A stretch of DNA of 64,000 nucleotides. It comes from Neelides folsomi. Taxonomy: Eukaryota > Arthropoda > Collembola > Neelipleona > Neelidae. The translations under genes and the position numbers were made by a program. The notes below the pieces were generated by a model. That model did no database searches and had not been told where the DNA came from. It worked only from the letters and a program-made list of their open reading frames with translations. Shown here in pieces: positions 1 to 64,000 of this stretch. The stretch is from positions 23,068 to 87,067 of the forward strand of contig JAQGBZ010000271.1 in NCBI GenBank assembly GCA_034687125.1, written 5' to 3'. The number at the start of each line of letters is the position of its first letter. Position 1 is the first letter of the stretch.

Positions 1-570
1 AAAAAGTAGAATCCGTTTGTATTTCAAGTCTTGATCCAGGAAGGAACGTTAACGTTTTAGCACTTGGTTGTGATTATGGACTTGTCAGGTAATTAAAATA
101 AATATTATAACTATAATATTAATAGTTTTAAAAAAACGTTAAACATTATTAAGAAATTCAATTCATGAATTGCAATAATTTAATTTATATTGTTTTGTAG
201 AATATATTCAACGTGGGACATGAAATTTTTAAATGAAATAAAAGCTTTTCCATTATCAATTCTTGGAGTTAAAAGGTATGTAAACGCTTTAGATAATCAA
301 TTTAAAAACATAGTCTAATTTTTATAATAATCAGAATTAAAATTAATTATGCAATCAAACATCAAGGTCTTCTCAACTAATATAAAATAAGATTAACTTT
401 TAATAAATATTAATGTTTTTAAATTAAATAGCATTCGGTATTCGCGAGACGGGAGACGACTTTACTGCTTAGGCAAATCACACGAACATTCCATAAGCAT
501 GGCGTTTCAACTTCCTTCACTCTTCTCATTAGGAAATACTCGTGCAACATCTTCAGCCTCTTCTAATTGA
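1..570 (+). CDS. LYST/mauve-like BEACH-WD40 protein, C-terminal end (partial)
   Basis: Last three exons of a gene that begins before the window: 1-88, 201-275 and 432-570 (TGA at 568-570), with GT-AG introns whose phases join. About 100 residues are read. They form a WD40-type repeat with the stretch NVNVLALGCDYGLVRIYSTW, then a blade with YSRDGRRLYCLG and a short tail ending SSASSN. This resembles the C-terminus of human LYST as I remember it ([20 protein letters not shown] followed by CDGHHLYTANSDG). LYST/Beige/mauve proteins are very large PH-BEACH-WD40 proteins that control the size and fusion of lysosome-related organelles. The BEACH domain is outside the window, so a related BEACH-WD40 protein remains possible. 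The third-exon tail is short and lacks the Trp-ending last blade of the human protein. Confidence 0.6.
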
Positions 571-3500
571 ATCAAAACATTTAACAATTAACTCTTTTTA
601 TAATAATAATTTTGCTTCATATTTCTGTCATATTTTCTTTAAATACTTATATAGTATTATCTTATTGTAAAAACATATATATTGTACGCAATACGCATAT
701 TTATTCATTCCTATAAAACTATGATATTTTAAATATAAGTAAAGCTTAAATACTTAATTATAAAGTATCTTACGATTATAATAAAATAATGTTTAATTTA
801 CTTTTATATTAATTATAAGTTAAATTAAGTTAAGTTAAATTCTCATCAAGTTTTTAAACCAAAAATGTACAAATACCTATACTATAATTCCAATGTACTT
901 TATAGCTTTCTCTGCATTCCAAAATAGATAAGTTATGTACACCCAAAGGGAATTTTAAAGTTTTAATAAAATATATTAAGTAATGTTTTTGTACCTTATA
1001 AAAATATACTAATACATTAAACTTTTAAAATAAAATCAATTTAAGTAATATAAAATAAGAGCGAGTGACAAAAGATAATAATATTACCTAAGATTGTAGT
1101 ATTTAAGTTAAATACCTTTTAAGCTGATTTAGCAATTTATTTTATAAAATACTTCTAAATCTTCAAAATGAATACGATAATTAAATAAAATAGCGAGTAA
1201 GTTAATAAAAATAGCCATATTACCCAATACAGTTAACTGAATTGTGATTTTACTTATAAAGTGAGAAAATGATTTTTAAATAAATATAAAATTTATCATT
1301 TCACTGACGGTTTTCCAATCCATTTATTTGTCAACTTAAGAGTACAAGGTGTAATTTATCCTCATAAACATGAGGAAATCTTGTTACTTCTCATCATTAA
1401 ACACGTGCTTCGCCTTCTCAATTTTATTAATCCCCACTTTCATTTCTTCCTAATTAAAGGAGAGAATGAGGAATTTGAATTAACCTTGACTTTCATGCCA
1501 TTTCTTTCCCTCCAATTAAAATTGTTCGCTTGCTTGCTCACAGTTCACGACTTCACAAATCTGTGCCTTCGCGATTAAAGCAGTTTTTACAGTATAAAGT
1601 CCAACATGCTGAAGAGGTTCGTGTTTATTGTAATAGTATGCATATGCAGAAACAATCTTTCTTCCGAATTCCTGTTTTTTGACTTGTTCGTCTGTTGCAC
1701 TCTGCATAAAAACTCTTCCTAATCTTCCTAAACAAACTTATGAAAAGCAGGAAGGAAAAAGGATCATATACATATCTGTACTTGTACATATAACACATTC
1801 CTTATATGTATACAATACGAGTATAAATACATAGATTGAAAGTTCTTCAAACTTGTACTTTTATGCATAAATTCATTGAAGAGTCCTTTGTGTATCACTA
1901 TTCACTATCAGAATAATCACTTTTGCATATAATATAGATTAATATTGTAGCTTTAAGAAGTTGTTTTCCTATCGGCAGTACGTGCCTTTATAACATTAGC
2001 TTGGTCAATATACCAAGATATAATCTACCACAAGAACGAGTTGTGTATATTTAAGGGATCTTAATTCTTTGAACTTTCATTCGGCTCTCTCAAGTCTTTT
2101 CAAAAGATTACGCGTATCTGTGTACGAGTACTCGTATACAAATAAAGTTTTGAATTTTTAAAAGAATAAAGTGAAATAACTCTTGAAAAATCCATTAAAA
2201 GATGATAAAACATTGTAAAGTTGATGCGTTTTTCGTTGTAAAATGTTTATATTTGGTGAAAATGGTACTTGGAAGAGACGAGAAGACAGATGTATTTATT
2301 TAAAGGAGGAAATTAGAGATATTTTTGGAGTACAAATAAAAAGATGAGTCTTGTTGTATATTTTCCAAGTGAAAAAGTTGAGAACGTGCGTAAGGGCATT
2401 TGTACACACATGAATTTTTAACGCCTTGTGGTGTGTTATTAGGAGTTATGTTTGAATGTGTGTGGATGGATGGATGAAATAACGTGGTTGTGTTTTGTAG
2501 AAGTTATATATTGCTTTTTAATGGTTACTCAACTGAGGAATTCAAGGGAAAGCGTCTCCGACCTTTGACTTTAAATCCGAGCAGAACAATTGTTAAAGAA
2601 ATATCACGAGCGAAACAATGGAGAACTGCCATATGCGAGATATGCCATTGGCCAATATTTTTTCTCTTTACATGAATTCTTATCTTTGGAAGTATCTCTG
2701 GACTTCATGGATGATCCCAAATTCCGTACAATTTCACCCAGCCTTCAAACACAATATTTAACCACTCACGCACGTTCCGAGTTTCGGCCTGTGATCGAGA
2801 TATCCAATTAGTATAAAGTAGATAAAGGTTAAATAGGAAAAAAATTAACCATTAGGGAAAGTAGAAATTAGCTTGGAGAATTCAAACAAATTAAATTGAA
2901 AAACATTGTTGGTTAAATTAAAGGTGATGGTCTATAGAGAACACAAGTTGAGTTCGAAGGAAAGTTTAAAGGGAGACAAGGACGATAAATTTCGTATTGT
3001 AGCCAACTGTCAACATTTTTGTGAATAAACTCAAGTTGCTATCAAAGTGTTTTTAGAGGTTTGGAATGGAAATGCTTACGAATGATTTGAATCGCAAATA
3101 AGAGTCGGATTATCGCAAGGAACTGGATTTGAAGAGCAAATGGAGATGAAGGGACGTTAAAAGAACAAAAGAACATCCAGTTTAAAAACCAGGAGAGTGA
3201 ACGGGAAGGAGATTCATTCTTCGAAAAACAGCAAATGGGAAAGAAGAAGATTTTAATGGTTCTTCTCTCCTACCATTATCCATTAAAAGCTCATCTTTTG
3301 ATCTTTTAATGTGACCTCGACACGATAAAACACTCTTTGCTTCTTCCCACCACGCAACGATTGACATTTTCACAATTCCAATAAACCACCATCAAGGAAC
3401 ATCAAGGAACAAGCATGCAAAAATTCTCTAAAACTATCAACTTGATAAAACAACTGCATTGAGAGATATTACCTTTTGATAAGAACATTTCTCTAGTTTT

Positions 3501-4199
3501 TTCCAATGATCGATACAACGACCAAAAATTAACTGCATTTCTATTATTATATTCAAGGGTAATGAATTTTCATAAATCAAGAAAAACCATATCTTCCATG
3601 CATTACATAATAATTTAATTATAAAGAGACGTTCCAATGAACTATTGATCAAAGAGTCATTTTTATTATAAATCACGTTTAATCTAGAATAAATTAATTA
3701 TTACATCTCATAGTTAATTGAATGATTGACATCTAATGTTAATTACAGTTAATTACATGCATTGTTACTTGTTAAAACATACTGGTATAATAAAAGCATA
3801 CAAGAAATCTCACCATAAAATATGTTAGCTATCGACTTATCAAGTGATGAAGCGTGCCATGTTGAAGTAAGCGACAAGGAAAAATCATCTTCACTCAATC
3901 GAAATTAGGGATGTAAATAAATGTAAAGATCATTCTCATCCAACCCCAGGTTCACCTTCACGCAGATTATCATTACTCCATCCATTTGGATTACAAAGGG
4001 GATAAATGCCAACATTGCTCTTCATTCTTCATTCATTTCTCATTGTGGAAATGATTCGTGAATAATAAGTGAATCGTCATTGGCGGAGGAAGGAGGCCCT
4101 GTGAAGGAGTCAAGAAATGGATTTAATAGGAAGATGGTGAGCCAGAGATGTTTATGGTGTCCGACTCATCTCGAAAGATTACGTAGTTTCGGTGGTGGA
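571..4199. other. Intergenic region between LYST-like and afadin genes
   Basis: AT-rich sequence rich in stops. It should hold the 3' UTR and poly(A) site of the LYST-like gene and distal upstream sequence of afadin. A tandem CATCAAGGAA duplication lies near 3391-3411. A 63-codon minus-strand frame at 1516-1707 and plus-strand frames at 2484-2811 are open, but I recognise no protein in them. No tRNA or transposon terminal repeats were recognised. Confidence 0.5.
1516..1707 (-). other. Unassigned 63-codon open frame
   Basis: Starts with ATG at 1707 and reads a mixed, polar sequence including GRKIVSAYAYYYNKHEPLQH and ending in TAA. It is not dominated by the low-complexity Lys/Asn/Ile/Phe runs typical of chance frames in this AT-rich DNA. 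There is no matching neighbour exon, signal peptide or motif that I recognise. It may be a single exon of an antisense gene or a chance frame. Confidence 0.12.
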
Positions 4200-5012
4200 G
4201 TCTCAACAACAATCTCCTACATATACAATTACATATTGTATAATATACAGGGGGTGGAGAGGGTGAGGGAACCGGGGGTTGGAAAGAGAGTTCCTGCCCG
4301 CGGGGGAAAAGTCAACGCCTTCCGAGTCGTCAGTCTCCTTCACCACACGACGGTGGATCCACCAAACTCCCGCCGCGCCCTCCGACTTCGACCATCTTCT
4401 TCCCCACACGGCTCCATCCCCCCGAATACCCGGCACAAGGGGTAGGGGGAGAAAAGCCCGAATTGACGCGAAGGTTCTGAGTGGAGATTTGTGGAGGGGA
4501 TTTGGAGGGAAGCTACGACCTACACGGCCAGCTGCCAATCCATCCACTCACGCCGTCACCCACTTGTCTTTTTCTCCGTCCATCGACCATCGATTTATCT
4601 ATCAAACAAGTCCAAGATTTTTATATTATTTCAATCCGTCGAACTCGTTACGAGTACTATTAGGGAACACACGAGTGGCACCAATCGGAACGGCGTCGAC
4701 CGATAAACTACAAAAATATCAAATTGAATATTTGGGTGGAATTCCATCCCGCTTATCAAACTCCGTCCGTGCCTTGTACTGCTATTTTCTACGAGACAAT
4801 TTATTAAAAGAGTTTTATAACAATTGTATGTGAATACGAGAAGAACTGTATTTTTCAAACTTGGTCCAAAGGTAACATTTAGACGCATTTATTGTAAAGT
4901 GATATGTGACTTTTAAATTTAAAGTTTGACCGTTATTATTTTGTGGAAAGCATTTATGTAAATTCTTCAAGAAGGAAGAGACCAAGAGTTGTTAGAACAA
5001 ATAATTGTATAA
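4200..5012 (+). promoter_or_regulatory. GC-rich upstream region, probable afadin promoter/5' UTR
   Basis: From about 4250 to 4560 the sequence turns abruptly GC- and CpG-rich (runs such as CCCGCGGGGG near 4296 and CGCCGCGCCC near 4372) against a strongly AT-rich background. A TATAATATA stretch lies at about 4237-4246, just 5' of it. The start codon of afadin is at 5013. Overlapping open frames on both strands here (the longest 4279-4833, +) are best explained by high GC lowering stop-codon frequency. The 4279 frame could act as an upstream ORF if transcription starts 5' of it. Confidence 0.45.
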
Positions 5013-8000
5013 ATGGGGACGGATGAAGGAGAAACGCTGAAAATGTCACAACCTCAGTCGAGAGAAACGCTGAGGCAGCTAATTGCCCAATGGAATGCCA
5101 ACCGACTAGATCTTTTTGAAATTTCCGAGCCCAACGAGGTATGAATTCTTGTTCTTATTTATGAACACATAATTATAATTCATAAACTTTTACATCAACA
5201 TTAAATATTGCAGAATAATATTAATAAATGGAAGGATTGTACGATTGTGACTTTGTGACTCAAGCCATTGTTTAATTTTACAGGAAGGAGATTTTCATGG
5301 CGTTATGCGATTCTACTTTCAAGAAGCAGGGGCGAAGGTGGCGACCAAGTGCATTCGGGTCGCGTCCTCTGCAAGTGCAAAAGCAGTCATTGAGACCCTT
5401 GTTGAGAAATTCCGTCCTGACATGAGAATGTTGTCCATTCCTCTCTACGCTCTTTACGAGATCCACGAGAACGGGGAAGAAAGACGGCTGGAGGAACATG
5501 AACGGCCGTTGTTGGTCCAACTCAACTGGCATTCGGATGATCGAGAAGGGCGGTTCCTGCTTAGGAGGCTTGATGACCAAGGCCGTTACAACTTCACGGT
5601 ACACATCCTCATCCTCTCTTTTGATGAGCTGATAATATAACTCGTAATATCCTTTTTCATTCACTAGACGAACAAAATGCAAGACATTCCCTTTGGAGAT
5701 AGTTTCAAGAGGAAGCTGAGCAAAAGGGAGAAGAAGCAACTTAAAAAATTACAAGAAAAAACAAAGGCGGAAGCCGCCAGTGTTGCTGAAAAACTTTATA
5801 CAGGTAAAGTCAAATAAAATATTTAATTTACTTATTTTACTAACAAACATTTTTAAATAATTGTGGTTTAATCTTTATTTACCCGACAAAAAATCTAAAA
5901 TCTACAACGATATTGATTAGAAAAATTGTCTTTCGAAATATTTAGTATTTTTGATTTAAATTAAGCAAACTCTTTGTACCTTTATTGCTTTATTTTATTA
6001 TTAATTAAAGAAATAAGTTTAAAAATTTAGATTTCCTTTGTAATTTTTTCCTCGTCCCGTAGGTTCCATTTTGTAGATTAAAAAACTTATTGTTCCGATT
6101 CGCTATGTAAAGGCGAAGTTCCCTGAATGACACGAATTAATTAGAGGAGGAAGTTGAGGGAGTGAATGTAATTAAGTGAGAGTGATCTATGGAGGAATAA
6201 TTACCTCTCATTGATTCCTTAATGGATATTTTGAGAATCACGAGGTTCCCCTTTCTCGCAAATTCATTTGCATGTTGCAATTTACCAACTCAAATTTGTT
6301 GGTATTACTTTAAAGCTCCACGGCTCAGAGGGCTCGCTCTCTATTAAATGAGTTTTAGATGAGGATGAGACATTCAAATCGAATTAGTTCGGTTTGGGTG
6401 GAGGCCCACCCCGCTAATCGTCACGGCTTAAATGAGGGCCAGCTCCACTAGGCTGACCAAACGAAACTAAGCACACTTCCTATTAACTTAATAAATGGAA
6501 ATCCTCACAGCAAATGAACATTCAGAATCAATGAATGAGAAACCCATTAAATGTACAGCAGTTCCATTTAACCTATCACGTGCAATTCCTCTTTTTTCTT
6601 CAAATTCAGCCCATAGGGTTCACAATTCTAAAGTTTAAATACATACTAAATAGCATGTGTCTGTCCATTTATAATGTGACAGTAATTAATATTTACTTGA
6701 TTGTTCTTGTGTCAGGAGTATTTATTTGAACGCCATAAACTGTCAAATTAGCAAATCCCGTGTAAAACAAATGTCTGGCGCAACTGAAAATGATCCTAAT
6801 GAATTGTTAATTTTTGATTTACAGAGGTTCCAGAAACAACATTCACAAGGTCAATTTCAAACCCAGAGGCTGTAATGCGTCGCAGACGACAACAGAAACT
6901 TGAAAAGAAGCTTGCTCAATTCCGTTCACGAGACGGCGGCCCAGACACCGGCGGAACCTTGAAGATTTACGGAGAATCCCTCTGTCGAGACGTGCCTTAC
7001 AAGACGCTTTTGCTCTCTGTCAATGACACGGCGGTGTATGTTGTGAAAGAAATGCTGGCTAAATACGCCCTTACTAACTATGACCCACAGCACTACTGCC
7101 TTGTGCAGGTATGGAATTGATCTTAAAACTCAATTATAATATTTTAAGGAAATAATAACATTGAACTCCCGAACTCCCCCTTAAGTACACTTTATTTACA
7201 AGATGTATGGGTTGGTGTTAACATTTTCAAATGCTCGATTTCAATTATTTAAGTAGGAAAACTCCTTATGACATTTTGTGCCAGAAACCTCGAAAGATGT
7301 TCAAAGCTTAAAATTTGGCGTTCAGCACGAAGGAGTTGGTTGTCATGATAGCTTGATGGGTTTTACACGTTGATTTGAATTGACAGGAAGGCTAGTTTTG
7401 AGGCTCGACGAGTTCTTTTGAACTTTTAATTTTTTGATATCCTGCTGAGATTCCTATTTCCTACCATATCATTACTATGATTGCCGAAGATGAGTCAAAC
7501 GTGAAGACCATTTAATAATATGGTAGTTGACAGTCGATCTAAAAAGTTTGACGCGATGTTATTTGAAGGCAATTTAATAGAATTGGAAGTTTAAGGAGTA
7601 AAACAAATAAATGAAGAAAATTCAAAAGTCAAACTATAAGAAACACAGGAAAAGAGCTAACATAAAAAGGTTTTAAGATAAGAATGAATGAGAAAAGGGA
7701 ATTAAGGAAATTTCCAGTTTTTCAAAAAGGACATGACAGACAATGAGAATTGCAAGATTATTATAAGCTCAAGATGAAAGTTGTGCCATGCGGGTATTAA
7801 TTAACTTGTGATGGAGCTTTACGGGAATTTAGATCAAATGGCAATTTGGGTAATGAAGCCCCAAGTTTCCTTTCTTCCCTTTAAACATAATTTCTTCTTA
7901 TTTTCTCATGAAAAGGTAATGACTGTTGTGTGCGCAGGTATGCGAGGGAGAAGGCGAGTACATCCTCGACGACGACGAGTCCCCGCTTTCCATCCTTATG

Positions 8001-11000
8001 AACCAGCCTTCGAGTCGTGGTGAGTCTCAGTGTGAATTTTGTTGAGGGAAAAGAGCCGGTCTCTTTCCCTTCTCGCTTTCTTCCGCTCTCTTCGCATTCG
8101 CATAATAGTGATATTTAAGACACGTCGAATTAATATTGGTTAAAAGTATTCCATTATAAATTGTAAATATGATGGGCCTTTGGTCATTCTCGACAAGGAG
8201 GCGAAACTGTCAATATGAAGTTGTTCTCGGTAATTAATTCATTTCCTTCTTTCTATTTTTTTATTTTATAGCAATTTTTTAGACACGTACTATTTAATAT
8301 CTTATAAGTATCATAAGGATAAATACTATCTTATCATACTATACTATCATAGTACATAGTTGTAAACTCTAAGAAAGACTTTTCATGTTATTTTCAATTT
8401 AGATTTTGTCAAGTGTTTTTTCCCCAAGACAGAATAAATTGTTTTTTATTATGGCTTTATAAGAGTTTAAAAGGTTTGGGTGGAGGACTGATTGAGAGCA
8501 AACAGACGAAATGCATCAATTTAAATCAGCAAAGAGAGAGGATCGTATAAAACACATTTCGCTTTTTCAATATTTATGAGAGAGTTTATTGTAAGTAAAA
8601 TAAATGTAAGTTGTCGGGTAAAATGTAAGATGAGAGATTCATCTTATGTGTTCGCAAAAGAGAAAAGTAAAAATTGGAACCATAAAATTTGGTCAGGAGG
8701 TAAAGTGAAGGTTAGGTTATGTTAAAGTCTTGTTAGCCAAAGTGGAGTTTTCCACATAAGGACGATTAGTCCAACGGCTTTGTTTATCTTTTTTATGGAG
8801 AATCTCCTCTAACTGAAAGGGGGTATAAATCCTTGGCATAAAAGTAATGAATTCTCTCCGACCTTTTATCTCCCTTCCTTCCTTTAAATAATAGACGGTC
8901 ATGTTGTGAATTTTATATATTTATATAAAAGAGAGCAAATGTGGATGTCGGATCAAATCTTCGTGATCTCCCTTTATGAGAAGATATTGAACATGGGAAA
9001 GTAATTTTATCATAATAATATTTAGTGAGTGAGAGAAAGCACTACAATAATATGATACATTGTAGCTATATTATGTTGAGAACGAAGAATTTCAATGTAC
9101 CTTGCAATAATGTACAATTCTTACTCCAAAATTTTCTCACGCCCTTTTATCTATATATTTAAGATTTGAACAATTTTCAATTTTTACTAGATATTTAATA
9201 ATAACGATCATCTTTAAACTAATACTTAATAATATTTAATAGTTTGTCATAATATCATTATGTATTATTATTTTTTATTCCAAGAATTCTCCATAAATTA
9301 CATATTTATGATGAATATGAAATAAGTAGCCTGCTCATGTCATTGATATACTAAGGGAAAGTCGAGTTTAGTATAAAGGTCCGTCCATGTAAGATCTCGT
9401 TTACATGCAAAAGAGATGAAAGGACCATTTTGAAATTGAAATGATGGGATGAGCCTCCGTTTCGTGTGTATAAAAGATTAAAATTGCTTGTCAATATTTT
9501 CTTAGAATTTCAAAATTCTCCCTATCTTTCAAGGGTTTTGAGCTTTTGAGGAAAGTGAAGGTCTTAGGGGGAAGTGAAGGGGGATTTGAGGAACGCGTAG
9601 TTGGCTTTTAACTTTTCGTGATTGAAAGGTCGTAAGGGATGAAGATGTGTTTAATATGGGGAAGCACGTCTCGTGACATTTGACACTTTAAGTGTGTGAA
9701 GGAGATTCCAGGGTAGAAAAATAAAGAGATAAAGGAGGAGTTAAAAGGATTTACTCATTTCAATTTTCTTCCTTGTCTCGGATCTCATTTATTTTGTCTC
9801 CCTACTAGCTCCTCATTAGGAGTAGGATCTATAGTGAAAAGGAAATGGCGGGGGCGAGGGGCGGATTTCCCCCAACTTTTCCTTTTATTCAATAATAATA
9901 GTAGGATGAAGGTTGATCAAATTACTTACCCGATCTGTTTTCACAAGGGAATCATGGGATATAGTACAAACAATACAAAGAACATGTCTAGATGTAAGAG
10001 TAATGGGGTACAATAACAAAAGGCATGCGAGAAGACAAATGAATTTTTGCAATAATATTAGTTCAAACCAACGTGATTTTTGTTACATGATGATTAATTT
10101 TATTTTATTTTATTTGCTATGTAGGATCTATCATGTTCCATGTTCGACGCCGCCCTCCTGATTTCCATCCGAGAAAGAGGAAGAAGAAGCCTGGGAGACG
10201 GACAGGAGACGAAGATATTGGAAGCGGCTATAGAGGAAGCTATGATGGACAAATTGAACCGCTGCTTATTGAGCTTCTTCCAGGTAAAGGAATTTAAGAA
10301 ATCCTTAAATTTAAAATTTAAACCCATTGTGTAGTTGGTTATTCATATTCAAATTGTCCTGTATGTAATGGATACTTCATTTTCAAACTCAAGTATGGTT
10401 CTTTTTTTAAGGGATACTTGTTAAAATGAATGGGGGACAGGATTAGGAATCTTTTCTAAGGACATTTTTTCACTTTGTGGGATCTTTTCATAGAATTAAT
10501 TTTTAAAGCTTTTCACCAGTTTCTTAGAATTTTTTCAAGGATATTTTTAAGGTAAGTTATAAAATAGAAGGTTTAGGATTTAAAATAGATGAGAACTGTG
10601 GGGAGTCTAAAATGGGGGGATATTTGGAAGATTAGAAGAGAAATGAATAGAATTTGACATTTTCAATGTGGGTAGATCAAACAAAAATTAGATTTTTTTG
10701 TATTTAAAATCGCATACTTGGAATGGAAAGTGTATCAAATTATAATAAAAGGTGAAGGGTGTTCTAGGATGCGTAGTTGGTTTGTAAGTGGAGGAAAACT
10801 TTCAATGAAATGCCTAAAGAGCTTATTTAATATTTAAGAGAAATAAGGTAAATACTTGGAAAATGTATGATCATAGAAAAATGCATGACGGAATAGAGAG
10901 CTTTCAGTTAAAAGTCATTTTAATACTATAACGTACACTATAAAGTATGTATCTGCATGTAAACCGCAAGAAGCGGATGTCTTGTTAAGCCTCTTATATC

Positions 11001-14000
11001 TCGAACTTTCACGGATAAATGTTTAAAATTGTTGATGAAGTGAATTTGGGGGTTTTTGAAGCCCTTAACTTTCAGAGTAAATGAAAGTTTTTTGATTGAT
11101 GAATGAATAAGGGAAGATTTTTCATTAGAGAAATAATTTATTTAAATGTTGCACAAGTTTTGAAAAGTTTTTAATTATTTTATTTTAATCATATTATGAT
11201 AAATACACTCGTGACTGTCATTGAAAGAAGTTGAATGGAATTAAATTATCTATTTTGAATTCGAAGTACCAAATTCATAGTTCAACGATTCGGTATTCGG
11301 TTATTGGCTATGTTCATTTTGAATATTTAAAAAAAATGTTTATCAAAATTATAAAAGGCGTTTAATTTTTTAAATTTAAGTAATTATTTAAATCACTTTC
11401 CATTTATTTCATAGATGAATGCGGAATTGAGAATTATCCATATAAATATTACGAGATGTATTTATCCTAAACTTACATTTATACTCGCAAATAACACATT
11501 TGTGTTCAATATAAATATAAGTAATCACAAAATCCTTAGATTTAATTTGGCATGAAAATTGGGTTTTTGGGATAAAAGTCAAGTTGACAGAAAGTTGAGA
11601 ACTAAAGTGTCTCGAAGGCTGATGAGCCTGATGACATAATGACAAGTCCTTTGTGGATTCGCGTCGTCATTCGAGACTTATTGAGTTGTTCTTTCCACTT
11701 TGATGAGTACCGTGTGTTTTATGGATTTGTTCTATTTCTGACTTTTCCATCAATTATTCATTTCCAGTTCTTCCTTTCTTTATTTCTGTAAGGGAATATA
11801 ATTTTTATTTTTAGTATTATCGTCTATTATATTCGTTATAAGGTCATAACCAGAATATGTAATATGGTGCGAGTAAGCGAGATTATTATTTGGAACTTCT
11901 TCCACTCAAATTTGTATAATGTTCGTTATTAACCACACAACTCGCCCACGCTTTTCATTTCTACCTGAAATAACAAATAAATGATGTGAACAAAAGGATG
12001 AACAAAAGGCTCGAAAAGAGATTTGACATTTCGAACCGGATTGAAAGAGTTTGTGAATGTTTTATGTAGGAAATCAATATCGTTGTGATTTCTTTAGAAA
12101 AAAGTTTGTAAATGCGATTCAATTTTGTTTGTTTCATTTGTTTGTATGTTCAATCAATTTGAGTTTTGTAATTTTTTCATGAATTCATTTGCGGTAGACC
12201 TAACTTTTCTGGGATTTGATATAACTGGACAAATAATTCTTTCGGTTAAATATGCAATTCTCAAAGGGAGGTTAATAAAGAAAAATTCCTTACTTCTTTT
12301 CATCATTTAAATGGAACTCCCACAGTTTCTTTCATTTTTTAATGGATTTCTACATCTAATAATTGTGAACTCTCTTTTTGTCATTTGGTGGTTTGATGCC
12401 ACAATAAAGAAATCGAGATATTTAAATGGATAGCAAATTGTTATATTTACTGGTTCCTTTTTATTCATTTGCAAATTGTGAATTTTAGGTTAGGTAAGGT
12501 TATCGATAATGTAACCAAATATTTATGTAGAATTTTTATAATAATTTTAATTGCATGATGGATAAGATTACCATTGGGCAAGACAAGTAATTTATGTTAT
12601 TCAAAGAATTCAAGTGCACTTTCACAACGTACCTAATCACAATCACTTAAAGTGATGTTTTGAAGAAAGAGCTCACCTTTTATGACATTGCTCGACTTAT
12701 TGATTTCGTGTCCACTTTCGATAAGACTGATAATAACATTTAAGCAAAATATTCGAATCCTTTAGTTTATGAATAATTTATGCTTAAATAGTTTCAGCAA
12801 CACTTAAAGAGTTAAACTTCATTAATATCATTGACATTGCGAATCTTGAATCTAATTAAGAATTAGAGTAGAGTCTCCAATGTGCTCACTCAATGTCAGT
12901 CTAATTGATTTTATTTGGGAAAGAGGAATGTGGGGAGAATTGGATTGTTGTACAGCCCTTTGATGTTCAACAGTTCATTTTGAATGTTACAGGAAGGGTA
13001 AACGATTTTGGTATCCAGATGTTGGTTAAAGGCTTTTACATTAAAGTTCTTATCGGACCATTTGTTTAATGTCGGGTTGAACGTCATGATGTTCGTTTTA
13101 AGTTTTTTCCTCGCCTTTTACAGATCGAAGTGAGTTTATCCGAGCGCATCAACTTCCATTCAATTAATTTGTTTTCTTTAACATCTTAATTTCATTTCAT
13201 TCTCACTTTTGTTTATTAAATTTCCCCATTTACATTCAGTCTAATTAACAAAGCTCGCTTCCTAGAAATCTATCAATTAGTATGGAATGAAAAGCATTTA
13301 GGATAAACAAAATATAAACAAAATATCCTTAATTTAAGAGTATAAACAATAGAAATATTATTTACTGATAGAAATTAGCTCATTGGAAGAACGATGTGAC
13401 TATCATTTTACTTTTACCCATTGTCAGTAAAAAAATATTTTTCGATGCATTGTTAATGCATTTGGTAGATGTATTGTACTATATCTGATACCAATAGAAG
13501 TAAGGATTTGACTATACTAAATAAATGTGTGAATGTTAAGAACGTGGATATGCCTGTGGTTGTAATTGAGAGAAGTGATTTTTAACAGAAACAGAATGGT
13601 ATTAATTCCCTATGAATCAAGCAATGAATGAAGAGTGATACGATGAGGGATGAATTTTCATTTTAGTTTAGGATTATAAATGGAAGGATCATCATATTTA
13701 ATTTTGCAAGTTGAGTCATTTCATTTGTTAAATTGAAATTTTGGGAGGAATTTAATTATTTTGAAATATTTAATAGATGGAAGTGAAACTGGGCGAAGGA
13801 TCACACTGGAGTCTGACGTAACAGAAGTTGGGAGCGAATGGGCGGGATTACAATTGGCGGGTCTTCGACCTCGTCACTGTGTCATTGCTCATACTGATGG
13901 GATTGTGACGGTCACTCCGTCGTCAAGAGACTCGGACATTTACGTGAACGGACAAAGGATCTACGAAACTACAATGCTCCAACACGGGACGATCATCCGG

Positions 14001-17000
14001 TTTGGACGAACTCATTATTTTAGATTCGCACAGCGTGGTCGCCCATTCTCTGAAAGGTTATTTTTATTATTAACTCTTTTTGATATTGGAATTTTTTACG
14101 CCTTGGTTCCTTATCTCGGCTTTTTTATTGTGCGTCTCCTCGCCGCCCTCTCACTCCATGAGTCACATGAGGTTGAGTGACTATAATATAAAAGACTGGA
14201 GTTTCATTTTATTCATATATATTTGTTCTGCATTACATAACTTCGTATCTTATTACTAACATTGATATTGATGGTGGTGGTTTGTGTTTCCTCGAGAGTG
14301 ATGAGGAATTTATTAGTTGATATACTTTTATTCAACATTTCGCTTTGTATTTTTCATTAAATTCATCCATGCTTCATCCCTTGCTTCATTTCCCTCTTAT
14401 TCAGCACATTATTAAACATTTTTTAATTTGTGGAGCAAGCTTGACTAGCATTATAATTTGTTACACTTATAGCATTACTAGAATGTTTTGTTTTGTTTAA
14501 CCCGGGACAGGGAAGTGGTAGAGTCTTCTGTATCGATGCCTGGAGTAGTTCCCCTTCGTGGAAGCCTCGCCCAATCACCTCCCATGTCTCCCTCCCACGA
14601 TGATGGTCCTCGGTGAGTTCACGACCCAATTTTGATATTATTTTTCCTATTTACCTTCTCCTCTCTTTCTATTTATCATTTTCTTTTTTAGAACTAATTA
14701 TGTTAAAATGCGAGCAAATTCTAATTTAAGAATTATGCTTACACTAGAATATTTCAAAATGTATTTTAGTGTGAATATAATGGTAATAGTTTATTTCTAA
14801 CTGTACTTGACTTTCATTAGATAATTAGATTAGCATTATGGTAGCAATATTGCATTATTGATTATTTTAATGCAATCTTGACTTAATTGATTAGATAGTT
14901 GAATAGTAGAATTGAACAAGCACAATGCAATATTCTTCAAGCTAAAATTATCTTTTGGCAATTTAACTCTCACATGACTATTTATTGGTGTTTATCTAAT
15001 AAAGAAATAAGTAATTATGAAATAATTAATGGGTTTAAGTTTATTGAAAGCACAGAGAAACGTGCAAGTAAACTTGAGGCGGCATAGTTCAATTAGAAAT
15101 AGATTATAAAATTGCTTTGATTTTTGATCTGTTTACAAGCTTGATGACCACGCGGAATTCATTTTGAGTTTAACCTTCTGAGGGCAATGGTTTCTCTCAC
15201 TATTTATGTAAGAGGGAACGGGGAGAAAGAGGGATTTGAATGATTAGGGTGAAATTGGATAGGGACTTCTGGCTAATAATTAGATAAGTTGAGCTTATAC
15301 GATGTGGCTTCGGACTGTGAGCTGCTGGAGGAGTCGAATTGAATTTAGTTGACTCAAGAGAAATCGTAGAATGAGTTCTTTAGTGCGACTCCATTTCTAG
15401 TGGATTCATCACCCTCAGTTATTTGCACTTCTCCGTCTTTGTCTACAAGAGTGTTATGATTGTGGAAATCGAATCATGTTTAAAATTCAAGTTGAATTAA
15501 CTCCTTTACTTTAAATTTAAATATCAACGAGAATTCCGTCTAATCTTCTATTCTGTGTTAACTTTTCTCTGAATTTGTTCTTCAAATAGTTTTAACTTAT
15601 AAATGAGTATTTGTTTAGACCTAAAGAACTTGTCATTCAAATGAACTGAATAATTAATTGTTGTGAAAATGTACAGGGCAATCAGGCCAGATTCCATTTT
15701 GCCTGCAACCCTTGAATTGCCCGAGTCGGGCGAAGAAGGATTTCTCGCTGCGGTGGTCGTGAACGTCAACCCATCGAGCCTTCAATTCAAATTGGCTCCA
15801 ACTTACGCTCTCTACTTGGCTGCTCGCTACCGAGCTACGACTCACTTCCGCCCTGATGCAAACCCACATGAAAGGGCCCATCTTCTTTCCACATTTCTAC
15901 TCCGAGTCTCTCACATCCTCATGCAAATTGTTCAAGAGAGGAATTCGGATGCGAATAGCTTGGCATTTTGGATGGCAAACTCATCGGAACTTTTACACTT
16001 TCTCAAGTCAGATCGACAAATTGGAGCATTTTCCCTTGACGCTCAGGATGTTTTGGCGGAAGTGGTTCAATTGTCGTTTCGACATCTTGTGACTGTTGTT
16101 CAAGCTGAGCTTGCCACGCTCATTGGCCACTTTTTACTTGAGAGGGATGACGATGATGACAATGCAACAACACCGGTAACTTTATATATTAACTTTATAA
16201 ATTTATATAACTTTCTTGAACTATTTTTTTAACTAAATGAAAAAGTTTTTATTTTTTATTTAAGTTTTCAATTTACCATAAATAATTGACAAGTAGTTTT
16301 TAGTAAGTTTAATGATGAACATAAATATGACAAAAACTTCACAAGAAATTGTCGATGAAAATTTTTGGATGAAAGGGCTATTTTTATTTAGAGAGAGCGT
16401 ACGGAATATTGATATTTAATTTTGTTGCAAAAAGTTGAAAAGGCTTATGAAAATGAAGTTAACTGGAAGATTGAAGTCGATTTGGTGTGGGCGCGGGCCT
16501 TTTATGGTTACTCACCCAAAGTCCCAATAATTCTTTTTTAGATATAAATATTAAATTTATTCTGCCTCCACATTTTTATCGACCGTATTCTTTTTATACC
16601 TTTCACTCATTTCATTTCCTGATTGGGTTAGAAAAAAACTCGTGCTCAGGATTTTACTGGCACAAAATGAAGATGACAGTCAGTTATCATTGTATTTGAT
16701 AAATAAATAGTGAAATTATTGTATCTGACAATGATAGTAAAAAGTTAATTTTACTTCGTTCATTATTATTAATTTAATTTACGAAATTAATATTCGATTG
16801 CCATTATATTGTTTCTCCTTTTGATTTTAATAAAATGTAGGTATTGTTAATGAAAGATGAATCAAGAATCCCCTATTGTGTTCTTGTTAACTAAATTATT
16901 CATTTAATCCTCACAGATGCTTGGAGTTCTTGGTTCTGGAATGACGTTACTTCGAAGATGCCGAGTGAATGCAGCTCTCACGATTCAACTCTTTTCCCAG

Positions 17001-20000
17001 TTGTTTCATTTCATCAACATGGCCATTTTCAACAAGGTAAAATCTCTTGAAGAGCATCCTATATATTAAAATATTCATTTGCTTCGGAGTACCTCTATCT
17101 TTCCTAATAATGGAAATTTAAATATTTTACAAACATTGAGGTTTTTCTCCGCATTTTGGATTCGAATGAGTAAATTAGAGCTCTTTGTGGGTTTATTCAA
17201 CTTAGATACCATAATTAAGTTAACCAGGAAAATGCGTGTTGAGTTCAGCTATTAATTTGTAGATTTGGACTTCGAATCGCGTTACACATTGCTCAAGTGT
17301 GAATTTTTTATTTGTTTTTTCTCGGAGTGAACATGGTAGAACTCGAAGATAAATTCCTAATTGACATTGCTTCAATGCTCAAAATTTCGTTGCGTGTTTA
17401 AAATAATAGATTTAATGGTCGAATATGGGTTTCGGATTGAAGAAAGTTCTTTTTAATCTCGACTGAAAAAATGAAGCTGATTAGGTTGGCCCTTTGAGAA
17501 TCAGAAGTTAGAGAAAGTAACAAGCGAAATATTTTATTGATTTTGACGTTGCTGAATGCCTTTCCTTATCACTCATGCAAATAAACAACGAATATTCTCA
17601 ATTATCAAGTATTTTGAACATTATTTCAAATTGTAGAACTTTCTTTGATGACATTATAGATATACAACATATCAAGAAATATTGAATCGAGTCAACGTGT
17701 TACATTGTTTCATTAATATTTTCGAGTATTAATCATGAACCTTGTTAACCTTACATTTAATGAAATCGTTAGGTTTGATTGTTAGGTAAAATGCACTCAC
17801 TCAACGTTGATTGTATTTTGATTTAGTGTATTATTATGTAATATCAAAACTCAACCAAAAATAATTTCTTGATTAATCCTACTTTATATATTCAAACAAC
17901 AAATTAAATATTCTGAATCCGATAGACCTAAATACCCAATTTTATTACCTAATAAAAATCATTTTTTTTTAAATTCTAGTTGATCGGAATGGATGGGAGG
18001 AATTACTGCAGCCGACAATGGGGAAATCGTCTTCGTCGAAGACTTAATAGAATTGAAACTTGGGCAGAGAAACAAGGTCTCGAACTCGCTGCTGACTGTC
18101 ATCTCGTTCGAGTCGTTCAAGCTGCCCATCTCCTTCAGGTTTGACATTCCTCTCCAACGTTCTTCTCTGGAAATAATTAATTGTATTTTACCCTCGCTCG
18201 ATGAATCGATCCAACTAAATTCTCCGTTAGCACACTGACCATTGCGGATTTTATCTGAATAACTTGTCTTGTTCATAAGATAGACAGAGCAAGTCTTCTA
18301 TCTTAAATTAAGATTATAGATTGACCTCAAAACTTAATTTCAAAAATCAATCATCATTATCTTAATTTAATCATTCAACATACGGTTGTTTTATAGTTAA
18401 TAGGAGTTATAAAACAGTTTATAAAGGTCACTGGTATTACGCTTTATATTATTCATACTTCCTTTATAAATTATTAAATATTAGTTCAAGTTTACTTTAG
18501 AATCAATTTGAATGAGTTGAATTTTCTTGTCTTGCGTAATCCTTTTTGTTTATGCTGCGTAATTTGAGTGAAAGGTTTCACGTGTAAATGCAATGTGTGT
18601 GATGAAGGCCCAAGAAGAAAGTCTTTTGTTTAAAATTTCATAAAGTGAGAACTCGAGGAAACCTCGTTTAAAATTGGGCAAAAGAAGTAAAAGTTTCATT
18701 TGAGGGAGAAGAAAGTTGTTTAGAGATCTGCTTAAAAGATTTGTCTTAAACTTAAAGGATCCTTTAGGTCTTGGAACGACTTTCACTATTAAATTTAATG
18801 AACTTCACTCTCGTATGAGTCAAGACCAAGAGAGAAAAAGAGCGTTATAATAAAAAGATCCAGAAGAGCACTATGTACGAAGGTTGTCTAATGTTTACCC
18901 ATTTCTTTTTCCAGGCTCCAAAGAAGAACGGCGAGGACGTTGGGAACGCAGCGAGTGCCTGTTTTAAGCTTAACTCCCTACAGCTCCGTTCCCTCCTCAT
19001 CAAATATCAATGTGAAGGAGATGAAACCCCGATTTCGCCTGAAATTTTGGAAACCGTCATTCGGGTATATTTTCATTGGCCTTATTCTGTTTATGTTTTT
19101 GGTTCACTTCCGTCGAAATTTCCTTTGTTATTTGAATATTCGAGAATTGAACATTTTATTCAAATGGAGACAAATAGAGGAAATGGAGAATTGATAGATA
19201 AATGCTTTTAATGTTTTTGATAATAATGTTTGTTTTGGAGCGAAATAATAACATTTCTGCTTAAAGTTTAGAATCCGCATGTAATGTAAATAAGAATTGA
19301 TCGAAGAATTGTATGTATGATTTAGATTACGTCATTGGAAATGATTATGTTTATTTGGATTGGTTCATGAAGGAACGACCAACTTCCTATTTTATGACTA
19401 GATTGAGCACATTATCAGAATCATTGAGACATGTTTGTATGGAAGAGTTCACTTATTGTTAGCATTTATGACTTTCCACTTGATGGCTTAATTGTTGTAC
19501 TAGGTATCTTTTAAGTGGCCCATCGATTTTTTAATTACAAAGTGATTTTCTCTGACGTTGATGAATCGAGCAGTTCTCTTTGGATTATCCTTCTCTGTGC
19601 TCTCTATTCGATATTGATTTTAAAATTGACTATTGGATTCTACATATTTATTTTTCCAAGTAGTAGTGGATTGTATTGGGAATATTTTTTTTATTATATC
19701 ATGATCATTCTTTTCATTATTCGATTGAGAAGGAATTACATATGTGGAGCAGTAGGAGCACTTTTGTAGATCAATAATTCACCTTGTTGAGAATAATTGA
19801 GTCCCCGCCCTCATCTTCATTCATTATTTACGTTCATAGGAAATAAGTATGATAATTTGATAATAGGAGAAAGGTAGAAAATATTTCATGAGATTTTAAT
19901 ATGATTGAAGGGATGATAAGGAGTCGGAATGGCTGAGGAGTTAATTGGCCACGTTAAATATAACGGAGGTTTTTTCTGAGAAGCTCATTTAGGCAAAGTT

Positions 20001-23000
20001 TGGAAGTGGGGACGACGGAGAATTTAAAAAGAACGGGAATAAATGAGAATTTCTCATGATTAGAAGGTGATGTGAGGAAAGGAAAGGTTTTGGGCGTAAT
20101 ATGCGATAAGAACTTTTATAACTCCCATCCTCAAGAGAAGAGGAAATTATGAATGGAGATTGTGAGAAAAGTTTTACAAATAGGCAATGAGGAGGAATAA
20201 CTGGAGGGTTTAGGAAACTCAAAATAAGGAAGGTGTTTGACTTTCGAAGCTATCGGACTTTTTATCACTTTTAGTTAAAGAGTATAAGTCCTTTACTTAC
20301 CAAATAATTCACTCATGTAAATTAGCTATGCCTGGTTATTCTAACTCAAATGAGGAATACAAATACGTGTATTTATATTTTATTAAAAGCTAAATTATTT
20401 GGTTTTCACATGCAGCAAGTTGAAGTCGCCAATGTGCTTTTATGTAGAGTACTTAGGGTACAAATGTATGGATATGGATGGATCCATATCCATGCTGAAA
20501 CGATGCTGAAACGGAAGAAAGAGATTGGGAGTATTAGTAATTTATATTTTATTCAAAGAATATAGTTATTTTGAAAATAAGAGTTTTAAAAGCTTTTGTC
20601 GAACTTAACGACTCTCCCTGTCTCGTCGTTTAATTCATGGGCCATTGTTGGCTCCCTTTGAGATTGACAACATGGAATAATAAAAAAGGTTTGAAAGCGA
20701 AAGGAAAAGGAAGTTGAAGGTTTGAATAATCCTAAGTTATGAATTTTTTGTCCCTTACCATTTTACCTTGAGAATCTCTTTTGGCTCTCTTGAAAGTGCC
20801 TTTACATAATACTATTTGTTCTCTGTGTAACACGTGTATGTTTTACCAAATCGAAAATTACATTGCAGTTTCTGCATATTTAATGTGGTGCTTGGGTTTA
20901 AACCATTATTACTGCATTTTCAACTCTTTTGCCTGCGTGTGTATGTGTATTAAAATGGTATTAAGTTGTTTGTGAACATAATGGTGGTGATGACGCTATA
21001 TAGATTGTGAATGACGATGTTTACTTGCACGTAATGTAAAGTTTATACTTGTCAGCGAGCAGGGAACGATAAGGTTGCTGAGTCAGTGAATGAGCGTGGG
21101 GGTGTTCGACTAATTGTTTTCAAAGTTATTTGAGCTGATGAGTAATTCACTATTTGGGAGCGGAATCCTTGATCAAGTATTGTATTTCCAGGTGGCAGAG
21201 ACCACAGTTGATGAGGCAGTGAGGGCGGACGGACGGCACGTGCGAGTTGAAGAAGAACCGCTCCTTGGCCTAGCCTTCCTTCTCCCTGAAGACGGATATT
21301 CTTGTGACCTCGTTCGAGGAGTACCTTCAGGTCTTGTTGAATTTCTTGCCCCATTGGCAACTCTTTGTCGACTAACACCGAACCCTTCTGCTGCTGGATA
21401 TTGGACGATCTTCTTCCAAGACCCAATGAGGTCACCAAGTGCCATGAGTTCGCGTTCCTTCGCTCCCTATCCACTCAATGCGAGTGGGATGTCTGGGGGA
21501 TTTGGCGGGAGTCAGCAAGTTACACCAGCAATGGCTATGGCCAGAGCTTCCTCTGTGGCTGCGGATGTCCCAGAAGTTCAAACAATCAAATTACAGAAAA
21601 TGAGTTCAGGCCTTGGACTCTCAATTGTGGCGGCAAAGGTAAGAGTATTATTTTTCTCATTTTATACATTCTAATAAAGAAGCCTAATCTTAATTAGTGG
21701 AGATACCTAAAGGAAGATTTGGAATATAAAGCCAGGGGATTTCTAGTTGGATATTCTACATACGGAATATCCCGGTTCAGAGTTTGCGATCTACCTATAT
21801 CAATTTATTCACTCCGGTCTCCTTCCTCTTTCCTATTATCCTGTTTACTTCTATGGCCTCTTTATCTCTTCCTTTTGATCGGCTCATTTTGGAAAACGGT
21901 GTCCTATTCTTCCCCAATTAACTTCACGGATTTCAAAGATGATATCTGATATATGGTAATATCTAAAATACCTATTTAACTTGAGGATTATTTCTTAATA
22001 CACTAAACTTTCTATTGACTCTCATTGCACCACTCTCCAACTCTTGTTCATTTCCTTTCGTTTGAGGAAATTTTCATTTGGATAGCCTGTCGAGCATGAA
22101 ATGATAAAAGAAATTAAGAAATTCTTTTTAGAGCCAAGCCTTAATCGGTCGACTCGCCTATTAAGCCCCGTGTGCATCTTTTTTTTTCTATTTCATAATG
22201 CAATAAAAGTGTATTGGAGATGAGTTTTTATACGTTGAATTGGTGAAGTAGGACCTAATGTATGTTTATATGGATGTGGTTTTTGAGCCTCAACTCATTT
22301 GAACTCGTGAAGAGGGTTTTGAGGTGAAGAAAGGGAAGAAGTGAGTTTAAGATTCAAACGACGAAGGACCGGAGAAGGAAATCCGCAAGATCCATAGTTA
22401 TGCACGGCCGAACTACACTCTCCATACATTATTTTGTGGCGGAGGTTTGAAGAGAGAAAGAGAGAGTAATAGACTCGCTTATAAAACCTCGATTCCATGT
22501 ATTTAGATGTATTTATGTGTAAGTACTTTTGATGTCACGAAAATTTAATGTAAGGTAGATATTAGAAGTGATATATGAGTAAAGTATGGAGGTTGGTTGT
22601 GTGTTGTATCGGAAGAAGAAGGATGATGATGCGATGCATTTTTTCTCCTTTCATCCACCTTCTATGTCCTATGCCTAGTTTGAGGTTGAGTATGTCTGGG
22701 TTTGAGGTTTTATCACCTTTTTAAGGGTTCTTCAACTAATGGAAGATATGGAGATGGACTTCCTCCCCTTTATCTCGTTGGAATGGAGAAGGCTCTTAAG
22801 TTAGGGAGATTATTAGGAGACTCAGGTTGTGTAGAAGGGGACTCCGTGAGAATGATGCCTTTCCAAATGATTAAAATGGAACCTCCTTCTAATGGGCCTT
22901 TTTCATTAGAAAGACATTAAGAGTTTCATGAGCTCCGCACACCCCGACAACAAGAGGATTTGGAACGCAGAAGGGAATTTAACTATCTTTCCTTATTGCT

Positions 23001-26000
23001 TACTCGGCCCATTCCTCGATTTATGTATATTGGTATTATACCCATTATACCTTGTAGTAGAGATACGTATGGAGTATGGAGAACGGGTCATGTTGGATAT
23101 TTATCCCAGTGTATTCTAGATGACGAGCACAAATTGTTATTATAGTGTCTTTACTGACTTTACAGTTTATATTTTCCACTTAGGACTTCAATCTAAAGTT
23201 TTGAGTGGAACGGAGTTATGTAATGACCTATTATGCTAAGTTTTGAAATTAATTTACGAAGTTGAGGGCCCTTGATTGCAATGAGCGGCACTGAAGCAGG
23301 ACTACGGGATTCTGTAGAGCTTGAGATCTTCATGATGATGATGTGTGTTTCAATTTGAAACAATTCTTAAAAGTTCATTTTCTAATTTTCTCTTTATTAC
23401 TAACTTTAATTGTATTTACAACAATTAACAGATTTTATAAATTTAGTGGAATTGTGAGGCAAGCACGTTGATTCTCTCTTGGATTTTTATCTATGGAGTA
23501 CAACGCCGGTGTTTGCCCGTACTTACCACATACTGTGAGAGCTGAAATGTGTGGGAAATTTTCCGCACTAATAATAAGTACAGTGTATGTACGTGTACGT
23601 GTGTTGTAGTAGAAAATAAAGATCTGGAGAGTAATTAGAGTATGAGTTCGGGTTCCTTTTGACTCCTATGTATTTATGAGTGTGAGTTCAATGTGACTTG
23701 TTGAGAAAAGGGGATGGGGGAGAAGCCTGAGGGTGAGTGGAAGGGCGTGCGAAGAAAATCCGGATTCGAGAGGAAGACGGAAATTAGTGTCTGAGGGTTG
23801 ACTCCTTCTCCTCTACAGAGCACCACACCAAAGACCGAAGTCGTGGTAGTAAGAGACAGGAAATCGCAGGTGGAGGACCTCACTATCTCTCCTGCCGCAT
23901 TCATTAATAGGGATTATCTCTTTTTGAACGGAGCGTGAAACAGGGCTTTAAATTTTGACTTTAAGTACATTTCTAAATAATATGTTAAATATTTATTTTT
24001 CTCATGTTTAAAAAAATTTAAATTGTCATTTTACACTACAGGGTTAAATTCAATTAACTAGTAATAAAATAAGGAATGTTAAGAATTGCATAAGAGCTGT
24101 GGCTTAAATTCTGAGACTAATAAGGTGTTACTAATTAAAATAACGCAGGGTTTTCGAGTCAATTTCATTTTTAAATGTTAAGAGATCTTGAAGTCAAAGT
24201 GTGAAGTGTGTTGTTTGTATACTAAAACAAAAGAGTTTTTATTTTCACACTTCAAAGAATGTGCTTGTAAGAATTAAATTACTTTAAAGTGAAAGAGATA
24301 CCTATTCTTAACAATAAATTACCAACGTAAAGTTTTGTAATTTGTCTTGTGCGGATCAAAGTGGCATATAAGAACGGTTTTTATAAAGATTAATGGACGT
24401 GTGGTTGGAGTTGTTAAAGGAGTTGGTTTGAAAGATGAGTGAGAAAGTCGTGAGCGTTGTTCGGAGAGGAGGAGGAGTGACGAATGGACACGGGAGTGTG
24501 GTGATCCCTGTGAAAAAGAAGCGAAGGCCGATGAGCTACGCCGAGCCGGCCCGTCACCCACCTCGACTCACACTCTATACACCTCACCCTCAAGTTGGGG
24601 TTGGAAAGAATGGGATGACCAACGGGGTGAGGAATGGAATCAATGGGACCTCAGCCACTGTCATCAACGGAAGTTGGTACTCTGTGGCAGATTTAGAAGA
24701 GAGGTTAGGACGGCTGAGGCTCCAGCAACTTGCAAGAAGAAAAAGTGTAGATTTTGCAATTTCTTGTGTGGAGCCTGACCCGACATGTTATTCAATTGAA
24801 GACGGGCAGGTTGGGAATCTTTGAATCTCCTCATTCTTTTCCTTGTCTTTCTATCTCAGTTACTTCATTTATATGTAAATGATGGTAAGGAAGAGGATGT
24901 GTTAAATTGAGTTAAATGGTTCTCCATTGTTGTGGGGAGATTTTTATGAATGTTTGAGCCTTGTTTAAGAAAATCCTTTGTGGTTGTTCTTCTGTTGTTT
25001 AAAATGAGATGGGTTGTTGATAGAAAAGTTGTTGTGTTGATGTTGGGTCGCCGAGGATAAATTTCCTACTTGGGTGACTCGGAGGAGTGACGCAGAGGAT
25101 GTGGATAGGCTTAAATACAATATAGAGTAAGAGATGGAATTCTCTCCATCTCTCTCTGCCTATCTTCTTCAATCGGAGAGATTAGTGTGATTGGGGAGTG
25201 AAATCGCCTCACCTTTTGTCGCCCCTCTGCTTTGTTGGAATTTATGGAATCTGAGTGGTCGAGGATTAAGATCCAGAGGTCATGCAAGATTCGCTATGGT
25301 CCCTTTTTTCTATCTTATACGCTCATCCTCTTCATTAGCTCTGGGAAAAGAGTTTTTCATTGTTTGAAGACACTACTTAATCTCCGTGTCCTTGACTTCA
25401 TTCTTCTTCATTTACTTTTTTTAAAATGAATTTCTATTTGAGTGAGTTTGACAGTAAATTGTTGGATTCACACCGCCACAGGATTTCTTTACTTCTTTAC
25501 AAGTCAAAATGATTGTGAATGACTTGTTAAGTGCATCATTTATGAAGTTGCACATGAATGTTTATGGTTTGAATTGTGAATTAAATATTTGTTTACGGTC
25601 CTTACTGTGTCATTTTTTAGTATTAATAGGTCGTATGACGGAATACTAAATAAGTAGTTGAATCATCGGTGAATGAATAGTTTTATAAATGCGCGTCACA
25701 TTCAATTACATTGTTGGGAATGAAGGATATGACGAAGAGATGAAAGGGAAATTTGTTAGTGAGGGTAGAGAGGATTTTGAAAAAAGGAATTTCAAAATCC
25801 TCTCTACCCCAACGGAGATGGTCGCTTTCCTTGGGATCTCTGACGGTATTCCCTAATGAATCGTAAGGAGATTAACTCTTGAGCCTTTTGACCTTTTCTC
25901 ACTCTCATTTTTCTCCCCTCCTTTTTCACCTGCCCTCTTCCTCTCCTCTCTCTCCTCACGAGTTGACTTGGGAAGGACGGAGTTTGAATAATGGTCATCT

Positions 26001-29000
26001 TTTGAGGCAATTAATAAATCTCGGATCTAATTCTCCAATTGATAGCTCTGGGTCACGGCGAGAAGCTTGAAGTCTAATCCTCTCTTTTTTTATATTTCAC
26101 AGGGCGTGGGACAAGAAAGGCTGGGAATCTACATCAAGTCAGTCGTCTCTGGAGGCTCGGCCGATATGGTGAGTTTCAACTCTTATCACTTTTTATTACT
26201 ACTGCCGAAATGCAGAAGGGAAACTTGAAGAAGACATTACATTCCTCACACAAGACACCAACCATTAGATGGTTTTGGTAGAAAAAAGTGGAAGAGTGGA
26301 GTTTTAAGTTAAATCGACGAGTAATTGCGATGAGGACAAGTGGAATTTTTGCATAATTTAAATGGCGTTTAGAAGTTGAAGAGGAATTGCGGTTGACAGT
26401 TCTATTCTCCTTTTTCTCATCCCGTTCAACCGTTCAACTGTCTCGATCCGCATTGAATGTCATATTTACGAGGGGAGAATTCAAGATTTTTGCTCAACAA
26501 TTGCGGAATTTGACCATTTATTTTCAAATGGGATTTTTTCTTATAACGCGTTGAAAGAGTGAATGTGAAGAAGAAAAGTTACTGGGTTTTGAAAGTAAAG
26601 TAAATTGTTGTGAGGAAAAAAAAGAATCCGTTTTTGAATTAATTTTTCTTTGGCAGGTCTAGTAAATTATTAGGATGAATTATGATGATCCACGTGTGTC
26701 TCTCTCTTTGAAATATGTGGAGAAGTGGATTAGAATTTCACACTCGTTATGAGGAGAGGGAGAGATTTCTCTATGTATAGGCTAGCTATACTTTATAATG
26801 TACATATGAGGACGGAATGTTTGGTAGTGATTTTTCTTGGACTCAAACTCGATGTGCTCTCTCGTTAGATATAAGTAGACGTTTTTTGTCTCTTCACTTT
26901 TATTCGAGAATTGAACTTCTTAAGTGGCTGCAGAGTTGTGGAAAAAGGAGGTAGTGGAAGGTGAAGGCTATTACAACAATAAGAACCTCCGGCTTCCCAG
27001 GTGAGTTCAAGAGAGAGTTTATGAGAATTTAGGATTCTCATTTTACATGGTTCGGTGGCTTTTTTATTTTATTGTATTCTTCTTCCTACCTGAGGTCTTT
27101 GGAGTCCATTGAGATTCCAGGTAGGAGATATGAACGTTTTTTATACATTCATCCCAATTTCTCTTCTTCATAAACATGGCGGTTCGCTCGCACTGTTATT
27201 ATTCGTGAAGGTAGTGTGAGTGAATAAACTCGATTTATTCCATGGACCTCGCATGAGTCGCATGTAGAGAATAAGGAGAAGCTTAGCATTATTAATAAGT
27301 AAAAAAAACTACATTATGACTATGAACATTTCATTGTCATTGTGCGTGCAGCGACAGTTCTAACATTATGTTTAAATATCAAGTTCACTTCTTAAGCCTT
27401 TTATTACTATCAACATGGAAGGGGGGCTTCGGTTGTTAGTTTGACTCTTGAATGTCTTGAATGGTTAGAACGTATGGAAAGAGCATTTAACATAATTTAT
27501 ATATCTTATTTATTTCTTCTTTTTAAGAGAGAGAGTTCGAACGGGTTGAGAATAAACAACTCGGAACTCACCATTCGACTCGCACATTTTGTTAACTAAC
27601 ATTAAACAACCTTTACATTATTTATTTTCATTTAATTCTATTGTTATTCCTAGCGAACTCATTTTCCCTTTTCCATTTATCTTTTTGGTAACTTGAGGGA
27701 GAAAATGTGGATCAAGTGAGAAACGAAACAAAATCCATATATATATATATATATATATATTAGTTCATTTATTTACCGTTTCCGCAACACAATTAAGTTC
27801 TTAGGAAGTGGATGGGATGAGAATGAATTTCAGAATTTGAGTCAATGAATGTACGAAGAGAATGGATGAGGAATAATGAAGTGAGTCAGAGAGTATGATG
27901 AATTGAATTCCACACTCTGACAATTACTATCTGTTACTACAACACTATGTACATGGGATGACGAACAAAGGCGTTCAATGACGTCTCACGATGAAGAAAG
28001 TGTAGGCCGGGAGGATAAACAAATACAGAGACTAATTCATACTTGTACAACATGTGGAGAAACACACGTGTTGTTTCTTACTGTACATTTTACAAAGTGT
28101 AGCTTTGTCCCATTCTTTTACATAGATTTTTAATGGAAAGAAAGGGAATGTAGGGGGCTTGTATTGATTTTCTCTGTAAATTTAATTTCCCATTATATTT
28201 ACATTTATTTGGGAGAATGTGGAGTGGGAAATAGTGCATGAGGAGATTTTGTTGGTCTCTTCTTCCACTTCCAGCTATGAATTGTTGAAATGAAGAATAA
28301 ATGATTATATTATGGTTTTTGAATTACAGGACGGAAGATTGGCCGCAGGGGATCAACTCTTGAGCGTCGACGGTCAGAGTCTCGTGGGGATTACACAAGA
28401 GAAGTGAGCTTTTTATTCTTTAAAATTGAATTCTTTTTTTTGAGGAAAGTAGATTAAGCTAATAATAATGATATAAATTTTATTATTTAAAATCTAATCA
28501 TTTATTTTACAGTTGAAAATCTTTTGTTCTATCATTCTTTAGTTCTTTTATTTAATTTATTTTACTTATGGGCTACTGGGTGCTTTTTTCATCGAATTTA
28601 GGATATAGTTTATTAAATGACATTTTCTTTGATTCTAGAGCGGCTGAGTATTTGGTCCGAACGGGTCCTGTGGTAAATTTGGAAGTAGCGAAACAGGCTG
28701 CGATTTGTCAAGGATTGGCGACGATGCTCTCCCAACCCTCACCCGTCATGACGAGAGGTGAGAGAGAAGTCGAAGGTCAGGGGCTTTACTAATCCACATT
28801 AACAAATGCCATCTGTACTAAAAATGCTTTCATACTAATGAAATAACTGGTGGTGGGTCGTTACACTAATGGGTGGTATGGGTGACTGGAAAAATAGATT
28901 GGATTGATTGGACACGGGAGCCTGGTGGGAGTAGTTGTCCTCAACAGTGGCCCATTCGCCCTTCACAATCCGACTCTTCGCTTTTCCGATGGAAGTCGAT

Positions 29001-32000
29001 GGAGGCGTTGAGTCGGAAGGGCCTTTCGGATTCTTCACTTGGAGTTCCACGGATCGTTGGAAGCTCCCGACTTCTAAAATTCTTCCTCAATTCCTCGTCT
29101 GGGCACTCAGGCAATTGAGACACAATTCGATTCATCAGCCTGTCCACATTCATTATTTTTATTTTGACTCAATTACTGCACTTACCCATTCATTATATTT
29201 ATCCCCCTTTTATTTTTCCAATTATTGTCTTTATATATGACCTCATGATGTTGTTGATGGGTCGTGCCTGAAAGTAGTTAAATATCATTTATTTATTTAC
29301 TTGGATGGTTCTATTTTCTATTTTATTTTAACCTATAAGAATTATTTAAATGATTTATAGTCAATTAAGTTTTATTTACTCTCAAATCGGAGCATGACGT
29401 TTTGGGGCTACCTTCTAGTTAGTTAATCATGAATTATTATGTTTATTTTGTAATTTAAACGAAAGTCGATATTTTCGTATTATTTAATAATTACTTTTGG
29501 GCATGTTTTTGAAGCTTTTGTTGTTGAGTTTTGTCTTGGTTAGAATTGGATTTGGAATGAGATTACAAGATGTGAATTCATTGGATAAATAATTTGATGG
29601 GGGAATTTCTTAATTAATATTCCTCTTGCTTTGCTTAAAATTGAATGAGTTTTTGTATTATGTAGGGAGTTGATGGTTGTGTTAAATTGAAGTGTTGAGC
29701 CTGCGGCTTCGTTTTGCATGTTCCAGTAGTTTCTTTGAGCGGAAATGAGAATCGGACGAGCTCAAGGTTTTATTGTTTTTCTTAGGGGGATTCAACGCTC
29801 CGAGACGGATGAGCGAAAGAGACTTGCCATCCAAATTTCTCCGTGAGCAGAACCATGAACTCAACGAGCTCCTCAATGTCCCACCTCATATGGCCCAACC
29901 AAGGATTCATTCCTCAAAGTCCGTTCCTGCACTCAATAGTGACAATCCAGGGAATTTGCAAACTCCGCTTCGTTCTCCATCAGCCCAAATGAATCATGTT
30001 GGAATGGATCCAATGAGGTTCCAGTCTTATCCTACTCATACAATGACAATGCAACCACCGAAGCAGATGATTAACCATGCTGCCACTAATAGTGTGGATC
30101 ATATTGGAAATCATGTTCAACACTCACAAGCTCATCGCTCCAGGTAATTTTTTAAACTCTGACATAATTTTACGATCCATTATCTTTTTTCATTATCTTT
30201 ATTGTGATTGCTAAATTGTCTATTTAAATTGATAGATCCATTCAGAGCCTCTCTGAAACATCCCATAGACCCAATATCGGAACGAAGCAACCTTCAACTC
30301 CAGCACTTCATTTACAGCAACCAGAAGATGAGAGGTTTTATCAAAATGTTGGATATTTTCCACCGCCTCCTCCTCCACCAACAAATCCAGCAAATATGCC
30401 TGTGAGGACATACATTCCTTATAGTAATTCAGCGGGGAGTATTTCTACAATGGGGAATCAAATGAGAGGATTTCCAAGAGGACCACCACCAAACCTCAAC
30501 CTCTCGATGTCCTCTATGAATTGGAGGCAAATGGGACCGCAGAACCCGGCACTTTTACGACAAGAGGCCAAAATGATCGAAATGCAGGATGAGCTAAGAA
30601 GGAGAGAAGAACGTGCGGCTCTGATGATGACCAAAGTCGCTCAACACCAACAGGCCCAACAAGCCCAACAAATGAGGAACAATCCAAATAATCGCTTCGT
30701 TTATCCTACTAATGTTCCAAATACAATTCCATCTCGTCTTGGCCCACCAACTGCTCCACCTAAACCGTATGGTGCCCATAGACCTGAGTCACAAGAAATC
30801 CCCCCAGGTCGTCCACCTTTACCCGAAGAATACAAATTTTCCGAGCTTCCTAGAGGACACTTCTCTTATAATAACATAAATAATAATAATAACATTAATC
30901 CAAATGCGCCCAATGGCCTCAAGACTCCTTGGGAGAGAGATGAGAAGGAACGTGAGGCAATTAGAAGGAAAGAAGCGACTAAATTTTGGTCTGAACAGAA
31001 AATTCAAGAGCTTGAAATGACGCCTAATCGAAATCCAAATCAAGATGAACAATTGAGAGTTTTAAATTTGGAGAGAGAATTCCAAAGAAGAGCTGAAGAA
31101 TCCAGGAGGGAAGATGAAGACGATGATGAGGAGGATGAAGACGTTGAGAGGAAATTGATGATAAGGAGAGTTCAAGAAACACTTGAACAGACGAGATTGA
31201 CATCGTCGAATACATCAATTGGAATGAGTAGTGGAACCAATGGGAATAAATTCCCTGACCCTGCAACTGAAGAAAGAGCGAGGAAAATTGAAGAAATGAG
31301 AAGGAAAAAATTGGAGCTTGAAGCAACTCAAGCGGCTGAAGAGAGGCTCGTTAGAGAAGCCCACAAGAGACGGGTAATTTTAATTATGAAATATTATAGC
31401 AATTAAAATTGAAGAATGTTTATTTAAAGTTTTGTTTAATATTAATTTCTTCATTTTAATTAATTTATTACAGGAAGAGGAAATTCGACGGCAACAAATT
31501 TTGCAACATCAAATTCAACAACAACCACAAGGAGGATCATCTGCGTCTTACAATTCTCCTTATAGATCCTCATATCCTCCTAAATTGGGCTCTCCTTCAG
31601 GAGAAAATTCCCTTCTCACCCCTCCAACTGCTATGGCTCCTCCACTTCCCAAATCCCCTCCGCCAGCGTTATATCGCCCTGCACAACAACCACAAGGGAA
31701 ATCACCATCCCCACAAAAATCTCCTGTGACTCCACCAGAGTCATCTCCTCGACCTCGCTCCGATAAGAAAACTGTTTCATTCAATGAAACCGTTGCGACT
31801 AATGAGCCCGACAGTCCACCACAAGAAGAAGAAAGGAAGAAAGTTCACGAGGATCCAAATGTAATTTGACTAATAAAACTATTTAAACTTAATGAAAATC
31901 TTCCACGAATAATCTTTAAAAGTGAGAGAATTATTTATAATAATGATATAATTTTTATTTTTTTAGCGATTCTTCTCAGAAGCCCAAGCAATGCTTGGAA

Positions 32001-32287
32001 GTCCAAGAAGTCCCGATGGGTTGAGCCCTGGAGCTGCAAACACTCCTGGAGTCATCGGAGCCCAAGAAGTTTATAGAGATCCTCGATGGCGTCGATTGGC
32101 CCAACAACAAGAACAAAAGCAAGCAGCGAATTCTCCAAAGCCTGAGAAGCTCACGTTCAAAGAGAAGATGAAAATGTTTGCAATGGAGTCAGGAGAAGTT
32201 GAGACGCCAAAGGACAAAGTGAAGGTGTCGAGTAAACAAAGGGAAATTGAGACTCCAGCTACTCCTACAACGACGGCAGCCAAATGA
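5013..32287 (+). CDS. cno: Afadin/canoe, actin-binding adherens-junction scaffold
   Basis: Twenty exons: 5013-5138, 5284-5598, 5668-5803, 6825-7108, 7938-8019, 10125-10283, 13777-14056, 14511-14612, 15677-16175, 16917-17036, 17980-18138, 18915-19064, 21192-21638, 26103-26168, 28330-28403, 28639-28757, 29786-30143, 30236-31373, 31474-31860, 31967-32287. The phases join and the total is 5322 nt, giving 1773 aa (human afadin is about 1824). Domains: RA1 about 43-140 (FHGVMRFYFQE, DDREGRF), RA2 about 215-325 (MRRRRQQKLEK, GGTLKIYGESL), FHA about 380-460 (GIVTVTP, YETTMLQHGT), DIL about 500-905 (LAFWMANSSELL, LLRRCRVNAALTIQLFSQLF, FLLPEDGYSCD), PDZ about 933-1020 (loop GLGLSI), then Pro-rich and Gln-rich regions, an acidic charged helix (DEDDDEEDEDVERKLM) and a conserved end (LTFKEKMKMF). 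The family links nectins, Rap1 and actin at junctions. The start is the first ATG; a second in-frame ATG at 5043 is possible. The linker between RA2 and FHA is shorter than in human. The Pro-rich part (exons 17-20) is least certain in detail. Confidence 0.95.
8020..13776 (+). other. Large afadin introns 5 and 6
   Basis: Two long introns (8020-10124 and 10284-13776) separated by the small RA2/linker exon 10125-10283. They are AT-rich, full of stops in all frames, and contain no exon I could place. Short GGTTAGGTTA and GGTTAGGTAAGG stretches (near 8712 and 12488) resemble the TTAGG-type motif common in arthropod DNA but are not tandem arrays. Confidence 0.5.
19065..21191 (+). other. Large afadin intron 12
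   Basis: Runs from a GTATAT donor after the exon ending at 19064 to the TTTCCAG acceptor before 21192. Non-coding by inspection. It contains the 26-base palindrome listed separately, immediately followed by two tandem copies of ATGCTGAAACG (20492-20513). Confidence 0.5.
20468..20493. repeat. 26-base near-perfect palindrome
   Basis: ATGGATATGGAT at 20468-20479 is the exact reverse complement of ATCCATATCCAT at 20482-20493, with only GG between. It overlaps a short tandem duplication just downstream. It could extrude as a cruciform or mark a local replication-slippage event. No coding role. Confidence 0.7.
24435..24824 (+). CDS. Open frame inside afadin intron 13: candidate alternative first exon or nested gene
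   Basis: An ATG-initiated frame of 129 codons lies in the 4.5-kb intron that splits the PDZ domain. Composition is coding-like (GC-rich third positions, balanced residues) and unlike the flanking intron. It starts MSEKVVSVVRRGGGV, is basic and Gly/Asn-rich in the first half, and then reads WYSVADLEERLGRLRLQQLA, helix-like. After EDGQ the DNA reads CAG|GTTGGG at 24812-24813, a possible phase-0 splice donor that would join in frame to the next afadin exon at 26103; without splicing it stops at 24824. A TATAAAG lies about 45 bases upstream of the ATG. I do not recognise the protein. It could be an alternative first exon of a short afadin isoform, a nested gene or a chance frame. Confidence 0.4.
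   Translation: MSEKVVSVVRRGGGVTNGHGSVVIPVKKKRRPMSYAEPARHPPRLTLYTPHPQVGVGKNGMTNGVRNGINGTSATVINGSWYSVADLEERLGRLRLQQLARRKSVDFAISCVEPDPTCYSIEDGQVGNL
25763..25809. repeat. Perfect 19-bp inverted repeat (hairpin) in afadin intron 13
   Basis: GGGTAGAGAGGATTTTGAA at 25763-25781 is exactly complementary to 25791-25809, separated by a 9-base loop (25782-25790). The 47-base unit would form a stable hairpin in the pre-mRNA on either strand. The stem is shorter than a typical animal pre-miRNA (about 22 bp plus a lower stem) and pairing does not continue outside. No terminal-repeat transposon is visible. Confidence 0.75.
27737..27760. repeat. (AT)12 microsatellite
   Basis: Twelve uninterrupted AT units in afadin intron 14. 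Likely length-polymorphic; no functional evidence. Confidence 0.9.
28758..29785 (+). other. Afadin intron 16 with a GC-richer island at about 28880-29120
   Basis: The intron follows the exon that ends the PDZ domain. Its 28880-29120 part is much less AT-rich than the rest and is open in one plus and two minus frames (for example RWKSMEALSRKGLSDSSLGV on +). No frame matches afadin as I know it, and the constitutive splice to 29786 keeps the reading frame. It may be an alternative exon, an enhancer or a chance composition shift. Confidence 0.3.
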
Positions 32288-35200
32288 ATCAAGCAGCATT
32301 ATTTAATTTCTTGATCAAAAATATTATTATTTTATATTTACTTAATTATATTGTGTATAGAAAAATTATTATAATACCTGTAGGTCTTATTGAAAATTTA
32401 CTATAATAATTAATTACTATTAGTGTGTACTTACACATCAGATGCCTTCAAGATGTAGAATTGAAAAAAAGCCTTTCCATATATAAATAGCTTATATATA
32501 TTTGAACAAAGTAATAATGAATTTACGAAGGAATGTAGTACCTCAATTGAAATCGGATAGACTTCGTTCGCTAACGATGAATTTTTGACTTGATACATGA
32601 AACGTAAGTACTTTTTAATGAATCCACTGTTGACCAAGACTACTTATTGTATATATTTTAAAAAGTCCCTATAAAGAGAGAACTTTATTCGAATAGTTAG
32701 TATTTAGGAGTGTAATTAGTGTAGTTATTATACATTTTATTGTTTTATGAAATCGTTTGTTCAAGTATGGTAGCTTATTTGGGGACGACCAAATGATAAA
32801 AAATGAATGCAATTCTTTTTTAGAGATTTATTTTATGGCAGATATTTTTCAAGTGTTCCGTCGGCAGTTAATTTTTCACGATTTTCAGATTAATTGTAAC
32901 TATTTTTGCGATCAGTTTAATTTTAAACCCTTGTCGTTCACATGTATGCATTCCATATGGAAGAGACCTCGATAGCAATCATTTAATTATAATTTTATAC
33001 ATTAAAAAATTCAATTACATTTTATCTTTTCCTCAAATCCCTTGCTATGTTTAATAATTTATTATATCTCGAATATTCAATTAGCAATAAATTATTAATT
33101 TTTGTCTACGACATTAATTTGTATTTAATATAGATTAAGGATATTATTATCTAATACCGATTTAGTTATTTAGCCAGTCACTTACTGTATTGCTTTTATA
33201 TAAATCTCTTTCCACCGTCAATTGTTTTATATAACACATTTATTACTTTAGTTTCTTTTTAATTAGTTTTGTATCTGTTGAATTTGATGATTGTAATTTC
33301 ATCAAATTTTTATTTATCAAATTAATAATCAAATAAATAATTATTGAAAATATTTGTCTTTAAAATATTTTGTAAATATTTTTTTCTAAATAAATAAAAT
33401 TTAGCCTTATTAAGAAATGTTTAAGAGAATCGAATGAAACTGAATATGAAATTATCATAGTTAACGATCAATTTGATGAACAAACGATTTACTAAATATA
33501 TTATAAAACTATATTTAAACTCAATACTAAATAATTTTTATGAGAGATGAAATAAATGAATTTTAAGAAATGTTTATAAATCCTCCTTTATTTCGACTTT
33601 TAACCCATTGGATTTTGAACTCTCGACTCGAACAGTACTCTGGACATTTAATCCAATCGAACGCAATTAACTACCATCATATCACGCAACATAATATTAT
33701 TTTTAGTATGTTAACAATAAACGAATGCATGCATTAATTAAACATCTTAAATACGAATACTAAATAGCATACTTAATACTATTAAATATTTAAAATTATT
33801 AAATCCACCGAATCATTGAATTACCAACAATATTGTATACCTATATGTATATGTTATGTACAGTATGAACCATTTGTCCATCTCTTTAGGGTTTATAATA
33901 AAAGTTTGATTTGCTAAATGAGTCTGTGTGAATTCTATCAAAGTAATACTAAAGACGAATACGATTTTAAGCCCTCAGAGAAATTTCCTTAAAGATGGGG
34001 GAAATATACGAATCTTCCCTTTGGAGTGCTGATTTAACTCAAAATCTGTTGATCTTTTGACACTACTTTGACGCCATATAAAAAATTATAAAAAAATCTA
34101 CTGATTTTCAGGTCTGAAATAGCTACAAAAAGGAACGATACATTAGATTATAAGTAGCTTGATTTAGTTTGTTATAATGTGTGTGGGTAAGCCGCAACAA
34201 ATTCGGACCGACTTACCGATCATGCTGTATGTATGTATGTTATGTAGATAAATCTATTATCGTATTATTATAGTGTATGTTAAACTTGGGTTAAAAACAT
34301 TTATTTGATAATACATATTGATATATCTTAAGGAGGATTAAGTCTTAAAGGTTAACGCAAGCTAATGAATCTGATTAAATGCTAACATAAATAATACCTC
34401 GTTCATGAGCTCAAAATTATTCTACCCAGACAATTGAAGCCGAGGAAGTTAATTCTTACATTTAATAAAATACAATTTTATATCTATTAAATACTATAGT
34501 TTACTCTCTATACGTCTACTACATGCATATGTCTATTACATACCACACATGTACATAAATATAATTTAATAACTAACACATAAATATAATAGCATTAACT
34601 TTAATATGTATGTTACAGTAAAACAGTCTAAACAAATCTATTAAATAATTTTTATAGCTTATTAAAAGCTGTAAATGTACTTAAATATAAATGAGATTCT
34701 TTTTATCTGTATCACATTATTTAATACATTACAATACAATATTTTTAAAAATTTAAGACATATCGGGTTACAATTAAACCATTATAAACACATTCATATC
34801 ATAGATCATACATGAATGATAATTGATAATTATACTTATACTTATTTGGGATATTTGACTTCATAAGGTAAACAAAAATAGTCTTGTCTGAGGACTTTCA
34901 CATCAACACGAGGTAATGACTCCAGCAATTATTTCCGACTACGTAATATTATTAATTGCACTCAAGCACTAGTAAATGTATGTAATTGTACTGTATGTTC
35001 CATTAGTATTAATTCTAATTATGCATACGTAGCTTTTCTCATGTTTTATCTCAAGAGGAAATATCAACAATAATTACTGTGTAACGTCCCAGTACAAAAG
35101 TAATATGCGGATAAAATTAACGCTCATAAAGTCATCAATTGGTAGGTTTTGTTTCTCTTTGTGATAAGGTTCTAAAAGGATATTAAAGTTCATTCCAAAT

Positions 35201-35588
35201 CCTCTTCTTATCTGTCAGTAAAGAATGGGACTGTGGGACCAATAACTCATTCAATTTAAAACCCCAAGTGTGAAGTTTATTTCCCTCTTTTCCCCTTCAT
35301 TTTTTGTGAGTTTGCCGGGTAAGTTTGAGGGTATTTTGGGTAACTTGGTAGGGATCGGTTGATCTGTATATAAAAAAGGTTAAAGGGAGTATTTTAGGGG
35401 TTGAGGAAGGGACGTTGGCTTGCGCCCTCCTTCCTTCTATTGATCTCGTCTGGGAGACTGGGAGGTGGATGAAAGGGAAGCTTGCGTCAGGCGAGTGACA
35501 ATCACAGTCCGCATTTCTCCACCGACCCCAACGGACACCCCGAAGTTCCCTTGAGAGAAAAAGTGAGAGAGTTGCCCCGAGAGAGTCC
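32288..35588. other. Intergenic region between afadin and glutamate synthase
   Basis: Very AT-rich and rich in stops. The proximal part should be the afadin 3' UTR; the distal 250 bases are the glutamate synthase promoter and leader. Small GTAT tandem units occur near 34228. No gene was recognised. Confidence 0.6.
35367..35375 (+). promoter_or_regulatory. TATA-like element upstream of glutamate synthase
   Basis: TATATAAAA lies about 220 bases upstream of the start codon at 35589, at the 5' edge of a GC-richer leader. There is an in-frame stop (TGA at 35496-35498) and no in-frame ATG between it and 35589, which supports the chosen start. The transcription start itself is not visible. Confidence 0.35.
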
Positions 35589-38500
35589 ATGGACAGCAGC
35601 GGAATGGGAAAAACCGAAAATGCGGTTCCGTGGGGATGGGAAGGACCGCCAAAGGATGGCCTTTATAATCCAGCGCTGGAGAAAGACGCTTGCGGTGTCG
35701 GATTCATCGTTTCCATCGAAGGAAAGCCGAGTCATAAGGTGAAGATTTAATTATAATTTATTTAATATTTATTTTATATTTATTTTATATTTAAATTTAT
35801 TTCGGTTTGGTTCAATATGAGAGAACGTATGGGACTTGTATTATTTTATGGTGAATCATTTATTGTAATTTCTCATTGTAGACACAGAGCTCTGGAATAA
35901 TAAATAATCGATAGTTGGACCATTTGCTAGATTATATTTAAAGTTCTGAGTATTAGTAATATAAACAAAGTTGTCGCGTTTAATTCTCCTTCCTTGTTTA
36001 GAATTGTTTATGTTGGAATGAACCTTTGGAATGGAAAATTAAAAATGTATGAATGAGCGAGACGTCCAGAGAGAACCATTCCAATTTTACTGCTCCAATT
36101 GAATCAGTTTGCATAATACATTACGTTGTTTTTAGATAGGATAATTGGAGTTTTAATTTAGATATTCCACAGTAAATAATTGACAGAATATTGTAATTGT
36201 TCAGTCAAACAATACTTTTGACCTTATTTCCTTTCCAAGAAATCAATGCATAAAATGTAGGGAAATGGACGTTTCTTTATTTTAATTCAAGCTTTTATTC
36301 AAATTGTGCTAATAAGCGCAGATCTTGTGATCAATGTTAGCGATCGACAAAAGAATTATGGATTAATGGATTAAATATGAAGTTGTTTCTTTTAAAATGG
36401 AAACAAGACTTTGACCCAGGGATGAGTTGAGGGGCAATGCGAAAGGGAGAATTCCGCATTACAATCAATGCTACTCTCACCAACAACTCAACCTGCTTTT
36501 CCTAGCCAGAGTTGAGGCAGGGAGAGGAATAAACCTCCGGTATTTCCAACCTTCGGTGACGTGACCGAAATACTCCCCCTTCCTCTTTCAACCAACATAA
36601 AAGATTTTCTCCTCCCCTCAAACAAAACTTCTCAACTTACCGATAAATTCATATCATCATTAGCTAAATTGCTTTCTAAAGAATCCAAACTTCATCTCCA
36701 ATTTCTAAGAATGTATAAAATATCTATGTTAGTTTCATTCTTACTTTAACTCGCTTAATTCCTCTTCTCCTCACGATTCTACATTAGCTAATTACGAATT
36801 AGCTAATTCAATTTATTACTCGGAAATATGAATTTACTTTATTCAGTATTTGATCTTCCACTCAATTTATCTCATTTATGATTCATCTTGAGTATGATAA
36901 AGGCATGATAGGAATTAACTTAACTTAATGTAATTTTCCACAGTATACACAAAAATGGGAATAAAAATAATAGTTACATGTGCCTTCTTGCTTTCCTAAA
37001 AACATAGGTCTTTGATCCTCTGGTAGTGAGGAAAGAGGAAATGTACGGGAAAGTAACAAGAAAATGCTCACAAATGTGTAAGCTCTTTCCAATACAAATA
37101 TCCGTGTTTGACATGTGAAAATAAACGAATGATGAGTCAGTCATTCATTAAGACCGGAGTCGAACATGACCTTGATCTCTTTTCCCACTACGTTTAAAGG
37201 TATTAATTTGCATCATCAAATCCCGTGCATCACGAGTTAAATTAAATTCTTTTGTTTACACAACTTTTAATAAATACAAGAGACAGAGATTTTTAGCTGC
37301 GATGACCGCTGACTACAATAGTATTTACTTTTATTTTCTCATTCAAGGATATTCCTTATCTCTCAGGTTCAAATGACACGTTCATACGCAATTGTGAGAG
37401 GGAAATTAAGATAAATACATTGTCATGTAACTCATGTATGGCAAATATACCTTACATAATATGTAGGAAACTTACATAAGTTTATGAAGAAGATTAGATT
37501 GAAACATTATAGGGAATACTCAAGGAATTAATTATTATTATTGTACTTTATTTTCATTATAATATGGTATACATAAGTGTTACAATATAATTTCTAAATA
37601 TTAAAATAGATTTAAATATATATACACATTAAAGAATTTCCCCTTATTCATAATGAATACAAGATATTTGAGTAATTACAAAGGCGGAGATGAAATGGAA
37701 ATGGAGTAATCCTCGTTTAAGCCGGGACAAAGATCTTTTATACTCATACGGATTATTGACTCATCCTTCTCTTCTGTTGAAATACAATCAAACTCACATG
37801 GACTGGAGATTACAACATATAAATAATACATTGAATTCTAATCAATTCCTCCAATCAATTAACTTGATTTTAAATTCTGCTTAAAGTTGATCACTACCAT
37901 TTATGAAATGGTATTAAAATGTTAATGCAATGCATGTTAAGTATAACATATTTTGTTATAAAACTCGCTCTTTTCATTTAATCAATGAATTTTAATGATA
38001 AATCTGTTTTAATATTTATTCTGAACAAAGGTAATAAAAGTAATATGGCATTATGAGCATTAATAAAAATGTAGAGGTAGAATAAATAAGAGAAGCCATA
38101 AATAATTTTTCTCATCAACTTTTATTATCGTAAATTACTTTTTGCACGGCAGAATGAAAACTATCAAAAGTAACATTACAGAGAGAGATAAAATTTGGGA
38201 AAGCTCCAGATGGTCATTTTCACCAATTAAATATTTGAACTTTAGATTCTTCGAGATTCGGCCACGCTGGCTTCGCGAATGGTTCATCGTGGAGCTTGCG
38301 GTTGTGACAATGACACTGGAGACGGCGCCGGGGTCATGACCGCTATTCCACACGAATTTTATGTCAAGATTCTCATGTATGTACAAATATTTCCTCACTA
38401 TCAATTATCATTTAACTAATTAATAAAATACAATGATATAAAAACTAAAAGCTTAAAACCAAATTATGTTGATTAATGTAATACACGATGATGGTTCGAT

Positions 38501-41500
38501 TAGTATAATTATGTTTCAAATAGTTATACTAATACTGATACGTAGGCTAAATGCTTATATGTTTAATATGTATTATATATATATATTTATAGGGAACAGC
38601 AAGGAGTGAGTCTTCCAGCTCCTGGCCGTTATGCAACTGGGATCTTCTTCATGGACAAATCTCACCACGAGGAGAGCGAGGGACTTTTCGCCGAGTTGGC
38701 TCGTGAAACGGATTTGAAAGTACGTTGGCATTCTCTTCATTAAAAGAACCCTACCAGAAGGATTCAATTAATTCCCTAATTAAACCCGAGAATAAATTCC
38801 AAAAATGCCCTACGAAATTAAATTACGCTCTTCACTCACACAATGTAATTTATCTTCTTGTAATAATTAATTATGGAAGCTTTCTCCACCATTTTAAACC
38901 TCTAACATACTTGACTAATTAAATGGGAAGGAATTGAATAAACAAATTAAAAATCACTTCCCTCTTGAGCCATTTAATAAAGACTTGACTTTCCACTAAT
39001 ATATCAGTAAATATGAGATTTCCTCTGGAATCTTCCAAAACCTCTCAAGTTTCTCAAAAGGAGAGATGAAAAGGAAAGCCGAGGCCGACGAGGAAAGTAG
39101 AACGAGGAAAATCGATGTGATTCTTTCCTAAACTCTACATGTCCTTATTACATCGTGTAATATACCAAAAAGTTGATGTTTGAAATGTCAGTATATAAAA
39201 ATATGGATCTTCCCTTTTCCCTTCAAGCGAATTACATCGTTTAATAAAAATAATAAATCTGGCCAATGTTTGTTTGAACATAAAAGGAAACTTTGATTGC
39301 AGGTCATTTGTTGGCGATCAGTCCCAACAGACAATAGATCGATTGGAGAAGTTGCGAGAGGTTCTGAGCCTTTCATGCGCCAAGTATTTATCACCGGTGA
39401 CCAGGAAGATCTCGATGTCTTGACACGCCAAGTAATTACTTTTTTATTTATCAAATTATTATTGTTAAACTCACTCTTTTTATTTAGATTTCTTTTACGT
39501 TTTAAATTTAACATTAATTTATATTTTGTATTTATGCATAGTATTCATGTCATAATTAAGTTAGCAATATTTTATTTAATTTTTTTTATTTGAAGGTGTT
39601 TTCACTTCGTAAGCGTGCCACTCACACTTTGAGAAGGCCAGGCGCTCGATTCTACATTTGTTCTTTGTCAACAACGACGGTCGTTTACAAAGGTCAATTA
39701 ACATCTGAGCAGCTTTGGAATTATTATCCCGACCTCAAGAGCCCGGATTACGAAACTTATTTGTCTCTCGTTCACACAAGATTCTCCACCAATACGTTTC
39801 CCTCATGGGAAAGAGCTCATCCGTTAAGGCAAGTTTTCAAATATCTGAACTTTCACATTTACTTTCCTCCTTCAAACCCAAATGTAATTTATTCCAAAAT
39901 CCCCCGGAACTCCATTGTTTAAGTGTACACAGGTGCCTTGTAAGAATTTTAATCAAAAGTTCAAACACGACAAAAAGCAAATCTTTCATAAAAATCATAT
40001 ACAAACCCATTGGAAAGAGGATAAAAAAGGATAAAGAGATCTTTTAACGTCACTGTTGGTTCTCTACTGACCTACAAAGATCCGCAAGTGCCAAGTTGAA
40101 GACGCAATAAATGACGTTGGGGCGCTGACGTTCGTTTCTCAAATTCACAATTCCATTTACCCTTGCAAATTTCTCGAATATGTATCCTATACTAATATTA
40201 CTGCCAAAGATAAGCCTAACCTAACCTAGATATCAGTACATAAAACTTCATAAAAGTATATGATGCGAAATGGGATATTTCCGAGGCGGTGTTTTAATAC
40301 ATAGGAATTCCAAGTTTCTCTTTATATACCCCCACTTGAGGAAATGTTTAGAATGGGGAAATAAGGGTTTATTGATTCTCCATTTCAGGATGCTGGCTCA
40401 TAATGGGGAAATCAATACGCTCCGTGGGAACGTGAATCTCATGAAGGCGCGTGAAGGAGTGATGAAGAATAAAGCATTTGGTGTGAATCTCAAGCGGCTT
40501 TATCCAGTCGTTGAACCCAATTTGTCTGACTCGGGATCTGCTGACTGTGTCCTTGAATTTCTCGTCCAAGCTGGTGGCAGATCCCTCCCAGAGGTCAACA
40601 CTAAATTATTAATTTTTGATCAAAATATTTATATTTTAATAATGCTTCTTAGATCAATATAAATGAGGTTTATAATTGATGGATTGTGTGGATGAAGTGG
40701 AATTGTATGTTTTATAGTTTGTACCATGGTAGAATGGGAATGCATAAGAGGGACAAATTCCTTAATGACAATGATAGAGTTAAAATAAGGGTAAAGGTTG
40801 TACTTTTTTCATATATTGATCTCAATCTGACTAATGGTGGATCTTTATAAATATGACCCAGGCTGTGATGACGATGGTTCCAGAAGCTTGGCAAAATGAT
40901 CCTCTTATGAGGCAGGAGAAAAAAGATTTCTACAGATGGGCCGCTTGTGCCATGGAGCCTTGGGACGGTCCGGCCCTTCTGGCTTTCACTGATGGACGAT
41001 ACATTGGAGCCATTTTGGATAGAAACGGCCTCCGCCCATCGAGATTCTACGTAACGAAGGACAATATTCTTGTGATGGCCTCTGAGGTCGGAGTTTACGA
41101 CACGGACGATGCCAATATCGTCCAGAAGGGTCGGCTTAAACCCGGACGGATGCTCTTAGTTGATACGAAGGAGAAAGTGATGTTGAAGGATGAAGAGCTG
41201 AAGCTCAAAATTGCACGGTCGCGGCCGTATGGCGTTTGGCTTCAGGAACAAGTCACCATGGACGAACTCCGAGCGGCCCATAATGGAAAAGTTTCCTTTG
41301 ATTTGGGATCCGATTATTTACCTAATGGTCTTATGGATTCTCCAACTAAAGGTAAAACAACAAACTTTTCCTATTATTTTGTTAATGAATAGAAACTCGA
41401 ATAATTGGAGTGATATTTAATAGGAAAAATTGATTTTTAATTTATGGATCTTGTAAATAGGATCAATATACAGAAGCACCTTGGACAAAAGACTTGGAAT

Positions 41501-44500
41501 GTTTGGATACACAATTGAAACAATACAGTTACTCATGCTCCCTATGGTCACATCCATGTAAGAGCCGATTATATTTAATTGTAATATTTTAATTGTTCTC
41601 AATTTAGTTAATAATGATAGAAGTTTTATTGATGTCTTGTTGGTTATTAATGCTTTTGTTTTGTAATATGAAATCCTTGATATAAAAATTGATGGAAAAT
41701 TGATTGATTATTAAAAGGAAAGAAGCGTTGGGCTCAATGGGAAACGACGCACCTCTTGCATGTCTGTCACTTTTCCAACCACTTCCTTATGAATATTTCA
41801 AGCAGCTCTTTGCTCAAGTAAGTCTTTTATTAAGTGAGAATCTCCGAAAATGTTGTAATTTAACACTTTGAATTGACAGGTGACGAATCCTCCGATTGAT
41901 CCTTTTCGTGAGAGGATTGTCATGTCGCTCGCATGTCCCGTAGGACCAGAAGCCAACATTTTGGAACCAAGTTCTGAACAATGTCACCGACTTTTCATTC
42001 CTCATCCAATCCTTTCTATTTGGGATCTCGAAGTTCTCAAAGCTACCCGTCATCGAGGCTGGAGGGTAAAGTCGCATATATAAATTCCCGTGTTATTTAT
42101 TACAATTATTTAATTTGGTGTTAATAATCTTAATAATATGAGCATGATTTAACTTTAGACAAAAGTTATTGACATTACATATGAGAAAAGCGAAGGGCCA
42201 GGTGGATTATCCGAAGGACTCAACAGAGTTTGCAAAGAATCTTGTCATGCTGCTGAAAATGATTACGAAATGATTATTCTATCTGATAGAGCTGCTGGAA
42301 AAAGAAGGTTGGCAAAATCACTTTTAACACCAAATACAATTTTGTATTAAAAATATAATATTTTAAAATTTCACATTTAATTTAATTCTTTTTTTCGCTA
42401 ATTACATTTATTACATAATTATCGTGTTTATATGTTACGTATCTAATAAATATTTCAGAGTCCCAATGAGTGCTCTTTTGGCTCTTGGTGCCGTTCATCA
42501 CCATTTGATTGAAGAGCGACAAAGAATGAAAGTCGGACTTATTCTCGAGACAGGAGAAGCGAGAGAAGTTCATCACATGTGTGTTCTTCTTGGTTATGGA
42601 GCTGATGGAGTTTGTCCTTATTTGGTATTTGAAACTGCCCGATCACTCCGATCCGAAGGAATCATCGATGCTTCTATCAACGACAAGCAAATATTTGAGG
42701 TTTTTGCTCTTTTTTACCCAAGCTTATAAGATTTTAAACCTTATCTCAATTTTCCCTTTCCAAATCTTATTAGAATTACTCTGGATCAATGGAGCGAGGG
42801 ATTGCGAAAGTGATGGCTAAAATGGGAATCTCAACGCTCCAGTCGTACAAAGGAGCTCAAATCTTCGAAGCCGTTGGTCTTGCCGACGAAGTCATAAATA
42901 AATGCTTTAAAGGAACTGAGTCCAGAATTGGTGGAGTGACATTTAAAGTGTTGGCCGAAGAAGCTTTCGAACGTCACGCTCTCACTTACCAAGATCGCGA
43001 GTGTGACAATTTAGTCCTCAGAAATCCCGGAATCTATCATTGGCGACAAGGAGGAGAAAAACACATCAATGATCCAGTGAGCATTGCCAATCTTCAGGAA
43101 GCAGTGAAGAATAAGAGCAAAAGTGCTTATGAGAAATTTGTCGAGTCGGGTCATGAGAGCGTGAGGGATTGCGCATTGAGAGGTCAACTCGATTTGGTTT
43201 TGTCGGATGGAGGACCCTTGGATTTGTCGTCTGTTGAACCTGCAGCAGAAATTGTCAAACGGTTCGCGACCGGTGCTATGAGTTTTGGCTCCATTTCCAT
43301 TGAAGCTCATACAACACTTGCAATTGCAATGAATCGAATTGGAGGAAAGTCAAATACTGGAGAAGGAGGTAATTTTTTAATTACTTTTTAATATCAATGG
43401 CCAATGTAATCTAATAATTATTTTAGAATATTTGAACTTTACTAATTAATTATTTGTATTTGTTTGACTTAAAGGTGAAAATCCTGATCGTTACTTGGAC
43501 CAAGATCCAATGTTCAATAAACGGTCCGCGATTAAGCAAGTTGCTTCAGGTCGCTTTGGGGTCACTATTGCCTATTTAGCCAACGCGGATGATTTACAAA
43601 TCAAAATGGCCCAAGGAGCAAAACCCGGAGAAGGCGGCGAACTTCCAGCCCACAAAGTATCCAAAGATATCGCAGCAACGAGACATTCAGTTGCTGGCGT
43701 TGGTCTAATCTCACCCCCGCCTCATCATGACATTTATTCAATTGAAGATTTGGCTGAGCTCATTTATGATCTCAAATGTGCAAATCCAAATGCGAGGATT
43801 TCAGTGAAACTCGTGTCTGAAGTTGGAGTTGGAACTATTGCTGCTGGTGTTGCAAAAGTAAATGATTACCTACTCCAAAACCATGAAACCTGTACCAAAC
43901 TAAGAATTTACAAATCTTAAATATGCTTCTAATATATTATAATTATAATTTATTAAACAGGGTAAAGCAGAACACATTGTAATTTCTGGACATGATGGAG
44001 GAACCGGGGCAAGTTCATGGACAGGAATCAAAGCCGCAGGTCTTCCTTGGGAGCTCGGAATATCCGAAACTCATCAAACCCTCGTTTTGAACAATTTGCG
44101 AAGCCGAGTTGTTCTTCAAGCAGATGGACAAATCCGTACGGGTTTTGATGTCATTGTTGCTGCTGCGCTTGGTGCTGATGAATTCGGTTTCTCAACTGCT
44201 CCTTTAATTGCGATGGGTTGCACCATGATGAGGAAATGCCATTTGAACACCTGTCCCGTGGGGATTGCAACGCAGGATCCGGTTCTAAGAAAGAAGTTTG
44301 AAGGAAAGCCAGAATACGTTGTAAATTATCTTTTCATGCTCGCTGAGGAAGTTCGGGACATGATGGCTAAAATGGGGATTAAAAGATTCCAAGATCTCGT
44401 TGGTCGCACAGATCTGTTGAAAGTGAAGGACACGAGTCATCCCAAAGGGAAATACTTGAATTTTGGTGGTCTTCTTAAAAACGCTCTTTACATGCGACCT

Positions 44501-47500
44501 GGAGTGAATATTGTTGGTGGTTCAGTCCCACAAGATTTTGAACTCGAGAAACGGCTCGATAATCAATTGCTCGCTATGACGGCTCCTGTCCTAAAAGGGC
44601 AACAATCAAGAGTTGATATTGAAATGGATATTTGGAATAGTTGCAGAGCATTTGCGACTACTTTATCATACCATATTGCAAAGTATGTTTTCTCATATTT
44701 TTCTCATTAGAATTAGTAGTATGTATCTGTAATTGTAATTAGTTTGGTTAAATCATTGCATTAAATTGAGTACCTAATTAAATTAATTAAATTAAATATA
44801 TTTTTAATTATTAATAGGGAATTTGACGAAGAAGGACTTCCAGATAACAGCATTAACATCAAACTGAAGGGTTCAGCTGGACAGAGTTTCTGTGCTTTTA
44901 TGGCCAAAGGGGTTCATGTAACGTTGGAGGGAGACGCGAACGATTATGTGGCTAAAGGGCTAAGTGGCGGTGAAGTGATCATTTTTCCACCAAAAGGAAT
45001 GGACCCTGATTTCAAAAGTGAAGATAATGTGATTGCTGGAAATGTTTGTCTTTATGGAGCGACATCAGGGCGGGCGTTCATAAGGGGAATTGCCGCTGAG
45101 CGTTTCTGTGTGAGGAATTCAGGAGCGGTGGCTGTCGTTGAAGGAGTCGGAGATCACGGATGTGAATATATGACAGGAGGAACTGTATTGATTTTGGGAC
45201 TAACTGGAAGGAATTTTGCTGCTGGGATGAGTGGAGGAATTGCCTATATATACGATATTGATGGATCTTTTAACTCGTAAGGATAATCATGATTAACCAA
45301 ATTTAATTAATTAGTTAATAAAAAACAACAAATAAAAAACTAAAATATTATGAAATACAAATTCAGAAATCGAACTGTTAATTGATTGTAAATATTTCAT
45401 TATTTAGAAAATGTAATAAATCAATGGTCGACGTCCATCCATTAGATTTACAAGAAGACATTGATCTTGTGGAAGAACTTCTAAAGGAATTTATATCTAA
45501 AACAAATTCAGTTGTTGCCAGTCGGATGTTGGAAGAATGGCCGGTCATCACGAGAAAGTTCGTCAAAGTTTTCCCTCACGAATACCAAAGGGCTTTGAAG
45601 CAAATGGAAGAAGAGAAAGAGAAGGAAATGGCCGAGAAGCCAACCGAGGAGATTAAAACGGACGGCCCAGTGGGCGACATCGAGGAATTGGTTCCAGATA
45701 AAATTCGCGGTTTCATGAAATATGGACGAGAAAAGTCGAGCTATCGAGAAGCCGCGAAAAGAGCCGACGACTGGGACGAAATTTACAATTGGAAAGGAGT
45801 GAAGAAAGGACTTCGCAAACAAGCAGCTCGATGCATGGACTGCGGTGTTCCCTTTTGTCAATCTTCACATGGTTGTCCTCTAGGGAATATCATTCCTAAA
45901 TGGAACGAACTCGTTTATCAAGATAATTGGAAAGAAGCTTTGGCTCAATTGCTCCAAACCAACAATTTCCCCGAATTCACTGGTCGAGTTTGTCCAGCTC
46001 CATGTGAAGGAGCGTGTGTGTTGGGGATCAATGAGCCAGCCGTTACGATTAAGAACATTGAATGCTCGATCATTGACAAGGCCTTTGAAGAAGGATGGAT
46101 GGTTGTGGACAATCCGTTGAGTAGGACTGGGAAGAAAGTGGCCGTGGTTGGGTCAGGGCCTGCAGGACTTGCTGCAGCTCATCAATTGAACAAAGCTGGC
46201 CATTTGGCTACTGTTTTTGAGAGGAACGACAGAGCTGGTGGACTTTTGCAATATGGAATCCCAACGATGAAACTCTCAAAGGAAGTTGTTCAAAGGAGAG
46301 TTCAATTATTGCAGAAAGAGGGAATTGACTTCAGACTTAATTGTCATGTTGGGACGGATATCTCTGGAAAAGTATGCTTTTAATTTTTTAATTTAGAGTG
46401 GTTTAATTTAAACATTTAGACTTGCTGCCAATTAAAATTCAGCTACATAAAATACACCTTTTATTTGCAAATATGTACTATTAGAAAACTATAAAATTTT
46501 TATTAAATTACAAAATAATAAATATTAAATCGACTTAAATTGAATTTGTGTAATTTTATAGGAATTATATGATGAATTCGACGCAGTGATTTTATGCCTT
46601 GGAGCGACGTGGCCAAGAGATTTGCCAATTCCGGGCCGACAACTTGAAGGAATTCACTATGCGATGAACTTCTTAGAGACTTGGCAAAAGAAGCAAATGG
46701 GAAATTCAATCAATCATCTCCCACTCTCTGCAAATGGGAAAGATGTGATTGTTATTGGTGGAGGAGATACGGGTTGCGATTGCATTGGAACTTCTTTGAG
46801 ACAAGGGGCGAATTCAATTGTCACATTTGAGATTTTGTCTGAACCACCTCCGGGCCGAGCAAGGGACAATCCTTGGCCACAATGGCCAAGAACCTTTAAG
46901 GTTGATTATGGACATGAAGAAGTAAAGGTTAAACATGGACAAGATCCAAGAAAGTTTTCGACAATGAGCAAAGTAAGACATTTGAACAGAATTAAAAGCT
47001 AAATACAATATTGCTGTATCTGTAATTAACAATTGACTTTCTTAATAAGGAATTCATCGATGATGGAACTGGACATGTTGCCGGAATCCGAACAGTTCAA
47101 GTCGATTGGAAGAGAGACGAAACAGGCAGATGGAAAATGGAAGAAATCCCTGGATCCGAACAAGTAAGTTTAATTTAACTAATCAATTAAACTAAAATTC
47201 TGTAGTTGGATTTTCATCTCATCTGAAAGTTATTAAAAATGCTTTATTTTTTTATTAGATATATAAATGTGATATGGTTCTTCTCGCAATGGGATTCCTT
47301 GGTCCAGAAAAAGGCCTCATTTCAGAGTTGGAACTTGAGCAAGATGCAAGGAGCAACATTTGGACAGGCAAAGGGAAATATGGAACGTCTGTTCCTCGCG
47401 TCTTTGCAGCCGGTGATTGTCGACGTGGGCAATCTCTTGTCGTTTGGGCCATTTCCGAAGGTCGACAAGTGGCAAGGGAGGTTGATGAATTCCTTGCTGG

Positions 47501-47567
47501 AAATACAACACTTCCCACCGTCGGTGGAATTATTCAAACACTCACCTTCAGTTCCCAAAAGGGCTAA
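35589..47567 (+). CDS. NAD(P)H-dependent glutamate synthase (GOGAT), fused large and small subunits
   Basis: Exons: 35589-35738, 38246-38376, 38593-38719, 39303-39431, 39596-39828, 40389-40593, 40862-41351, 41461-41557, 41718-41817, 41880-42065, 42159-42307, 42459-42699, 42774-43368, 43475-43857, 43961-44682, 44818-45276, 45408-46371, 46562-46972, 47050-47163, 47259-47567. Total 6195 nt, 2064 aa, normal for eukaryotic GOGAT. It makes two glutamates from glutamine and 2-oxoglutarate. Residues 1-34 are a propeptide; Cys35 (DACGVGFI) is the N-terminal nucleophile of the class II glutaminase. The FMN/synthase domain carries the 3Fe-4S cysteines 1159, 1165 and 1170 ([12 protein letters not shown]), followed by the GXGXG beta-helix. 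From about 1550 the small-subunit-like part has 4Fe-4S cysteine sets ([18 protein letters not shown]), an FAD motif ([10 protein letters not shown]) and an NAD(P)H motif ([11 protein letters not shown]). All key residues are present, so the enzyme looks functional. No clear mitochondrial presequence. Intron 5 is GC-AG. Confidence 0.96.
35739..38245 (+). other. Glutamate synthase intron 1
   Basis: A 2.5-kb intron directly after the exon carrying the propeptide and catalytic Cys. AT-rich with only chance frames. A 10-bp inverted repeat (TTAGCTAATT at 36784-36793 and AATTAGCTAA at 36797-36806) is the only structure noted. Confidence 0.6.
39829..39834 (+). other. GC-type 5' splice site (GC-AG intron 5 of glutamate synthase)
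   Basis: The exon ends ...CCGTTAAG and the intron begins GCAAGT, ending CATTTCAG at 40388. The conserved protein joins as WERAHPLR then [13 protein letters not shown], which fixes the boundary. No GT in the correct phase is available nearby. AG|GCAAGT is the classical strong GC-donor context. Confidence 0.85.
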
Positions 47568-49551
47568 ACTGCAAAAATTCTCATACGCCCATTTTAGTAC
47601 TAAAATATAAAATAGACAAAGGGTAAAAACTTATATGAAATTCAGAGCCAACAAGATGGAAAAAATCTATTGGCCATGATATACTATAATATAATATTGC
47701 GAATATTCCAGTCATATGTCTAGTTGCGGATCTTGAAACAATTACGAGGAATCACATCTATTATATTCATTGCACAAAGAACTCGAGGAAAATATTTATT
47801 TATTTATTTACACGAGTTTGCTCTAATTCCCATCTTTTAGAATATTATACGTAACAACTATAAATGGAGAAAGACATTAATTGTTATTACGTAGAATCTA
47901 AACAAACTTGACTTTATGTAACTCTCACGAGCCAGTAAGAATAATTGATTGATCAATAATTAACTAAACATTAATTGAGACAAAGAAGTTAAGAATCTTT
48001 CTCCTTTTCGCTCTTTTGCCCTTTTCTCTCCATCTCACTCACTTGTTAATTCAACACTGGATTTTACTTTATACTTATACACAGGTAAGTATGTAATTAT
48101 ATTTTACAATTAGTTTCTAATTTACGTGCACGGTGATGAACTGAGGAGAAGGACGTGGAACCTCTGACAATAAACTTTGTGCTTCCATTCTCGATGAGTA
48201 AATTTGAACATCGATTCCATAGTCGACATTTAGACTATAATATTATAAAATATAAAATTATGTACTTTTTAACTTACTTTATTAATATAAAAAATATTTA
48301 TCATATATCAATTAATACCTTTTGTTTTTTATAATAGGTAAAAGTTAAAGATTTTATTATTTTATTAGGATATTATTTTACATTGAGTTTTATCAAATAT
48401 GATATTTAAGTTAGTTGTAAGAAATTAAAGAATGTAAAAATTAGCAACTTTATTTTCAATTATTTTTTAATAATTATCATTTATCTGTATATTATTGTAT
48501 ACCAATATAATAGGTATTTTATTAGTATTTATATAAAAAGCAAGTTTGTTTTCTCTTATTTGTTTTTAATAAATACTTTAATAATCCTTTAATAGGATAT
48601 AAATAAAACTGTTAGATTGTAAATTGCAACATTACAATCCCTATCATCTCATTAAATGTAAATGATTTATTTTATAAATTATTTTAATGAATCAACCCTT
48701 TTGTTGTTAATTATGTTTATTTATGAGCACGAATCATTTTCTTTACAGCATAGTGAAAAAATGTAGAAGATGGTACTAAATGTAAAAATGTATAATTAAA
48801 ATGCCATATATCTAATAGAATTAACAATGTAATTGTAAGCATAATACCTAGAACGTCGTACCTAATTGTTGTGATTTTCAAATAGGTTAAATATAATGAA
48901 ACAATTATAAAAGAAAAGAGATAATATATTGCGTAACATACTTATTTAAACCAATATACCATGGTGGCTTCAATATCTGCTCCCAAGTCTGCTCCTTTTA
49001 AAGGATCATTTGACAAAATAGTTATCATGATATTATACGTATGTGTAGTAAAAAGTCATTTTAGTTAAAATGAAATATTGTGAAAATACCAAAAATGAAT
49101 AAAATTGTCAAAATGAACGTCTGATCACTCATTTGTCATAATTAAATTATATTGTAGGAACTTGATAATAATAGTGAATTAGTGAAGAATTGATGCATTT
49201 CAATAATTAATTAAAATATTTATTAATCGTGTTTATGAAGTCACACTGATCTGTATGCCGTTTGAATGAAAAAAATCTGTACCAGAGAAGAAATTTCCCT
49301 CTAGGAAATGAATTTAATAAAATTAATTAATACATTCCGTTATTTTTCTCACAAACTTTTAGTTTTAATATATATATATTATATATATAACAAAGACCTC
49401 AATAGAATTTATTTACATTCACTTTTATAGAGTTGCCACTTCCCACATTCTATTCTGTATCTTTTTTACACTGCGCTTTCATCCTATTTCCATTACTTCA
49501 ATTCTCTGAAAATGATTAAAATAAGCACATTTAGCACACTTGAATTTAATT
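47568..49551. other. Intergenic region between convergent glutamate synthase and GckIII genes
   Basis: Two convergent 3' ends share this very AT-rich stretch, so it should contain both poly(A) sites. A perfect splice-donor consensus (ACAG|GTAAGTATG, GT at 48085) occurs on the plus strand but has no coding frame with it. No gene was recognised. Confidence 0.6.
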
Positions 49552-53717
<4,166 letters not shown>

Positions 53718-55758
53718 CTTGGATAAATTCTCTTGAAAAGTTAATGATTCTTTTACAATTACAACAAACTCGAGTTTTCAACAAATAATCGAACCCTAAG
53801 CACAAATAACATAAAATTAGTAAATAAATAATGATTAATGGATTAATGAATGATTAATTATAAAAGATTAGGCAAGGAATATTTAAAATACTACGTAAAT
53901 GACATGAATTGATTGAACACGTTTTAACATCGGATAAGTAATTACATACTTGATCATATCATGAAAACCTTTGTCTTTTAAGCTTTTAATGATTAATCGA
54001 TTTCATTAAACATGCATGAAAGCATGAAATGTCTTCTTAAGGTTTAATCAACTATGATAGCTAAATAAATATAGAAAAGGTTCGTTTTGAGTAATTTGGA
54101 AATTGCATGAGTAACTCGGTAAAAAAAATAATTATTATGTTTAAAGATAAAGTTGAATTTGGAATGTAATAGGTTATCGGAAAAGCAATTTACAGATCAA
54201 TAGAATTGGAAATCAATTGAAAGGTTTATCAGCTACGAGGAAGGTGATTTTCAAACGCGCACCTTATCAATTCGAGTACTTTCCCCCTTTTGTTAAATAT
54301 ATATATAGAATAAAGAAATAATCAACTTACTTTTAGGTATACAGAGCTGATAAATGGCTTTGACGTGACAAAGTCAAAAGCTGTGTATTTTCCTTTTTTT
54401 GATAAATCATAAGACGGGAAGAAAAGGATGAGTTTTAAATCAACGTCGAGTTTCTTACTTGGAATTCCTCTTCACTTCTTAACTAATTGAATGAGCCATT
54501 GACAGCTGTCAGTTTAAACTTGAGAAGATTTGACACAACACAGAGAGTTCCGAAATGGAAACTTAAGATCTCAAACTTCGCCACTTAAAATGTTTAATTC
54601 GTAATGATGAACCGAAATAAGAAGTCGGCCATAAATAAAAAGAACTCGCGATCCTGAGACACTATAAAAAGCAAGAAGCAAATCCAAGTTGTCGAGCAGG
54701 TCAACAAGAACTGTTCTTCCTACAAAAACCCAAAGTTCCCATTTATTTAAATGACCTCTCCAGCTGATTGATTTATCCTCTGGTTCTCGGACCAAAAAAT
54801 ATCCAAAATTAAACCACTTTTACGAACCAATTATCCAGGTAAAACTTAAGCCCAGGATTAGTGAATAAATTAGAAAGAATTGGATGTGAAAAAAATTCCA
54901 GTAAATTGAATTTTGAGTTAATTACGAACTGCAGCGTACCTTACATTTGATTCGCGTGAATGTTGAAATAATAAGCGTTGGAGGTAATGATATCCGGGAA
55001 GGGGTTGTTCCATATTCTGTTTAGTTGTATTTGGCCAACTCGTTCTTCTCGTCCATTTTGAGTCCCCTGTGAACCCCGAGGTGTGGAGGGCTGTTGAAGC
55101 TTCAAATTACCTCACTCGTCACCCACCTTCACCCAACACACCTGGGACACCCCCGACCGCCCCCTTCAGTGTTCAAATCAACATTTTTCAATTACCTCGC
55201 TAATTAAACAATCCAATTCAAATTAATAGCACTTACTTGGACCAGATAAATTAATAGGACTCAAGGCGGAATTTTCCTCTTCATCCACAAATCCTCAACC
55301 CAGATGATGCGTAGTTTGGGCTATTTTCCAAAAGCCTTTATAGGCGCATAGGCCCAATAAAACCACCAGCATCGGCCACGTTCTATTCAACGATCAATTT
55401 CCATGTTTGCCCCACAAGACTCAACCAAGATGATCTTGGAGAGATCAAATTGAGATCAAAATAATATTTACAATTTATTCAATTCATACTTCATACTTCA
55501 TGTTAGATTGTGAATTTAATTTATTTTTTAAACAAGTCCTTGAGGTTATAAAGCCAATAGGTGAGAAATGACATGAGAAATGTACAAAAATGAAATGACA
55601 CCAGGGCAGGGCAGGGCAGAGAGGATAACGAGGAGTTAAATAAATGGCCACTTTCCAAATGGTAAATAAACTAGAGGTAATAAAATGAACAAAGATGTTA
55701 CTGGTTAAACTGATTTATGCATGTGCCATTTTCACCTGTAATAATATTTATAGTACAA
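53718..55758. other. GckIII leader/promoter and region downstream of the Ly6 gene
   Basis: Minus-strand reading gives a good splice acceptor (TGTGCTTAG) just before 53795 and a GTAAGTTG donor candidate at 54330, suggesting a non-coding first exon of GckIII upstream of about 54331. A short GC-richer patch lies at about 55070-55175 and three GGGCA units near 55605-55620. The 3' UTR of the Ly6 gene occupies the distal end. Open frames here match nothing I recognise. Confidence 0.45.
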
Positions 55759-56600
55759 TCAAGCAATGGTTAATTTGGCTAGTAAGACTGTGAGGACAAG
55801 GGTGGAGGAAATGATCAAAGTTCCAACGCCGTTGCAGCTATCAGTATCGCAGGTGCACAAGAAGTTTTGAATCCCTTCATTAGCTGCCCATTTGCATCCA
55901 CCAACTTTCACGCCGTCAGTGAGAGCTCCGCAGGATCGGATGACCCGGGCGTGATAGTCTTTCACACTATCTGCTCAAGGAAAATTACCAGAATAAGCAA
56001 TGCAATGTGTGTAATTTATGTCTTATAAATGATATACTCTTAAATATCATTGAAGAGAAAAAATATTTTTTTTCTAATAAGTATGTAAGATATATACCGT
56101 TGTTGTTCTGAGGAGGAATTGAAAAACTGTTTTTCCTGCAAAATGTCCATTTTCCTTGAGGAAGGAGATCCCGTCTTTCTTTTGGCTGCTCTGCAGTCTT
56201 TAATAAGATTTAGGGAGAGATGAATCTTATTGATTTGATTATTAAAATAAATAACTTACGGGAGTGGAACTTGATTCAGGTTGTCCAGTAGGAACTGGAG
56301 ATTCCTCAACTCCTGTAGGTGTGGTTGTATCATACGTTGTTGAACTACCGTTTGGCAAGAAAGGACCAACATTGCAATCAACGAGATATTTGGTAGGAGG
56401 AATCACATCATCACAACCAGGATTATATTCAGAATTGCATACGTAGCATTTTAACCCTATTTTATAAGAAAAACGCAAAAATAAAAATTGTTTTTATAAT
56501 GAGCTCATAAGGAGTATAATCTGGATGATCTGAATTTACCTTGAGAGAGATGAAGAAATAAAATAATATTTGAACAAACAAGGAATACTCTACTGAACAT
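55759..56600 (-). CDS. Ly6/three-finger (quiver/sleepless-like) GPI-anchored protein with mucin-like insert
   Basis: Four exons on the minus strand: 56540-56600, 56260-56456, 56098-56197, 55759-55970. The phases join, 570 nt, 189 aa. Residues 1-21 are a hydrophobic signal peptide (MFSRVFLVCSNIILFLHLSQ). The mature part starts GLKCYVCNS, the typical opening of arthropod Ly6 proteins, and ends CTCDTDSCN followed by a hydrophobic tail (TLIISSTLVLTVLLAKLTIA), the layout of a GPI-anchored surface protein. Ten cysteines are seen in the mature chain, enough for five disulfides. Between the fourth and fifth cysteines there is an unusual insert rich in Ser, Thr, Pro and Glu (with one NGS site), encoded by the end of exon 2 and the start of exon 3. 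Relatives modulate ion channels and receptors or epithelial junctions; which role applies here cannot be told. Confidence 0.85.
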
Positions 56601-57927
56601 TTTGTCTAGTCTTCAAATTTCGAAAAATTGAGTGTAGGGACGATGGTGGTAAAGGATGAGTAATTCAGGAAACCTTCAAGTCAAGTGAGTTAAAGTTGAA
56701 TTGTTGATGAGTAGTGAAATTCTCATTTGACTTTCATAGAATTACTTCTGGAGGATAATGGGGAAGAAATTATCTTCCGTCATTACTCTCAACTTTGAAT
56801 CTAGCAATATAATAATTACATCCAAATTACCCAATTGGTCCAAATAATACTTGGTATACGAAAGTGTGAGTAAAGTAAGAAATGTTCCTTTGTCCTCGAA
56901 GATAAGTTCATCCGGATAATGATCCTGTTACACTCATCTATTTTAGTTCTAGTTCATTCAAGATTTCAACTCCATATTCCCAGTAGAAGAGATTCATTCT
57001 TCATTCTCAATGAGGAGCAAAAGCTTAATTTAACTAATTATAAGCAAATTAATTAGCTGATTCTTCTTTTGTTATACAGCTCTATACAGTGGCTATTACC
57101 GCTTCTTACCGCAGTATCACTTATCTTTGCATTCTTGTAGCTTCTAAATTGCACCAATCATTAGAAATGGTAAATTTTCAATTCAAGTATGGTAAAATTA
57201 ATAATATCACGTTGCTCGAATACTAATTTGTAATCCATCTTATTGTTATATCTTACAATTAGTTTAAATGACCCAAGAATCAAATACCTAGTAAAATTAG
57301 ATAAAAGCCTGAAATTACGTCAAACTAATTAGGACTTCTCATTGAAAGGTTTTATCTAAATGGGAAAATAACCACCTATAAGAATTTCACGCATTTCACA
57401 TCATTTACAAAATTCCACTACCTCATAGGTATTACATATATGACTAATTATGCTGGATTATATTGATGTCCGAGCTTAAACACTTTCAATCAGGCCATGA
57501 TAAAAGATAAAAAAACATATAATAAAAAGGTTTTTATATTCCATGATTTATGTAAATTAGAATTTTAGAATAGCATGAGATGAAGTCTAAAATAAATAAT
57601 TTAAGAGACTCGATTGTAATGTAATCTCATTTAAATTTTATTTACTTTTGTAGCCTACTTTAAAAATTATTTTAATGAATTTAACAATTTGCCCGATTAA
57701 AACAAATATACACAACAGTTAGATAAATATGCTTTAATATTATAACAATTATAAGATAGCTCGATAGATTCTGAAGAAGCCATAAAGCATAATATATAGA
57801 TCTAATACACTACTGAACAAAAGTCAATATAAAAGTACGATTATACTTTGTAAATAACAACTATTTATTGATTAAAGAAGAAAATAATAAAAGATAAATA
57901 TTGTACAAGTATACAAAAAGTTTGAAA
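56601..57927. other. Intergenic region between Ly6 and NOP56 genes
   Basis: Both neighbours are on the minus strand, so this holds the Ly6 promoter/leader and the NOP56 3' UTR. AT-rich; no open frame or RNA gene was recognised. Confidence 0.6.
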
Positions 57928-60375
57928 TCATTCTGCGACTTGTTTATTCTTTTTATTTTTCTTCTTCTTCCTTGGTGGTTCTTCTACAGCTTGTTCAACT
58001 TCTTGTTCTACTGTAGCATCTTCTTCCATCTCCGATAACTTCCTCTTCTTTTTCTTTTTCTTCTTCTTCTCCCCATCTTGAGATTGGTCGAGGAAGGAAG
58101 CTGAAAGAATATTGGATTCATTGATGGCCTCGGCCATAACATCCACGTTCTTTCGAGGAAGGTCGCCGCTCTCATAAAACTTAAGTCGCTCCTCCACTTG
58201 TTCCCGAAGTTTACCACCATAAACACTATTGGGGAATTCTTTAAAAATAAAATAAAATCATGATTAAATCATTATTCAAATCAATTAAGTCATTATAATT
58301 AATTATTTTTTGATCAGATATATAATAGGTATTTTTCTCAGCATGAACATAAGCGTGGTGCATGAACCGTTCATCATGAATTTATAAATAAAATAATTTA
58401 ATAGTTTAAAAAAATACCCGTGAAACAATCAATCCTTGAGGCGATTGTGCATTTGTTTGCTAAAAATCTGGAAATTCTTCCTTTATTTGCTGCGCCAGCT
58501 CGACCTTAAAATTGTTATATTTTAAAATTAATAACTCACATTCACTACAAAATTTCATTAAAATCCCAATAAAGTGGACAAATAAATACCGATAAATGTT
58601 GAATGAAATAGGAGTCCATATTTCGGTGTTTTTCCTCTAGTCTTAAGAGCTCTAAAGAGGGCTTTCTCTGCACCGAGAATTTGAACTGTTGAAGCTGGGA
58701 ATTTTGCCAAATTGGTGAGTGAGCCGGCGTGTGATATCAGACGAGCGGCTACGGACTCTCCAAGTAAGGATGTTAAGTTAGGAGCGACGGAAGCCATTTT
58801 TGATTGAAGATATTTTAGTAGAGATCTTAAATCGAAATTAAAATATTTAGTTAAGGGACAATAAAAGTAATAAATCAAGTTAAATTTTTAAAATAAGGAA
58901 ATGTTTCTTGTTTATTATGAGCAAATCAAAAGAATTGAACTACTCCCCATAAACGAGAATTAATCTGGGCCTGTGGAAAGATCTACAAGAGATTTAATAC
59001 TGCTTGTAAATGGCAAATAGGCCCCAATATAAAAAAAGTGCATTAGTGTATAGATAATAAACTCAAAATTATTATTGCTAAAACTTACTTTCGATATTCG
59101 GCTAGTTGAATAACCCGTTTAGCGAAGCTTTCAATATTAATAAGATCAATTGGTGAAATGTCCATCCCCATTGATGAATTCGAAGCAACAAGAATTGCCT
59201 GTGCTTTAGCAGAATCCCCTATCATTTCTCCAAGTACTTCCAATTTGCTTTCATCCAACTCTTTTCTGTTCTTGATGTAATGAACGACCTTGGCGTAGAG
59301 GTAATTGTCGCTCACAATTTTAATGAGCTCTGGGAAATGGTATGAGTACCATTCACGAATCCTCATAGAGAAAGTGTTTACATCTTTGTCAAGTTGGTCA
59401 AGTAGGGCGATGCTTTGAATTATCATGTTGTCGGAACGATTAACATTAAACTTTACTTTAGACCTCGAATAAGCATGACCGAGACCCAGTTGGGATTTGC
59501 CACCTGAAATTAAAGAATGTAAATTGTAACTTGATATTTTATAAAATTTTGAAAGAAATTGTATTTTTTATATAAATAAGCGTCAGATTAGGTAAGGGAT
59601 TTTGTCATCAATAAATTCAGACCAAGATGATTCATCATTTGCATGAAGGTAAAACTGAATTATTTAAATTTTATAACAGATTAAAATATATACCAGCTTC
59701 ATTTGTAAGGCCTTTGACCATCTTGTAAAAATGAGTTCGGACGCCTCTACATATCTCTTGTACGAGAGCTCCGACACGGATCTTAATTTTAGGAAAGGCT
59801 TCGCTAATGGCGGCTCCGAGTTTTGGCTCTGCAATGCCCAAGGTCATCTTCTTAACAGCAAATTCAGAAATGAAGAATTTAAGGTCATCGGGAAGGACGC
59901 CTTCGGTGATGGAATTCAAATTTTCCAATGCGGCTTGTGCCGTCTTGAATGGGCTGAATGCAACCAATTGAGCAACTGCTGTAAATCTCGAATAATCGCT
60001 TATACAAGATTCCACCTAAAACAGTTAAAAACGCACAATTATAATTTTGATTCAAAAAATTTGATTTAAAAAATAATTTAATTTTTTCGAAAATCAGATT
60101 TTAAAGGTATTTTTCTCAGCATCGACATAAGCGTGGTGCATGAACCGTTCATCATTAATTCATTAATCGTAATAAACATTCTTAGGCAAGTAATTTATAA
60201 AATTAGAGCCCAAATGTAGTATAAAATTAAAAGTTAATGCATGATCATATAAAAGAAAATGGAGTAAACTTGCCTCTGAAAGGAACATGCTCTCCTCCTC
60301 GAACTCTTTGATTTTAAATGCCGCAAATCCTGCTGCATGTTCGAACAGCAGGTGTAGCTTTGATTCCCCTGCCAT
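57928..60375 (-). CDS. Nop56: NOP56, core protein of box C/D snoRNPs
   Basis: Six exons on the minus strand: 60274-60375, 59694-60015, 59089-59503, 58590-58825, 58418-58504, 57928-58238. The phases join, 1473 nt, 490 aa, close to the insect protein. NOP56 is one of four core proteins (with NOP58, fibrillarin and SNU13) of particles that 2'-O-methylate rRNA in the nucleolus. The N-terminal domain ([19 protein letters not shown]) binds fibrillarin; the middle NOSIC/coiled-coil region includes [20 protein letters not shown]; the Nop domain (about 250-400) has [16 protein letters not shown] and [20 protein letters not shown]; the C-terminus is a Lys-rich tail ([22 protein letters not shown]). The residues 142-280 match human NOP56 rather than NOP58. 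Intron 1 is GC-AG, and introns 1, 2, 3 and 5 each contain a candidate snoRNA; intron 4 (85 nt) is too short for one. Confidence 0.96.
58309..58382 (-). ncRNA. Box C/D snoRNA in NOP56 intron 5 (SNORD32/snR40-like 18S guide), copy 1
   Basis: Read on the minus strand: C box ATGATGA (58371-58377), guide CATGCACCACG, D'-like CTTA, C'-like ATGCTGA, second spacer, D box CTGA (58314-58317). CATGCACCAC pairs perfectly with 18S rRNA GUGGUGCAUG, which is conserved in all eukaryotes. Pairing continues 5' with GAACGG after one bulged T. The nucleotide five upstream of D' pairs with the G that human SNORD32A (Gm1328) and yeast snR40 modify, from memory. The D box is 75 nt from the 3' splice site. A near-identical copy lies in intron 1. 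The second spacer differs between the copies, so only the first guide appears constrained. A clear terminal stem is not visible. Confidence 0.78.
58899..59025 (-). ncRNA. Candidate H/ACA snoRNA in NOP56 intron 3
   Basis: Read on the minus strand, about 127 nt. Hairpin 1 (59025-58967) has a lower stem GGGCCT/AGGCCC, an open pocket, and an upper stem TACAAG/CTTGTA. It is followed at once by AGATTA (58961-58966), matching the H box ANANNA. Hairpin 2 has a lower stem TTCT-c-GTTTAT/ATAAAC-a-AGAA and an 11-position upper stem (GAGTAGTTCAA/TTGATTTGCTC) with one mismatch. Directly after its stem comes ACA (58902-58904), three bases from the predicted 3' end. This is the full hairpin-H-hairpin-ACA layout of a pseudouridylation guide. 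The pocket of hairpin 2 as drawn is small, and I cannot name an rRNA target. Confidence 0.7.
59578..59643 (-). ncRNA. Box C/D snoRNA in NOP56 intron 2
   Basis: Read on the minus strand: C box ATGATGA (59632-59638), guide ATCATCTTGGT, D' box CTGA (59617-59620), five bases, C' box TTGATGA (59605-59611), guide ending CCCTTACCTAAT, D box CTGA (59583-59586). All four boxes are present with normal spacing (11 and 18 nt guides). The D box lies 79 nt from the 3' splice site. By the D+5 rule the predicted targets are an A in ACCAAGATGAT and a G in ATTAGGTAAGGG; I cannot assign these to rRNA from memory. The terminal stem is weak. Confidence 0.76.
60089..60160 (-). ncRNA. Box C/D snoRNA in NOP56 intron 1 (SNORD32/snR40-like 18S guide), copy 2
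   Basis: Same organisation as the intron 5 copy: C box ATGATGA (60149-60155), identical guide CATGCACCACG, D'-like CTTA, C'-like ATGCTGA, D box CTGA (60094-60097). The two copies share about 50 bases with only a few differences, then diverge in the second spacer, while both keep a CTGA at nearly the same place (C-to-D span 62 here, 64 in copy 1). The D box is 78 nt from the 3' splice site. The host intron uses a GC donor. Confidence 0.78.
60268..60273 (-). other. GC-type 5' splice site (GC-AG intron 1 of NOP56)
   Basis: On the minus strand exon 1 ends ...TTTCAGAG and the intron begins GCAAGT (60273 to 60268), ending TTTTAG at 60016. The NOP5N domain joins as MFLSE then [11 protein letters not shown], matching the human protein across the junction. 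Same AG|GCAAGT context as the GC donor in glutamate synthase. Confidence 0.82.
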
Positions 60376-60846
60376 TATGGCTTAAAATTAAAGTTAATCG
60401 TGGTCAGAATCGTAGTTAAATGTTGGAAAGTTGGAGAGCTAAGGACGAGGGAGCATGCCGAGCACGCCGGATTTTCCAACACGCTTTATCAGAGTGCCAA
60501 GTAGATGCGCAAAGACCGCGAGTCAACGCAGCCTTTAAATTCAGTTCGAATTTGAACATTTTGAAATTAATAATTCGATCTACTTGATTTGCCATTTTAT
60601 TAAATTTGATTTGATTCTCTGATTGACTATAAAAAATAATTGACTTGATAATGCCGATAACTGACAAAGTGATTTAACTGGATTATTGATATACTATTAT
60701 GATATAATCATTCGAGATTTGATTCATTTGATCTTTTCTCATATTCATTTCTCTTTTAAAATGGACTAGACCCAATAAAATTACAATATAACATTTTATT
60801 AGATTAATAAGTGATTCAATTGCAAAATATAAATTTCGAATTAAAC
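60376..60846. promoter_or_regulatory. Bidirectional promoter region of NOP56 and GLE1
   Basis: Only 471 bp separate the two divergent start codons (NOP56 at 60375, minus; GLE1 at 60847, plus). Both 5' UTRs and promoters must fit here. The NOP56-proximal 150 bases are GC-richer. No TATA box was identified with confidence. An 83-codon minus frame at 60416-60667 is probably chance. Confidence 0.6.
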
Positions 60847-63424
60847 ATGTCTTCGCCAGCGGACTTAAAGATTATTAAAATGTTGGAAAACTCACCTAAA
60901 GGACGACTTATGTACGAAACCGGGTGGGATAAAGCTCCACATAGCACATTGGTAAATTGACATTATAATATTTAAATAATAAATACGAATATATAAATAT
61001 GGTGGCTTAATGTTAGTGGGTATTGACCGGTATTGTAATTTTTAACGTCTTGTATTTTGTTTACATTTGTAAATTAATGTTAACTATAAGTTAAAAGGAC
61101 GTTAATTTTCGTCGAGTATATACAAATTATTTAATACGACTTCTAATCGTCAATTTTTTATATTTTAGCTTCTAGTGTCGAATATTCAATCAGAGACTGA
61201 CGACCAGAAACATCGAATTATCGAAAGAGCTATCCGTCTGAGCAGAAAATCTTTAAATGAAACTCCGAAAAGGCCAAGCTTTTCTAATGACCTTATTTCT
61301 CCGAGATCAAATACGAAAACGAAAGTTAGAAGTTTTACATTTGAGACACAAGAACCTCAATGTAAGTAATTTTATCAAAAATATTATATTAGACGGAATG
61401 GATGGGAGTATTTTTATTTACGACAATTTCATTACCTTCAGAAAACAAGCTAATTTAATTCACGGTTTCAATTTCTCGTAGTTGAGCGAACTAAAAACTC
61501 TACCAGTGAAGGCGAAGACGAACCAAAATCAACAGAAAAGCGAGGATACGGAATTTTGGATGACGACAAATTTGATATAATTGGAGAAGCTGTAGCAATG
61601 AATCTCAACTCTCCAGTTTATGACAATGCTCAAACGCTCCTTCGCGAATACAATAGAAAAAGAGTTGTAAAAGATAAAATAAAAGTGGAAAATATTAAAG
61701 ACGAGTTCGACCAACATGAATGGGAATTCACTGAAATATTAAAAAGTAAATATGAAGCAATCGAAAAGAAATATAACGAGAAATATAAAGAAATTCGAAA
61801 AGAAGTGGAAATTCGCGAAAAGGAATTCGACCTATTAGAACAACGCTGTAAAGAAGAAGGGGAAAGGGAAATTCTTCGAAAAAATCAAATTCTGAGCGAA
61901 ATAAAGGAAAAGGAAAAGGCCAAAGTAGCGGCAGCACAAATTCAACAGAAGGAATTCGAAGCCCAGAAGGCCATTCAAGCCCAAAAAGAGAAAGAACGTC
62001 AATTGGAAACTGAAGAGGCGAAGAGGAAGGCCGAAGAAGCTAAAAGTCATGCAGAAGCTCTGAAATTACAAGAAGAAGCAGAAAAAAAGAAATTAAAAGA
62101 AGAGGATGATAAAAAATCTGCAGCAGCCAAACAATCCATTTCATCTCAAGAAGTTCCTATTGAATTCAAAGGTTGCATTTTCAAGGGAGATTTAGACAAA
62201 TATCTTAAAAGTCAACACATCCTTGAAAATGTGAAACGAGATGTTCAGCATATTTCAGCTCAAGATCCTCAAACGAAGCAATTTTATTTCTTAGCTTCTA
62301 AGAGCGTCAACACTCCGTTAAATTCATTGTCGGCTGAACAAGGGATTGGAGCCAAACTGAATCATTTGATCAAGCTCTTACAAGGAGAATCCGTCCTAGT
62401 CGATGAAAAACCTTTTTCTCATACCAGTAAGTTAAAGTATACTAATTTTAATGATAAAAGAAAATAAAAGTTAACTATTATTATTAATCTTTACAATTAA
62501 AATAAATAAATCAATAAACCAAATGTTGATTTATAAAATAGCTAATAAATAATTTCTATTTATTAAGTGATGCAGAAAGGAGATTTATTCATCAACAATT
62601 TATTAGCAAATCGATTTGTTAAGAAATCCGAAGCTGAAATCACCAAAGGAGGAAATTTCATTTTGCCACTTGCTACGCTTGGCGTGAGCCTTGTGACAAA
62701 ATTCCCAACTTTGGGTATTTTAATTCAATCAGCTTTTTACAAACATTGTCCCTTCCTTGTACCTTTCAATTATCCTCGGAATAATCTTTCTGTGGAACAA
62801 TACGCCGCCACAATTGGACATGACATCAAAGGAGGAGAAAGTGCCGTGACTCAAACTCTCATTGAAAGACTTTCTGGGTAAAATTATAATCAAGTCTCAA
62901 TTATCTGAAATAAATTTCCATTAAATTAAATTTTTGGTGAATTATAATTTTTTAATAGATATTGCATCTTATATGGAATGATGGTGAAACAAATTATTGA
63001 AAATAAAACCAAAATGACTGGAGGAGCAGCGAATTTCTTTACATTGGAAGAAGTTTGGAGGATCATCGCTGTCATTTTGAAACTTCGTAAGTTATATAAT
63101 TTTTATAGATCTAATTACAGAAATATAACACGATAAAGCTGAATTTATTATTTGAGCGTAATTTGCAATAATCATTCATTATTTATAGAACCCCAATTAG
63201 ATGTGACTGCCACCGTTCTTCAGTCTTTACTTGACACCGTCGGAGATCGTCTCGAAGAAACATACCGTAAACAGTTTTGGAAAATTATGCAGTTCATCGT
63301 TTCACAGTTTGTAGGGAAGATTCGCGGAATTACACCCCCAAATAAAGTTGGAGCTATTTCCAGATTTGAAATATTCCTGGAGGCCAAAATGAAGTCTGGA
63401 TTCCGAAAAACCAACTTCTTTTAA
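60847..63424 (+). CDS. GLE1: GLE1, mRNA export factor of the nuclear pore cytoplasmic face
   Basis: Six exons: 60847-60951, 61169-61361, 61482-62426, 62568-62877, 62959-63086, 63189-63424. The phases join, 1917 nt, 638 aa (human GLE1 is 698). GLE1, with inositol hexakisphosphate, activates the DEAD-box helicase DBP5/DDX19 at the pore and also acts in translation. The N-terminal 150 residues are polar and disordered. About 150-310 is a long Glu/Lys/Gln-rich coiled coil (EYNRKRVVKDK, EEAKRKAEEAKSHAEALKLQ). The C-terminal third is the HEAT-like GLE1 domain, with CPFLVPFNYPRNN, SVEQYAATIGHDIK and LDVTATVLQSLLDTVGDRLE, which align with human CPYSVPF and SDVTATLLFDFLEVCGNAL. The C-terminus ends at RKTNFF. 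The start ATG sits a few codons before a polar start (MSSPADLKII). Confidence 0.93.
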
Positions 63425-64000
63425 TTTTGTATAGTTTCTAAAAAATTGTGAGTTTTTAATTTATTTACGAATGATTATTATTGAATTTTGGCAGTCATTT
63501 TTAAATATCATTTTTATTGCTAAAACTTAATACTGATATTACAAATATAATTGATATGCATATTTTATACAAACATATATCGCATAATTCAAGTGTTCAA
63601 CTTAAATAAAAATTTAATGGCAATATGTTAATTTTATATCTACCTATATATGACACAACCAAACTCAAGTACTTATCATTGTGTGTATCATATATGGTCG
63701 AATTATGAAAGTAATAAAATCACTCATTGTCAATAAAATTTTAATCCATAGTTGTTTCATTAACCCACGTGTGATTAAACTGACAATGAGTTTACCTATT
63801 TAAAGTTATACTAATACATACATACACATACCTGTACCAATTTTTTTACAATATAAGAGAACATGAAATTAATTAGCTTGAAATACGAAAAAAAGACAAT
63901 TCTATACAAATAATAAATATTACATACTCTCTATGTCTGAGAGTTATGCCGATTTTTATGAGTCATCAATGTTTACCTTTGGTAGCCTTACAACAAATCC
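63425..64000. other. Region downstream of GLE1
   Basis: AT-rich, no coding frame. An AATAAA at about 63606-63611 (180 bases after the stop) is a plausible poly(A) signal for GLE1. Nothing else was recognised. Confidence 0.5.

Follow-up and report, generated by a model that had tools for sequence, protein, structure and literature searches.

The NOP56 gene contained in the window (the whole 64-kb stretch of DNA analysed) is very probably an ordinary host gene for snoRNAs. In the mechanism that we propose, the NOP56 pre-mRNA would be spliced and its introns debranched, after which trimming around the assembled snoRNPs would free three C/D RNAs and an H/ACA RNA from four introns. The C/D RNA that occurs in two copies would direct 2'-O-methylation of 18S rRNA at the equivalent of yeast G1271, the C/D RNA of intron 2 probably directs methylation in the 28S segment TAGGTAAGGGA, and the H/ACA RNA would direct the formation of a pseudouridine. 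Expression of the RNAs, their processing, their assembly into snoRNPs and the rRNA modifications are thereby predicted from features that can be read in the DNA.

The NOP56 gene and its intronic elements

The NOP56 coding sequence lies on the minus strand (60375-57928) and consists of six exons with consensus splice sites that encode 490 amino acids with no internal stop. The product contains the Pfam domains Nop (2.7e-86) and NOP5NT (2e-18), and its top match among PDB sequences is 'Nucleolar protein 56' with 622 bits, compared with 306 bits for the top NOP58 entry. The identity of the host proposed in the sequence-only reading is thus borne out. That reading had further placed guide RNAs on the coding strand of introns 1, 2, 3 and 5, and a snoRNA-like element is indeed present in each of these four introns, sense to NOP56 in every case. 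Introns 1, 2 and 5 harbor C/D elements with exact boxes, and intron 3 harbors an element with the fold of an H/ACA RNA. The 85-nt intron 4 is the only empty one, as had been stated, with no snoRNA-like element detected either by the exact-box C/D scan or by the hinge/ACA scan. The coordinates of all features are collected in Table 1.

Table 1. Gene structure of NOP56, intronic snoRNA-like elements and the second H/ACA copy. Positions refer to the window, except for the last row.
Feature	Position	Strand	Details
NOP56 exons	60375-60274, 60015-59694, 59503-59089, 58825-58590, 58504-58418, 58238-57928	-	
Intron 1	60016..60273	-	258 nt, GC-AG, phase 0
Intron 2	59504..59693	-	190 nt
Intron 3	58826..59088	-	263 nt
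Intron 4	58505..58589	-	85 nt
Intron 5	58239..58417	-	179 nt
C/D candidate, copy B (intron 1)	60090..60163	-	C ATGATGA 60155-60149; D' CTTA 60131-60128; D CTGA 60097-60094
D' guide of copy B	60143-60133	-	TCATGCACCAC
C/D candidate, copy A (intron 5)	58310..58388	-	C 58377-58371; D' CTTA 58353-58350; D 58317-58314
D' guide of copy A	58365-58355	-	TCATGCACCAC
C/D candidate C (intron 2)	59580..59643	-	C 59638-59632; D' CTGA 59620-59617; D 59586-59583
D guide of candidate C	59599-59589	-	TCCCTTACCTA
Box H/ACA candidate (intron 3)	58899..59026	-	128 nt; H box AGATTA 58966-58961; ACA 58904-58902
Second H/ACA copy	L002 1514-1641 (G000:C146)	-	sense, in a 330-nt intron (1755-1426) of a TSC22-domain gene

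In all three C/D candidates an exact C box (RUGAUGA) lies towards the 5' end and an exact D box (CUGA) towards the 3' end, and each has, ahead of D or D', a guide of roughly 10 nt that pairs with foreign rRNA over 11 bp. Both strands of the 64 kb were scanned for exact C boxes with a CUGA 42-99 nt downstream; this returned 10 pairs, two of which share a C box, where shuffling (10 shuffles) leads one to expect 3.7 per strand. Three of the 10 pairs fall within the NOP56 introns, all of them sense, while about 0.06 would be expected in these 975 nt.

The terminal stem is poorly developed in these elements. The best contiguous runs comprise two pairs in intron 5, two in intron 2 and one in intron 1, so that a stem of at least three contiguous pairs is formed by none of the three candidates; two other places in the window have one. 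Intronic C/D RNAs can manage without a terminal stem by means of an external stem, and the missing stem therefore lowers the case for C/D membership without excluding it; the three candidates were retained because of their other features. Elsewhere in the window, C/D-like pairs with a terminal stem of 4-5 bp were noted at 20987-21081 (+) and 42455-42501 (-), about the number that shuffled sequence yields.

In the comparison of the introns with Rfam, copies A and B are closest to a known family of C/D RNAs (RF00300), but the gathering score was reached by none of the four NOP56 elements, nor by any other stretch of the window. A match to snoTBR6 below threshold (28.1 bits, gathering 37.6, E 1.3) was recorded at window positions 34027-34106 (+).

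The elements are positioned uniformly with respect to the 3' splice site. The distance from the end of the element (box D or the H/ACA end) to the splice site is 78, 79, 73 and 75 nt in introns 1, 2, 3 and 5, respectively, and the probability of a spread of at most 6 nt under random placement is 0.00066. In vertebrates, according to the passages cited, the spacing between a C/D RNA and the 3' splice site or branch point downstream of it is conserved, unlike that of H/ACA RNAs (PMC8162545). The C/D distances in NOP56 fit this placement; because the vertebrate rule as described there applies to C/D and not to H/ACA RNAs, the agreement of the H/ACA element is a little unusual. In the TSC22-domain gene, 88 nt separate the end of the second H/ACA copy from the splice site.

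The C/D RNAs and their candidate targets

The claim that one RNA is duplicated inside the gene stands. The elements of introns 1 and 5 align by BLAST with 97.8 bits and 85% identity over 98 nt, and a search of the genome with the intron 5 copy returned matches at introns 1 and 5 only. The D' guide TCATGCACCAC, the C box and the D box are identical in the two copies, whereas the D-side spacers differ. Both copies have a degenerate D' box (CTTA) and, by eye, a C'-like ATGCTGA with one mismatch.

In Rfam, copy A resembles RF00300 (snoZ221/snoR21b) with 34.4 bits, below the gathering score of 44 (E 0.00013 in 5.5 kb), and in the scan of the window it has the lowest E value (0.0015) of the four matches with E up to 3. 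Copy B reaches 25.2 bits with the same family, also below the gathering score of 44; with a window-wide E of 0.54 it is on its own not separated from noise, as MIR319 appears at E 0.71 and another unrelated match at 1.3. A weaker similarity of copy A is to snoMe18S-Gm1358 (RF00533; 22.9 bits, gathering 50, E 0.81). Both families, RF00300 being of plant and RF00533 of fly origin, share with copies A and B the D' guide core CAUGCACCAC and the candidate 18S site G1271 (yeast numbering).

The 18S and 28S rRNA of the species were not found in the assembly (G000, 75.1 Mb), using an 18S pattern and DNA search and a 28S pattern (the DNA search was run without a positive control), and its rDNA may be unassembled. 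Guide targets were therefore examined on foreign rRNA. A 5.8S pattern run against prokaryote assemblies gave four contigs (L006-L009), and 28S patterns gave none in viral contigs. L009 contains a full 1800-nt 18S, presumably that of a yeast, and served as a reference, although its 28S is largely masked; L007, with part of 18S and 28S, served as the other reference, and L006 and L008 were left out for 18S and 28S.

The D' guide TCATGCACCAC pairs with 18S over 11 bp with one G-U. Counting back from D', taken to be CTTA, the fifth base lies opposite G1271 in yeast numbering. Because 7 of 300 shuffled guides pair as well somewhere in the same 18S, the weight for this target rests on the exact site together with the Rfam match. 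G1271 is a classical methylation site that is served by snR40 in yeast and SNORD32A in human and corresponds to Gm1358 in the fly. Copies A and B are thus candidate guides for 2'-O-methylation at the equivalent of this position. The host of the human relative is a ribosomal protein gene, whereas the host here is NOP56. The D-side guide of copy B has no notable target, as 169/300 shuffles are as good in 18S and 192/300 in the partial 28S. That of copy A shows a 12-pair match in the partial 28S of L007 (17/300 shuffles as good), which is absent from copy B.

All three boxes of the intron 2 element (C, D' and D) are exact and fall within 56 nt, and by eye the element has a C'-like TTGATGA with one mismatch. 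Eleven Watson-Crick pairs can form between its D guide TCCCTTACCTA and the conserved 28S segment TAGGTAAGGGA, in a pairing that leaves the two guide bases adjoining box D unpaired; among 3000 shuffled guides, 22 form 11 or more such pairs when set against 3733 nt of other rRNA. The target segment was recognised before it was found in print, and is known from printed primers, namely for mouse (PMC8789897) and human cells (PMC6294500), the organism in both being our reading of title and context, and for C. elegans (PMC10085788). It is absent from the rRNA contigs that were fetched. In the reference rRNA, TCCCTTACCTA has no good target (228/300 shuffles as good in 18S, 252/300 in the partial 28S), and the same applies to the D' guide (147/300 and 193/300, respectively). 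We conclude that methylation within 28S TAGGTAAGGGA is the probable function of the intron 2 RNA, and that this RNA is the least secure of the four elements.

It is doubtful, though worth weighing, that the intron 2 candidate arose by chance as a C/D pair in an AT-rich intron, leaving the duplicated C/D RNA and the H/ACA RNA as the sole genuine elements. Such pairs do arise in shuffled sequence (3.7 per strand per 64 kb), the genome search found no second copy of this element, its Rfam matches are at chance level (SNORD57 with 20.3 bits, gathering 47, E 1.4), and the reference rRNA offers no good target. Against this stand the three exact boxes inside 56 nt, a D box placed 79 nt before the 3' splice site as in the other introns, and the 11-bp Watson-Crick match to the 28S segment known from the human, mouse and C. 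elegans primers. As a homologue of SNORD57 the element was rejected on account of the chance-level score and of a guide before box D that differs in the printed alignment.

The box H/ACA RNA and its second copy

The element of intron 3 folds into a hairpin, an AGATTA hinge that follows the ANANNA consensus, a second hairpin, and an ACA three nt from the 3' end. Its minimum free energy is -38.6 kcal/mol (z -4.77), which 0 of 200 shuffles equalled. A hinge/ACA scan of both strands of the window yielded seven passes of the energy cut in 1862 tests, and the intron 3 RNA is the sole one of the seven with a single hairpin in both arms. A stretch at window positions 21462-21598 (+) has an H/ACA-like arrangement of hairpin, hinge, hairpin and ACA by energy, but with extra loops.

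The two H/ACA copies, in NOP56 intron 3 and in the TSC22-domain gene, share 125 of 128 positions, with similarity ending at the ends of the RNA. Two of the three differences are located in the basal stem and would still allow pairing as G-U; these stem-compatible changes are suggestive but, with two sequences, do not amount to proof of covariation. The copy in the TSC22-domain gene folds less well (z -3.63, 1/200 shuffles as good): the basal stem is shifted in register in the minimum free energy structure and lost in the centroid.

The best pairing of the H/ACA pocket with the reference (18S and part of 28S) was equalled by 84 of 200 shuffles, and the 28S target concerned, GAUC[U]UGGUGGUAG with 13 pairs, was discarded. 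The top Rfam H/ACA match of the intron 3 RNA is TtnuHACA5 with 23.7 bits (gathering 100). Homology to SNORA51 was likewise rejected, there being no match among the Rfam matches up to E 5.

Since two of the three RNA types exist in copies, at least one element could be an unexpressed pseudo-copy, for example one of the C/D copies or one of the H/ACA copies. The lower score of copy B (25.2 against 34.4 bits for copy A) and the poorer fold of the TSC22-gene copy are in line with this, as is the mobility of snoRNAs within genomes, which the passages cited describe as movement between broadly expressed hosts under 'constrained drift' (PMC3511168). We nevertheless regard it as unlikely: neither C/D copy has lost a box or the D' guide, the two H/ACA copies are distinguished by only 3 of 128 positions, with both stem changes still able to pair, and all copies lie sense within introns.

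NOP56 as a probable host gene, and the NOP58 paralogue

Vertebrate NOP56 had been named as a known snoRNA host, which agrees with the cited passages: the human gene (NOL5A) carries five, the C/D RNAs SNORD56, SNORD57, SNORD86 and SNORD110 and the H/ACA RNA SNORA51 (PMC9454646, PMC4159348). A figure legend on host genes also shows zebrafish nop56 with its snoRNA (PMC6954239). Because the human introns already hold both classes, the mixed set that the sequence-only reading had singled out is not new in kind; what differs is the contents. Neither SNORA51 nor SNORD56, 86 or 110 occurs among the Rfam matches up to E 5, and the cited passages on the human gene make no mention of a duplicate pair within it (PMC9454646, PMC4159348). 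Among the excerpts returned by the literature search, no report of an invertebrate NOP56 as a snoRNA host stood out.

SNORD86 is likewise a C/D RNA in a NOP56 intron, an orphan that ties the level of NOP56 protein to NOP56 splicing in human, as described in the passages cited (PMC11028025). An element of the present gene acting mainly in cis in the same manner, its snoRNP form steering NOP56 to a non-coding isoform when the protein is plentiful, would have in its favor the shared host gene, with its known human case, and the rarer GC-AG boundary of intron 1. This is very improbable and, because of the splice-site anatomy, such regulation is not supported: the human switch, as described, uses a second donor that lies 3' of the snoRNA (PMC9892063), whereas no GT was found downstream of the element in intron 5, and none of the 3, 1 and 1 GTs downstream of the elements in introns 1, 2 and 3 has a good donor context by eye. 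In addition, the RNA present in introns 1 and 5 carries a canonical rRNA guide with a conserved candidate target in trans; SNORD86, by contrast, is called an orphan in the passages cited (PMC11028025).

As an ordinary snoRNA host, the gene represents a probable non-vertebrate case of a core snoRNP protein gene that hosts multiple snoRNAs, in a mixed set unlike that of human. In the same genome, COX1 contains 11 internal TGA codons, and the frames that by eye correspond to ND2, COX1, COX2 and ATP6 share one strand, an arrangement resembling that of panarthropods. Because none of the five human snoRNAs was recognised, NOP56 was likely filled with snoRNAs independently of vertebrates; a shared ancestry with the human set, with the similarity lost, is possible. 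It is reasonable to suppose that co-transcription couples the supply of NOP56 protein to that of the C/D RNAs. For the H/ACA RNA, which has other core proteins, this coupling does not hold directly, and a link from protein to splicing through an intronic snoRNA of NOP56 is already known in human from the SNORD86 passages (PMC11028025). That NOP56 is a convergent host with a different mixed set, chosen repeatedly through selection for co-supply and possibly feedback and not by drift alone, is a tentative suggestion to which we assign a low probability. Independent fillings of one host would allow co-regulation to be tested against sufficient expression, the latter being the 'constrained drift' of the passages cited (PMC3511168).

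Fibrillarin and TruB/dyskerin gave no match in family searches of the genome, and the hosting of snoRNAs by snoRNP genes beyond NOP56 was therefore examined for NOP58 only. The NOP58 paralogue (L018, G000:C575), whose best PDB match is 'Nucleolar protein 58' with 584 bits, provides a built-in contrast: none of its seven introns contains an exact C/D pair, and there is none on either strand of the 5-kb locus. An H/ACA scan of the locus gave three weak sense matches in 128 tests over both strands, all three of which overlap exons or the 5' end, with none inside an intron. Intron 6 of NOP58 (172 nt, GC-richer) contains a near-perfect long hairpin of -56.5 kcal/mol on the minus strand (L018 1731-1830). 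This hairpin, which matches sub-threshold miRNA families only in Rfam, may represent either a miRNA precursor or the insertion of an inverted repeat.
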